From the NCBI GenBank assembly GCA_029945375.1, contig CM057062.1:2309564-2373563 (forward strand): 64,000 nucleotides of DNA, written 5' to 3'. The notes under the pieces are model-generated. The model saw only the letters and a program-made list of their open reading frames with translations. It had not been told where the DNA came from and ran no database searches. Made by a program: the position numbers and the translations under genes. The stretch is from Agaricus subrufescens (lineage: Eukaryota; Basidiomycota; Agaricomycetes; Agaricales; Agaricaceae). This document shows, in pieces, positions 1 through 64,000 of the stretch; position 1 is the first letter of the stretch, and every line of letters starts with the position of its first letter.

Positions 1-456
1 GTACCCTTGACTCTTGAGAACTCGATGCTTGGCCTTGAGGAGGCTGGTGTGCAGAAGGGTCTGGGAGCTGCACAGACGAGTAACCCTGATAGGTCGAGTG
101 TTCCATTTGACGGGTGGACCGCGGGGAGCTCGCTGATGGGTGGGCAAGGGGGGAGTTTGCAGGGGAATGTTCAGAGACACTTGAACCCGCTGAGAGGTGC
201 GGCGCTGATGCAGCGGTGAGGTGCGTGCCTGCATGATGAGGCGCGCCTAGTTCGGGCGAACGAGGCTGTTTGCGAGAGGATGCAGGAGGATCGCGAGAGA
301 AGAGGGAAGCCACACGCTTCTTGGAGCGAGATATCCAGGACGGCGAGGCGGGTTTTCCAGGCATGGGGTGAGTGGCACACATGGGAACTGTCACGCCGAG
401 ATGCGTTACTGCAACCCACGGCGCCTACACACCTATTCCGAATTCAGGTGGCCTAA
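1..456 (+). pseudogene. 3' end of an unidentified ORF, one in-frame TGA
   Basis: Frame 1 is open from the left edge of the window to a TAA at 454-456, apart from a single TGA at 217-219. The part after the TGA is charged and Arg/Glu-rich (for example VCERMQEDRERRGKP and RTARRVFQAWGEWHTWEL) and looks like real coding sequence, which suggests one frame read through a mutated codon, perhaps CGA to TGA. No family is recognised. The gene start lies outside the window. It could be a host gene fragment or the end of a transposon ORF. Confidence 0.35.
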
Positions 457-1049
457 ATGTAACAGCATCACCCTGGTGACTATCTACATCAGCATTGAAT
501 CAACCTGGTGTCACATTACTACTACATAAAATCGCACTAATAGGATGCTGGCACCAGTTTACCTAATATCCAGAGAATCGTTCCATGTGGAAGCCAGCTG
601 AGTTAGTCATATCAGAGACCATATTGAATGTGACAGCATCATCGACACCGAGGTTGACACTGGACCTGAAACACCTCTGAGCAACGTAAACTTGAGGGAT
701 ATTGACAGAGGTTTTGATATGCAGCTTATGCGTGAATTTGAGTGTGAGGGCGGCTGGTTACCAACATCAACACCATGCTCAATCAGCTATCCACGGGGTT
801 GTTCCCAGCACATGAACAGTAGATTTACAGGATGCACCAAGGCACCTTACAGGATAGCGTATGCAGGTGGATGTCTGGTCATAGCATCATCACAGCCAGT
901 GTGGTCATTGTCAGAACATTTACATCACAGTCGCATCACAGTGTTATTATGTCAATAGGTTCTTATTGGTGCTAGCCAAAAGGGGTGACCAAATTAATTC
1001 AGGGCATTGGCAATAACAAATGTGTCCCGTAAACTAGTCCTAATATCTA
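457..1049. other. Intergenic, nothing recognised
   Basis: About 590 bp with only short ORFs on both strands and no recognisable domain, RNA gene or repeat. Confidence 0.4.
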
Positions 1050-1990
1050 AATCTTGAGGCCATCGTCAATAGTTTGTTGAAAGTTGGATACATGTACAGG
1101 GATAGATGTTTTATCGGTAACTCCATAGAGGGATCGGTCAAACTTGAGCATTTTCCCTAGCACCCTAAGGATAAATATTAGTAGCTTGTCAGAATAAGTA
1201 GACGCAGGGACAGACTTTTGAACCCCTCCGGTGGTGCCCTGAGCCTTTTCCCTGCATTGAGCCAAACAGTCATCAACGTTATTCCAATAAGCAAGATCAG
1301 AGCCGCAGTTTGCATAGACGTAACGCTATGATACCATTTAAGGTAAGTAAGTGTGAATGGCAACATCAACTTACCAAGATGGCAAGCCGAGCACAGAGAG
1401 GGACCGAAACACTGCATTGAGATCCCTCAATGACTTTGGAGGCCAGCTGATAGATAGATAAGTTATCATCGATACTCTTTCCAACCTGTACATAATTTAA
1501 AATAGAAGTACGAAATATGTTATAAAAACTCACAATTTTCTTGATGCGAGAACGTGCTTGAGTTAAGGCATCAGATATTGCCGCCTTCACAACACTCATT
1601 GCATATGGGTCTTGATCGAGGTTAGATGGGACATTAGCATTATTATTTCGGATGATAGTCTAAGAAAAGATAAAATAGTATATCGTAAAAAAAAATCAGA
1701 ACCACTCACCAGTACAATAGCAGTTGAGCTTCTCTTGTACTCGCGGAGCTTCTCTGATAGTAGGACGCCAAGACTGTATGCGCAAATTGTCTTCTGTTAT
1801 TGTTCAATGTTTAGTAAGTCATCATAGTCAAAAAAGAACTCGCACATGCAATGCTTCGTCTACAGTGAACCGAGGTTGATTAATGAGAACACGGCTGATC
1901 TCACTTTTCATTGCTTGAACATCAACAAAAAGGAGGCCCAGCTGTACACTTGGAGAAGCCTGGTCGGGAAGATATTCAGTTTATAGATGT
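1050..1990 (-). CDS. Uncharacterised basidiomycete protein, multi-exon, 5' end not resolved
   Basis: Exons on the minus strand join in frame through clear introns. Reading from about 1980 downward: a segment with LPDQASPSVQLGLLFVDVQA, an intron beginning GTGCGA, KTICAYSLGVLLSEKLREYK, an intron beginning GTGAGT, DPYAMSVVKAAISDALTQAR, an intron ending TTATGTACAG, VGKSIDDNLSIYQLASKVIE and VPLCARLAIL, an intron beginning GTAAGT, then RYVYANCGSDLAYWNNVDDC and the C-terminus ending IDDGLKI with TAG. The pattern (helix, SIYQLAS segment, CARLA segment, aromatic 'YWNNVDD' segment) recalls uncharacterised proteins repeated in agaricomycete genomes, but I cannot name a domain. The first exon is not found; an in-frame TAA lies just upstream of 1980. 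The gene is divergent from the NLR at 2088, so about 100 bp would be a shared promoter region. Confidence 0.55.
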
Positions 1991-2087
1991 AGGAGAATAA
2001 GAGTAAACTTGCGCCGTAAGGCACATTGCCGGCGCGAAGCGGTCCTCTTGACACAACTTTTATTGTCTGTTCGCAGCACTCTAAATC

Positions 2088-5000
2088 ATGGCTTGTTGCT
2101 TCGGGCTGTTTAAACGTAGGCGTAACAGCGACGCGGTCGACCAGGTTGGGCTGGGAGGCTCGTCTAGGTCTTTATCGGGAACTTCAGGTATGCTCCATAT
2201 CCTTGCACGAGCACCCAGTCTGACTTTATGGTCGCTTCAGTCCCCCTCCAGTCTGTCCAGCCGATGCCCACCGCCATCATGGTCCTTGAATCTAGCGCAC
2301 AAAATTGTCCTTTGCCTCCGCCGGACACAGGAGGTGTGTTTCTGCGTATACTTGTATAAGAACACAAAATTCATGACCGCGTCAAACCCTGTTCCACCCA
2401 TCGAACCGACACCGATCGCCACCGTAGCGCATGATGTCAGTGCCGAAAGTCATGTTTCGTCTTCACAGGATGTCCCAGGTGCGTTCCTCCGTGTATATGT
2501 ATGACGAGAGAGCCAGGATTCATGGTTGCCCCAGCCCCTCTCTCACCCTCCCCACCGATGCCTATCACCACCGTGGTCCATGAGTCCGGTGCCGAAAATC
2601 GCGATTCGTCCTCACCGGATATTCAAGGTGCGTCTTTGTGTGTATTTGAATGGTAACACTCGGAGTTCATGGTCGTCTCAGCCCCGCCTGGTTCAGGCAG
2701 CCACTTTGCTGGAGCTCATCACTTTAATATCTACGGTGCCACCTTCACGGAGAGCCACGGAGAGGATAAAGTACATCGTAGTAAGAAATGTCGTTTCATT
2801 CTTCCAGGAAATAAGCTCATTCGCGTTGTCCTCAGTCATGGAATCACTTTTAAAGTATGTTATGGACGGTGCCGCGCCAAACGATGCCTCCCGCAAGTAT
2901 CGCCCCAGGTGTCATCCCGGCACACGCGAAGCACTTCTCAAATGGCTCCTGGCTTGGTTCAAAGATCCCTCCCGCTCCGAATCCCTTTTTCACCTTACTG
3001 GTCCAGCAGGCGTTGGTAAATCCGCCGTCATGCAGACCTACACAGAAAAGGCGGATCATCCCGTCATTTCTGTATTCATTTCACGACCGAACAAATGTAA
3101 CGACCCGAACCGTGTCTTCACTACTATCGGATACCGACTCGCTGATCAGATCGAAGCATACCGCAACTGTATCGTTGACCGCGTTACTACTAGTCCCGAC
3201 ATTCTCAACAAAGACATGGAGACTCAATTCCAAGTCTTCATCGTCGAGCCATTCGTAGTGAGGAATGTTGGAGTTGGCGGGCCGCCCTCGGCTATATTGC
3301 TGGATGGACTTGACGAGATTGAGGGTGTAGACGCACAGCGACAAATTATCCGACTCATTGGCACGTTTATCCACGAACACCCAAATGCACCCCTTGCCTG
3401 GATCATTGCGAGTCGTCCAGAGTTCCATATAACCAACACGTTCAAAGAGACGCCAATCCAAGGGCGGTTCAAGTCATACACCATCTCCATCGACGACCCG
3501 GATGGTCGTCGAGACGTTGCTAACTTCTTGTCTGCCGGCTTCGACGAGATAAAACGCGAGTACGCTGACCTCATCCCCCAGAACTGGCCTGAGGGGACAA
3601 AGGTCGCGAAGCTTGCCGCTGCTTCCTCTGGCCTCTTCATTTTCGCTCAAACTGCGCTTCGGTTCATTCGGGATCTTGATCAATCTGACCCTGTTTCAAG
3701 CCTCGATCTTGTCTTATCCGTCATTGATCGTTCGAAGGGTGTTCCGAGCGAGGAGCAGCCCTTCAGGAATCTCGACAACTTGTACACCGAGATTCTGTCG
3801 AAAATCTCAGCGGCGATGCTACCCACAACAAAACGCTTGCTTGCGCTGGCGTTGGCATTCCGCAGTGACAATTTTCTTGGACTACATCCTAGGACGAAAT
3901 CTCGTACTCTGAAAGGCATGGCTCTGGTTCTCCAGCTGGATCAGGATAAAGTCCGTCTCGCTCTCATCAAGTGTATTTCAACACTCCAGGTACCGCCCTG
4001 GAAGGAAGCACATAAGATGCCGGTGACATTCTTACATGCTTCTTTTGCCGACTACCTGGTGGATGAGCAAAGATCGGGGAAATTTTATATTGATGTTGAT
4101 GGTATTGAGGACGATATGTTACTGGGCTATCTCAACTTGTGGGATAAATATTCTGGGGAGGATTCAGGTACGTCTGAGTATATCATCATCGTGTTTGAGT
4201 AATGCTTATACCAGGTTTCAGCTGCTCGAGGCAAATTTATCAGTGCGGGAATGGCAGGACTCCCGGAAAAGGAAATTGTAGCATTTACCACAGATATCCT
4301 CGCGGAAATGGGCGACAGGCTACTAACCGAGATAGTGAACAGGCATAAGCCTGAGCAAGGGATATCGTCACAGTCGCATCAAAAAGCTATTGAGTGTTTT
4401 GATGCCCTCCTAAATATCAACATGATCAGGCTTTGCAACTTCAATGATAGACTGTGGACTGCTAACTACAGCTATGGCATTGTATATCTATTTGTTAGCA
4501 GAGCATTTGAGGCATGGAAGGTAGTATTGGACTTGGTATCAAACATAGGGATTTCTGACTGCTGTTCTAGGAATTTCGATATGAACTTGGTAAAAACGGG
4601 ATGTTTCAAGAGGTCTACTACAAGGATATAGATGTTGACTTGGATGTTAATGGAAAATATATGGTTAAAGTGGTAAGTAAATGAGGCAGTGAAGTGTTGA
4701 CTGTTATTGACTATTTTGTTTGACAAATGTGATGGATCAGCCTGTAAGTGGATGAGTTGGTGAGGTGTGGTCTGTCATTGACTATTTCTCTTCCACAAAT
4801 CTCATGCATCAGCTTGTAAGTACATCAGTTGGTGAAGTCTTGTCTGTCATTGACTATTTCTCTTCCACAAATCTCATGCATCAGGATGTAAGTACATTAG
4901 TTGGTGAAGTCTGGTCTGTCATTGACTATTTTTCTTCCACAAATCTCATGCATCAGGATGTAAGTACATCAGTTGGTGAAGTCTTGTCTGTCATTGACTA

Positions 5001-6329
5001 TTTCTCTTCCACAAATCCCATGCATCAGGCTGTAAGTACATCAGTTGGTGAAGTCTGGTCTATCATTGACTATTTCTCTTCCACAAATCTCATCCATCAG
5101 CTTGTAAGAACATCAGTTGGTAAAGTCTAGTGTGTCATTGACTATTTCTCTTCCACAAATCTCATGCATCAGGATGTAAGTGCATCAGTTGGTGAAGTGT
5201 GGTCTGTCATTGACTATTTCTCTTCCACAAATCTCATGGATCAGCGTGTAAGTACATGAGTTAGTGAAGTGTGGTCTGTCATTGACTATTTCTCTTCCAC
5301 AAATCTCATGCATCAGGTTGTAAGTACATGAGTTGGTGAAGTGTGGTCTGTCATTGACTATTTCTCTTCTGCAAATCTCATGGATCAGGGTGTAAGTACA
5401 TGAGTTGGTGAAGTGTGGTCTGTCATTGACTATTTCTCTTCCACAAATCTCATGCATCAGGCTGTAGTGCATCGGTTGGTGAAGTGTACATCTGTCATTG
5501 TAAGTCTGGTCTTTGACTATTTCACAAATCTCATGCATCAGGTTGTAAGTACATGAGTTGGTGAAGTGTGGTCTGTCATTGACTATTTCTCTTCCACAAA
5601 TCTCATGCATCAGGGTGTAAGTGCATCAGTTGGTGAAGTGTGGTCTGTCATTGACTATCTCTCTTCCACAACTGTCATGCATCAGCCTGTAAGTACATGA
5701 GTTGGTGAAGTGTGGTCTGTCATTGACTATTTCTCTTCCACAAATCTCATGCATCAGCATGTAAGCACATGAGTTGGTGAAGTCTGGTCTGTTATTGACT
5801 ATTTCTCTTCCACAAATCTCATGCATCAGCCTGTAAGTAGATGAGTTGGTGAAGTCTGGTCTGTCATTGACTATTCCTTTTCCACAAATCTCATGCATCA
5901 GGTTGTAAGTACATGAGCTGGTGAAGTCTGGTCTGTCATTGATTATTTCTCTTCCACCAATCCTTGTGATTAGCTTGTGAGTACATCAGTTCCTGTTCTG
6001 TTATCTGTGCTTCACTATTTCTTTTCTACATATTCAGGGTGTAAGTACATCTGCTGATGAACTGTAGTTTGTTATTCATCATTTTCACTTTGCCTTACAA
6101 GGTTATTGATGAAGAAACAAAATGGTTCTTACAAAATTCACCCAATCTACAAGGTCTTATATGTGGAACAATTCCTGGTGGTCAAGTTGCAATTTTTCGT
6201 GGAGACTGCAAGGGGGACACATACTGTATTGTTCCTTACCACCCGAGAAGTACTGTACATGACATTGAGGAAGTAAGTCTAATATATTTCTTTTTCTCTT
6301 CATCTGCTGATCCTTCGGAACAGGTGTAG
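2088..6329 (+). CDS. NACHT-domain NLR-type STAND NTPase with an unusual exon architecture
   Basis: A predicted signal-transduction NTPase of the fungal NLR class, a group linked to nonself recognition and programmed cell death; its ligand is unknown. Exons as read: 2088-2187, three related 93-nt exons (2241-2333, 2386-2478, 2535-2627), 2682-2780, the large NACHT exon 2836-4167, 4222-4520, 4571-4672, the microexon array, 6102-6272, and a last exon of GTG TAG (6324-6329). The N-terminus is MACCFGLFKRRR, so Cys acylation is possible. Exon 5 carries HFNIYGATFTES, a short motif of a type common before NACHT in basidiomycete NLRs. NACHT motifs are a P-loop (GPAGVGKSA), Walker B (ILLDGLDE) and the sensor-like IIASRPE, then the winged-helix-like FLHASFADYLVDEQRSG segment. 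After the array comes GTIPGGQVAIFRGDCKGD, a region I do not recognise. No WD40, ankyrin or TPR repeats follow. Exon 3 has AA instead of AG at its aligned acceptor. A truncated retroelement starts 145 bp downstream. Confidence 0.8.
2241..2627 (+). repeat. Three tandem copies of a 93-nt phase-1 exon plus intron
   Basis: Exons 2241-2333, 2386-2478 and 2535-2627 are each exactly 93 nt and phase 1-1. They encode related Pro/Ser-rich segments (for example MPITTVVHESGAENRDSSS and PIATVAHDVSAESHVSSS). The introns between them (GTGTGT or GTGCGT starts, with a shared TTCATG block before the acceptor) are also related, so whole exon-intron units of about 145-150 bp were duplicated. The middle copy has AA at 2384-2385 where the others have AG. 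Confidence 0.75.
4673..6101 (+). repeat. Array of 19 intron-like 72-bp units with 3-nt putative microexons
   Basis: Eighteen steps of the array are 72 bp, except one of 81 bp and a last one of 64 bp. A typical unit is a 69-bp sequence starting GTAAGTACAT, with a branch-like TTGAC followed by TATTTCTCTTCC and ending CATGCATCAG, followed by three bases before the next GTAAGT. These 3-nt segments start at 4741, 4813, 4885, 4957, 5029, 5101, 5173, 5245, 5317, 5389, 5461, 5542, 5614, 5686, 5758, 5830, 5902, 5974 and 6038. In order they read as P L D D A L D R V G A V G P H P V L G. Flanking exons end (4672) and begin (6102) in phase 0, so any subset keeps frame. Variant donors are GTAAGA after 5103, GTAGTG after 5463, GTAAGC after 5760 and GTGAGT after 5976; the acceptor before 5974 is TAG. 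The alternative is one 1.43-kb intron made of a minisatellite. Confidence 0.85.
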
Positions 6330-6473
6330 AATACTAGGGTACAAGTTTGGTGAAGCTGAACATGAACTGTGTATGGTCTGATACTGTCATATGCTACTCT
6401 TTTTTTGTTTTTGTCTCATAGAAGTACAACATATCTCCATGCTGCCTTTTCCAACTCCCCTCATCCTTACCTA

Positions 6474-8042
6474 TCATCGGTCTGTGTAGACGAAGGAAGC
6501 GTAGCAAAGGGTGCCGTGTAGTCTTTCGACATCGCGAAGTTGACAGCGGCTGGTGGAAAAACAGTCTAGGAAGCGGGAGACACGAGTGAAGTATTTGGAG
6601 CGCTTGTGAGGGGGTAGGGAAACGGTCTTGCCCTCGATGTCCCAGGATAGGCCGATGAAGGTAAATGTGCCATAAAATCCATCGGTGCCCTTGTCTGGGT
6701 GCCAGGGGATCCTGAGTGGGGCAACAAGGGCGAGAGCCCTCGCCTTGTCATACGGGTATGTCACGAGAGGCGGGGTGTCGCTGAAGGATAGCGGAAAACG
6801 AAAGAGGGCCAAGTCGTCCTCGTATTTGACTATGGGCTTGACACCCATGGCGCACCAGATATCCACTGCGGCATTGATGATTTGCCCCGCGTTACCACTG
6901 GCCGAAGAGGCCCCAAAAGGGTGAGCATGGTCTATGTAGAAATTGCCAGGGCGGCCTTGGAAGACCAGCCAGGGTTTATGATCAGGGATGACGGGGCATG
7001 TGCGATGGAACTTTGCAATGTCAACGGTACAGGCTTGTGTGCCTGGTGGCGCAAGCGCGACCTGAATGAAAGCAGTCAGCGTTGTGACTGGAGAAGGATG
7101 AGACCGGATGACGGTCGGAAGGGGAGGCCAAAAATGGCCGGCGCTTATGAAAGCTAAAGGACTCACCAGCTCAGCTACCTGGGCGGCAGTGTCAAAGCGA
7201 GTAGGAAAAAGAGTCGTCCGAATGAATGAGTTGACGGACATGATGGAAGAGCTGGCCTTGGACAAGTGCCGGCATATGCGGATTTTGTCAGGCTCCCCTG
7301 GGGCTTGGGGTTGGGATACGACGACAAGAGGGGAGGATTGGAAGTGGCCCCGCAAGATGGAAAAGATTTGAGAAGAAGAAAATGGTCCGTCAATACGGCC
7401 GGAAGAGACTTCTCCAGAGAGATAGTCGTCAACAAGACCAGGGTGAACAAAGATGGAAGGATGATTATGTAGGATATTAGTGCTCGTGAGAGCGGGCATA
7501 TGGCCTATTGGAAAGCCTTGGCGAAGGGAAAGTACAAGATCGGGGTATGAACTCGAAAGTTTGAACTTGTCAAGAAAGAAATCGAAAGCAGAAGGGTCAT
7601 ATGGAGTGATCGTTTTTTGGAATATCTCGGGTCGAGTGTGGATAGATGGGTTGAAGTGGGGGCGCCGCACGACGGAATCTAGGAGGTGGGGGTAGGAAAG
7701 GCGCGGGGGTTGTTGGAAGGCCACTGCCTCAGGGCTGGGTGTTGGGTGAACGGCGACAAGACCAGCCGAAAGCTGGGTGGGGGCCGCCGCAGAAGGTGCA
7801 GGCATGGGTACGAGCGCAGGTGGGGGGGCATGACTTGTTCGTGAAATTGGCGAGGTTGAACAAGAAACAAGGTTTGGTGCCATCCGGAAGGAGGAGCTTG
7901 CCGTCGGTGACGTGGCAGTATGAGGATTTTCCATCATCAAAGGAGTCGGAAAAATTGCGGGAGATGTGGACGAACACGGTGTGATCTTTGGCGCAGGCGA
8001 GGCAGAAACCTGGGCGTGAGGAGGATGGTTTTGTCGGACCAT
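6474..8042 (-). pseudogene. Reverse transcriptase ORF of a DIRS-like retroelement, 3'-truncated
   Basis: A 522-aa minus-strand ORF. The N-terminal third is Pro/Ser-rich. The RT core follows: KIRICRHLSKASSS with MSVNSFI, CTVDIAKFHRTCPVIPDHKP, FYIDHAHPFGASSASGNAG, the active-site-like KYEDDLALFR (YEDD in place of YxDD), and FIGLSWDIEGKTVSLP. This set fits RTs of tyrosine-recombinase (DIRS-type) retroelements seen in basidiomycetes; that assignment is from memory of the family. The ORF stops shortly after RLHGTLCYASFVY, where RNase H and a recombinase would be expected, and nothing of either is found downstream, so the element is cut at about 6474. Positions 7160 to about 7030 contain GTGAGT...CAG, which could be a frame-keeping intron. 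It overlaps the upstream gag-like ORF by 314 nt in another frame. Confidence 0.65.
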
Positions 8043-9255
8043 TCTTCCTTTTGGATTTGCCGTCTGACCGAAAAAACTGGCTCGATGATGAGGATTGGGG
8101 TGGAGGGGGTTTGGAGGGGTTCAAATCATGGAGGCGTCGACCCAGCGCAGCCTCAGCTTGAGCACTTGACCTTGCAATCAAGAAATGTTGCTCATATTCA
8201 GAGAGGCGGAAAGGTAGGTTGTCCACAAGGATGTTGTGCCGGAGTTCGTGCTCGTGCACCTTCCAAAACGGGAAAAGGGTGCCAGTATCTTTTTTCCGCT
8301 GGAAAAAGGTAAAATGATTGAACCAAGTCTTAGACCAGCCTCCCTCGTTGCCAGGTGCGAGAGGATTCTCAGAAATGTCACGGCTAGACTGAAAGCGGAC
8401 GTAGTTGTTTGTGGACTTGAGATATTTATCGTATGTAAACGAGGGGGATAGATCGTCACCGAAAAACTCGGCCAACTTGGTGATATCCAGAACGACGCGG
8501 CCCTTGGGCTCACCCGATCTAGGGTTGATGCGAGTGAGGGGAATTGTCGCCAAGTTGGTAGCGACATGGCGGATGGCATCCGGGTGAAAGAAGGAGAGGG
8601 GAAGGAAGGCCCGCTCGTCCTCGGTGGTATAATAAATGTCAGGGAAAGTTATGGGCAGATCATCTGTGTCCTTAACCTTCAGGATGTCGCCATCCATACG
8701 ACGCCTGTTTGTGGGAGGAGCGCCACATGGGTCGTTTGATTGCCGTCTCTTTTTGAATGAATTGAGTTTACGTCTTATGCAATCTGGCATGCTGTCTGAA
8801 AAGGATGCTGCGTAATCAGGATCACAAAGATCCTCATAATCTTCAGAAGGAAGTGAGAGGATAGAATCGTCATCGGAGATATCGAAAAGATGAAAATCCC
8901 TGTTGTTGATTCTGCGGAAATCCCGCTCGGCATTTTTTCTCTCTCTCTCCTTGTTCCATTCTAAACGAGCCCTAAGGCCAAGGCCGTTGAAGAATTTGAC
9001 GAGTTCCGGGTTCCTGTGCTTGTCTGCGGCACGCCAGGTGTGGAGTCGAGGTTCCTGACCGTTGTTTCGGTTGGGAGGGCCGGCCTCGTTGTGATTATGA
9101 GTGCCCTGGTTTTGATCGCCGTGATTCTGATTGTTTGACCCTGGGTCCTGTTGGTTACGTTCACCTTGGTCAGGACCTTGTTGTTCTTGGTTGTTACCCG
9201 GGATAGGGGAGGCAGGGTGATTGTCGTTCGGTGCCGAAGAATTAAGATCGGTCAT
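7729..9255 (-). CDS. Gag-like ORF1 of the same retroelement
   Basis: A 508-aa ORF starting at an ATG at 9255. It has an Asn/Gln/Gly-rich low-complexity N-terminus (about residues 1-75), a charged middle, a globular part with GRVVLDITKLAEFF and NPLAPGNEGGWSKTWFNH, and a C-terminal Cys/His region (CLACAKDHTVFVH, then CAR.HACTFCGGPHPAF) that looks like nucleic-acid-binding zinc motifs. It lies directly upstream of and overlaps the RT ORF, the usual gag/pol order. The frame is intact, so this copy decayed by truncation at its far end rather than by point mutation. It is the only clearly uninterrupted long element ORF in the first 23 kb. Confidence 0.65.
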   Translation of the reverse strand: MTDLNSSAPNDNHPASPIPGNNQEQQGPDQGERNQQDPGSNNQNHGDQNQGTHNHNEAGPPNRNNGQEPRLHTWRAADKHRNPELVKFFNGLGLRARLEWNKERERKNAERDFRRINNRDFHLFDISDDDSILSLPSEDYEDLCDPDYAASFSDSMPDCIRRKLNSFKKRRQSNDPCGAPPTNRRRMDGDILKVKDTDDLPITFPDIYYTTEDERAFLPLSFFHPDAIRHVATNLATIPLTRINPRSGEPKGRVVLDITKLAEFFGDDLSPSFTYDKYLKSTNNYVRFQSSRDISENPLAPGNEGGWSKTWFNHFTFFQRKKDTGTLFPFWKVHEHELRHNILVDNLPFRLSEYEQHFLIARSSAQAEAALGRRLHDLNPSKPPPPQSSSSSQFFRSDGKSKRKNGPTKPSSSRPGFCLACAKDHTVFVHISRNFSDSFDDGKSSYCHVTDGKLLLPDGTKPCFLFNLANFTNKSCPPTCARTHACTFCGGPHPAFGWSCRRSPNTQP

Positions 9256-10559
9256 GGTGTGAGAATTTGGCGAGCGAAAACGACTGGACGGGGATCAAAA
9301 CGGCCAGGAAGGAAAAAAGGTAAAGGCGAAAATTTTTTTGATGGCAAACTTAATGGTTCAGTTTGCGAGGGTTATGCAGCACCTTCATCAGCTGTGTCAT
9401 CTTATCCGTTGATGGGATTACATCTCATCTTGGATTCCGTCGTCACGCCAGGAAAAGAGCAGGCTCCTACCCAGCTCGCTCACGTGCGTACGTCCTTATA
9501 GCGGACTCAACCAAACACGAACAAAGTAAGGGTTTGCTAACGCAGTTAGCGGCTGGCACCATATGCGTTTCGGGCAAAAGAGTTTTTTTTTTGGCCAAGC
9601 CACGGGATTTATTTTGTACAGTCATGGTGTTGGTATCCCGCAGTAGAAATACATTATTAACAATTGCAGCGCAGTCGCGGAGACAAGTGAAAAAGTAGAA
9701 AATATGAATGGATCAAATTAAAGGAAGTCTCCCTGTTGTCAGCGATTGGAACAGCAGTTAAAGAACTGGAGGCCCCGAGGATTTAAGTATTCTTGTTCCA
9801 GTGTTATTCATCTCTACTGGCGAGTGTGTCATAGAAGTTGAATTGAATGACGATCCGTTGGTGTGGACCTGTAGAATCAGACATCGTCTTTCGTTGGAGG
9901 AGCGTCACGTCAGAGGTATGAGAGTCCTGTGTTACACACTGTTCTACAAATGTTGAATAACAAAAATGCTGGTATATCATGACACAGGCGTACCTCCACA
10001 ACCCGCCAGAACTGGCCCAAAAAGACAGCCTTTGCGAACCTTGCTAATGCTCTGGCTGCCCACCCTATTTTCGCTTCAACTGCATCGCTACATCGGAGAA
10101 CCTAACTATGCTAGTGATATTGTAGAGGTCCCGCACGCGTATGTCTTCGTCAGAGCATCCGCACGTTCAACTTGAGGCATAGCCAAGCAGACCACTTATG
10201 ACGAATTGCCGGATGACATTTCCCTATGTGGCATCCGATACTGGATCAGCGAAATATGCACTTGGTACTTGAGCCCTCGGGGGAGGGTAGCGCTTCCTTG
10301 TGCTGAGGAAACGGGTCCTGATAAGACGCATATTGTTTGTACAGCGGCAGTAAGAGGAGACCTTGTGAGGAATGGGGTGAGAATAGCCCAGGGAAGGACG
10401 GAGCGCGATGAGATGAGCCAAGAGTGGGTCTTGTATGCGACAAGGAGCGGGGGTCAAACTAAAAGTGCAAGGCGACAAGAGAGCCGGGTGTACCTGCAGG
10501 AGAGACAGACGTGGAGGGCCACGGCAGACGAGTAGACAAAGCGACGTTGATAATGCAAG
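9256..10559. other. Non-coding stretch upstream of the retroelement with degenerate repeats
   Basis: No gene is supported. 9990-10100 resembles 15980-16090 (both carry a phrase reading roughly AFANLANALA / AFVNLTDALD), so both are probably relics of one dispersed sequence. 10200-10480, read on the minus strand, matches part of the internal region of element D (about 49740-49960), including a shared phrase reading LLPLYKQYASYQDPFP / LLPLYKQYTSYQGLFP. The origin of that sequence is unknown. Confidence 0.4.
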
Positions 10560-11640
10560 CCAGAGCTAAGGATAGCCCCGGTCACGCCTACTTCGCTAAC
10601 ATGTCTCCCAACACTAGTACCCGCACCACCCGCGTTGGCCTCAACATTATCTCCCACAAACCCATCATCCTCAACACCTTCCACATGTTCCAAAGCCTCA
10701 AACGCATCAGGATAATTGTTCAACGCGGTTGCGCCGATGTGATACGCCGATAGCGTGTTTTGTTTGTGAATGTATACAAGCGATCGGCTAGTTGGTTGAC
10801 CAAATCTTCGACAGATTGCATTCGGCAGTCGACGATGTAACGACCCTCTTCTGCAGGACGTTCTATGTGATCTTGCATGAACAACCAAAACCCGGAAAGA
10901 TTGCTTTTGCTCGGAGTACCTGTCTAAGAATATTGGTTAACAGTCTAAAGTTAAACAAATGGTAGAGACGTACAACAGTGCATTGCGCGGGTGTATAACC
11001 CCCATGGCTTAAACAGCTAGGGAACACGCCCAAGTGATGCCCACTGACAAACTCTTCATAGTCCAAAGCCAGAATCGCATTGTGAGCGCTGAGAAAATCG
11101 GGGTGGAAGATGATTTTCACGCGAACATGAGCAGTCATTGGGATCATCAGCCATGTTGTGTGTTGTGACGGGCAGAAGTGAAACTCACTCAAGAGCGAAG
11201 ATGCATTGCTTGAGCAGGATTCGATCTTGTTCTGATATCAAATCATGCGCACTTGGGATGATGTTGTGTTGCTGGTTTGAATATAGGCTTGAGCCTTGGA
11301 TCTGGGTATGCAAGAAACTACGTACCTTGTGAAACGAGCGGCGCGGTCGCACAAACGTTGACCGATACGCTTTTGGGTTTCGGTAATAGTATCGCAGAGT
11401 TATTTAGTGACAGCTTGGCCTTTGACAACATCAATGGTATAGGAGTGTGTGGCGGTAGGCGTGACGATGGGGGCGACGACAGGGACCGTTGGTCTGGCTT
11501 TCTGTAGCCGGTAGTTGAGGCCTTGATAGAGTAATCAGCACAGTGAAGGAACAACGGGCCAATCAACTTACGAGCGCGGGATTCAATGAACATCACGCCC
11601 TTGGTCCATACAGCGGCACCCCCAAAAAAGGACATGGCTC
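10560..11640 (-). pseudogene. Decayed partial copy of glycogen synthase (GT3)
   Basis: Glycogen synthase makes alpha-1,4-glucan from UDP-glucose in the cytosol. On the minus strand, in order, several hallmark segments are recognisable: KGVMFIESRAR (11.6 kb), DVVKGQAVTK, then [34 protein letters not shown], and the family block [14 protein letters not shown] ... [17 protein letters not shown] ... [10 protein letters not shown], followed by NLSGF-like, YIVDCRMQSVEDLVNQLAD, and YPDAFEALE near the C-terminus. The usual 'YYEPWGYTPAE' motif is altered to a form with [10 protein letters not shown]. An in-frame TAA lies at 11400-11402 within the KGQAV region, frames change several times, and the N-terminal half is absent. 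Some introns still look intact (GTACGT...TTAG near 10.92-10.97 kb). It is a dead fragment; the functional gene is presumably elsewhere. Confidence 0.75.
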
Positions 11641-13231
11641 CGTTCGTCCGGGGGCACGCGCCGGAACGAGGTCACCAGCCACGGCCCGCCGTGACCCAGG
11701 ACACCTAGCTCAGAGGCGAGCGTATCTCCCAGACAACATGCAAAGTGCCTGGAAGGCTTCAGTCACTCTGCCACCATTCTCCGCACAACTTACCCAAGTG
11801 CACCAAAGCTCCACCCGTCCGCTATCTCTCTCTCTCAAGCGGACACTATCCCACCGCTTCGTCTCCCACCCCTCCCTCGACCGTCATCAATGACTGCACA
11901 ACAGACGCCTTTTTGCTCCCCGGAACAAACAACGCATTCCAAGCGGTTGCCGCTACGACCCCAGACGAGCTATTGCACAACACCTGCCACCCTGAACGGT
12001 CTGATACCCATCCTCCAATTTCGCCTTGCGCTGTCTAGGTCAAGTCAATGCTAAATCATATTTCCTCTCTCTATACACGCACATTTCGTAGCCCTGCTTC
12101 CGATCGGGTAAAAATCCTATGAGTGTTGTACCAAACGCTCATAGTCCTCTTGACAAGCTGCTGCAGCCAACAAAGAAAGCCATCAGGTCTCCGCTTGGCA
12201 AAACCAAATTTTTGCAAAAGCCATGGAAACTCAAGAGGAACGCGAGTAAGAGGGAACGACTTGCCCTTCCTGTGCTGGTTCCTGAAGACAGTTGGTGCCT
12301 TCCACGTGCTTTTGTAATAAATAACTGATCTTTCTCACATTCTATATTGCATCGCTTGGCATTCCATTATCTCATAAGTGCTTGTCAATTTTTTCTATTG
12401 CAAAACTTGTTGTTCAGCTGCAACCCGATCCAACTCTCAGTCCTTCCTAGTGGATCGAGCGATAAAAGGTGAGATTCAGAGGGACAATTACACCGCAAAT
12501 AATGGCTGGGGAAGCTTCTACCGCTGTACAAATTAAAGGCCGGACCAAGACGCTTAAAATCCGTGGCAGTGAAGCCCGCCAAAAGATCCGAAAAGTCTTG
12601 CTTAAAAGGACAGACTCGACATTGGCGCTCCTACTTCCTGATCGGCATTGGCGCTCCTACTTCCTGACCGCCTTCCACACCGACACATGTTGTCTCAAGA
12701 CCGAAAGCCCGGGGAATACCTAACTTCATCTACCACGGACAATTACCTGGCATGCCTTATACGCGTAACCACAACGTGCGGCCTGTCTTCCAAAAGCATA
12801 GACTGCCTAGTCGTCTCAGCTGACCGGTATATCCCAGACCAGAGTCTATCACGGTAAACTCCATGATGTTGTCCATGATCAAGTTGTGAAATTTGGGTCC
12901 AGACGGTTTATGTGAGCACGGGGAAACGATTAACCCTTCCAATTTCAGTGGCTGATAAATTCGTCACTCTTCTAGCCGTACAGTGGTTGCGCTCTAAGGC
13001 TGTCCCACTAACTCATCTCGCGTCATTACTTCCATCTCAACGATCGGATGTCATCGACTTACCTGTCTCAGATACACCTGACTTTCACATCCAGATGCGG
13101 CTTGTACCACATGGTCGACTATTTCCTTGCGGGCACTGATCAGTGGACATAATAAAATCTCAATTGCCCCCCAGTTTTCGCTCAACTTTTGCTAGTAGTA
13201 TTTTCTTCTCCGGCCAGATTAATCTCTCCTC
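11641..13231. other. Intergenic, short ORFs only; a 26-bp tandem duplication
   Basis: Several 60-115-codon ORFs on the plus strand (for example 12119-12328, Lys-rich) have no recognisable domain. 12621-12672 is a 26-bp unit present twice with two mismatches. No transposon ends were found. The last 100 bp should hold the P450 promoter. Confidence 0.35.
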
Positions 13232-15654
13232 ATGTCTTCCTCGCTCACGGCCTGCATCCAGCATATCCTCGGCTTTGCTTATGAATGCAGATTCATCATA
13301 GGCACTGTCACCCTTCTTGCACGTAAGTAACCTCTCTCGTCCTCAGCTCCTTCCTAATACTTACGGCGTTGTTAGTATCTATCATCTACAAAACTATACT
13401 ATATCCTCTTTATCTCTCCCCCCTCCGGCACATCCCCGGCCCACCCCTCTTCTCCTTCCCAAAATCAAGCAAAAACCCATTCTCATACTTACTCTCTCCA
13501 ATCAAAGGTCAATTTCCCGCTATAATCAATGGCGAAGCCGGTATACCTCAACGCGAATGGCTCAAACAATACGGTGGTGAAAAGGGTATCGTAAGGGTTG
13601 TTGGTCCTGTAGGAATTGAAAGATTGATTTTTTTGAGTCCGGAGGCTTGTGAGAGGATTTTAGTTAAAGACTGGGTTGAATATCCTCGAGTAAGCCCGCG
13701 GATTGCTTTTTTTGGTGTTGATGTTGATTGTAAATTGATGATTTGTGGGTATGGTGTGAAAGCCGCGATTTATGAGAGATATTCTAGGAATTTTTGTGGG
13801 GTGTGGACTGATGACGAGCACGGGGAATGAACATAGGCAGATGCGCAAGATGATGAGTCCTGCTTTTTCATTACCAAGTTTGATCTCCCGTGCGTTGTTC
13901 TCCATTCTTCTCTCTGTATAATCCCTCATCGAGTGTTTTTTTTTAGAAATGAACGAATATTATAATGCGATCCACAGGTCATTGTGTTCCTCCCTTTCCT
14001 TGAAATGCACGCTTACAGTAATCTAATGTTGTTTGTAGCCTGCTAGATATCCTCCAGAGCCGAATCACAGCAAGCAAAACCCCCGAATCAGGCATCGTCT
14101 TACCAATGTACAAATGGAGTACGTTTTTACATTTCTTTAGTGATAAAAAAAAGGTCATCCACTGCTCACTAATCATCTCCGGCAGTGTCCAAAATCACTT
14201 TAGACATTATCTGCTCTACAGCCTTTGCTTACAACGCTGACTCTCTTCACAATCCGCACAACGAACTCGCACTAGCATACGAAAAACTCATTGAAATGCA
14301 AGATGGTCGAAATTTGGCTTTCTTTATCGGTTTAGTATCTCTGATCCCCAGGCTTTCGACATTTGTGAATAGCAAGTTTGCGTGGAGGTGAGAAAACTTA
14401 TGCATCCCATTCCAAGCATCGGTAAAAAAAAGTCACTCTACCCAATTATATATTTCTCATCGCTCATTTGGTGACAAAAGGGCTTCTTGCTATATCCATT
14501 GATTCAATGTATAAAATCCGATCTATATCAAAACGCATGTTGGAACAGAAAATGCTTGAAAGTCAGACGGATGTGATGGAGAAAGAGAGAAAGAAGGATA
14601 TTCTGAGCTTACTTATTGGTGCGAGGAAGGAGAGCTTGGAGAGTAAACCTGGTGCTTGGAGCTTGAGTGATAAAGTTATGATGGATCAAGTCGTGCGTTT
14701 GGTTTACTGATCTGCGCGTGACTTACTGGTTTTTTTTTTTTTGTTAGTTGACGTTTTTGGGTGCTGGACAAGAAACTACGGCTTCTGGACTTGCTTGGGT
14801 ACGTCCCATTCATACACTTCTGTTTACCATGCCGAAAACTTTGTTCTTCTTTTTTTTTTTGAAGACGTTATACTTGCTTGCGGCAAATAAAGAAGTTCAA
14901 GATCGACTTCGCAAAGAAGTTGTTCCCGTATTCTCCAAAAATCCGAGACCGGAATATAAAACTCTCAAAGAGTTACAATATTTAGACTGTGTCATGTAAG
15001 CGCTGCTGCCTTTCTTCCTCAGTTGTCTGATTTTTATGATAATCAAAAGAATGGAGGGCTTCGGATATTACCTCCTGCACCTATGACGTTCCGTGAAACC
15101 GCAAAGACGGATTATATAGATGGAGTTCTGGTTCCTAAAGGTACTTTACTTTATATCCCTGTACGCTTTTCTTCGTTGGGATTCGGTAGAGTGCCGAGTG
15201 CTAACTTTTTTTTATTCTTATTAGATTCGAGTGATTAATACATGGAAATCTACATGGGGCCCGGACGCTGAAGAGTTTCATCCAGAACGATGGTTGAATT
15301 TACCAAAGAGTTACAACTCTCAATATTCTCTTATGTCCTTTATTTTTGGTCCGCATGCCTGTATTGGCAAGACGATGGCAATTATTGAGATGAAGACGGT
15401 GATTGCGTGAGTCGAATCTCCCCTCACGAGTACACATTGACTGATTTTGTGATGGTTTACATGCAGATCGTTGATTGCGAATTTTGAATTTGATCTTGCG
15501 TATGAGGGACAGATACCCAAACCCACGGCTGCGATTACCACGAGTAAGTGATCTTCTTCTTTCTTTACTATATGATGATTATGAACGAACGTGTTTCTTG
15601 TTAGAACCAAAGGATAACATGCCCTTGAGAATCCGTTTGATCAATCGTACCTGA
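13232..15654 (+). CDS. Cytochrome P450 monooxygenase, about 13 exons, possibly damaged
   Basis: A predicted ER-anchored heme monooxygenase; the substrate is unknown. The start is the ATG at 13232, giving an N-terminal membrane segment (FIIGTVTLLA..., IIYKTILYPLYL) and the proline hinge PLRHIPGPP. Exons read roughly: 13232-13322, 13376-13689, 13763-13889, 13947-13977, 14039-14118, 14186-14387, 14481-14692, 14748-14798, 14865-14995, about 15050-15160, 15225-15406, 15467-15543, 15605-15654. Conserved parts are a C-helix region NEHRQMRKMMSPAFS, the I-helix LGAGQETTASGLAW, PERW-type FHPERW, and the heme loop FIFGPHACIG with the Cys ligand. The exon after 14995 has no clean in-frame AG acceptor, and in the frame that gives LRILPPAPMTF the ExxR glutamate is replaced by Gly (NGGLR). 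That argues for a lesion or a local sequence error. Homopolymer T runs in introns could add indels. Confidence 0.8.
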
Positions 15655-16480
15655 TGTTTTGGCTGCTAGACCACTGTTTCTTTGTTTTCCGAAGAGTTTT
15701 GTTCAGATCTTGATTCCTTTGTATAAGTTCGAAAGAAAAGTTTATTTGTGTAGTATTTTCTGTATAGTATTCGATGTTGTATGAATGGGCTGAAAGATCG
15801 AAGATGTATTTCAGTTTTTTTGTGTGCATCACGCCTGAGAATGACATGAAGTACGTGAGGTAAATCTATCCGACATTTTGAATGAGATGATGCTACGAGA
15901 ACGCTTTGAAGTAACCATCTCTATCAACTCGTAGGAAACCTGTGAAGATAATAGGCGTTTCCCGTAGGACAGGTTCAATGACATACACACAGAACTTCCC
16001 AAAACCGGGCCGAGGAGCCAGCCTTCGTGAACCTCACTGATGCCCTGGACGGCCTCTTTTTTTTGTTGAAAACTGCGACCGAGATCCCGGCCAAGCTAAT
16101 CCTATTGTGGAGGAATCTCACACCTATTTATGTCGGTCAGATTATTCAATCATCCTAATTTGTTGCGAGCAGCCTGGCAGGCGCCATGGTTTGCGAACAG
16201 ATATTTGTGGCTTTCATGGCAAACGGATTGCAGAAGCCCGTGATACTCATATTTATAGCTATCTTCGTGTACAGGACCGCTCTGATCGTCGCAGACATGA
16301 GGCAGAGAAGAAAGATGAAATCGAAAGTGAATGCAACTCGTTCTAATCATAGCTCCCAGAAGGCCTCGACCCACAGGTTCAGTTACGACACCATACCCTC
16401 CGGGCGATTTTTGTACCTCTTTTGTTCGCGCTAGTAATCCGGTTCAGGGTGTGTTCCCTTTAACGGTATCGTCGGCTCAC
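15655..16480. other. Intergenic with relics, no intact gene
   Basis: 15655-15960 is the P450 3' flank. 15980-16090 resembles 9990-10100. The small ORF at 16186-16434 has one hydrophobic segment (PVILIFIAIFVYRTALIVA) but no recognised domain or introns, and I do not call it a gene. Confidence 0.3.
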
Positions 16481-16499
16481 TGACGTTTGACGAAAATGG

Positions 16500-16680
16500 C
16501 CGTGAAGGTACTTCGAGGTCTTCGCCCGGATCAGGGCTTCTTATGCTACTGGATGGGCACAACGAGACTGAGGCTGTTATAATTTTACTAAATGATGCTT
16601 TCCACATGCCTTTGTAATACGGACTAATAGTCTCATTCCTTCATATTGCTCAACCGAGGGTCCCCGTCTCTGATGTTCAA
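16500..16680 (+). pseudogene. Possible NACHT-domain relic
   Basis: A frame reading LLMLLDGHNETEAVIILLND followed by AFHMPL and TAA resembles the Walker B stretch 'LLDGLDE..' plus the 'ILRLLNDAFH' helix of basidiomycete NLRs. A frame-shifted continuation reads IPSYCSTEGPRL, comparable to 'IASRPEPRL'. No P-loop was found upstream. Weak; a chance match is possible. Confidence 0.3.
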
Positions 16681-18751
16681 AGAGTTATTGATGCCTACTA
16701 CGGCAGCGTGTTCCATTCCACCCAAGAAACTTCTAATCGCATGCAAAGATAATGTTCCATTCTTAAGATACAGAAATAGTGTGTGCCATCTAATCCATCA
16801 GCACTAGCCCCACAGCTCTCGCCTTCATCCAATCCCGCCTTCAAAAACGAGGGGAAGACGTTCAGCGAATCCCACACCCCTGGACCATGCGCCAACGCAA
16901 CATGGGCCACGACCGAAGTCTTTTCCGGAAAACGCAGTGAATCTCAGAGGATCCAGTGGCCATATAGGGTATCTCCTAGGAAAGACCCCCCGCATTACAC
17001 GAGGCAAATGACCTAGGAGTCTTGTGGTTCAGGCGGAGCAGCAGTACACAGCCTCAAGACTCGAAAGCGAACAAGGATAAGGAAAAATATAGAGAGAGTA
17101 AATTAAGAAATTAATCTGCCTGTAGATCGGTAATCAGATTATTAACGGTGAGCACTGATTCGCTTACCACGTATATGCTAATTATAGATAAACAACATGA
17201 TAATCGTTCATATAATGTAAAGGGGTGCTATGGCTGGCTTTATGCATATATATGTGAGTGTAAAAGCGTTGACAACTTGGGATACAATACCTGTTTCCTT
17301 GGGTTATGAAGTGGTAATAGAGGAGGAGCCAATAAAATTCAGTAACACAATAAGAGCAGTGGCGCCTAGGTCAACGTCAATTCAGAACAAATGATGCTCT
17401 ATGGCAACGTACTCTGGCCACAAATGTGGCGACTCGGTCAAGTGCCGAGGGCTATGAAGAGAAAATTGAACGGCGGAGACAGAAATATCTATTCTCGTAT
17501 ACGTGAATCAAAAGCACAGACAACTCGTGACTCATTACCTGTCTCCCAGAGAGAGGGATGAAGGTGAGTGGCGTTATGGGCTGAAGCGGAGGTGGCAATT
17601 GTGGCGCGAAATAAGCAAACAAGATTCGACGCACCATACAATCATAAGGATCATAAACAATGCACTGCATATAATCTCTTGAAGACACTGAGATCATCAA
17701 GCCTCCTACTCAACTCCCGCCACGAAAAACAGCGAGGAGAAGATACTCACCAGCAAACAAGGAACGGCATCGGATCGGAAAGAGACATAAACCAAGACTT
17801 CTCAACAGACTTACAACTCGCAGGCCCAGCCGGCGAGTACAGGATGTCGAGGTCGAGGTCGAGGTCGAAGTGAAAGTAAGAAGTCAAGAGAGATGGGAGA
17901 AGAGCAGAGCAGGAAGAGTGGTTTATATATGCTTCCTGGCGGGGTCTCACATCTCAATATAGGCATGTCTATGCGTCGCTAACCAGTCAGGTGTTAGTAT
18001 TCCTTGTGATACTTTTGAATATTCCATTTGATTGACACCCATGAATCATCGGGAGGTCAAGTACACCACGGCCACAAATGATAATTCCGATCAGAAAGAA
18101 CGCAAGTGTACCAGAGTGTTTGGACCAGATAGCATGTATTCACCACGTATCACTGGAAACAGCGGATTATTTGTAAGTATTCCATTGTTCTAGTGGACGT
18201 GCAACGCATGAATACAGTGAGTGGGCGGGCACGGGTGGAATGTATTATGCCCCGATAAGGAAACCAAGAATCGCCTGCTCCGGAGCCAAAAAGAAGGTTT
18301 TTGTAGCAGACACAGCCCCCCCATAAAGGGACTAACCCGAGTCATCTTCCGTAAGAATGACCAGGAGTAATTCCGCGCTGTGTCACTTGTTCCGTCGAAG
18401 GCCGATTAATTTAAAAGGAACATAACAGCTTCAGTGAATGGGCCAATTTTGCGGATCAACCAATCATGATCTATTTAACGTGATGTATAAAACACAATAA
18501 ATAAAATACACTAATTAAAGCAGTCCCATAGCAAGTGGTCTACACTATAAAAACACAAGACAATCCGATAGCATAAACAGCCAAAAAACAGATAATCGCC
18601 AATAGCGAATCAAGACAGACGGGCGGACTACATAGCGGGGAAACAAACACTAAAGGTGTTTTTGTTCCTGAAAAAGAAGAATAAAAAAACCAACGCAATA
18701 TGCGAAAGAGGTTATTCGGATACTTTTTATCATGCCGCGAGAAAATCGGAA
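16681..18751. other. Intergenic, no supported gene
   Basis: About 2 kb. A minus-strand pair of small ORFs at 17950-17452 has splice-like borders (GTGAGT...CTCAG around 17750-17690) but the joined frame stops quickly, so it is not called. 17842-17868 is a short GAGGTC repeat. 18480-18700 is A-rich and probably the 3' flank of the convergent ZIP gene. Confidence 0.35.
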
Positions 18752-20782
18752 TTACTCTCCCAAACCAATCAAAACCATTCCACCGACGCCGGCGAGGAGA
18801 CTTAACACCGCCAAAACCTTCTTTCCGACCTTTCCGTGACGTTGCTGTAACTCATGCAAATCATGGCCATCATCCTCATCCCCATCTTCTACGTCGGACA
18901 TGCCATTCACACCCATTTCTTCATCCCCCTCCGCACCAGCACCATCGCCATCTCCCGATCGCCTGTTCCGCTTCGGCTTATCATTTCCCAACCCAGACAG
19001 ATCATGTGAATGACCATGATCATGACTATGTCCTTCAACATCGCCGAACACGAAATCTCCAGCAATCATCTCCACAGTGGACGCGTATATGAGCATCCCA
19101 GCGGAGATAGCAGACATCACTCCTTGAGTCAGATACATTCGGGCTGTAAGAGGATATTTAGCATTAAAGTCAACGGATATTAGTTCAAAAGACTAACCGA
19201 GCTCAATGCCTTGTTTTTCCGTCCCGACTTTGAATACGATTAATCCAATGCCCATCCCAGCAGGCGCCGTAACACCAAATAAGATGGCCAAAGCAACTTT
19301 CAAAGTCCCTCCAGCACCGAGTAAACTTCCAAGTAACCCTCTCGAATGCCGCTTGATCCCAAGAGCAGATAGTTCAGCATCAGTAGAAGGCGGCGGGGGA
19401 AGAGAGGCGATACGGATGCCAAGTGATAAGCCTTCGAAGAGCTGATGGAATACCACCGCTACAGTTAGAGAAGCTAAGAAGATTGAGTAGGAGAAAGGCT
19501 TAATTAGTAATGTGAGATTAGAAGCTTGATAACAATCACTTACTGAAGTCACTGCCAGTAGTTATGGCCAGGGTCAAACCAATGACGAAACTGTGAATCA
19601 TTATCCCTAATTGTAAAACCAATAACCCGATAACCTGCCGCCTTCTTCCAATTGACGGCTTTTCGTCCTGATCTTCATCCCTTTCTATCGCTTCTCTCCG
19701 ATCAAGAATCCGTTCAGTGCCTCCAGGACCATATTCTACAATCGGCGAAGCAAGGCTAGCAGCGCTAGCGCGATGGGAGTGAGAGATCGAACGATCGCGG
19801 CTCATTGTACCTTTCAATAGAGTCATTTGACCCGGAGCACAGGCACACGAATGCACGCATGTGCAACCCCGCATTTTTAGGATCCGAGGCGAATTCGTCA
19901 ATACCTCAAATGGAACGGCACCTGCTGCATTCTGTGTCGCTAGAGGAGGTAAATGAACATGGTGTGAAAGATTGGGGTGTGATGAATGAACGGGAGCTGA
20001 TCCGAGACGAGGATGGTTTACAAGAAGCGGGGTGCTTTCGTGAGCGTCTAGCCCGCCTCGGTGTGAAGTGGAAGGAGGGACTTGTAAAGTTGCCGCTGCT
20101 GCGGGTGTAAAAGTAGGGTACGGAGAATGTTCCCGCGACGGCGTCTGAGATATTGCGGGTGACGGAGGTTGGGACGGTTCAGCATGAAGATGGTCCACAT
20201 AAGAGTTACAAAAGTCTATACAATAGATAAGCTCGAGTTCGTTCGAGGAAGAAAGGATGAGAAACACCCACATTCAATAAGAAAGATGGTGAGAAGGGAT
20301 GTGAGTCTAAATTATGATAAGAGTCAGGGTCACACGTGCCGCATACGGACATGCGGCAGCACGCACATGATGAGGCCCGTATACTCCCCAATATGATTGA
20401 AATGTTCCTTGACAGCACGTTTTTCAAGGGATTCGAACGAGTCTTGAAGTAGATGAATAAAAGCCGTGGCCAGGATAACACCTTGACGGGAGATCAGACT
20501 CACGACATCGTAGAAAAAAAGAGATGAGAACACGCACCCGTGCCAAAATGCTTGCCAATAAAGAAGAAAATGGCGGGTATGCGAAGGCGAGGAACCACCT
20601 GCGATATGCCGGGGAAAGACACAGCTGGAGGCAACGACGGCTTGAGTGTCGGCGAAAAAAAAAAAGTATGCTGAGCACTGACCAAGGAGGGAGATGACAA
20701 GGACAATGATCATGACCTCCAAGCGAGGCTCTGGAGGCTGAAGATGGGGGGCGTCGGACATGGGAGAGGGGGAGAAAGGCAT
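18752..20782 (-). CDS. ZIP-family (SLC39) zinc/iron transporter
   Basis: A predicted polytopic transporter moving Zn2+ or Fe2+ into the cytosol. The start is the ATG at 20782 (MPFSPSPMSDAPHLQPPEPR; an alternative Met lies at 20761). Exons encode TM1 (VMIIVLVISLLG), TM2 (LRIPAIFFFIGKHFGTG), TM3 (VILATAFIHLLQDSFESLE), a long Ser/Pro-rich cytosolic loop (about 20210-19730) with a Cys-rich patch (MRGCTCVHSCACAP), TM4 (HSFVIGLTLAITTGSDF) and TM5 (VVFHQLFEGLSLGIRI) with the metal-site His residues of the family, then TM6-TM8. The loop before TM8 contains HSHDHGHSHD. It ends with VLAVLSLLAGVGGMVLIGLG. Introns are GT-AG, for example GTCAGT...CTCAAG after TM1. All expected segments are present and no break is seen, so it is probably functional. 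Confidence 0.88.
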
Positions 20783-21283
20783 GGACAACGGGTGTCTGTC
20801 GGGCAGGAGCACCCAATATATGACACACATCTGGGGACCGCACCGGTCGGCACGTGACCCTCCTAACTTAACCGCGTCAACTCGCCAGAGTCGGATTCAA
20901 AGAGCAGGTCTATAAATGCCTCCAACGCGATCCAGTCTCCTCCACGCCCGACATCGGCTTCGCACACACCCCTATTAGTCCGCCTGCCCTAGCAGCCAGC
21001 CTTAAATATATACCTATTAAACAGCAATTATACCGATGGATGTCCATGACTCCATATGACTATCCCCCTCTATCCTATCCTAACAGAACGAAAGCAAATG
21101 TCTATACGACGTACACACTAGTCCGAAGCCGAATAAGAATTATGGCGATGCATCGAGCCGGTTCAGTTCCTCATCAATTGAAAATTTCAACCTTCTTTGT
21201 GTTTTTGGAGCTTTGCGACCACCAGTGTGCCTGCCAACGTCCAACAGTCAGAAATAGCACACCGAAGAGAAGCATCAAGCGCA
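20783..21283. other. ZIP promoter side and GT69 3' flank
   Basis: About 500 bp between two minus-strand genes. 20850-21000 is GC-rich, with TATAAAT at about 20911-20917 on the plus strand. No ORF or repeat is supported. Confidence 0.4.
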
Positions 21284-23205
21284 TTACCTTTGTTCCTGAC
21301 ATACGAAACTCTCAGGAGCTCCTTCCCAGTCATCTAGCACATATTTGCCTGATGACATTACCTTATCCTCCTCCTCGCCATCCCGGACCTCGAACAAATC
21401 CCTTGCCAATTGCGTATGCGTCACTCCCGCATACGTGGTCGGACACCGAGGATTCACAAGTATCCTCGCAGGCCTGAACGCAGAGTTGGGTATCAACAAC
21501 TTGTCGAATTCTGGGGGCGGAGGAACGTCTTCGCCTCCCTCCTCGGGTGGTATAGCGTCATAATCTGAACCCGCATTGGCATCTGGGTCACTCTTCTTCC
21601 TATCCGCAGCACCGCCATCATTTACTTCTTCCAAGCCCCCGATCCCAGCAACAGCAATTTTGATTTCTTCTTGATGGTGTTGTTTCTCCTCCAGTTCTCC
21701 CTCGCGCTCCACGAGTTGACCTTCTTCTCCAGGTGTTTTCTCATCATTCCGTCTATACATCTTGGCATCGCCTCCACCAGCTTTAGCACCACTACCCGCT
21801 CTATCACCTTCCTCTTCTATCGCGTCACGAGCCGTCTGCACCCAAAGGTCTCGGCAAAACCAAGCCTGGCTACTGTCCAGGCAAGAGGCGTCTGCATCCC
21901 GGGCAGGAACACCATCTGACCTACTCAGATTGTAGAATTCCGTACCGGACCGATACTGTATGTTCTTATAATACGATTGTGCAGGGTCAACGACATGAGT
22001 CCCAGACTCGCAACAGAAGACTTGGAACGGAAGGTGCTGAGCGTATCGTAATGCTCCCTGTTTATCTCTAGGCGGTACCGCATCGGGTTTAGATGTCGAT
22101 CTTGACTGTCGAAATTGATCACCTTCAATATCGCGCGTCCGCCATCTATCAAAAACATGCTGTCAGCGCTGGTAGCCAAAAAAATAGATAAATAAAAAAG
22201 ATATAAAAGACAACTGACCTGTCCGAAAACACAAAATAACCATTATGCTCCGCCCAATCCATCCCACACACCATCGCCGCTTCATTCTCAAAGCTAATCT
22301 TCAAAGTTTCGAGTATATCATTCGGACAAGTAAACCCCTTCAACCACACCACCCTCGAAAACGTCACACTGCGCTTCGTCTTGAGTTCATGTAGCGGTTC
22401 CAACACCAAATTCCGCGTATACGCCTCTTCCAGAGGATAATACGCAGTAGCGGGGTCGACAGTCATACCAGGTACACGTCGAATTCGGAAAGGCACATTG
22501 AGCAGTGTGAGGACTGCTTCGCATAGATCCACAAGCGTTTGCGTTGCATCAGCGGAATCGTAATCCAGCATCGACACGAAAATATTCGAACTTCCCAGTC
22601 GTCTCGCCATCTGTACTATAACCGCCAACTGATCCACGAGGAAATGGTCGGCGGAATGGATGACGAGGGCGATATAATACAGATGATCCTCTTCAATAAG
22701 GTCATCATATGCCATCCTACTCTGACCAAATGGACGAATCAGAGTCGGACAGAGTGCTGCCACCCAACCATTGAGTGAGAGAAGTTCGTCGATGGCGCTA
22801 AAGACGTGCTGAGCGTCAGTAGACGACGTGTCTTTGTTAGTGATACTGCTCAACCAGTCAGTGTCATTCTCAACAAGCATATGAGCGGAAGCAAACGCAC
22901 AAAGGTAGCTGCAACCTCGTCCAATAGTCCAGCATCCCTCCATAAATCAAATCGTCAAAAATGTCAGGTCTCTCATCCCTCCCAAACCGAGCCTGCAAAA
23001 ACGGGTAGCGTTGCACATTCAGAGACTTGTCCGAGCGCGTAGCACGTTCTATAAAGTTGTGCTCCTTGATTTGGTAGGACTGAGAGGACCTCAAGCGAGT
23101 TGTGGAGGAAGAAAAGAAGACTAGTCGGATAATGAGCCCGATGGCGAGTAGAGGGGCAATACGTAAGAGGGCCGTGCGAGGACGGACGATGGGCATAGCT
23201 GGCAT
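21284..23205 (-). CDS. GT69 CAP59/CMT1-like alpha-mannosyltransferase
   Basis: A predicted Golgi type II membrane glycosyltransferase of the family that includes cryptococcal CAP59/CMT1 (alpha-1,3-mannosyltransferase type). The start at 23205 gives MPAMPIVRPRTALLRIAPLL followed by a signal-anchor helix. The catalytic part has YYIALVIHSADHFLVDQL, SSNIFVSMLDYDSADATQTL (the 'S..ES.S.D.T' position), VTFSRVVWLKGFTCPNDILE, the diagnostic MDWAEHNGYFVFSDR, which joins through a GT-AG intron to WRTRDIEGDQF, then HLPFQVFCCESGTHVVDP. The C-terminus has ILVNPRCPTTYAGVTHTQLA, also typical, and ends at TAA 21284-21286. An acidic low-complexity insertion of about 100 residues (KQHHQEEIKIAVAG..., PPEEGGEDVPPPPEFDK) separates the two conserved blocks. 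Three exons are seen. It looks intact. Confidence 0.85.
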
Positions 23206-23336
23206 TGAATGCCCCTTCTGGAGATGGAAAAGAAAGAAATGGAGGGGCAATGTAGCAAGTAAAAAAAAAACCAAACAGAATGGAATAAGGACGAGAGGAA
23301 ATTACCCGTGGGAACAAACTCCTGATCGGTCCTAGG

Positions 23337-23865
23337 CACTGCGTGTGGGTTACAACAAACCCTAGGAGGTTTTAGTGACTTATTTTCGAGCATTTGTTAA
23401 ATCAAACTCGGAATAGACTCCGACATCTATTAGTAAGTTAATTTTGAACTTATGTTAAAACAAATTACAGCCAATTGTTCTAAATTATTTGTGTGGTTAT
23501 CATGACTCGGATAGCTAATATATGGCTAATAATAGGTTTGATAAAACTCCTATACATTATACTGAACTCATTGTATAATAAAGTCACCATAAATACCAAA
23601 TATACCACATTTCTGAAATTATGATAACTTTTTAATACAGTGCATTCACTATATTGTATGGGAGTTGTTTCTAACATATTTTTGATCATATGTTAGTTAG
23701 CCAAGTCACGAAATAGTACATAACATTTTACAAAAAACACCAGTAACTCACTCTAACATAAAATCATGATAAACTTAAAATATGATGTCAGAGCTTGTTC
23801 TGAGTTTTGATTACTCTGAAATATCAATAAGAACCCCTAGGGTTTATGGTAACCTACATGCAGTG
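23337..23865. mobile_element. 529-bp TIR element (MITE-like), copy G1
   Basis: It begins CACTGCGTGTGGGTTAC and ends GTAACCTACATGCAGTG. The inverted similarity continues for roughly 90 bp inward, through AAACCCTAGG and a TTTTAATC/TTAAATC block. TAGG directly precedes and follows it (23333-23336, 23866-23869), a candidate 4-bp target duplication. There is no coding capacity. Further family ends lie at 23922 and 34105. Confidence 0.65.
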
Positions 23866-23921
23866 TAGGACACATTCATTACTTCATCACACATTGATGA
23901 TGTACTACACATGCAATTAAA

Positions 23922-24035
23922 CACTGTGCAGGTTACCATAAACCCTAAGGGTTCTTATTGATTTATTTTGGAGTATTTTTTAATCAAAACTCAGAACAAG
24001 CTCCAAAATCATATTTTAAGTTAAAATGAGATTAC
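23922..24035. mobile_element. Second, partial copy (G2) of the 529-bp TIR family
   Basis: Starts CACTGTGCAGGTTACCATAA and matches the inverted right end of G1 for more than 90 bp. It is interrupted at about 24036 by another small TIR element. Its partner end is not adjacent; the next inverted family end is at 34105. Confidence 0.5.
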
Positions 24036-24298
24036 TGTATCATTACAACCTTATGTTCACTGTCAATTACATAAGTGTGACAGGTGTCAACGGAGTGTTA
24101 GTTCACAGTGCATTTTTGGTCTTATAAATTCCCTTTTTTAGGTATATCTTTCCATTTTGGGATATGTTTTGATGGATGGGAGGCAAGTTCAGTGTTCACA
24201 CTTGGTTCACACCCCTGTTTTCATGTTAACATGAGCTTATTTTAGTTCAAAAATTGGCCATTTAATGCTTAATGTGAACATAAGGTTGTAATGATACA
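24036..24298. mobile_element. 263-bp MITE with 25-bp inverted ends
   Basis: Left end TGTATCATTACAACCTTATG and its exact reverse complement at about 24274-24298. No ORF. It lies between the G2 fragment and the Tc1 end. Confidence 0.6.
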
Positions 24299-24301
24299 AT
24301 A

Positions 24302-25395
24302 CAGTGGCTCAAAAAACTGTCCCAATGCTTTGAAGTATTCAACTGTTTCAGCTATAGCGCCATGGGAACAGTTCAAAACCTTATGTAATAATTATCTATT
24401 GTAGTCTAGCATGTGATCTACTGGTAGCATTTTAGAATACATAAATTGATTGGAAATTGATTGAGAAATCAAATCAACAAAATAATTAATCATTGGGACA
24501 GTTTTTTGACTCTCTACTCTTGTTGTAACTAATACTTGATATGACCACCTTTAGCCTTGATAACTGCCTGGCACCTCCTAGGCATACTTTCTATAAGTCT
24601 TTTACACTCTTCTGAAGTGATTTTGTTCCACTCTTCAGCCACAAATCATGAACTCCTCTAGGTGGTTTGAGAAATTCCTTTGACTTGTCCCTGAGGTTGA
24701 TCCAAAGGTGTTCAATGGGGTTTAAGTCAGAAGATTGGGCAGGCCAGACTAGGACTTTGATGTTATTGTCTTTAAACCACTTGTCTGTTCTTTTTGCCAT
24801 GTGCTTGGGATTATTATCATGTTGGAATATCCTCTTCCCCTCCTCCATCTCTAGTGTTTCAAAGCTGTTAACAACTCCAGTGGCCAAAGTATCACAGTAT
24901 TGCTCAGAATCCATGATACCTGAACCTCTGTAAGCATCCCAACTCCCTCCCATCCCATACAGCCCCATACCATAAGGTTATTCCCCCCTCCATGTTTGAC
25001 TGCAGGAGTAGTAGTCTTATCAGAAGGGCTCTCACCATTTTTCTTCCATGTATGTCAGAAAACTAAAACTGGCCTGATCCCCTTATGTTTGCCTGATCTG
25101 AAAAATGGCCTGATGCTTTCTGACCCACCCTGATTAGACTGCCTGATCTTACCTGATCCTATAGGATCATGAACCTGAAGGCCAATGGTATCTGATTTGG
25201 TAGAATCAGGCAAATGTAAACTGATTTAGCTTGATCAGGTTAATTTCAGTTTTCCAACATATACATCCTTCCATCTGACTGAATCCTATTAATCTTGGTT
25301 TCATCTGACCACAAGATGCTTTTCCAGTCCTCCACTATCCAATTCTTGTGGTAATGAGCAAATTTGAGATGGTCTCTTCTATGTTGCTGTTTGAG
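24302..25395 (-). pseudogene. Tc1/mariner transposase relic
   Basis: Its left end is CAGTGGCTCAAAAAACTGTC (24302), with an inverted copy at about 24487-24503. The minus-strand coding remains, in pieces, the DDE domain of a Tc1-type transposase: an upstream block with LKFAHYHKNWIVEDW and SILWSDETKINRIQSDGR (about 25380-25265), then IFQHDNNPKHMAKRTDKWF and VLVWPAQSSDLNPIEHLW (about 24840-24690). The last is the family signature around the third catalytic residue. Most of the DNA-binding N-terminal region is missing, where the inverted-repeat element at 25.4 kb begins, and a 211-bp MITE splits the gene at 25051. Not functional. Confidence 0.85.
25051..25261. mobile_element. 211-bp MITE inside the Tc1 transposase, TA-bounded
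   Basis: The ends are TATGTCAGAAAACTAAAACT and, inverted, TATGTTGGAAAACTGAAATT; every difference between them is a transition. TA is at both borders (25051-25052, 25260-25261), as expected for Tc1/mariner-type insertion. Removing it rejoins the transposase reading. Confidence 0.7.
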
Positions 25396-25412
25396 GAGAG
25401 GTCATTTCATCT

Positions 25413-27230
25413 TTACATAGGTGCGGTTGATGTGGGCTGTCCATGAGTAAGTGCAAGAGATCATGAGGGTTGTGCATGGATGTATGTGGATGCTTGGTTC
25501 AATGTATGGGACTCGCAAGGCCTGGACACAGACCCACAAGTACTCATGAGTAGTGGCATGGGAACAACAAGGTGTCTGTGCAGACAGACATGGGTGCACA
25601 TGGACCAATGAGGATCAATGTGGAAAAGCATTCAAAGGGGGGAAGTGAATGAAATAAAGCAAAGAATTAATACCATATACATGTACTATTCATGTCTAAG
25701 TTGCTTTGTTACATGTATCTCCCTCATTCTTGCTCAATTTGAAAAGACCTTTTGTATTCAATAGGGATAGTCAATAGCTACTGCTCTATGCTTTTATTAG
25801 AAGATATTATAGAAGAAATGTGTTTATAAACTATATTTTGTACCCTGGAAATGCAAATTTGCAGACATGCTCACTGCAGCCTTTTTGTCATCAAAGTGTA
25901 ATTGGATTATATGTCCCCCATTTCCTCTTGAAAAGTTGCAAAGCTACATTTGCTGGAAAGCCCTTTTGCATAGTTTTGTCTCCATATACTGTATATTTTG
26001 TCTAGAACAGCCAGGAACTGCACCCACAACAGCTCCTTTTGTACCAAGAATTTTAGTAGCTTATATCTTTCCCATATTTTAGCCTAATATTGCACAAGTA
26101 CATTTGTTGGAAAGCCCTTAACAAGGGCTCTCTATCGATGTGCATTTCATTTGGAGGAACCCAAAAATGCGCTCACAGTAGCCCTTTTTGTGCCCTGGAA
26201 AAGCGCTGCCATATCAGGCAATATGCTGCTCAGTACCACATAATACTGCATAAATATAGACATATTATGTATATTAAAGTATATTTCAAATTTCATAACA
26301 ATTGAGCAACCATTTATTGCACTACCACTCTGATGGGACTGATGGGATTGTTGATGGGAGGAGTGATGGTGATGGCAGAAATGATGTATCAATGAACAAG
26401 ATTGATGCCCAGATTAGCTTTTGATGGCCTGATTGCCTATTGATGGCCAGAATGATGGGTAAAATGGTGGGTAATGAAATGAAAATGGTTATGAAGATAT
26501 GCAATGAATGAAGAAGTCTATTGGAACAATGAAGAAATAGTTATGAAGATATGCAATGAAGGAAGAAATCCATGGGAAGGATATATAATGAATGAAGATT
26601 TTATAGGAAGAGTGGGTTGGTAGTTATGATAATGAAAGGTCATCAGGAATTATGAAGATTGCATCTTTGGATAGTCCCAATAAATTATCATTAAGTTGCT
26701 AGCTACTAGTGGATTGAGTGAGGATGATCAGTGTGGTCAGTAAGAGGTCCAAATGCAGGTTGGTCAGTGTAGCCACAGCATGATTGCACACACCAACAAA
26801 TGGTGTGGAATAGATGTAGATGAATCTCAAATTATCTGTTGGGTCTATTAGTGGGTGGGTAGTTATGATAATAAAAGGTTATCAGGAATTATGAAGATTG
26901 CATCTTTGGATACACCCAATAATCATCAATAAAGTGCTAGCTACCCCTCCTCAGTCTGCAGCAATCCTCAGTCAGTCTGTGTCAATCCTTGCTCAGTCCA
27001 CATTGATCCTTGCTCAGTCCACATTGATCCTCATTGGTCCATGTGCACCTGTGTCTGTCTGCACAGACACCTTGTTGTTTCCATGCCACTACTCATGAGT
27101 ACTTGTGGGTCTGCGTCCAGGCCTTGCAAGTCCCATACATTGAACCAAGCATCCACACACATCCATACACAACCCTCATGATCTCTTGAGCTTACTCATG
27201 GACAGCCCACAACAACCACACCTACCTGCA
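25413..27230. mobile_element. Element with inverted repeats of about 210 bp
   Basis: 25418-25623 and 27010-27228 are inverted copies with a few mismatches (shared core GGGCTGTCCATGAGTAAG). The interior is non-coding: 25624-26400 is a repeat copy also found inverted at 36830-37520; 26330-26580 is rich in GATGG/GATGAA words; and an 85-bp direct repeat lies at about 26630-26712 and 26862-26945. Just inside the right arm, CTCAGTCCACATTGATCCTT-like units are repeated. No transposase was found, so the class is unknown. Confidence 0.5.
25624..26400. repeat. Dispersed non-coding repeat, copy 1
   Basis: Matches 36830-37520 in the opposite orientation over several blocks (for example ATAAAGCAAAGAA.TAATACC with the following CATATACATG). 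AT-rich, nearly without CpG, no ORF of note. Confidence 0.6.
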
Positions 27231-27239
27231 TTGTTTGAC

Positions 27240-29700
27240 CAGAGACCATATCACTTGATTAGTTAAGTAACCTGGTTGGGTACATTATAACTCCTGGTCT
27301 CTGGCATGAGCATGGTTTACAGATACCTAGAAGGGTTATTTGTGATGAAGAGCCCAATTTCACATTCATAGGGAACATTGGTCTCATGTTATCTTTGGCA
27401 AATTCAGGCCACATCCATCTTTGAGGTTGTAGAGATACATTGAGTAAGTAGAAATCATATGCTTTCTCAGCAAGGAATTTAGATGCAATGGATACTTCAC
27501 ATTCTTGTGGTGCATGACTATCAGTCAAATATTCATTGGTTTGCTTAATGAACCTGAAGAATTTTTGAATTCAGTTGAAGGAGAACCATCATATTTTTTG
27601 GGCGGAATAGGTTTGAACAGTGAGCAGGCATTATCTCTAGTCCTGGACCTTTGATTGGTCCTGATTCTGTGGTTAACCAAGCTCTCATAGCTTGAGTCCA
27701 ATGAAGCATCATTTGTTGTGGTCTCTGATGATGAGTTGCTGGTACTGCTAGAATCACTGGATGAACTAGATGGGGAGTCTGATAAGTCAGATGGTTGGTG
27801 TTTGCTTTTGGGATCACTTGGTATTGGCAAGGAGATGGGAGACTCATTCTGCTGGTGAGAGGATTTCCTTTTGGAGTTTCTCTTTTTATGATTAGGTTGA
27901 CCTCTTTTGCTTTGTTTAAGCTTCTTTTTATGCTGTCTTGGGTTTTCGGCTTTTTCAGGAGCAGCTAATCATGTCTCAGTTTGTTGAAAGTAGTTTCTTG
28001 GATTAACCATGTCAATTGGTCTATTGATCCCTGATGTATTTAAGCCAATATTTTCAGTATGTGAGTGTTCTCTGTTTATATTGTAGTTTTCTTGGATAAA
28101 TTTGCTTATTCCTAAGCCTTGTCCTTGGCTATTTTGTGTATCCCTTGAGTTTAATTGACTACCTCTCTCCAGTGTATTAGTCTTGGACATTGTGCTGCTT
28201 TGCCTCTTTGGGTCTCCTGACTCTTTTATTTAAAATATGTCTCACTTCTTCCAAAGCACAGTGTTGAGAATCTGGGTCCAGTCCGGCTTCTGGGATACCA
28301 GGGTTACCCCAATTTCTGGGATCAACATGTTTTCCTTTTTCTTTTGAGGGTCCAGCTTTAGCCATGTTTGCTATTGTGACATTTGCATTTCTGTTGGTGA
28401 TGATATCCCTCTGTTCATCAGTGAGATTGGTGGCCACCATACTGATGTCTTGAGTCCACTGTTTGTCATTTGATTGTGAAGGGGACTCATCCTCTATGGG
28501 ATTTATAGATTATAAGGCTGTATAAAATTTTTTGTTCCTACTAGATTTGACATTTTCATTTGGAGCCAGGAGCAGAGCGCTCATGGAGTTGACTACTTCT
28601 TTGAAATCATGAGATATATTGTTCAAACTAGTTTTGTCTTTATACTCAATGCTTGCATCCAAGACATTGGGGCTTGTGTACAAGGTTGGGGATTTCCCCT
28701 TATTGTCTGTGGAAGGGGTTGGATCACCTCATGGGTCAATGACTTCAACTTCTGATTGAGGTACGAGGACCTCACTTGATACAGGAGGTCTTGTTATGAA
28801 TTCTTCTTCCAAGTAGTGAAGTGTGGGCTCAGCTCAGCTCAAAAGCCCAGGCTTGGGCTCAGCTTTGTAGGGCTTGGGCTTTCAAAAATGCTGAGCCAAG
28901 CCCAGCAGGTGGGCTTGGGCTCAGCTCAGCTCAGCTTGGGCCTGAGCCCAGGCTTGTTAGTGGGCAAGCTGATTTTTTTAAGGCTTCCAAATTTGCTTGG
29001 TCTGTCCAGTTTTCACTTATTTGTAGGCAGTTCTCATGATTTTTGGGCATGTTCTAATATGCTTTCATCATGTTAGGGGCAAAGTGTGTCATCAACAATT
29101 GTGGGGAGTCAGTTTAATGCCTTTCCCATGGTCATTAGAATCCAGAGCAAGCAAATGGGCAGCATGGACATCCTTTTGATGAGAAGTAGTGGCATCAGCA
29201 ACATCACTATCTAAGCTTTCTGAGTGGTTGCTGATCCCACTGAGCACCAGCAGCTGCAGCTGCAATCAATGCCATAGGTTCAACTTCAAACCCCGCTCTG
29301 GGATGAAGCCTGGGCTCAGGCCCTGGGCTTGGGCCTGCTCATATCCCAAGCCAAGCCCAAGCCAAGCCCAGGCCCTCCTGCGGGCTCAGCTCGGCTCAGG
29401 CCTCAGGCCCGAGCCTGCACTTCACTACTTCCAAGGGAGGAAGGAGGTGAGCAGGGACTGGTAGTCCAGGGGCTGTGCTAAAGAGAATTTTTTGGTTGAT
29501 TTTTGAGAGATGGGCTCACCTTTAAGTTCATCTTGTGGGGAGCTTGGAGTGACACGGCTACATAGATTGTATCGAGACATATTGTTGACGTTGTTTAGGG
29601 GTTTGATGACTATAGAAGTTAATTCTTTTTGGTTGACTGATTGGATTACCTGGGTGGCCAAACCGGGGTTTTCCAGACGTCGAGAGAGTATAGAGTTTTT
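27240..29700 (-). pseudogene. Ty3/Gypsy gag relic, interrupted by a hAT-like insert
   Basis: The minus strand from about 29661 reads NNVNNMSRYNLCSRVTPSS (a typical gag N-terminus of basidiomycete Gypsy elements), continues beyond the insert at 28814-29427 with SSEVLVPQSEVEVIDP, VATNLTDEQRDIITNRNANV, a Ser-rich stretch and PPKKYDGSPSTEF, and reaches capsid-like FLAEKAYDFYLLNVSLQPQR. Stops and frame changes break it into at least five pieces. No RT, integrase or zinc knuckle is present downstream, so only the gag end remains. 29728-29930 may be the remains of its LTR, but no second LTR was found. Confidence 0.65.
28814..29427. mobile_element. 614-bp hAT-like non-autonomous element with perfect 8-bp TSD
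   Basis: Flanked by CTTCCAAG on both sides (28806-28813 and 29428-29435). The inverted ends are TAGTGAAGTGTGGGCTC and TAGTGAAGTGCAGGCTC. The subterminal 100 bp on each side are dense in GGCTC/GCCCAAG words, as in many hAT elements. No transposase. It sits in the gag relic. Confidence 0.85.
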
Positions 29701-30131
29701 TAAGAGAAGATAGTTGGGGGTTGTCGAAAATATGTAACGTGAGCAGTAGCGGTCACGCTACACTAGAGACTTTCAGTCGGAGGAATCGACAGGGTAAAAC
29801 TATCGGTTTAAGAAAATCTAACCAGTACAAACAGTAAAGACTACTTTATATACTAGGTATGCTGTTTGTCCTGGATGGATAAAGAAAACATAAAGAAATA
29901 CGAGGTCACGATACTAGACGTTGATAGCCGACGCTACAAAGAGGCGTTATCATATATGTATATATGATCGCGTGGCCAACCCACTGATTCAAATGACAGA
30001 CAATCAGTCCGCGACCTCGAAAAAACAAATCATCGCTGTTTGGGCAGGATGGTCGGTGACGAAGGAGTACACACCCGAAGAACAGGCTGGCCAGCCACCA
30101 CTCAGGGAGATCGTGACCGGGCTCTCGTTAG
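29701..30131. other. Gap: possible LTR remnant and coiled-coil gene promoter
   Basis: 29728-29930 has LTR-like composition with a TATA-like TTTATATACTAG (about 29843), but its borders are not defined. 29993-30112 is an open stretch from an ATG (TSKKQIIAVWAGWSVTKEY) that I could not join to the gene that follows. Confidence 0.3.
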
Positions 30132-31441
30132 ATGTCACAAATCAGCTTGTCCGGGACTTCAGTGTCAACCCTCCAAGTTTCCGTCGCGCCCTACCCATTC
30201 CCGCCTGTGGGTACCACTGCTAGCTTCCTTGACTCCTTCCTTGAATCTTCACTTGTCTTAGATCCAGAGAACTCGACTCTTGCGGATATGCCTAACGATA
30301 CGCCCCTCGTAGTCCTGGTTTCACACCCGCGGAGTTTTACAGAAAATGTCAAGCAAAGCATCCACCAACAGCGTAATGTCCTATGTTCAAATTGTCTTTG
30401 TCGTATATTTAATCATAGTGGTAACTAGGTGACACGTTGTCCGAAATTCGGGAGATGATGGCCCAATTGCAGCAGCAAAATGACAAGAAGATGGAAGGGA
30501 TGCAGAAAACGATGAGCGAAACGATAGACAAAAAGGAGCGTCAAAACAATAGCAAGATGGAAGAGTTGCGCAAGACACTTAACAGAGAACATGACAAAAA
30601 GATAGAAGAGTTGCAGAAAACGATGAACGAAACGATAGACAAAAAGGAGCGTCAAAACAGTACCAAGATGGAAGAGTTGCGCAAGGCACTTAACAGAGAA
30701 CATGACAAAAAGATAGAAGAGTTACAGAAGACGCTAAACGGACAACGGGACAAGAAGATAGAAGAGATTCGGAAAGCAATGAACCAAAGGATAAACGAAA
30801 AGGAACGTCAGAACAATAAGAAGATGGAAGATATGCGGGAAACGATCGACGGACAGCATGACAAGAAGATGGAAGAGATGCGGAGAACGATCAACGGGCA
30901 ACATGACAGGAAGATAGAAAAGATGGAGCGGCAACATGAGGAGGAGATCGACAGCTTGAAGAATGATCTGAAGGATACAAAACAAAAAACGACCCAACTC
31001 GAACGGAATCTGGCGGACCTGCGGACCTCGCACGAACAGCTACGACGTGTAAGTTGCCCAATTTTCTTACCACGCCCAGACTTATATTTCCAGTCCATTT
31101 TCTATTTGCATCTCCGGTACCTCCTCGATCAAGCACGGAGCAAAATCGCAGCAGAGTTTGAAAAGAAGACTTGGGATTCGCTTTTGAAAACCTATCCAGA
31201 CAAACCGGCTCTGGTAGGACACATTTACTCTCATTTCGCTAATTCCTCCACCGCGCTTTCCGACAAATGCATCCGTCTCCTTTGTTATCCCAGCGATATC
31301 CGTGATGAGGGTGATCATACAGCTCATAGTGCAACAAAAGATGAGGTTCTTCTCGCTATCATGGAGTTGCAGGTGCGGAATCATCGTGCAGAACTGGCGA
31401 TGTTATTTCACTATGTGTTTGGGGATCATCTGGCTGTTTGA
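30132..31441 (+). CDS. Coiled-coil protein with internal heptad-type repeats, function unknown
   Basis: Read as three exons: 30132-30372, 30429-31048 and 31094-31441. The introns are GTAATG...CTAG and a 45-bp GTAAGT...TTCCAG that keeps frame. The N-terminal 80 residues are globular-looking (STLADMPNDTPLVVLVSHP). Residues of about 85-275 form a long charged coiled coil with a duplicated unit of about 40 residues (DKKERQNNSKMEELRKTLNR and DKKERQNSTKMEELRKALNR) and then shorter KKMEEMRRTINGQHD-type units. The C-terminal 110 residues are helical (LLDQARSKIAAEFEKKTWDS, ELAMLFHYVFGDHLAV). No enzyme motif. An alternative upstream ATG at 29993 would need an intron I cannot place. It lies head-to-tail with the HSF gene 150 bp downstream. 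Confidence 0.6.
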
Positions 31442-31589
31442 GTACCCTAGTTTCTTTTTAAGCCGAATAGATTGATATTCATCAGTACGCTTTACGTACT
31501 TCGGAACTCTCCCTTTCTCCACCGCGTCCATTCTCATACTTTATAGCCCATTGCCTTCCTCGTTCCATCTCCCCATCTCCCCGCTCCCC

Positions 31590-33504
31590 ATGGCTGATCT
31601 CTACCCTCCTGCCCACGCCCGCTCGCAACACTCCTCCCCTTCCCCCCCAGCTTCCAGATCGTATACCCCCAGCTCATCTCCTCTCAGCACTCCACCCCCA
31701 ACAATGCCTCCTCCGAACATAATGATCCCCCCGGCCCCTCCAAATCAAATCCTGACCACCGGCCACCCAAAACAGAGTACCTTTCTCACCAAGCTACCTT
31801 TCTCACCAAGCTACCTTTCTCACCAAGCTATATGCGTACGTGCCGACCGCTCACAGCTCTCCGTCTCGCTCACTCCTTCTCCGAAAGCCTTCTTGAGCTG
31901 CCAGAGAACCACCACATGATTCGCTGGGACCCACCCGGCGAACATATCATCGTCGAGCTTGCTCTCCATGTCCTTCCAAGCATTTATTGTCAATCGAGAT
32001 TCGCGAGCTTCACCCGGCAACTAAATGTCTGCCTTCTTTCATTCTCCATTCTCTTCCTTAATTCACCACCGCCATGTTCTTTTAGATCTATGGTTTCATA
32101 CGCAAAGTTAAGCTGCGCAATGTCGATCCCGCCATCGATGACCCCGACGCGAGTACATGGTGTAAGTGCCCCGATTCGCGTGACCCGTCAACCGATCGTT
32201 GTTGATTATTGTGGCAATACAGCGCCCCCGACTCTCAATCGCCACTCCTCGCCCGAAGTCGTAGCCAACTTCAAGCGCAGAGTCCCGCCCCGTCTCCCAA
32301 AACCCCGCAAGCGCGATATCCACGGCCAGCCACCTGTTCCACTCCCTCGCTCTGCAATCGGCTTGGGCTCCGTCCCTCTCACCGTTCCATCCTCGTCATC
32401 AGTCCCAATGCGAGAGCAAAGCGCGTCATCTGTCTCCCCCTCAAGCCGGCCTACCACTGGATACTCTATGTCGTCTCTACCATATCGGGAGGATCTCCAT
32501 GATTATGCCCGACCAAACTCTAGCCACCACCGACCAAACTCCCCTCAGCTCCCCCAGTCCTCGAAATCCAGTTATCCCACTGGAACCCTTAGTGTTCGTC
32601 GCGATCGCCGGCACAGTCACGCGACGAGCCCTTATCCCAGCCCTTATGACCATCGCGATCAACGACCCTCAAGTTCCCCGCAGCCAGTTGATGACCACCA
32701 ATCGTCAGGGATTCCTCGAGTGCGGAGTAACTGCTTTCAGCCGGCGCATATAGCTTCAACCCTTCGCAAAATGAGTTTTCCTATTCAGCGTCACCGGGCG
32801 CAGTCAACCATACATGGATTCAACGAATGAAACTAATGGCTGCAGTCATCGGAACGTGCGACGCTCAACATCAACGTCTTCTATATCTGCTGTGAATGGT
32901 GAAGTTCAAGGTGAAGGCGACCCTCTGCAAACGCTAGCAGCTTCAAGGCCTCTGAACCACCGCTGGTTCCCTTTGAACCTGACTTTGTAAGTATCCTGCA
33001 TGTCTCCGTTCAAGTTAGGTTAAACATGTTTTCCAGGGCTGGGACACTAATGGAGACACAGCTACTGCTGTAGAATTTGTAAGTATCCATTTATCCCTGT
33101 TACAGGTAAATTAAACATGTTTTTGAGGGCTGGGCAACTAGCGGTGGCATGGCGGCTCCTGCGAAATATGTAAGCATCCCGTACGCCTCCTTTCCAGTTA
33201 AGTTGAACATATTTTGCAGGGCTGGGGCACTAATGGAGACACAGCTGCTGCTGTAGAATTTGTAAGTATCCCGTTTGTCCCTGTTTCAGGTAAATTAAAC
33301 ATGTTTTCAACGTGTTTTTGAGGGTTGGGCAACTAGTGGTAGCATGGCGGCTCCTGCTGTGTCTGGATGGACGGTTCCAGCAAATTCTGAAGAATCGGTA
33401 ACTATCCGGTACTAACAACAGTGGGTTTGTTGCAGCAGAGGCAGCGGAGTCCCAACAGGATCTCTAGTCAATTATCTATAAGCTTTCAGTCTATTATTAG
33501 CTAA
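31590..33504 (+). CDS. HSF-type DNA-binding transcription factor locus, frameshifted as sequenced
   Basis: A predicted nuclear regulator. The start ATG at 31590 begins MADLYPPAHARSQ and a Ser/Pro-rich leader, then the HSF domain: KQSTFLTKL, LELPENHHMIRWDPPGEHII, LPSIYCQSRFASFTRQLN, and after an intron (32027-32085) IYGFIRKVKLRNVDPAIDDP, ASTW, another intron (32162-32222), and TLNRHSSPEVVANFKRRVP. A long Ser/Pro/Arg-rich tail follows. At 31779-31829 a 17-bp sequence stands three times. One copy would join in frame to the next exon as KLYALLELPEN, so the 34 extra bases shift the frame inside the first helix. The 3' part is uncertain: the tail ORF meets TGA at 32828-32830, whereas the mini-exons at 33037-33397 and the final exon (33436-33504, TAA) are in consistent phase 0 with the exon ending at 32986. 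A splice between them or a second small gene is needed. Confidence 0.65.
31779..31829 (+). repeat. 17-bp direct repeat x3 in the HSF domain
   Basis: ACCTTTCTCACCAAGCT occurs three times without mismatch (31779-31795, 31796-31812, 31813-31829), just before the exon-1 donor at 31836. The net excess of 34 bp is not a multiple of three. Confidence 0.95.
33037..33397 (+). repeat. Tandem 42-nt mini-exons separated by about 50-60-bp introns
   Basis: 33037-33078, 33128-33169 and 33220-33261 are each 42 nt and phase 0-0; 33323-33397 is a 75-nt extended copy. They encode GWDTNGDTATAVEF, GWATSGGMAAPAKY, GWGTNGDTAAAVEF and GWATSGSMAAPAV plus a tail, i.e. an A-B-A-B pattern. Each is preceded by an intron starting GTAAGTATCC or GTAAGCATCC with a shared AAACATGTTTT block before the acceptor. 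The preceding exon ends at 32986 (PLVPFEPDF) in the same phase. Confidence 0.75.
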
Positions 33505-33927
33505 AAATGACATCGGAGAGCAGGTAAGACGAGCTCAAGGATTATCTGCTCTTCGTCAATAGTCCAATAGCCATTATAAGTGCCAGATGTAATATAGGAC
33601 CAACGATTCCATCATGCCTCATCTCCACCAGTCCACCTGTCAGTGACTATCCTTGAGTAGGAAATTTAGTCGAGAAGTGTTCTAGAAGCCTATATTTACC
33701 AACTTTCATGGTGGTGGCAATAGAAGTTAAAGTGAAGTAGAAACCCATGAATCAAAAAGTGGTTCATAGATGAAAATCACGTTGGGAAACATAAACGGAT
33801 GACTGGACAGCACACCACAAAACCCAAATCTCTAAAGTTAACAGGGCATATGGGTCAGTGTTGTGTGACTCATGAGTATTGGTCAGCCTCATGAACACGG
33901 ATCATGGGTAACTCATGAGTATGTTAG
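33505..33927. other. 3' flank of the HSF locus, nothing recognised
   Basis: No ORF or domain. 33860-33925 repeats the word CTCATGAGTA three times. CpG becomes rare from about 33.9 kb, marking the change to old repeat DNA. Confidence 0.35.
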
Positions 33928-34105
33928 CTAGCCGAGTCATGATAAACACACAAATAATTTAGAACAATTGGCTGTAATTTGTTTTAACATAAGTTCAAAA
34001 TTAATTTACTAATAGATGTCGGAGTCTATTTCAAGTTTGATTTAACAAATGCTCGAAAATAAGTCACTAAAACCTCCTAGGGTTTATTGTAACCCACATG
34101 CAGTG
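33928..34105. mobile_element. Inverted partial copy of the G-family TIR element
   Basis: Almost the exact reverse complement of 23337-23515, ending GGGTTTATTGTAACCCACAT then GCAGTG at 34105. Only one end of the element is present here. Confidence 0.7.
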
Positions 34106-34299
34106 CATAGTTGGCTCAAAACACAAACCTTATGATGCTGTCAAGGTTGAATTGAAATTCCTATTTTTATATTATGGAATCAAACAAAAGTCATTTATGG
34201 TATGACAAGGGTATCTTTTTTTGTGTAAGTAAAGCTGCTTCTTAGAATTGTGAATCTATGTCTCAATTAATGATAATTTGGGATATATAAGCAGAGTCA

Positions 34300-35227
34300 T
34301 CAGCCTCTCTCAGGAATCTCTTACAAACATGCCCCAAGCACCATTCCTGCTCCTGTCAAACAAAAAATTTACCATATACTATTCTCTTTGTTCACCCTGT
34401 CAAATGAAATTGGTCAGTTACATGGGGTCATCAGTCTGCTCCTTCCATCATCACTTTATTGATAAAAATCTTCCACAAGCAGTGTTTGCAATTCAGTGCT
34501 GGCTACCTTGGAACAATCCCAATCTCAGTGCCAGTTTTCTACACATTCCATTGACAACCTAGATGTGCCTGCCATTGAGCATTGTCTCACTATTTTGGAA
34601 AAATTTCTTCAACCACAGCCTCTCCTACAAAATTTTGGCACACCTGGAGATGGAGCCAAAATTCTGAGTGAGTATACATCATCCTACAGTAAAGTTCATA
34701 TGCACCTTCACAGCAGAATTCTATGCACCTTTAACCCATTTCTCCCTCAAACAAACTCACTAGCTTGTGCCCTGAGGGATATCATTGAGGTTGGGGATTG
34801 TTGTGAGCTTCCAGGGCAATCAGGCCAGCTAGGGATCCATCTCTCTGAGGCTGTCAATGTATCCATGCTGAGTGTGAGACATGTCCAGCCTAGCCTGGTA
34901 TCATCCTCTTCTGCAACCAAGGCTCCCAAAGATATCCTGCTTTGGGAGTTTGTTAATGATTTGCATGACCTACCTCCAGTTGTGCAAGTCCATGCACCAG
35001 CTGAGTTGCTACTCAAAGGCTCTTTGCTGCATCATTCCTCCACAGGGGGGTTTGTACTTCTGGCCAATGGAACATATTCACTCAAGCTTGCTGCTGCATC
35101 TGAAACTTGGCAACTCTTCCCAACTTTGAGTACCTTTCCTTTATGTGTCATTGTACTGGAAATAGTAAATAACTGGGGTTCAGCCTTGACCTGTCTATAT
35201 TCTGTTGGCATACATAGCTCATCCTAG
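34300..35227 (+). pseudogene. SUN-domain protein relic
   Basis: The ORF 34496-35227 carries a recognisable SUN (Sad1/UNC-84) domain: IIEVGDCCELPGQSGQLGIH, LSEAVNVSMLSVRHVQP, SSSATKAPKDILLW, and VIVLEIVNNWGSALTCLYSV. Upstream, GDGAKILSEYTSS matches the 'PDFAL..GA.ii..lTS.Ty' lead-in of fungal SUN proteins. SUN proteins sit in the inner nuclear membrane and link to KASH proteins; here no transmembrane helix or coiled coil can be joined in frame upstream, and the segment lies in CpG-poor repeat DNA. The usual Trp in 'GdCW' is Cys. Probably a dead or transposon-carried copy, although the 243-codon frame is uninterrupted. Confidence 0.6.
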
Positions 35228-36829
35228 AAATGTCAATAATTATGATATATATACCTACGCATGTGCATTCCCAGTTGAAGACTAAGTGCAGTGCTGTGTG
35301 CTAAGGGCCTAGGCAATCAAGTTGATGTGGCCAACTTGGCCATAAAGTCGGTACTAACCATATAGGGAATGACTAGAGTCTGAGAAAGTTGCGTCTAGAC
35401 AATCATCCCACACAACCCAGGGAAAGCCAGGATGGCAGTGGGGGGCAGCATGGTGAGCAAGAACAAGCACTACAGTGCTGCCTCTCATTCTCTGCAAGAA
35501 TATAGAAAATATAGTAGACCAATAGAATACATTTACTTTTGGTTGACATCAATCCCAAAAGCACTGTACTCAAGGCTGGGACCATTCTGCTTCCAGCTAT
35601 CATCCCTCCTGCTCAATCTTTTTTGTTGACTTAAGGTCAAGTGCCCTTAAAACCCTTGAGGAGGAACTTCAAGCATATGACTTGCTTGAAATTGAGCCTT
35701 CAGGTGAAGAACTGGACTATGATATTGATTCAGTGGTTGGAGATGTATTATTGGAATGATAAAAGATAGTTGATATAAGTTTAGTATCTGAATGTGCTAT
35801 GAGTATCTCAAATTACTTTGCACACAGTCTACTTTGCAGTCATTGATGCTGTGCTCTGTCATACCCAGGGAGTAACTGCAGTTGGTGTCACAAGTCAGTC
35901 ACAAGTCATCCAACTTTTCACCTTCATGTCAACTACTGTCATCAAGGTGCCAACTGGCACAGCTCTGCTAAGTGTCCCTGACTATGGATCAATATGAATG
36001 ATGCTCACCAGTTACTTAATGTCATGTTTGTGCAACAACAATCTCAAGCAACAGCCCATCCATAACACCCTCTCTGCTAGCCTGTATAGTTGTAGCAACC
36101 TCCTGGACAGAACCACTCTGAAAGAAGGGCACATACTGAGGTTCCACCTGGCTGAATATTTCCAGCAATCTGTTTTTGCTTCCCTGTTGGATCCAACCTG
36201 TTGTGTCTACTCCTGGAGGTTCATACCCACAGAGAGCATATTTGTCTTTTGGGTATACATTAATACCAAGACTGGTGTTAGAATAATAATAGTATTAGAT
36301 GCTTGCATAAGCTTGTACTTTATTTAGATAGATATACTTTATCTCTCTGAGCATTGAGTGACTCATAGCTCTGCCTAATTGTGTATGTGGATACCTGTAG
36401 CTCATGCTCTTCTAAGCTGAGCAATTATGCTTATAATATGTGACCCACAGTAAAGGATTTACCTGTGGATGGAGTAGTAGTTTAGTACATTGTCAAAGAC
36501 AGACTGGTAGCCGCTAGTTTTATCATAAAATGTTGGTTACTGCCAATTGAGAGTTTTCATAATAGCCAATGCATGAGGTTTATGAGTTATCCAATCACAC
36601 ATTTATTTGTGCTATCATTATTGGTTGTTGGCATTATCATTTAAATAGGTTGGCACTCTCATTGCTATGAATTAGCATTTTCATTATTTCAAACTGGTAT
36701 AATCATTGTGTTTTAATCAATTCTCCCATCATTCCATCACCGTTAACATCAATAAGTGATTAGGCCACCAATCTAGATCATCAGTATCTCTTTCCATCAA
36801 TACATCACTCATCCATCACTGCATCACTA
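35228..36829. other. AT-rich stretch with unassigned ORF fragments
   Basis: 35630-35757 reads LKTLEEELQAYDLLEIEPSG then an acidic end and TGA. 35998-36327 is a 109-codon ORF (EGHILRFHLAEYFQQSVFAS) with no recognised domain. 36600-36830 is rich in CATCA words. No complete gene. Confidence 0.3.
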
Positions 36830-37520
36830 CTCCCATCAACAATCCCATCAGTGATTCCATCAACAATCCCATCAGCCCCATCAAAGTGGTAGTGCAATAA
36901 ATTGTTGCTCAATTGCTGGTTATTGGCTGGTTCAATTGTTATGAAACTTAAAATAGGCAGTAATATACATACATGATATCTTTATATATATATGCAATAC
37001 TATGCTGTACTGAGCAGCACATTGCCTGATATGGCAGTGCTTTTCTACTGTGAGCGCATTTCTGGGCCCCTCTGAATGAAATGCATATCAATAGAGAGCT
37101 CTTGTAAATGGCTTTCCAACGAGTGCTGTTGCGCAATATTTGGTTAAGAAATGAGAAAGATATGAACCACTTACATTCTTAATATAAACAGGGCTGTTGA
37201 GGATAATGCTCTAGAAGCTAAACAATAATTCGCATTTTTAGGGTAGAAAATGCACTTTATCCACACATTCTTTCTATAATTTCTTTCAATAAAACTGTGG
37301 AGCAGTAGCTACTGAGTGTCCCTATTGAATGTAAAAAAACCCCTTGTTAATTGAGCAAGGAATGAGGGAGATGAACCTAAAAAAGCATTCAAAAGGAGGA
37401 AGAGCATGAAATAAAGCAAAGAACTAATACCATATACATGCACTATTCGTGTCTAAGTTGCTTTTTTACATGTATCTGCATCCCCTCTTGCTCAATTAAC
37501 AAGGGGTCTTTTGCATTCAA
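36830..37520. repeat. Dispersed non-coding repeat, copy 2 (inverted relative to 25624-26400)
   Basis: Shares several blocks with the first copy in reverse orientation, including the ATCCCATCA-rich end, the GCATATTGCCTGATATGGCA-type block and the ACCATATACATG block. Non-coding. Confidence 0.6.
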
Positions 37521-37743
37521 CTATGCACAGTTATTGCAGGTCAGTAGAATTTTACTGCACACAGTTGTCCCAGGTCAGTAGAATTTTACTATGCACAGTT
37601 ATCCTAAGTCAGTAGAATTATACTTGGGCACATTTATCCCATGTCAGTAGAATTCTACTATGCACAGTTATTGCATGTCAGTAGAATTCTACTGCACACA
37701 GTTGTCCCAGGTCAGTAGAATTCTACTGCACACAGTTATCCCA
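37521..37743. repeat. About 38-bp minisatellite, left part (right part 52013-52215)
   Basis: Roughly six units built on CAGTTATCCCAGGTCAGTAG followed by AATTCTACT. Element A inserted in the array: after its 3' LTR the repeat resumes (GTAGAATTATACT...) with more degenerate units to about 52215. Confidence 0.8.
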
Positions 37744-37748
37744 GCTCA

Positions 37749-38022
37749 TGTTATGATCCCCTGACCCAGGACCATATGCTACTTCTCTATTTGTATAATT
37801 TGTCCCACATGTTTACTCAGCAGTTTCCCATCATTAGTCAGACACCTTGGGTATACTTACTCAACCTGACTTCTATTTCCATTATTAGGTAGTCAACTCT
37901 TCTATAAATAGCATGGTAATACCCTGTATTCCTTACACTTTACCAACTCACTATTTTCCCTTATCACTCTCAAGTCTTTGCCTTAAGTTGCAACCTGAGC
38001 TAATCACTATAAGGTTGTAACA
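37749..38022 (+). repeat. 5' LTR of element A
   Basis: 274 bp, TG...CA; preceded by TSD GCTCA. The following TTTGGTAAAGTG is where the primer-binding site should be, and the same sequence follows the LTR of B. Confidence 0.9.
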
Positions 38023-38100
38023 TTTGGTAAAGTGTTGTAAAGCTCACCTTGCAGGAAAGACCTCTAGTCATTGAGGCAGGAACCAACTAGGCTCAGTATA

Positions 38101-39616
38101 TGAGCACAGACAAAATCAAACAATTTGGATTGACTTCAAAATTCTCTTCTACAAAGGACATCAAAATGGAAACAGATTTGAAGCACTCAGAAACACAGGC
38201 AACCACAAGACTAAACAGTCATCTGAAAATGATGAACAGGAACCAGAAGAACCAGAACTGGCTCAGGTACCAAAGAACACACCACTTGACAACAACATCA
38301 ACAGATTAGCCAGAGAACTCAAAGAACTTGAACTGAGAAAAATGGCCAGCAACAATAACACCATTGAACAGAAGACCAACCATGCTCAAATCAACTACAA
38401 GATCCTCCTGGACCCCAGAGTGTTCAGAGGAGACAGGAAGAAATTCAACAACTGGTGGAGAGTAGAAGTTTTCCTCAGATTCCACAAATATCAGGACTCT
38501 GACTCAAAGATCCTTATCATCACAAACCAACTTGAAGGAGAAATACCTGGATGGATTGGCCAACAATGGCAGAACAAAGTAATCAACTCTGAAGACACTG
38601 CAGATTGAAACACCTTTTCCCAAGAAATCATTGATACTTTCTCACCTGGAAATGAAAAGGAGATCACCAAAGCTAAGATCAAAACATTCAAATAAGGAAA
38701 CGTGCACACAAATGACTTTCTAGTCAAATTTGCTGCCCTGGTCCACCAATTGGGCACCAGCAAAGATCATGCCCTCTACCTCCTGAAACACCACACCAGA
38801 CCTGATGTCATCCACACCATATTAGGCTACCCATCCTCAGCAATCCCCAAAGATCTCAGAGGATGGAGATTGGATCTATTGGAAAAGGATGGGAATCTAA
38901 CAAAAAGTGCAGAAACAACCAACACACTGCTACTGGAGTCACTTATGGAGGGAATGGACAACCAATGGAGATAAGAGCAAAGAAACTGGAATGGTCCACT
39001 GATGGAAAACCCAAATGCCTCAAATGCAGCAAATTTGGACACATCAAAAAAGAATGCCACTCAGGATTATAGATCCAACATTGAATGCTATAATTGTGGC
39101 AAACCAGGCCACATTGCCAAAGTATGCCAAAGCCCCAAGAAACAAACCAAGATCTGTGCCATCACCAGCAGAGAGGAAGGAACTGCCAAAGAAACTCAGA
39201 AGGATTTTCTGAAAGGTTTGGAGTAGGCACAAACTCATGAACCAATGTATCTAGTCATATGCAAAATCAATATGTTTGCCCCCAAAAATGACTAGGAGTG
39301 CAAGAACTAATACTCAAACCTAAGATAACCAAACCCAATGGTGAAAGCTTCAAAGCCAAAACAATGCTCAATTCAGGATGCACACACACCTGCATTGACA
39401 AACAAATGGTACACAAACAACAACTTACTACCCACAAACTCAAATGACCTATCCTCACCACCAACACTGATGGAACACCAAGTGGAAAAGAACCCATCAC
39501 CAAATTTGTCAACCTGAACCTGGACATGGAAGGACACTGAGAATCTATCAACACCATAGTAGCCAAACTAGATTCTGCAGACATCTTCATCAAACACAAT
39601 TGGCTAACCAAACATG
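38101..39616 (+). pseudogene. Element A gag and protease remains
   Basis: Pieces in different frames: MSTDKIKQFG start (38101), capsid-like VFRGDRKKFNNWWRVEVFLR and GEIPGWIGQQWQNK, HTNDFLVKFAALVHQLG, two zinc knuckles (CLKCSKFGHIKKEC and CYNCGKPGHIAKVC, about 39014-39136), then a protease region with MLNSGCTHTCID, in which the catalytic Asp found in B (MLDSGCTHTCID) is Asn. Several TGA/TAG stops. The protease breaks off at about 39618, at the D-LTR fragment. Confidence 0.8.
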
Positions 39617-39618
39617 TG

Positions 39619-40036
39619 ATAGCATTTGGTGCTAGCTTGACTTGTCTTGCAGTCTGTCTCAAAGTGCAAAGGCAGGTCAAGGCTCTCCAAGTTTGTTGAG
39701 GCATCACTAGGGTGGACTTGCTACCCCACCCAGATAGTTGTCTAACCCATCCTGTTGAGGACAGTTGTTGCAAGCTTAGCCACTTGTCACAAAGGTTCTA
39801 ATTGAAATGGCATAGGTCTGGAAGAGGTCTCTATTCAGTCAAGACTTGTTTCACATTTCTATTCTACCCCTATTTTCATTTAATACTTAATTGAGACTCT
39901 TACTTTCACTTTCTTTCTGATTTATTCTCCCCACAAACTATACTTGAGACTTGGTGTATTTCAAAGGGTCGCATTTGTATTCAATTTTATATTTTTATAT
40001 TTATCTTTCCACATTTACACCAATCTAGTCTCTTCA
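39619..40036 (+). repeat. Fragment of an element-D LTR inside A
   Basis: Matches the last 420 bp of the D LTR (48907-49324) up to its CTCTTCA end. It joins A's protease directly to A's integrase (ATGGTATCCCCA), so about 2.5-3 kb of A pol is missing at this point. Confidence 0.8.
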
Positions 40037-40048
40037 ATGGTATCCCCA

Positions 40049-40342
40049 TGTTACGACCTTATAGCGATTAGCTCAGGTTGCAACTTAAGGCAAAGACTTG
40101 AGAGCGATAAGGGAATATAGCGAGTTGGTAAAGCATAAGGAAATACAGAGTATAACTACGCTACTTATAGATGAGTTGACTACCTAATAATAGAAGTAGA
40201 AGTCGGGCTGAGTAAGTATACCTGAGGTGTCTGACTAACGGTGGGAACGGCGCTGAGTAAACATGGGAGACAAGTACACAAATAAGAGAACGGTAGCATA
40301 TGGTCCTGGGCCAGGAGACGGTAACGGAAATAGATCATAACA
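40049..40342 (-). repeat. 3' LTR of element B
   Basis: 294 bp, TGTTACGACC...ATAACA on the plus strand; TSD CCCCA on its outer side. Confidence 0.9.
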
Positions 40343-41300
40343 TCACCCTCCGTTCAGGCTTCAGATTCCGATAGACATGTGCAAAGAGGTTGTTTAAGAG
40401 TTTTCTTTTAGTGTCAGCCATAACCCATTGATTGGTTTGTTCATTGAAACCAATGAAGTGAGGGGCGTTGTCTCGTCCTCCACTGATGATATGTGCAGGC
40501 AATCCTTTGAAAGTTTCATTCTTTCCTTTCTTGTTGAGTAGGATGGTGAGGATAACGTTCCAGTATGAAGTTCTTTCTCTAGGAGTCTTGTACCGTTTGT
40601 TGTTGTGGGCAAAGGAATAGGTGGTGGGGGCTTTGATTTCGGCGGGCATGATGGCCGGGGGAATGAAGTTCAGGTAGCGGAAAAGGCAGTCGGCTTCTTC
40701 AGCTAGCTCAGGTGAGTGGAGATTAGAGACGTTATCCAAACCCGGGGGTCGATTTTCTTTGTTGGAGTCTTCCTCCATATGGTTATCCTCTTGTTTCGGG
40801 ATAGGCAGGGGGGTAGGGTCGGGGATAGGGGTTGGTATGATCTCGGCAGGGGGGGTGTTTGGTCTAGTTTTGGGTTCCAGACGATAGGGCTTGCAGACTG
40901 CATCTGCGGCGGCAAGTTCCTCGGCAGTTCCGACTCGATCTAGGACATTGAGCATTCCGACTGAGTGACAGGCAATAGAGTGGGCGTTGAATTTGATATG
41001 GGTGGTGGTTATCTTGGTGATTTCGGTTAGGAGTTTATTGAAATGATCTCCAATGATTCCTTCGTCTCCTCCGCAGAGTCTGATGGGGGCAATCACTCCT
41101 CCTGTGATGTTCTGGGCGTTGTTGTTCATTTGAATGATTGAGGCTCCAATCTCTTGGAGTTGAGCCATGGCATGCAAGATCCTGAGAAGGTAGCGGCGTC
41201 GGGCGATGGTGGAGTGTCATCATTGGATGTAATCAATGTGGATGGTTTCGTCGATGGGGATGGCAATAGTATGCATGGTCAGGTTGGTGTTGGGGTTCAT
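40335..41300 (-). CDS. Element B second post-pol ORF (about 280-320 aa), unknown function
   Basis: The uninterrupted ORF 41177-40335 starts MHAMAQLQEIGASIIQMNNN. Upstream codons from about 41300 (MNPNTNLTMHT) are homologous to A's ORF but contain two stops. It has a Pro-rich middle (IIPTPIPDPTPLPIPKQ), SNKENRPPGL, and a C-terminal region TYSFAHNNKRYKTPRERTSY, SGGRDNAPHFIGFNEQTNQW. The copy in A (50795-51697) shares the SNKEN.PPGL and APHF/SPHF.....TN.W landmarks at low nucleotide similarity, which suggests past selection on the protein. No transmembrane or env-like features. Confidence 0.65.
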
Positions 41301-41423
41301 GTTGGCTTGGAGTTCAAGCAGGGGGGTGTACTGAGTGGTTAGCGCAATGTTGGGCAGGATGGGTTGAGGGAAAGTAAAAGACGATCTGATTTATATTGTT
41401 TCCTCCTCCCTATTAGGCAACTC

Positions 41424-41609
41424 CTACTGTTGCTGGTTGTTTTCTTTGGCCGGTGCTTCCCATCCATCTCCCCAAGTTCCGTTTGCGGCCCATCCATGGG
41501 CGTTCGGGTTTATCTCCTCGGTGAGATCTTTCAATTTGTCTTCCATCAACTGCAATTTTCTCATGATCTTCTTGATCATCTGCCTCTCCTTCCTCATGAT
41601 TTTCACCAT
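41424..41609 (-). CDS. Element B first post-pol ORF, 61-aa coiled-coil peptide
   Basis: MVKIMRKERQMIKKIMRKLQ, then EDKLKDLTEEINPNAHGW and a Gln-rich end. A carries the homologue at 50476-50670 (MVHVMGQELKLIRKLKKWLA, then DLTKEIRPNGWNTNGTW), with one in-frame TAG. A helical start and the NGTW..GW end are conserved. Confidence 0.6.
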   Translation of the reverse strand: MVKIMRKERQMIKKIMRKLQLMEDKLKDLTEEINPNAHGWAANGTWGDGWEAPAKENNQQQ

Positions 41610-41732
41610 GTGCTCCTTCTCTTCTTTATTTGGGGCGTTTACCCCTTTTGGTCAATCGTAGATGAGTGGGACATAGGTGTGGGCATATCTGTTATCCACA
41701 TCTGTTACTGCACTGTAAATTTCAATGAGTTC

Positions 41733-42245
41733 TCACTTGGCGGAGCTCCGGAAAGAGTCAATGATGAGGTTGTGGTAGGCCTCTTGTTCGGAGGTGGTGG
41801 TGATGGTTTTGGCGGTGTTCTGGGTGCTCATGATGTCTTCTTCGAACCAATAGATGATGCTATACCGGTGGTTGTGTTGTGGCTTTCCTTTTATATCACA
41901 GGAGATTGTTGTGTTTCCTATATTTGGATAGAAGGTCCTGTGCATTCTCAAGGTCTGTTGCTGATTGCCACGTATCCTCAGAGTTGTCATATCCTTTCCA
42001 GTGTACCAGGTATTGGGTTCCTCAGCCTTTCTTCTTATGTCCACGGATCTCTTCCACTTCATATTCTTCTTTGTTATTAATAATGTCCAGAGGGGGTGGA
42101 GGTGGGGTCTTTGACAGTTGAACTCGGGTTTGTTGAACTTGGTGAGAAGCGATGAGTGGAAAACGTCGTGTATTGCCCAGGTTTCAGGTAATTTTAGACA
42201 GAAAGAGGTTTCTCCAATGGGTTCTAGAATTTTGAAAGGTCCGTA
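41733..42245 (-). pseudogene. Element B integrase C-terminus and chromodomain
   Basis: In the frame following the integrase: a proline-rich linker, EEYEVEEIRGHKKKG, one TGA, then GTQYLVHWKGYDNSEDTWQS, the chromodomain signature, and DLENAQDLLSKYRKHNN before a TGA. In A the corresponding codon is His (KKKGHGLQYLIHWKGY). Confidence 0.75.
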
Positions 42246-44840
42246 TCATTTGTTGTCAAATTTTCCTGAAGGGCGGTTTGATTGTACGTTTGTTGCTTCT
42301 AGGAAGACGAGATCTCCTCTGGATAAGGGGTGCCTTTGCCGTTTCAGATTTCTGCGTTCAGACATGGTGGAGTTGTATTCTTCTAATGCTGCTTGTGCTT
42401 TGTTTTGGGTTTTTTCTAATTCTGCGGTGAATTTGTTGGCCAGGGGGTTATCCGAGTTAACGGTTAGGTTTCCTTTCCACGGGTGGATGCCATATGTGAG
42501 GGAAAACGGGGTTTGTTTGGTTGCAGCGTGGGTTTTGTCATTGTATTGGAATTCCGCAGTAGGGAGCCATTTTGCCCAATCGTTTTGTTTGTAATTGACG
42601 AAGTTTTGCAGGTAAGATTCCACTTCTTGGTTAATCCTTTTGGTTTGTCTGTCGGTTTGGGGGTGGTAGGCAGTGGACAGGTTTCTTTCAATTCCTAGGG
42701 CGGAGCATAATTCTTTCATGAATTTGGAGGCAAACTGAGGTCCTCTGTTGCTAATAATGCGCTTGGGTATTCCATGTATGCACCAGATATCTTTCTTGTA
42801 GATTTCGGCTAGTTGCTTTGATGTGAGAGAGGTTTTGGTGGGAATGAGGTGGATCATTTTGGAGAAGTGGTCAACTATTATGAGTATGGCGTCGTGGTCC
42901 TCGGATTTAGGTAGGGGTCCTATCATATCTATAGATATTTCTTGCCATGGTGCTTCGGGGATGGGTAGCGGTTTGAGGGGTGTGTGACCGGGTTGTCGGT
43001 TAATTTTGTTCTTCTGGCATTTGGTGCATCCTTTTACAAATCTTTTGACATCCGTCTTGATCATGGGCCACCAGAAGGTTTGTTTAATAAGTTCGAGCAT
43101 GCGGTAGGATCCTGGGTGTCCAATATCGGGTGGATCGTGGTGGTCCAAAAGTATAGATTCTCGAAGTTTGGGTTCGTCTGGTACATAGATTTTTCCGTTT
43201 TGGTAGGTGATGCTGTTTTCTTCCCAGAATTGGTTGGGTCTTTTGTTTCTTTCCTGTGTGACACGGTGTTCTTTGTGGTTGGAGTTACTGATTAGTTTCA
43301 GGATGTCGGGATCCACGGAGATGGAGAAGTTTCGGTTTATGAGCATGGTGGTTTCCAGTGAGGTGGGGATTTCAGATAGAGTTCATAGGATTATGTGGTC
43401 TTTGAACATCTCAATTTGGGTTTCTTCTTTGGGGGTTTTGTGTCGGAAGAGTCTGGATAGGATGTCGGCCTTTACATTCGTTTTGCCGGGGATGTGTCAG
43501 AGTAAATAGTCATATTCTTGGAGCATGAGGTACCATTGGGCCTGGCGGGCATTCAACTTCTGTGGTTCACGGAAATATTTGAGATTTTCGTGGTCAGTCC
43601 AGATTTCAAATTGATGTTTAGTGTCCAGTAGGTAGTGTCTCCAGTTCTTGATTGCCTTGACTATGGCGAGGAGTTCTTTGTCATAGATTTCATAGTTCTT
43701 TTCTGCTTTGGTGAGGGCTTTAGACATGAAGGCAACTGGATGCCATTTTCCTTCTTGTTCTTGGGATAGGACTGCTCCAATTCCTACATTAGATGCATCG
43801 GTCTCGAGTCTGAATTTTCCTTCATTGTCTGGTAGGGCTAGGATGGGTTTGTTGGTGATGGCGGTTTTGATGGCTTCGAAGGTGTTTTGTTCTTCAGTTG
43901 TCCATTTCCAGGGTTTTGGTGTCTTACCTCCCTTCAAGGCATTGAGCAGTGCAGTGAGAGTGTGAAAGTCCTGAATGAATTGTCAGTAGAAATTTGCAAA
44001 ACCAATAAATCGTTCAATGTCCTTTACGCAGGTCGGGGTTTTCCAGTTTCGAACTGATTCGACTTTTTTGGTTTCCATGCTTGCTTGGCCATCGCCGATG
44101 ACCATTCCGAGCATCGAGATTCGGGTTGTGTTGAACTCACATTTGGTTCGTTTGAAACACAGGTTGTTTTCGTCTGCTATTTTTAGGAAACGCAAGGTTC
44201 GTTCTTCTAATTCAGTCAGGGAGTTGGCAGGGATGGCAAAATCGTCGATGTAGTTGACTAATGAACCATCTTGGATCATTTCTTGGAAGATGGTGGTCAT
44301 CCAGTGAGAGAAAGTGGCTGGTGAGTTGCACATTCCAAAGAACATTACCATCAGTTCGAAGAGTCCGCGATTAGTGAGAATGGTGCCCTTCCATTTGTCT
44401 CCTTCTTTGATTTGTACGTTGTTGTAGCCCCAGATGATGTCGAGCTTGTTGAAGTATTTGGCGTGTTTCAGTTTTCCAATGACTTCGCTGATTAGTGGTA
44501 AGGGGGTTTTGTCCTTGATGGTAACCGTGTTGAGTTTGTGGTAGTCCTGGCACAGCCTTAGTGATCCATCTTTCTTGGGTACGAAGAAGCATGGAGCAGC
44601 GTAGGGGCTCTTTGATGGTCAAATGCATTTAGTGGTGAGATTCTTGTCCACAAATTTATTGAGCTCGATTTCTTCTTTTGGGGTCATCTCGTAGACTTTG
44701 GCATCGATTTCGTTAGGGGCATCCAGTAGTAGGTTGACCTCGTGGTCCCATTGAGTTCGTTCAGGCAGTTTGTCAAAGTTCTTTTTGTTGAAAAGGTGGG
44801 TGTATGGCCGCATGTACACTGGTAGGTCAAGGGGGTTCGT
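42246..44840 (-). pseudogene. Element B RT, RNase H and integrase in broken frames
   Basis: RT remains include MVMFFGMCNSPATFSHWM and the active-site YIDDFAIPANSLTELEE (44351-43983). RNase H has GAVLSQEQEGKWHPVAFMS and TDHENLKYFREPQKLNARQA (43937-43497). Integrase (43346-42246) has the HHCC zinc site (ending GCTKCQKNKINRQPGH), IDMIGPLPKSEDHDAILI, GIPKRIISNRGPQFASKF and YHPQTDRQTKRINQEVESYL. The second catalytic Asp is Asn (ISNRG in place of ISDRG). Frames are interrupted between domains by stops. Confidence 0.85.
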
Positions 44841-44891
44841 GGGGTCGGGTTCTTTTTCTTCTTCGAAGTCTTCCCATTTGGTCTGGAGGTG

Positions 44892-46507
44892 TCATAGGTG
44901 TTCTGGTAGTGAGAAATTGGTGTGTTTGCTTGAGCATTCAGGTGGGCATCTAGAGAAAGATACGGTTCCTTGGTTCCAATCGATTTCTGGGTTGTGTTTG
45001 ATTAACCAATTGTGTCCAATGAAGATGTCCACTGAGTCTAGTTCAGCAACTACTGCGTCGATGGTTTCTTGATGTCCTTCTATGTTTAGATCCAGGTTGA
45101 TGAATTTGGTAATAGGTTCTTTTCCGCTTGGGGTTCCATCAGCATTAGTTGCCATGATAGGGCGATTGAGTTTATGGGTGGGGATCTTCTGTTTGTAAAC
45201 AGTTTGTTTGTCAATGCAAGTGTGGGTACATCCAGAGTCGAGCATTGTTTTGGCTTGAAACGTTTCTCTGTTGGGTTTGGTGATTTCGGGTATTAACTCC
45301 TGCACTCCTAGTTGTTTCTGAGGGCAAACGTATCAATTTCTCATTTGGCTAGGTACATGGGTTCATGAGTTCATGCCTACTCCGAACCTTTGGGAAAATC
45401 CTGTTGAGCTTCTTCAGTGGTTCCTTCTTCTCTGGTAGTGATGGCACGAATCTTGGTTTGCTTCTTGGGGCTTCGGCAGACTTTGGCGATGTGGCCCAGT
45501 TTGCCACAATTATAGCATTTGATGTTGGATTTGTATCCTCCGTTTCAGCATTCCTTCTTGATATGACCAAATTTGCTGCATTTGAGACATTTGGGTTTTC
45601 CGTCTGTGGACCATTCCAATTTTCTGGCTCCGATCTCCATGGGTTGTCCATTTCCTCCATAAGTTACTCCGGTGGCGGTGCGATGGTCGTTTTGTCGTCT
45701 CTCAGTGTCCTCCCATCCTTTTCCTACGGATCCTATGGCAGCAATCCATCCTTTAAGAGTAGTGGGGATGGCAGTTGGGGGATATCCCAAAATGGTGTGG
45801 ATGACATCTGATCTGGTGTGTTGTTTCAGGAGGTAGAGTGCATGGTCTTTGCTAGATCTAGATTGATGGACAAGGGCAGTGAAGTTGACAAGGAAGTCGT
45901 TGGTGTGAAGGTTTCCTTGTTTGAAGGATTCAATCTTGTCTTTGGCGATCTGCTGCTCATTTCCGGGTGAGAAAGCCTCCACAATTTCTTCGGCAAAAAC
46001 TTTCCAATCTGCAGTGTCATCGCCTTTAATAATTTTATCCTCCCATTGTTTGGCAAACCATCCTGGGATTTCTCCTCTCAAGCAGTTGGTGACGAGGAGT
46101 ATCTTTGAATCTGTGTTGTTGTACTTGCTAAATCTGAGGAAAATTTCCATTCCTCTCCACCAGTTGTTAAATTTATTCCTATCTCCATGGAAAAATCCTG
46201 GTTTCATAACATCCTTGTGGTTGATCATGTTGGTGGACTTGGTATCGGTGTTGTCAGTTGCCATTTCTCTTAGTTCTAGTTCTTCGAGTTCTCTTGCTAG
46301 TCAATTTAGGTCTTCATCGAGTGGCATGTTCTTTGGTATTTGTTCTGGGTCAGGTTCTTCTGGCTCTTGTTCATCGTTTTCGGATGAGGGTTCTGTTTCC
46401 TGGTCTTCCTCATGTCTGAGGGCTTCAAATCTGTTTCCGTTTCGATGTGCTTCGTAGAAAAGTGTTTCAAAGTTGATTCCGAATAGTTCTGTGTCATCTG
46501 TGCTCAT
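44892..46507 (-). pseudogene. Element B gag and protease
   Basis: The start at 46507 (MSTDDTELFGINFETLFYEA) leads to a TGA at 46301-46303. The frame resumes as MATDNTDTKSTNMINHKDVM (46264), HGDRNKFNNWWRGMEIFLRF, GEIPGWFAKQWEDKI, to zinc knuckle CLKCSKFGHIKKEC, then a second knuckle CYNCGKLGHIAKVC after another TGA, and a protease with MLDSGCTHTCIDKQ (45305-44892) that keeps its catalytic Asp. Confidence 0.85.
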
Positions 46508-46585
46508 ATACTGAGCCTGTCGTGGTTTCCTGCCTCTGTGACTAGAGGTCTTTCTGCAAGGTGAGCTTTACGACGCTTTACCAAA

Positions 46586-46879
46586 TGTTACGACCTTATA
46601 GCAATTAGCTCAGGTTGCAACTTAAGGCAAAGACTTGAGAGCGATAAGGGAATATAGCGAGTTGGTAAAGCGTAAGGAAATACAGAGTATAACTATGCTA
46701 TTTATAGATGAGTTGACTACCTAATAATAGAAGTAGAAGTCGGGCTGAGTAAGTATACCTGAGGTGTCTGACTAACAGTGGGAACGGCGCTGAGTAAACA
46801 TGGGAGACAAGTACACGAATAAGGGAACAGTAGCATATGGTCCTGGGTCAGGGGATGGTAACGGAAATAGATCATAACA
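46586..46879 (-). repeat. 5' LTR of element B
   Basis: 294 bp, very similar to 40049-40342. On its inner side (minus strand) it is followed by TTTGGTAAAGCG, as in A. Confidence 0.9.
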
Positions 46880-46884
46880 CCCCA

Positions 46885-47945
46885 AACAAATCATTAGTGA
46901 CAGAGGACCCCAGTTTGCTTCCAAATTCATGAAAGAACTCTGCACCTCACTAGGAATAGAAAGAAACCTATCTACCACATACCACCCTCAGACCAATGGA
47001 CAAACCAAATGCATCAACCAGGAAGTGGACTCATACCTAAGAAACTTTGTCAACTACTGACAAAACAACTGGTCAAAATGGCTCCCCACTGCCAAATTCC
47101 AATACAATGACAAAGTCCACTCTGCAACCAAGCATACTCCTTTTTTCCTGACTTATGGAATGCACCTATGGAAAGGGAATCTATCGAGCAAATCCACCAA
47201 TCCAGTAGCCAACAACTTTACCAAGGAATTACTCAAAGTCCAAAACAAAGCCCAAGCTGCTCTCACCAAATACAACAACTCCATGGCTGAACGAGGAATC
47301 CTCAAACAACAAAAATATCCTCTCACAGAAGGAGATCTAGTCTCCCTAAAAGCAACCAACATACAATCAAACCATCCCTCTGGAAAGATGGATAACAAAT
47401 GATACAGACCTTTCAAGATTCTAGAACCTATTGGAAAACATCCAAAGTTACCTGAAACCTGGGCTATACATGATGACTTCCATTCCTCACTTCTCACCAA
47501 ATACAATTGCCCAAATTCAACTGTCAAAAGATCCCACCACCACCCCCACCTGACATCATCAACAACAAAGAAGAATACAAAGTAGAGGAAATCCATGGAC
47601 ATAAGAAAAAAGGCCATGGACTTCAATACCTGATACACTGGAAAGGATACAATAACTCCAAGGATACATGGCAATCTGCAGCAGACCTTGAGAATGCCCA
47701 AGACCTTCTTTCTGAATACAGAAAAAACAACAATTTTCTCTGATATAAAAGGAACATTGCATCCCAACAATTGGTATAGCATTGTCTATTGGTTCAAAGA
47801 AGAACTCATGAGCACTGAAAACAATACCCAATCCACCAGCAATGCTGCTGACACCTACCACAGCCTGGTAGTAGACTCCCTCTGAAGCTCCACCAAAAGG
47901 GAACTCATAGGTATCATCCAAGCCTTAGTGGATGTTGATTGCCGC
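46885..47945 (+). pseudogene. Element A integrase second half and chromodomain
   Basis: Reads IISDRGPQFASKFMKELC, TTYHPQTNGQTKCINQEV, one TGA after FVNY, the C-terminal YGMHLWKGNLSSKST block, then after frame changes EEYKVEEIHGHKKKGHGLQY and LIHWKGYNNSKDTWQS (chromodomain, about 47573-47670). It continues the frame cut by B at the TSD. The end of this segment is cut by element D at 47945. Confidence 0.8.
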
Positions 47946-50393
47946 TGTTATGGCCCCAGCCGTTTTACGCATGAAAATATACATTTAAGGCAGTTAGGTG
48001 TACGTATTAAGTTCAAGAATGAACAATCGGACATCCAGTTAGAGATAAGCTCAGTCAAGGATATGTGTGAAGAGAGGTTGACCTAGGGGACAGTCGAGAT
48101 TGCATCCGCGATTCCTAGCAGGAAAACCATACTGCTAGGGGAAATATAATCACATTTGAGGACTTAAAATGGAAGTCTTGAGACTGAGTCTAGGGAGACT
48201 TTGCTGGGAATTATCATCGAGGTTGGCTATGGGATGGCTCAAGGACTTAGCAGAACACGGTTCCTTCAGCGGACCTTATGCTAGACCAAAACTATAACTA
48301 CTACCTGCCTAATAAGAAAAGGGCTAGGAAGTAGACAACTCACACATGTCAAGACTGAATAAATCTGAAGCGAGACTGTTGGAATTGTCAGTTGAGACTC
48401 TGGATCCAGCAGTAATAGTGATAATCTCGAAGCAACTAAAGGCGAGATAGAAGCGTAGTCTAATCAAGGACATCTTATCAATGGGATAATCAGTGGGGGA
48501 TGTGCCTCAAGAGTTTCTAGACTAGGGTCTAGGGTTAGAAGCTTATTAGCCAATGAGGAGTGGAAGATTAGACAAGTGCAATGTTCAGTCAAGGAGACTG
48601 AATAGTCGAGACTGTTGATTGGTGGAGAAAGATGAGTCAAGGAGACTATACCCATTCAGCACTGGATACAGACTTGGTTATCTGTTTCATGTTTGTTTAT
48701 TTTGTCTCAGTTTTTTATTGTGTATCATATATAGTCACCAGTTGAGGACAAGGTTCAGGATTGAATCTTTGCCCAAGCGCTGTGTGAGTGAAATTGAGTT
48801 TGGTTAAACTTCGCAGTGCTCTAAGCATTTCTTAAGTTCTTTCTCGACTCAGAAAGTCTTGTGTTCTGCTCGAGAGAGTATCTTCACTGGTCTAATAGGA
48901 TCGCAATAGCATTTGGTGCTAGCTTGACTTGTCTTGCAGTCTGTCTCAAAGTGCGAAGGCAGGTCAAGGCTCTCCGAGTTTGTTGAGGCATCACTAGGGC
49001 AGACTCGCTACCCCTCCTAGATAGGTGTCTAACCCATTCTATTGAGGACAGTCATTGCGAGCTTAGCCACTCGTCACGAAGGTTCTAATCGAAACAGCAT
49101 AGGTCTGGAAGAGGTTTCTATTCAGTCGAGACTGGTTTCACATTTCTATTCTACCCCTATTTTCATTTAATACTTAATCGAGACACTTACTTTCACTTTC
49201 TTTCTGATTTATTCTCCCCACGAACCGCACTCGAGACTCGGTGTAATTCAAAGGGTTGCATTCGCATTCAATTTTATATTTTTTATATCTTATTTTCCAC
49301 ATTTACACCGATCTAGTCTCTTCAGCGGTACCAGATTGTTGTGGATGTTTGAATGCACTGGTGACCCTACATGGCATGAGGAAGGATAAGGCCAGGTTCA
49401 TCCATCGTTGTCCTCAATGCTTGTCGTTATCGTTTGGGGAGCTGTTTTGTAGACAGAGGCAGTGGTAAGAGGAGAGAAGGGCACTTGGCATTTTCCCAAG
49501 AACCCATCTTGTGACATTCATGCATAGGAATACCTATTAACATTTCATTGGAGACCAAAGAGCGGGTAGCTGCTGGCTCACTGAACAATGCAGGGCAACT
49601 CATTCCCAGCTCTGGCATTCTGTCTGTCTATTCTGCTGATACACCTGGCTCTTTCTTGTAGCACTTGCACCCTTGCTGGGCTCCCATTGCTTGTCCTGCA
49701 CAAAACCTGCTTTTGGCTCATCACCTCATGCTCTGCCCTGCCCCCAGACTTCTCCTCCTCACTCCATTCCTCACAAGGTTCCTCCACCGTTGCCTTATGA
49801 TCTCAATCTCCCGCTACTGCCACTATACAAACAGTACACCTCCTACCAGGGCTTATTTCCTCGACTTGCACTACCCCCCAAGAGGGCTCAAGTGCCAAGC
49901 TTGTATAATCCGATAATCAAGTATCAGGTGCCAAATAGGGAAATCTCATGCAGCAACTTGTCATGAATGTGTAGTTTGACTATGCATTGGGTTGAATGTA
50001 AGTGTCTGCTTCTTCACACCTTGTCCACAATTTGAATCAAAGAGCTGAATGCCCCCCTGCCAGATTTGTGTTCAACAGCTACGTTTGGAAGTGCAATGCA
50101 GAATACGCAACTTCGATGGCAAACACATCTCCTTCCAAACCCCGCTCGCTGCCCCCCTTACTGGCTCGCTCATTGGGTATCCGACATCCGTATGCCAATT
50201 CATCACTTACGCGTACCCACCCTCAACATATTTGCATTTAATACTTAATCGAGATGCTTACTTTCACTTTCTTTCTGATTTATTCTCCCCACAAACCGCA
50301 CTTGAGACTTGGTGTAATTCAAAGGGTTGCATTCGCATTCAATTTTATATTTTATATTTCATTTTCCACATTTACACCGATCTAGTCTCTTCA
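47946..50393 (+). mobile_element. Element D: large-LTR, non-coding retroelement inside A
   Basis: A 5' LTR of about 1379 bp (47946-49324, TGTTATGGCC ... CTCTTCA), a 0.9-kb interior (49325-50233), and only the last 160 bp of a 3' LTR (50234-50393). TSD CCGC at 47942-47945 and 50394-50397; excising it restores A's reading across GTTGATTGCCGC-TATGCC, matching B. The base next to the LTR starts GCGGTACCAGA, a possible primer site. The interior has no gag or pol but contains a segment (about 49740-49960) related to 10200-10480. It keeps many CpGs, so it is younger than A. LARD-like, mobilised in trans if at all. Confidence 0.75.
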
Positions 50394-50475
50394 CCGCTAT
50401 GCCAACACCTACCTCCCCCTCATCTACAACCTACCCACAGGAGTAAACGCCCCAAAAACAGAAGAAAAGGAGCAC

Positions 50476-51697
50476 ATGGTGCATGTCATGGGACAGGAGT
50501 TAAAACTAATCAGGAAGTTGAAGAAATGGTTAGCAGAAATGGAAGTGGAGTTAATGGATCTCACCAAGGAGATTAGACCAAATGGGTGGAACACCAATGG
50601 TACATGGGAAGGAGGATGGGCTGATAATGGAGCATAGGCCAAAGAAAACAACAGCAACCAGCAGCAGTAGGAGCTGCCTAATTGGGAGGAAGAAATATGT
50701 ATAAAATCCATTTGCTTTCTTGTTTTTTTGAATCCAAACCTGTTTGTCCAATATTTCTCTAGCAGCCTACATCCCCATTCTCGCCCTTCTCACTATGAAC
50801 CCTAACACTAGTAACTAGATCCCCACCCTCTTCAATCAACACCCCCATGAGGAATACCTCAACACTGTCTACAATATCAACAAACATTGTGTCCACCTAC
50901 TCTGCATCCTCCATGCCTTTGGCTACATCAGAAGCCTAGGGTCTTCCATGCACCAGATCTCCACAAACATGCACACCACCTGTATTAACTCTGTACAACC
51001 CATCCACCTTGCCATAGGACACAATGAGGACCTCTACCAAGAATTCAGAACAATCCTGAAGAACCTCAGTGCCATCCTCCCTATGAACATTGAATACCAA
51101 GCACACAAAGTCTGCTGTGCTGTCATTGACAAACTCATTGCTATGCCTGACATTGGAAACAAAGATAGCAAGAACACTGCGAAACAAATGATTGCCATCT
51201 ACCAATGATTTGCCCCTACCAGACCTGCCACCCCTACCCCTGAAGAACCAGAAGTCCCCATCCCTGTCCCAAACTACACCACCTTCCTCCAAGACCACAT
51301 GGACAAATATTCCAATAAGGAAAACAAACCCCCTGGTCTTACCAAGCCCATCAAAGTCAGTAGCATCCATGACCCCAATCTCATCAACAAAGTCTTCAAG
51401 CTCAGAGCTTACCTCCGATCCATCCCCACCTATGTCATTCCTACCAAATTCACCTGCCCCAACAATTATCAATTTGCGCATCAAGAGAACATTGTTAACC
51501 ACCAAAGCTACTGGCTGGTTATCTTATCCATAATGATGGACTACTCTGGTCAAGATGACAAGTACAAGGGACAGGCTCTACAATTCATTAAAGCTGGAAA
51601 CAATAACTCCCCTCACTTTGTCAGTTTCAACAAAACCACCAACAAATGGATGATCACTGACAAGAAAACCAAACTCTTCCTCAACTTGACTGCCTAG
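50476..51697 (+). pseudogene. Element A post-pol ORFs (coiled-coil peptide and larger ORF)
   Basis: 50476-50670 encodes the coiled-coil peptide (one TAG). From 50795 (MNPNTSN) to 51697 a second ORF, broken by a TAG and a TGA, includes SSMHQISTNMHTTCINSVQP, NKENKPPGL, TCPNNYQFAHQENIVNHQSY and NSPHFVSFNKTTNKWMI. Both are homologous to and in the same order as those of B. The 3' LTR follows after 36 bp. Confidence 0.7.
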
Positions 51698-51733
51698 TGC
51701 TTCTTGACAACTCAAAGCCTGAATGGAGGGTGA

Positions 51734-52007
51734 TGTTATGATCCCCTGACCCAGGAGCATATGCTACTTCTCCATTTGTATACTTTGTCCCACATGCTTA
51801 CTCAGCAGTTTCCCATCATTATTCAGACACCTTAGGTATACTTACTCAGCCCAACTTCTATTTCCATTATTAGGTAGTTGACTCTTCTATAAGTAGCATG
51901 GTAATACCCTGTATTCCTTATGCTTTACCAACTTGCTATTTTCCCTTATTGCTCTCAAGTTTTTGCCTTAAGTTGCAACCTGAGCTAATTGCTATAAGGT
52001 TGTAACA
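51734..52007 (+). repeat. 3' LTR of element A
   Basis: 274 bp, same ends as the 5' LTR; followed by TSD GCTCA (52008-52012). Confidence 0.9.
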
Positions 52008-52012
52008 GCTCA

Positions 52013-52898
52013 GTAGAATTATACTATATACATTTATCCCATGTCAGTAGAATTCTACTGTGCACAGTTATCCCAAGTTGGTAGAATTCAATTTTGTGTA
52101 GTTTTCCAATGTCAGTAAATGCTTACTGCCTATATTTTACTCTGGCTAGGAGAATCCTACTACTCATGGTTTGTTCATATCAGTAGGATTCTATTATACT
52201 TGAGATCCCAAGCTAGTGAAATTCTACTGGTACCAAAGCTAACTAATGTATGATAATAACACACTATATGACTGCTACAATTATATAAGTCACCAAAAAC
52301 GTCCAGCCAGCTGTATGCATCATGTACAGTATACATTGGTCTCCTGCCCTGATTCCTTGGACTACTACCATGCTTTCTGTGTAAACAAATTCTCTGATCA
52401 TCATTCATTTGAAATTCTTTGAGTATACTTATGTGTAACTTATAATACTTTTTTGTTACTTATTTTTCGGGAGAATACTCTTATTGCTTTCACTTATTTT
52501 CTACTTGCAGAATAGCGGTACTTACACTAGAATCAAAAGAGTAGATATATAAGTAGACAGAAATCCTTTTCATGCTTTTACTACTTTTTCATCAAAAAAG
52601 TAACAAAAGGACAAAAAAGTATCTTGACCTTTTGCTGATGACTCAGCAGATCAGATAGTTTTGTTGCAGGTCTACTAGGAGAACAGACTGCAGTGGGAAA
52701 TATATGGTGGTGCTGGTTGTTCCAAAATTGTCTGGTGGTAACTAGGTATAGTCAATAGGTCACAATACCTGGATGGAAAGCTGCTCTTTCAGGAGCAAGA
52801 GGCTCCAGCCTGAGGAATTTTTCTTTCAGCCAGACAAACTGAGAGAAGAAAACCTCAAGCTTACTTTGAATACTAAGCATTTTATTTGCTTGACACAT
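52013..52898. other. Continuation of the minisatellite, then unassigned AT-rich DNA
   Basis: 52013-52215 holds degenerate GTCAGTAGAATTCTACT units interrupted by A. 52216-52898 has no ORF longer than 80 codons and no recognised family. Confidence 0.4.
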
Positions 52899-53096
52899 TG
52901 AAGAGACTAGATTGGTGTGAATGTGTAAAATAAAATATAAAAATATAAAATTGAATGCAAATGCAACCCTTTGAGATACACCGAGTCTCAAGTGCAGTTT
53001 GTGGGGAGAATAAATCAGAAAGAAAGTGAAAGTAAGAGTCTTGATTAAGTATTAAATGAAAATAGGGGTAGAATAGAAATGTGAAACAAGTCTTGA

Positions 53097-53720
53097 TGTT
53101 AAGACTACAACTGCAGAGTCAGAACTAGGCAGTTCCAATTTGGGAATAGGCATTGGCCTTAGCAACGTGAAGGCGCACTGTGCCCTCCAGTGGGTTCCAG
53201 ATGCCTAGAGAGCGATAGCAGAATAGAACGTGAGTTGCGAACACTTAGCAGAAAGATAGGAATCAAGAGGGAATAGAATCTAAGTCGATTTCAGACTGAG
53301 GAATAGATACAGGAATGCGGAACTTATATACAAAGGTGTACAGGAGTAAGATACAGAAAAGGAATAGTTCCAGATAATAGAAATAGGAATCGGAATAGAG
53401 ATATAGCAATCGCATCACAATAGGAATGAGTACCAATCTGGATATAGTCGCATTGGCCATTGGAAAGTTATGGCCTGCATTGTGTTGGTCATAGAGCAAC
53501 TGCAGGAGCACAACCATAGTCCCGGAAAGGAACTACGGCATAACCAGCCAACCACTACCAGTTCCAGGAAGCAGACTTACCAATTAAAGGAACCTGAAAG
53601 ACAACAGTCCCAAGCGGATCCCATCAAAAGGAAACTTAACAGCGGGATTCCTTGGAACATACTGGAAATGGAAATGGAATGCCAGGAATGATTGGAAAGT
53701 TCTGGAAACAGAATATAACA
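53097..53720. mobile_element. Solo LTR F with 5-bp TSD
   Basis: 624 bp, TGTTAAGACTACAACTGCAG ... GAATATAACA, flanked by CTTGA (53092-53096 and 53721-53725). It interrupts the inverted D LTR. No other copy in the window; TG..CA ends and the 5-bp TSD identify an LTR. Confidence 0.8.
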
Positions 53721-54029
53721 CTTGACTGTATAGAGACCTCTTCCAGACCTGTGCCATTTCGATTAGAACCTTTGCAACAAGGGGCTAAGCTCACAACAAC
53801 TGTCCTCAATAGGATGGGTTAGACACCTATCTAGGAGGGGTAGCGAGTCCACCCTAGTGATGCCTCAACAAACTTGGAGAGCCTTGACCTGCCTTTGCAC
53901 TTCAAGACAGACTGCAAGACAAGTCAAGCTCGCACCAAATGCTATTGCAATCCTATTAGACCAGTGAAGATACTCTCTTGAGCAGAACACAAGACCTTCC
54001 GAGTTGAACAAGAACTTAAGAAATGCTTA

Positions 54030-54151
54030 GCATCAGCAAAAGGTCTGGCTACTTGAAGCTACTTGAAGCTACTTGAGGGCTACTTGAGAATTTTCAAGTA
54101 GCCCTCAAGTAGCTTCAAGTAGCTTCAAGTAGCCAAACCTTTTTCTGATGC
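54030..54151. mobile_element. 122-bp palindromic fold-back MITE
   Basis: Nearly perfect inverted repeat, GCATCAGCAAAAGG ... CTTTTTCTGATGC, with GCTACTTGAA words repeated in each arm. TA on both sides (54028-54029, 54152-54153). The D LTR at 47.9 kb lacks it at the equivalent site. Confidence 0.85.
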
Positions 54152-54250
54152 TAGAACACTGCAAACTTTAACCAAACTTGATCTCACTTGCACAGCGCTT
54201 GGGCAAAGATTCAATCCCAAACCTCATCCTCAACTGGCAGCTATATACAA

Positions 54251-54788
54251 TGTTATAGTGACCCTGGCCCGGTCCTAAGCTGGGGCGATACGTCACTACC
54301 GATAACACAGTTACTGATAGAGCGTATCAAAGGAGCCTTCTCGGTTGAATGGAGATTCAACTTCAAAGGTAATAATACTGAGACGATTATACAAGCAAGA
54401 GAGGGAGCTTAGCAATTAAGACTTATAGGTTCTAGAGCTTTTAGATAAAGGCTTAGTATTAGTCTCCACCTAACCAAGTAGAAACGTTGTTTCTACATGG
54501 TTGAGTTGAGGGGTTTATATACTACAGCGAGTATCTACTTATGTAATACTAATAGGAGTCATATCCAGTCATAACTAGTCATAATAAGTCATATCAAGTC
54601 ATAACTAATCATAATGAGTTGTATCAAGTCATATAAGTCCTCCAAGTCAGTATAAGTCAGAACGACTCTTCCGACTCTTGACTTTGCTGACTAAGAAATA
54701 TTACGTAAGAAAAGAGAAACAATATTCGATACAATTACATCAGCAAAGGTAGGCATATTAGATAAGAAAAGAAATTGAAATCATAACA
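54251..54788 (-). repeat. 3' LTR of element E
   Basis: 538 bp, with a TATA-like TTTATATACTAC and a tract of AGTCATA-type words at about 54550-54640. Confidence 0.92.
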
Positions 54789-54824
54789 TTATCCCTTTCG
54801 TAAACTAGATGTCCACATCTAAAT

Positions 54825-56329
54825 TTACAAATCGAGATTACCTTTCTCATTGATATTGTATTCAGCTACTTTGTCATGTTGGAAGTCTTGTGACTCCTCA
54901 TATTTGTCATCTCCTGAGTATTGTTCACAGCTATGCTTCTTCCTCAGATGTTCTGCTACTAAAATTCCACACTTGTCACACTTGTATACCTTCTGACTTC
55001 CCCATTTCCATCCAGGTTTCGAAATCAAAGTGAACCCTTTCATCTTGGTCTGACTATTTCCCACAGAAGGTAGGCTGCGATTCTCCAAAGATAGTCCCAA
55101 TGCATCTCTTGGAGATTCGATAAGACTGTGGCGGTGATGGGAAGATGGGTTTGTACAGATGATGGATTTTCTATCAAGGGTGGTTGATAGTTGTCCATAT
55201 TCAGGGTCGGAGTGCTTGGTCCTGGTGTCGGGCTTAGGGTGGAAGACTGGCTTATAGGTCGGCCCAAGCTTTGTGGTGGTGATGTGAGTCTGGGATGTTC
55301 CGGAGGAGGAGGAGTTGGTGAGGGAATCCATGGTGGACTGTTGTAGTTTCCTTGGTTGTAATATGCCTCCCAATCGGTGATTGGAGTTGGAGGTGTTGAT
55401 AGGCTGTGATAAGTAGGTGGGGGTGTCAGTGATTGAGATGGTGCCATCCATTTGGCTAGCACGCTGGAAGGCCAGATTGGTTCGTTTACTGGTGAGGGAG
55501 GAGTGGACCATTGCCAAGGCATCTGGGGACATATCCCAGCGTTCAATTCCCTTATTAGGGTTTTGATCACAATACTTGGCGAAGTGTCCAGGTTGGGAAG
55601 CTCTGCAGTAGTGGCAGAAATATCCTTGGCAATTCATCGTGCTATGACCCAATCTATTACAGAGCTGGCATTGTATGTGTCGACTTCCAGCCATACTCTG
55701 ATTTCCATAGGGAGTTGAAGAAGCTCCTTGATCATTTCGATGAGGATTAGAAGTTGGGGTGTGGGAAGTTGGGAGTACCATGTTTGTAGATGATTCTTGT
55801 TGATGAGAAGCCGATTGAGGGTGTTCAGATTGATATCGGGGGGTGTGTGAAGGAGTCTGTTGGTGTCGGTCTGTAATTTGTTTACCAATGTACGTAGACG
55901 TGTGAATGAGGTTCCCAATTTCCTCTTTGATTCTCCTGACAGCGGTGTCAGAATAGGGCCTTTTGGCAGATGTGCTTTAAGAGTAGCCATTCGGGTTTCC
56001 GTTTTTGCAAGGGCCCGAATGTAAGAACGTCTTGCAGAAATGAGTGTGCTAAAAGCAGTCCCGATGTTGAGGACAGCTTCAGTGATGTTAGGAATGCAGC
56101 CGTAACTGGACAGAATGTCAGGGGTTGCAGTTCCAGATGAGAAGAGAAATCGAATGGTTTCACTCTCTTCAGAGGATAATTGAATTTGGTGGTGATCAGT
56201 CTTATCCTGGACTGATATGGAAGGGGGTGTGATGTCCTGGTGGACGCTCTGGGTTTCAGAGTGTGAATCCTTGGCATTTATGACAGGGGATGTAGAGTTT
56301 GAGGTGGTTGAGTTAGTTGAGTTGGTCAT
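54825..56329 (-). CDS. Element E ORF3: post-pol ORF pair with zinc knuckles and a C2H2-like end
   Basis: ORF3a starts at 56329; its ATG overlaps the pol stop as ATGA. It encodes 231 aa, helical, with TRLRTLVNKLQTDTNRLLH. ORF3b (55781-54825, 318 aa) overlaps it by 148 nt in another frame. In that frame it carries two CCHC-type motifs (CQLCNRLGHSTMNC and CHYCRASQPGHFAKYC), a Pro/Ser/Thr-rich middle, and a C-terminal CDKCGILVAEHLRKKHSC resembling a C2H2 finger. The usual Gypsy plan has gag knuckles before pol; E has one there too (CFFCHKTGHWVTNC), so this is an additional nucleic-acid-binding ORF. No signal peptide or fusion-protein features are seen. Whether 3a and 3b are joined by frameshift, or split by an indel, is open. 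Confidence 0.65.
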
Positions 56330-59300
56330 TGACCGATGTCTGTTGCTGGTAAGTTTCTGATCCTTTTATACTTTTCAAGTGCCTCTTTTGCATTTTCCAA
56401 GTCATTTTCAATTTCCCAAGAATCCTCAGTTGGACCATAGCCTTTCCATCTGACTAGGTATTCTGTAGTCATTCTGAGTCGATTGTTGACTCCACGCTTT
56501 CTTCTGATTCGATGATTAATAATAGCTTCTACTTCATATTCTTCTTCTCCTGACACTAGTATTGGTGGCGGTTCTAGATTATGTTTCCCATAAATGTCAT
56601 TCTCTGTGACTGGTGTTAGCAATGACGTGTGAAATCTGTTATGAATTTTCCATCTGTCTGGGAGTTTTAATTCATAGACTACGGGAGAGATCTTTCTTGT
56701 TATGGTGAAGGGACCTTCTCATCGTTGGTTGAGTTTCTTTGACTCATATGGCATGGGTAGATTTCGATTATCTAGCCATACTTTGTCTCCTTCTTTGAAT
56801 GGATTCCATGGTTTATTTTTGCGGTTACTCATAATGAGTCGTGCGCGTTCATGTGCTTCCAATGCTGCTTGTTGAGTCTGTTCTAAGAATAGTGTCTTTT
56901 CTTCGATTGCTGGTGAGTTTGACTCTTCGTGAGATATGAATGCTTTAGGGTTGTATCCCATGATTAATTCATAGGGTGTGTGTGTTCTTCCTGAATGTGG
57001 TTTAGTGTTGTGTACGAATTCTATCATAGATAAGGCTCTTTTCCAGTTGTTTGGATTTTTATAAGTGTAAACTGCGAGATAGAATTCGATTTCTTGATTG
57101 TACCGTTCTGTCGTTCCATCTGTTTGTGGATGATATGCTGTTGAGAATGCTGGTGCTATATTTAGCTTTTCATAAAGTTTCTGCATAGATTTGGCTGCAA
57201 AACGAGGGTCTCTGTCTGAAATAATCTTTTGGGGGGTGCCGTATTTAGAAAATACTTTTTCGATAAGAATTTCAGCTATATCATCAGCTGTAGCTGTTTT
57301 TCGAGTAGCTGTAAGGATTATCCCTTTCGTAAGTCCATGGTCCACTATGGACAATATTGAATCATATGATCCGTCTGGTGGTAGATCCGTGATGAGATCC
57401 ATGGATATTTGTGTAAAGGGTTTAGTTGATCCTGGTCCCGAAATAGGTTGCATGGGTGGTTTGGTAGGATGTCGGTTAATTTTGTACTGTTGACAAACGG
57501 GGCAACCTTTGACATAGTTTTGGACGTAAGTTCCCATTCCTGGCCAGTATACTTCTTTAGTGAGTTTTCTCAAGGTTTCTGTTATTCCTGGGTGTCCTGA
57601 TGACTCATGGTCATGTGCATTTATTAAGATTTGCTTCTTGATTGTCGGGTTGTCTGGAATAACTATTCTTCCTTGGTATTTGTAGAAATTGTCTTCCTCG
57701 TTTTCAGTATATCTGTCAGATAATGTGACTAGAGATTTGTCATTGTTAATTTGAGTCATTAATTCTTCTGTCAAGAAGTTAATGAAATTTTCGGGAGGTA
57801 AAGCGGTGACGTTTTCGTTGTCTTTCCCTTCTGGGACTAGGTCTGGTCTTCTGCTGAGTGCATCGGCTAATTTATTTTTGGTTCCTGCTAAGTGTTTTAT
57901 GACATAGTTGAATCGAGTCATGTATAATGTCCATCGGGCTTGGCGGCGATTCAATTGTTGTGGTTCTCTCCATCTAGTAAGATTTTCGTGATCTGACCAA
58001 ATGGTGACTGGGTGATTTGATCCTTCTAAGTAGTGTCTCCATTCTTTTACCGCTCTGATGATTGCTAGGAATTCCTGGTCTGAAACGTGATAGTTTCTTT
58101 CAGCTGCGTTTAATGCTTGGCTGAAATAGGCAACTGGATGTTTATCTCCATTGGTGTCCCTTTGGAGTAGTACTGCTCCGGTTGCGTATGCTGATGAATC
58201 ACATTCGATCTCGAATGGTTTATTTTGATCAGCTATTTGGAGTATTGGTCGTTCAAGGAATTGTAATTTCAGGTTTTCAAATGCTGCTTGTGCGTTTGAA
58301 TTCCATTCGAATTTTGTGGTTTTCTTGGTTAATTGGTATAGGGGTTGTGCAATATGAGCATAATTCTTGATGAATTTGCGATAAAAGTTGCAGAATCCTA
58401 AGAATTGTCTGACATTCTTGACTGTTTTTGGAGTAGGCCAGTCAGAAATTCCATTGAGTTTGGTTGATTCCATCTCGATGGAGTCATGAGTAATGACAAC
58501 TCCGAGATATTCTAGTCGATCTTTCTCGAATTCGCATTTTTCTGTCTTTAGATAGAGTTTGTTTCTTTGGAGTATTTTTAGAACTAGTAGAGTCAATTCA
58601 TGTAATCGTTGTTTTGAATCAGCATGAATCAGTATGTCGTCCATGTAGATTATGACTCCTCCTGAGTCAATGAGGTCCTTATATATGGAGTTCATCATGG
58701 ACTGGAATGTTGCTGGTGAATTGGTCATTCCAAAGAACATAACTGTGGGCTCATAGAACCCTTGCAGTGTTCTGAAGGCAGCTTTCCATTCGTCTCCTTG
58801 ACGTATTCTCACATTGTTGTATCCAAGCCTGACGTCTAGCTTGGTAAAATATTTTGATCCTTTTAATTTGTTCATTATGCTCGAAATGTTAGGAATTGGG
58901 TAAGCATTCTTGATAGTGTTTTGATTTAGATATCGGTAATCTTGGCATGGGCATAAGTCTCCACTCTTCTTTCCTACAAAGAAGAATGATGATGCCATTG
59001 GCGATTCTGAAGGGCGGATATATCCCTTTCGTAGGTTTTCTTCTATAAACTTGCCCAATTCTCTTTCTTCTTTAGGTGTTAGAGCATATATCAGCATGTG
59101 TTTTGGTTTAAATTCCGGTATAAGATCAATTTTGTGATCCCATTCTCGTTGTGGGGGTAATCTTTCTGATTTTTGTTTGTCAAATACTTTGAGAAATCTA
59201 TGATATCTTCTAGGTATGACTTTGAGTGGGTCAGATTCCTTTTTAAAATTAGCACTCTTTGCTAATTGTTGTGATGCATTTGTTTTGTAGTTGATCTCTT

Positions 59301-59770
59301 GGTAGATTCTATTTATAGAATTGATTTTGAGAGCATGTTTCAATGGTATTGGAATATGGTTTTCATCTCTCCACAATAATGATGGTGCCTGCCAATCAAT
59401 ATCTGGGTTGAATTTCTTTAACCACATAATTCCCAAAAATAGTTTATGTTTGCCAAGAGAAACTATTCTTGGTTTGATTATCATTGTCTTGTTATTGATT
59501 GTGATTTTCATTTTAACGTAATGAGAGCATTTTCCCGCAGAGTTTCGTGATCCGTCTGCATTCAATGTATATCGCACTTCTTTTAGTGGATATTTTTGGA
59601 GATGATAGTTGTCAACTAATTGATGATCGACAAAGTTTCCGCTAGCTCCTGAATCTAGTAGAGCTTCAATGTCGTGTCGATCGTTTTTGGTGTGTAGTTT
59701 CGTTGGGACTAAAAGTGTTCATCCTGATGATTTCTGAAGATCAATTTGATCGATTTGATCTTCAGAGGTA
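56326..59770 (-). pseudogene. Element E pol: protease, RT, RNase H, integrase, chromodomain
   Basis: Protease ALLDSGASGNFVDHQ (about 59660). A 952-codon ORF (59577-56719) holds RT with FFVGKKSGDLCPCQDYRYLN and YMDDILIHADS, RNase H (FEIECDSSAYATGAVLLQ, TIWSDHENLTRWREPQQLNR), and integrase with the HHCC site (GHPGIT ... GCPVCQQYKINRH), MDLITDLPPDGSYDSIL, KIISDRDPRFAAK and TDGTTERYNQEIEFYL, so all three catalytic acids are present. After one TGA (56719-56721) come EGPFTITRKISPVVYELKLP and the chromodomain TEYLVRWKGYGPTEDSWEIE. A second TGA is at 59719-59721. Both are single-base changes from CGA or TGG. Confidence 0.92.
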
Positions 59771-59771
59771 A

Positions 59772-61954
59772 TTAAAAATTTTCAGCATATTCATGTGAAA
59801 ATTCATCTAGGATGTCATCTATGTCTTCATCTTCTAGATTGTAGACCATAGCATTTGGGTCTATTGGTGGTTGTGGTGGTTGCTGTGTTTTTCTTCTGGG
59901 ATTTCCTCTAGGTCTTCCATTTCCTGGTTTAGTTGAGTATCTTGGTTTAGGTTTAGATTTTGGAGTGAACTTGTTAGTCTTGTCCATTCTCTTTGAATCT
60001 GAGAGTTTAAGGTAGGCCTTGCGTTCTGGACAGTTTGTGACCCAATGTCCTGTCTTATGACAAAAGAAACATTCTCCGTGTCGTAAGGCCTGTTTCTGTT
60101 CTGGTGTGAAGATTGTATTGACAAAGGATTCGATTGTCTTTCGGTTTGAATTTCTTTGTCTGATGTGATTGGCTTGTTTGTCTTTGTAATCTTCTTCTTC
60201 ACTGTCACTGTAGGATTCTTCGGATCCTGAGGTTTCATCGTCATCTGTGTGGATATCGAGCTCATTGATTGCATAGGTGAGTGCGTCGACGTCCATGTCC
60301 CATTCGCTTCTTTGTCTGACTGGATTGTGATTGTATGGAGCATATCTTGGGTTCTGTCACTTATGTTTGGTTTTGCTGTGGTTTCTTGATGACTTGTAGT
60401 TGTTTGGTAGCTTAGGTTGCTTTCTGTATCTGTTTTTGATGATCTCGATGTCTTCGGCAGCTCTGGCAGCGGTTTTCCAAGCTTGTAAATCTTGGGGTTG
60501 TTGCCTGAGTGCTTCTTCTCTGATTGAATCTTGTAATCCTGCTGCATAGTACGAGCAGAGGATGGTGTCATCTGTAATTCCAGATTGGCTCTTGAGGACT
60601 GAGAATTTGCTGTTGTATGATTGGATGTCCATTCCATGTGTCTGTCTGATAGCTCTGAGTTGCCTTTCGAGGTCTTGTTTTCTCTGGATTGGAGCGAACA
60701 CTTGTTCCATTGCTGATTTGAAATCTGCATAGGTTCCTGGGTTTGCTTGGTTTGTTTTGAACTGGTCTTGTTTCCAATCTGCTGCTGATCCTTTGAGTAA
60801 TCCGAGTATGAAAAAGATTTTTGTCCTGTTGTCTGTGATGTTGAGGGATTCGAAGTAGATGTCACATTTTTCAATCCATGTATTGTAATGCTTTGGGTCT
60901 CCATAGTAGACTTGGGGTTTTTTGAACTTGATTGTTGCCATTGGTTGTCTTGGTGGGGTTGGTGTTCTTGGTGGTGATCTTGGTGGGCTTGGTGTTCCTG
61001 GTGGTGATCTTCTTGGGGGTGTTGGTGGTCTGGACAGACTTGGCATTCTTGGTGGTGAATTAGGTTGTGTTGGGGGTTGTGGTGGTGTTGGTGTTCTTGA
61101 GTGACTACGGCTCCTGGTGTGTAGTATTGTTTTCTGAGTTCCTGTGTTTGTTGGGCTAATTTGTTGAGATTGTTTTCCTTTATTAGAGCTTCTTTGTTGT
61201 GGAGTTTCTCCAAGTGTTGAATAATTTTTGGGTAGTCCTGATCCCGAACTTGAAAGAAATCCTTCGTAAAGTTTGTTAGTCCTGATAAGTTTTCGCTTAA
61301 TTTCTTGATCCGCTTCTGAGGGGTATTCCTCGCTTCTATTAATTTGTCTGATAACGGCAAGCTGATGTTCTTGTTTGACTGCCTTTTGGTCAATGCACTG
61401 ATATCTCTTTCCGTCTGATTCTTTGATATAGTACCAGACACTTTTTGCGGTGCTGAAGTAGACAGTTGTTTGGAGATTAGTGCTGAAGAACTGGATGGGG
61501 TTTGGTTGTTCCGTGATGATGTCACTTTGATTTTAATTGTCTTTGATGTGGGTGTATTGATTTCGACTGAATTGGTAACTTCTGATTCAGTTGTGGTAAT
61601 TTTAGTTTTTACGTTTATTCCGTCTATGGTGCCTAAGTTATATTTGTTAGTTGATATATATTTATACCCTTCAGCTGGTGAGATTTGATTCTCGTCTCCC
61701 GCTGGCAATTTATCCTTTCCCTTTATAAAGGCGGATTTAAGTCTTTTCAGACAAGTTGTACTAGACAGTTTATAGTCTTTCTCTGGACTTCTGATCGTTC
61801 CTTCCACAGTACTAGATCCATTTATAGTCGTTCCAAACTCTGTACTGGACTTCGTGACTTCGTCAGTACCAATTCCGGTAACCTGAGATTCACTAGGATT
61901 CTCTAGCCTCTTCAGGCCTCCTACAGTTGTGTTATGTGACCTGCTAGACTTCAA
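59772..61954 (-). pseudogene. Element E gag
   Basis: The start at 61954 (MKSSRSHNTTVGGLKRLENP) is followed by a Ser/Thr-rich N-terminal region with SGLTNFTKDFFQVRDQDYPK. Near 61130 the frame moves by one base at an A-rich AGAAAACAA, into TPTPPQPPTQPNSPP and the capsid region VYYGDPKHYNTWIEKCDIYF, LGLLKGSAADWKQDQF, RQLRAIRQTHGMDIQSYNSK. A TGA at 60357-60359 interrupts the frame, which continues to MDVDALTYAINELDIHTDDD, the zinc knuckle CFFCHKTGHWVTNC and a stop at 59772. The second half of the long frame-1 ORF (to 59861) is a shadow of this. Confidence 0.85.
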
Positions 61955-62215
61955 TTACAGTCTGCAGTCAGTACAACAACTGTCCCGTATATTTTATAAG
62001 CGCAACCTCGCTTAGCTGGTAGGCTCAGCCTCAACTATTTCCCTAGTTGGCAGGTGCCGTCAATCTCCCGGTAATAATAACACAAATAGTTTTTGGACAG
62101 CTTTGTGCTTTTATTACGACCCCTAAAATTGACGATCGCTAGCATTTGTTTAGGGTTTTATGGGGCAGCAAACGGTTTCGTCTCCAAGCAACGGAGAAGG
62201 AACGTTTCTACTTAA

Positions 62216-62753
62216 TGTTATAGTGACCCCGGCCCGGTCCTAAGCTGGGGCGATACGTCACTACCGATAACACAGTTACTGATAGAGCGTATCAAAGGAG
62301 CCTTCTCGGTTGAATGGAGATTCAACTTCAAAGGTAATAATACTGAGACGATTATACAAGCAAGAGAGGGAGCTTAGCAATTAAGACTTATAGGTTCTAG
62401 AGCTTTTAGATAAAGGCTTAGTATTAGTCTCCACCTAACCAAGTAGAAACGTTGTTTCTACATGGTTGAGTTGAGGGGTTTATATACTACAGCGAGTATC
62501 TACTTATGTAATACTAATAGGAGTCATATCCAGTCATAACTAGTCATAATAAGTCATATCAAGTCATAACTAATCATAATGAGTTGTATCAAGTCATATA
62601 AGTCCTCCAAGTCAGTATAAGTCAGAACGACTCTTCCGACTCTTGACTTTGCTGACTAAGAAATATTACGTAAGAAAAGAGAAACAATATTCGATACAAT
62701 TACATCAGCAAAGGTAGGCATATTAGATAAGAAAAGAAATTGAAATCATAACA
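62216..62753 (-). repeat. 5' LTR of element E
   Basis: 538 bp, nearly identical to the 3' LTR. The untranslated leader 61955-62215 lies between it and gag. Confidence 0.92.
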
Positions 62754-63536
62754 TACAATACACAATAAAAAACTGAGACAAAATAAACAAATATGAAACA
62801 AGTAACCAAGTCCATATCCAGTGCTGAATGGGTATAGCCTCCTCGACTCTTCTTTCTCCACCAATCAACAGTCTCGACTATTCAGTCTCCTTGACTGAAC
62901 ATTGCACTTGTCTAATCTTCCACTCCTCATTGGCTAACGAGCTTCTAACCCTAGACCCTAGTCTAGAAACCCTTGAGACCCATCCCCCACTGATCAATCT
63001 GTTGATAAGATGTCCTCAATTAGACTAAGTTTCTATCTTGCCTTTAGTTGCTTTGAGATTATCACTATTGCTGCCTGATCCAGAGTCTTGACTGACAATT
63101 CCAACAGTCTCACTTCAGTTTATTCAGTCTCAACATGTGTGATTCACCTATTTCCTAGCCCTTTCCCATTAGGCAGGTAGTAGTTATAGATTCAGTCTAG
63201 CATAAGGTCTGCTAAAGGAACTGTGCTCCGCTAAGTCCTCGAGCCATCCCATAGCCAGTCTCGATGATAATTCCCAATAAAGTTTCCCTAGACTCAGTCT
63301 TGAGACTTCCATTTTAAAGTCCTCAAACACAATTATATTTCCCCTAACTGTACAGTTTTCCTGTTAGGAATTGCAGATGCAATCTCAACTGATCCCTAGT
63401 TTGACTTGTCTTCACACATGCCCTTGACCAATCTTATCTCTAACAGGGTGACCAATTGTTCATTCTCAAGCCTAATACGTACACCTAGCCACATTAAATG
63501 TATATTTTCATGTGTAAAATGGCTGGGGCTGTAACA

Positions 63537-64000
63537 ATGTTGCTCCAACTTTTCATACTGGAATGTTCCAACACTCCTAGATGATACAACCCACCAGTCT
63601 CTTTCAAATCTGTTTCCCTAGCATATCTATTTGTTGCCTTCAAGTTTCTTGTAGCAATAACCTGGCTTGCCCTTAGTCTAGCTCTGCCCCATGAGCTTCT
63701 TGTCTCCCATGAAACATCATCATAATATATCCATCAAATCTCCTTTGTGACAATCTCAGATAGTGCTTTTGAACAGGCAGTTTGTCTTGGTGAGAAGGCT
63801 TCTTTGTTGGTTCTTTGGCCATGTCTTCATATGATAAACAATGTGACCAACATCAAAAATAGCACAACTGTAATAATGACTGGAAACCAATACTAACATC
63901 ATACTGAGTATAGATATATGTGCAGAAGACTTCGACATCCAAGATGCAGAGTGGGATATGGAAGCAAAAGCTCATTATAGCCTGAATGCTCTCAGCTCTA
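63537..64000. other. Right edge, nothing recognised
   Basis: AT-rich, no ORF above 60 codons and no repeat match within the window. Confidence 0.4.

Follow-up and report, generated by a model that had tools for sequence, protein, structure and literature searches.

A tandem array of candidate single-codon exons in a family of fungal NACHT-type NLR genes

An NLR gene in the window (the whole stretch of DNA analysed, 64,000 nucleotides) contains a tandem array at 4673-6101 (+ strand; TRF period 72, 17.8 copies, score 1874) that consists of 20 putative introns of 61-78 nt, mostly 69 nt, separated by 19 lone codons. Judged from sequence features, the array is most likely spliced codon by codon, with most of the codons included. 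We assign a probability of roughly 70% to the complete model, in which ordinary introns are removed one by one, most or all of the 19 codons are joined, and the array itself arose by tandem amplification.

The large exon of this gene (2838-4167, + strand, taking the ATG at 2838 as an assumed start) encodes an NPHP3_N/NACHT NTPase with an intact P-loop (GPAGVGKS) at 3000. Its Pfam matches are NPHP3_N (5.3e-12, over the cut-off) and NACHT (3.3e-4, below the cut-off), and the NTPase with its P-loop identifies a fungal NACHT-type NLR, in agreement with the earlier assignment of the gene. A protein search with residues 1-430 returned at least 830 proteins with E values no higher than 0.001; the named relatives among the matches listed are from Agaricus, Macrolepiota, Leucoagaricus, and Leucocoprinus, the best named one being an Agaricus bisporus protein with 57% identity across residues 1-430. 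Relatives encoded on metagenome contigs are closer, at 72-77% identity. The same kind of search with the C-terminal residues 440-637 gave no matches at E 0.001 among 344 candidates. An intron ending in TTTCAG (4168-4221) precedes a second exon of about 100 amino acids in the mid region (4222-4520, + strand), which is conserved in paralogues and matched no Pfam family; it is followed by an intron ending in TAG (4521-4570). The exon adjoining the array upstream (4571-4672, + strand) ends in phase 0, and the downstream exon (6102-6272, + strand), also in phase 0, is likely near the C-terminus.

Both array-flanking exons have homologues that flank arrays in paralogues. By tblastn, the upstream exon is matched in 18 of 24 array loci (E 0.01) and the downstream exon in 21 of 24, with matches starting at its residue 1 or 2; the latter was not found by tblastn in L017, L025, and L030, and L025 and L030 run off the contig end. 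The C-terminal ends of Agaricus bisporus NLRs are related to the downstream exon, and dN/dS across the flanking exons is 0.40-0.59. Some family copies look damaged, such as L018, whose upstream exon carries a stop. At both L033 and L034 the downstream-exon match is interrupted by a stop, and each of these loci has a single regular 3-nt junction. No convincing family exon was found at L036. A search for the MAT alpha-box yielded 0 matches anywhere and 0/14 in controls.

The preliminary description of this DNA had proposed 19 tandem single-codon units between phase 0 exons, with no stop among the 3-nt segments, and all of this was recovered. The 19 AG-NNN-GT junctions are spaced mostly 72 bp apart, and the codons begin at 4741, 4813, 4885, 4957, 5029, 5101, 5173, 5245, 5317, 5389, 5461, 5542, 5614, 5686, 5758, 5830, 5902, 5974, and 6038 on the + strand. 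They read, in order, CCT CTT GAT GAT GCT CTT GAT CGT GTT GGT GCT GTT GGT CCT CAT CCT GTT CTT GGT (PLDDALDRVGAVGPHPVLG), with no stop codon. The introns had been given as 69 bp, which holds for most of them but not for the first (68 nt, 4673-4740) or the final two (61 nt each, 5977-6037 and 6041-6101). Likewise, the supposedly near-universal donor and acceptor motifs are present in most units, but there are variant donors (GTAAGA at 5104, GTAAGC at 5761, GTGAGT at 5977) and acceptors (TAG at 5971-5973, AAG at the array end), and codon 11 (5461-5463) is followed by a damaged donor, GTAGTG. This last begins an irregular interval of 78 nt (5464-5541, + strand) with an extra GTAAGT at 5500; a donor there, if used, would put codon 11 into a 39-nt in-frame exon. 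In L009, a copy with 98.4% identity, the introns are regular where the window donor is damaged.

About 24 array loci are present in the genome, all within one NACHT-type NLR family, alongside relatives without an array. A genome-wide scan for the strict two-junction pattern gave 156+137 matches, compared to 5+7 for the pattern read backwards, which is more than chance would give; 288 of the 293 strict matches fall inside family loci. Using a profile built from motif-selected units, whose matches were free to deviate from the motif, we found 344 family junctions. The spacer from acceptor to donor is exactly 3 nt in 341 of them, and AG, 3 nt, and GT are all intact in 336, the exceptions being three junctions with another spacer and five more with a broken AG. 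The family unit set (n=369) has introns of 60-75 nt, a range bounded by the spacing filter; nine units that were misregistered or contained a second junction were removed, and 278 cleaned units were used. Unit length is 71 bp in many arrays, and units of 70, 67, and other lengths also occur in paralogues.

These unit lengths bear on two further readings. In the first, each 72-bp unit would be translated into a repeat of 24 residues, one of which is hypervariable. Although 72 is a multiple of 3 and a + strand frame stays open for about five units (4756-5130), the 71-bp arrays refute this as a general explanation, the other paralogue lengths fit it no better, 67 of 145 72-bp-type units contain an in-frame TGA, and the inside of the intron has no codon-phase pattern (phase entropies 0.28/0.30/0.26); we give it almost no credence. 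That TGA is the basis of the second reading, a regulatory switch in which retained units cause premature stops and the completeness of splicing sets the amount of receptor. Among the 145 units, position 11 carries G or C equally often (67 each), T nine times, and A twice, and a G there creates an in-frame TGA (unit positions 10-12) when a 72-bp unit is retained. A switch, however, requires neither variable codons nor exact 3-nt spacing, and 71-bp units shift the frame regardless, which makes it very improbable.

Conservation within the units points to splicing, although the units share descent and conservation counts are therefore not independent. Among the arrays that have diverged furthest (L026, L028, and L031; 54 rows), AG deviates in 0% and GTAAGT in 1.9% of cases versus 19% at other positions, while codon positions 1/2/3 deviate in 62/57/15%. 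Of 278 units, 274 have a YTNAY motif 15-45 nt before the 3' end, with its A 30-31 nt away in 230, and AG occurs between this motif and the acceptor in only 14 of the 274, compared to 101.5 in mononucleotide shuffles. The 69-nt introns differ by 8.2% between loci, whereas pS at flanking synonymous sites is 27%, suggesting strong turnover or strong constraint. Turnover is what would be expected if the array were an intronic minisatellite, that is, a single 1.43-kb intron (4673-6101) in which the splice motifs of the units are passengers and the triplet is an unconstrained spacer, since tandem repeats homogenise. However, the diverged arrays hold their splice sites nearly fixed while other positions deviate by 12-19%, and AG is scarcer than expected in the stretch from branch motif to acceptor, so the splice sites of the units are not free to drift as in a simple minisatellite. 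Nor would an unconstrained spacer keep exactly 3 nt in 341/344 junctions. Overall we consider the minisatellite unlikely. A T in the final exon position before a donor is not the base that usually pairs with U1, and the T-ending codons count against codon-by-codon splicing. An RNA hairpin within the unit (positions 8-13 with 58-63) was rejected: it appeared in two of the three single units that were folded, but the folded units did not outperform shuffled sequences (z 0.92, -0.66, and -0.87; 0.75 and 0.21 for two junction-spanning pieces), and its column pairs are absent from the top mutual-information pairs.

The codons are highly variable. Across 145 units their entropies are 1.67/1.99/0.63 bits versus 0.25 for the intron average, and in a set of 96 units that includes one misregistered L028 unit they are 1.64/1.79/0.45 bits versus 0.56; positions 1 and 2 are nearly saturated, and position 3 is mostly T. 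A free spacer in a minisatellite would not vary at its first two positions and far less at its third. Two units may share the very same 69-nt intron and still differ in codon, as 135 of 153 such pairs do. The 283 de-duplicated triplets, two misregistered L028 units included, cover all 20 amino acids. No stops occur in the 278 cleaned units, which is weak evidence because position 3 is mostly T (2.3 expected in 283), and TGA triplets from L028 and L029 are misregistered matches within introns rather than array codons. NAA was found 13 times and NAG 0 times (Fisher p 0.009, with the counts clustered by locus). Across five position-matched recent-copy pairs, 12 of 231 codon sites (5.2%) and 96 of 5127 intron sites (1.9%) had changed, a 2.8-fold difference in which some "codon" sites are chance motifs inside L026 and L028 introns. 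The pair L028/L029 has 38 intron changes and 0 codon changes, and a five-unit block repeat in L012 has kept its five codons with introns 1-5 bases apart. A strongly hypermutable codon is not favoured but retains some probability. T ends 317 of 369 array codons, as expected if a single NNT unit was copied in tandem. Insertion of introns between the codons of an ordinary exon is not favoured, as ordinary third bases would then be expected; the array-less L035 has such bases (TTG AGT GTT CAG CAC GAT TGG).

The length of the segment suggests that the codons are included, with the caveat that comparing loci with and without an array relies on uncertain alignment. Where no array is present, the homologous segment measures 42 residues (L035) or 46-52 (ten Agaricus proteins). 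An unbroken codon chain was present in 7 of 15 loci tested (those with both flanks). In these seven, the exons alone supply 26 residues, which would leave the protein of a minisatellite-bearing gene 16-26 residues shorter than its array-less relatives; exons plus codons reach 44-51 residues in six of the seven (L026 has 22 codons). The remaining one, L027, totals just 30 residues with its unbroken chain of 4 codons, and the other eight of the 15 loci yielded no unbroken chain (limits 55-95 nt), among them L014 and L016, which were left out of the length comparison. Both observations agree with a minisatellite and count against our model. The damaged window donor, the damaged look of some copies, and the 8/344 irregular junctions also count against our model.

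An acceptor closely followed by a donor resembles a recursive splice site, and a 3-nt exon falls below the size that exon definition requires. Both features favour recursive splicing, with introns removed singly and the codons serving as stepping stones that are nearly all missing from mature mRNA. This process leaves unexplained the near-saturated codon positions with their conserved third base, the use of all 20 amino acids, and the length match in 6/7 loci, and we regard it as quite unlikely, more so than the minisatellite.

Under codon-by-codon splicing with inclusion, the array would be a run of ordinary fungal introns (61-78 nt) with one codon between neighbours. The spliceosome would take these introns out singly by intron definition and string the codons together between the exon ending at 4672 and the one starting at 6102. 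With most or all 19 kept in the main transcript, this receptor would carry a 19-residue segment of its own close to the C-terminus, where target sensing by fungal NLRs is believed to occur. The introns of ordinary fungal size, frame-neutral 3-nt exons, and highly varied residues proposed earlier are all supported by the sequence. Skipping a 3-nt exon would leave the reading frame intact, and extra isoforms are thus possible. The array may have originated when one intron and one NNT codon were tandemly amplified, replacing a normal contiguous segment; recombination would then gain, lose, and shuffle units while the codons diverge, leaving paralogues with different peptides.

The statement that no such system had been described was mistaken. 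Alternatively spliced 3-bp exons have been reported in the NACHT-ANK (nank) genes of Tuber melanosporum (Iotti et al. 2012, Fungal Biol 116:261, as cited in PMC4986451, PMC10197012, PMC3689799, and PMC9815663), and according to these citing accounts, dozens of them diversify the C-terminal recognition region. Both are expanded fungal NACHT NLR families with many 3-bp exons, which in the present case are seen in genomic sequence (19 in the window; 341/344 junctions family-wide), whereas alternative splicing is reported for nank. Tuber is a truffle, while the array family probably belongs to an agaric, with closest named relatives in the Agaricaceae, and is characterised by near-identical 71-72-bp units and hypervariable, mostly NNT codons. 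Unlike the NACHT-ANK genes, it has no ankyrin repeats in the segments scanned (four window segments at E up to 0.1, and seven segments of six paralogues at E up to 1). It looks like a second, differently built case beside the truffle one. More tentatively, it may be a split receptor in which hypervariable codons sit between near-identical introns, the introns being homogenised without the neighbouring codon and acting as a recombination scaffold, with combinatorial inclusion of 3-nt exons yielding many variants per gene and an origin independent of the truffle system, in another phylum.

Other systems share parts of this design. Schistosome micro-exon genes (MEG) have many tiny exons able to vary a protein, described as 3-81 bp long and separated by long introns that reach 5 kbp, with products that are secreted (PMC10526429); in the window array all exons would be 3 nt, the introns are short (61-78 nt) rather than long, and the product is an NLR. 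NLRs of Podospora anserina are described as having hypervariable WD, TPR, and ANK repeats that undergo concerted evolution and repeat shuffling (PMC4986451), and are thus similar in placing near-alike repeats with hypervariable positions in the sensor region. Those repeats are wholly coding, whereas here the conserved part would be intron and the variable codon alone exon. In another basidiomycete, Phanerochaete chrysosporium, P450 genes combine microexons of 2-10 amino acids with introns of 45-55 bp (PMC1184071); these tiny exons are spread across many genes and have at least two codons, and the account of them consulted mentions no tandem single-codon arrays.

Standard gene callers are expected to overlook single-codon arrays. 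The family provides about 24 natural variants and one array-less relative. If the codons are included, exon-length limits in splicing become testable on a series of 20 introns interrupted by 3-nt exons, and part of the receptor would be built residue by residue through splicing, with the lone codon as the evolving unit. The family would then be the agaric counterpart to the truffle case, suggesting that fungi reached this design more than once.

The gene carrying the array encodes an NPHP3_N/NACHT NTPase, with NLR exons at 2838-4167 (start codon assumed) and 4222-4520 preceding the repeat. The preliminary description of single-codon segments in tandem in this NLR gene is borne out. At 4673-6101, 72-bp tandem units (mostly a 69-nt intron and a 3-nt codon) form 19 junctions of AG, exactly 3 nt, and GT, and the array is bordered in phase 0 by coding exons at 4571-4672 (upstream) and 6102-6272 (downstream). 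The triplets in order are PLDDALDRVGAVGPHPVLG, and the donor that follows 5463 is damaged, reading GTAGTG. For the NACHT part, the nearest relatives with a name among the matches listed come from Agaricus bisporus (57% identity) and from Macrolepiota, Leucoagaricus, and Leucocoprinus.

With the array as query, 33 matches were found in the 44.65-Mb genome; grouped by eye, they make up 24 loci, one of them in the window, which is part of contig C6. Units are 72 bp long on contigs C6, C8, and C9, about 71 bp on C1, C4, C13, C25, and C27, and 73 bp in locus L031. A strict two-junction pattern had 156 + 137 matches genome-wide, compared with 5 + 7 for the same pattern backwards, and 288 strict-pattern matches were counted within the fetched family loci. 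Of the 24 loci, 18 have a match to the upstream exon and 21 to the downstream exon; L025 and L030 are cut off by a contig end. In the loci compared, dN/dS is 0.40 to 0.59 for the upstream, downstream, and mid exons, indicating that these are constrained coding sequence. Some family copies look damaged, and the upstream exon of L018 is interrupted by a stop. Others are nearly identical: L009 shares 98.4% identity with the window over 5.9 kb, and L012 (C6:2396200) and L013 (C6:1839700) have a single mismatch in 9.7 kb (99.99% identity), the latter pair being either a very recent segmental duplication or an assembly duplicate. DUF6533, a domain family typical of Agaricomycetes, has matches at 145 places in this genome and none in 14 control genomes, which together with the named relatives of the NACHT part fits an agaric. 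One stretch of C1 (1.7-2.0 Mb) and one of C2 (0.25-0.54 Mb) carry mirrored sets of these matches and may be uncollapsed haplotypes.

Comparison of the units indicates constraint on their splice anatomy. A profile built from motif-selected units (hit threshold E 0.001; near-duplicates L009, L013, L025, L029, and L030 left out) recovered 344 complete junctions; the spacer is 3 nt in 341 of them, and in 336 the AG, the 3 nt, and the GT are all intact. The arrays that have diverged furthest (L026, L028, and L031; 54 rows) deviate by 0% at the AG and 1.9% at GTAAGT versus 19% at other positions. A YTNAY motif lies at branch-site distance in 274 of 278 cleaned, de-duplicated units (9 of 369 units dropped; L009, L013, L023, L025, L029, and L030 excluded), and an AG falls between this motif and the acceptor in 14 of the 274, versus 101.5 expected from mononucleotide shuffles; since units share descent, neither the junction nor the branch-motif counts are independent observations. 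Among 15 loci with both flanking exons (L013, a copy of L012, left out), an unbroken exon-to-exon chain of introns and codons is present in seven (the window, its near-duplicate L009, L010, L011, L012, L026, and L027), while eight have no such chain at 55 to 95 nt per intron. Introns of the 72-bp type (145 units) have near-even C and G at positions 11 (C 67, G 67) and 64 (C 66, G 74), partly associated with each other; at position 11, C gives CAG, and G would put a TGA in frame in a retained unit.

Entropy at codon positions 1, 2, and 3 is 1.67, 1.99, and 0.63 bits in these 145 units (intron mean 0.25), and 1.64, 1.79, and 0.45 bits in the 96 units of the 71-bp type (intron mean 0.56). Codons differ in 135 of the 153 unit pairs that share identical 69-nt introns, with positions 1, 2, and 3 unlike in 67%, 74%, and 18% of pairs. 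The 283 triplets include 28 sense codons and represent all 20 amino acids; a lone TGA among them was rejected as a stop codon, being a misregister. No stops were found in the 278 cleaned units, which is weak evidence because only about 2.3 would be expected in 283 triplets. The array codons include 13 NAA but not a single NAG (Fisher p 0.009, these codons being concentrated in few loci), which is as expected if a new AG adjoining the acceptor does harm. Divergence among the 69-nt introns is 8.2% between loci and 6.1% inside a locus, versus synonymous differences of ~27% in flanking exons of the same type, so the introns are homogenised or strongly constrained. In matched units of recent copies, 12 of 231 codon sites and 96 of 5127 intron sites have changed, and this ratio of only 2.8-fold falls far short of the near-saturation between identical-intron units. 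Either the introns homogenise without carrying the codons along, or selection maintains the codon differences.

L035 on C7 is a relative that lacks the array: its exons are related, and the array's place holds what reads as a 21-nt exon (7 codons) flanked by two introns. The second of these is similar to the array unit (z 5.0 and 3.4 versus its own shuffles); the first of the L035 pair, and two introns from elsewhere in the window gene, gave z of -1.4 to 0.1 in the same test. Inter-anchor length is 42 residues in L035 and 46 to 52 in ten Agaricus bisporus proteins (those with both anchor motifs among 120 matches listed, some probably alleles). In the seven unbroken array loci, exons supply 26 residues between the anchors, and array codons bring the totals to 45 (window), 46 (L009), 44 (L010), 51 (L011), 49 (L012), and 48 (L026). 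On these totals, the array in most unbroken loci occupies the place of a contiguous segment of similar length in relatives. This similarity is the strongest indirect sign that most array codons would be included, although the alignment at the segment is uncertain. L027, with four codons and a total of 30 residues, speaks against a fixed segment length.

Elsewhere in the window, an ORF with an HSF-type DNA-binding domain (31598-32830) is followed downstream, at 32984-33395, by tandem units of ~92 bp; each resembles a 42-nt exon joined to a 50-nt intron, and together they are perhaps another array of introns and short exons in the same genome. Retroelement-like long ORFs lie on the minus strand at 6474-9294 (two, overlapping, with no Pfam match), 42246-43382, and 56719-59718; the last two resemble Ty3/gypsy pol in their motifs. 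Tandem arrays of 34-bp units at 37526-37748 and 52010-52089 have a common palindrome, AGTAGAATTCTACT. Two other tandem arrays, at 54557-54633 and 62522-62598, share a 30-bp consensus, lie ~8 kb apart on either side of retroelement-like ORFs, and possibly sit in long terminal repeats.

Codon-sized, alternatively spliced exons have been reported in the NACHT-ANK family of Tuber melanosporum (Iotti et al. 2012, as cited in PMC4986451, PMC10197012, PMC3689799, and PMC9815663), including "dozens of 3 bp mini-exons" (PMC9815663). In contrast to these reports, the abstract of PMC11121469 states that filamentous fungi had so far no described functional microexons. As far as the citing papers describe it, the Tuber family is alike in anatomy to that of Agaricus subrufescens, here read from genomic sequence, but differs in its ankyrin repeats, none of which were found in the segments scanned here (window and paralogue segments). 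Among the papers listed, which include few from subscription journals, there was no further fungal case of single-codon exons in tandem; this does not prove that none exists. Codon-by-codon splicing of the array with most codons included is the best explanation, to which we assign a probability of about 0.7, and the array may also yield combinatorial isoforms.
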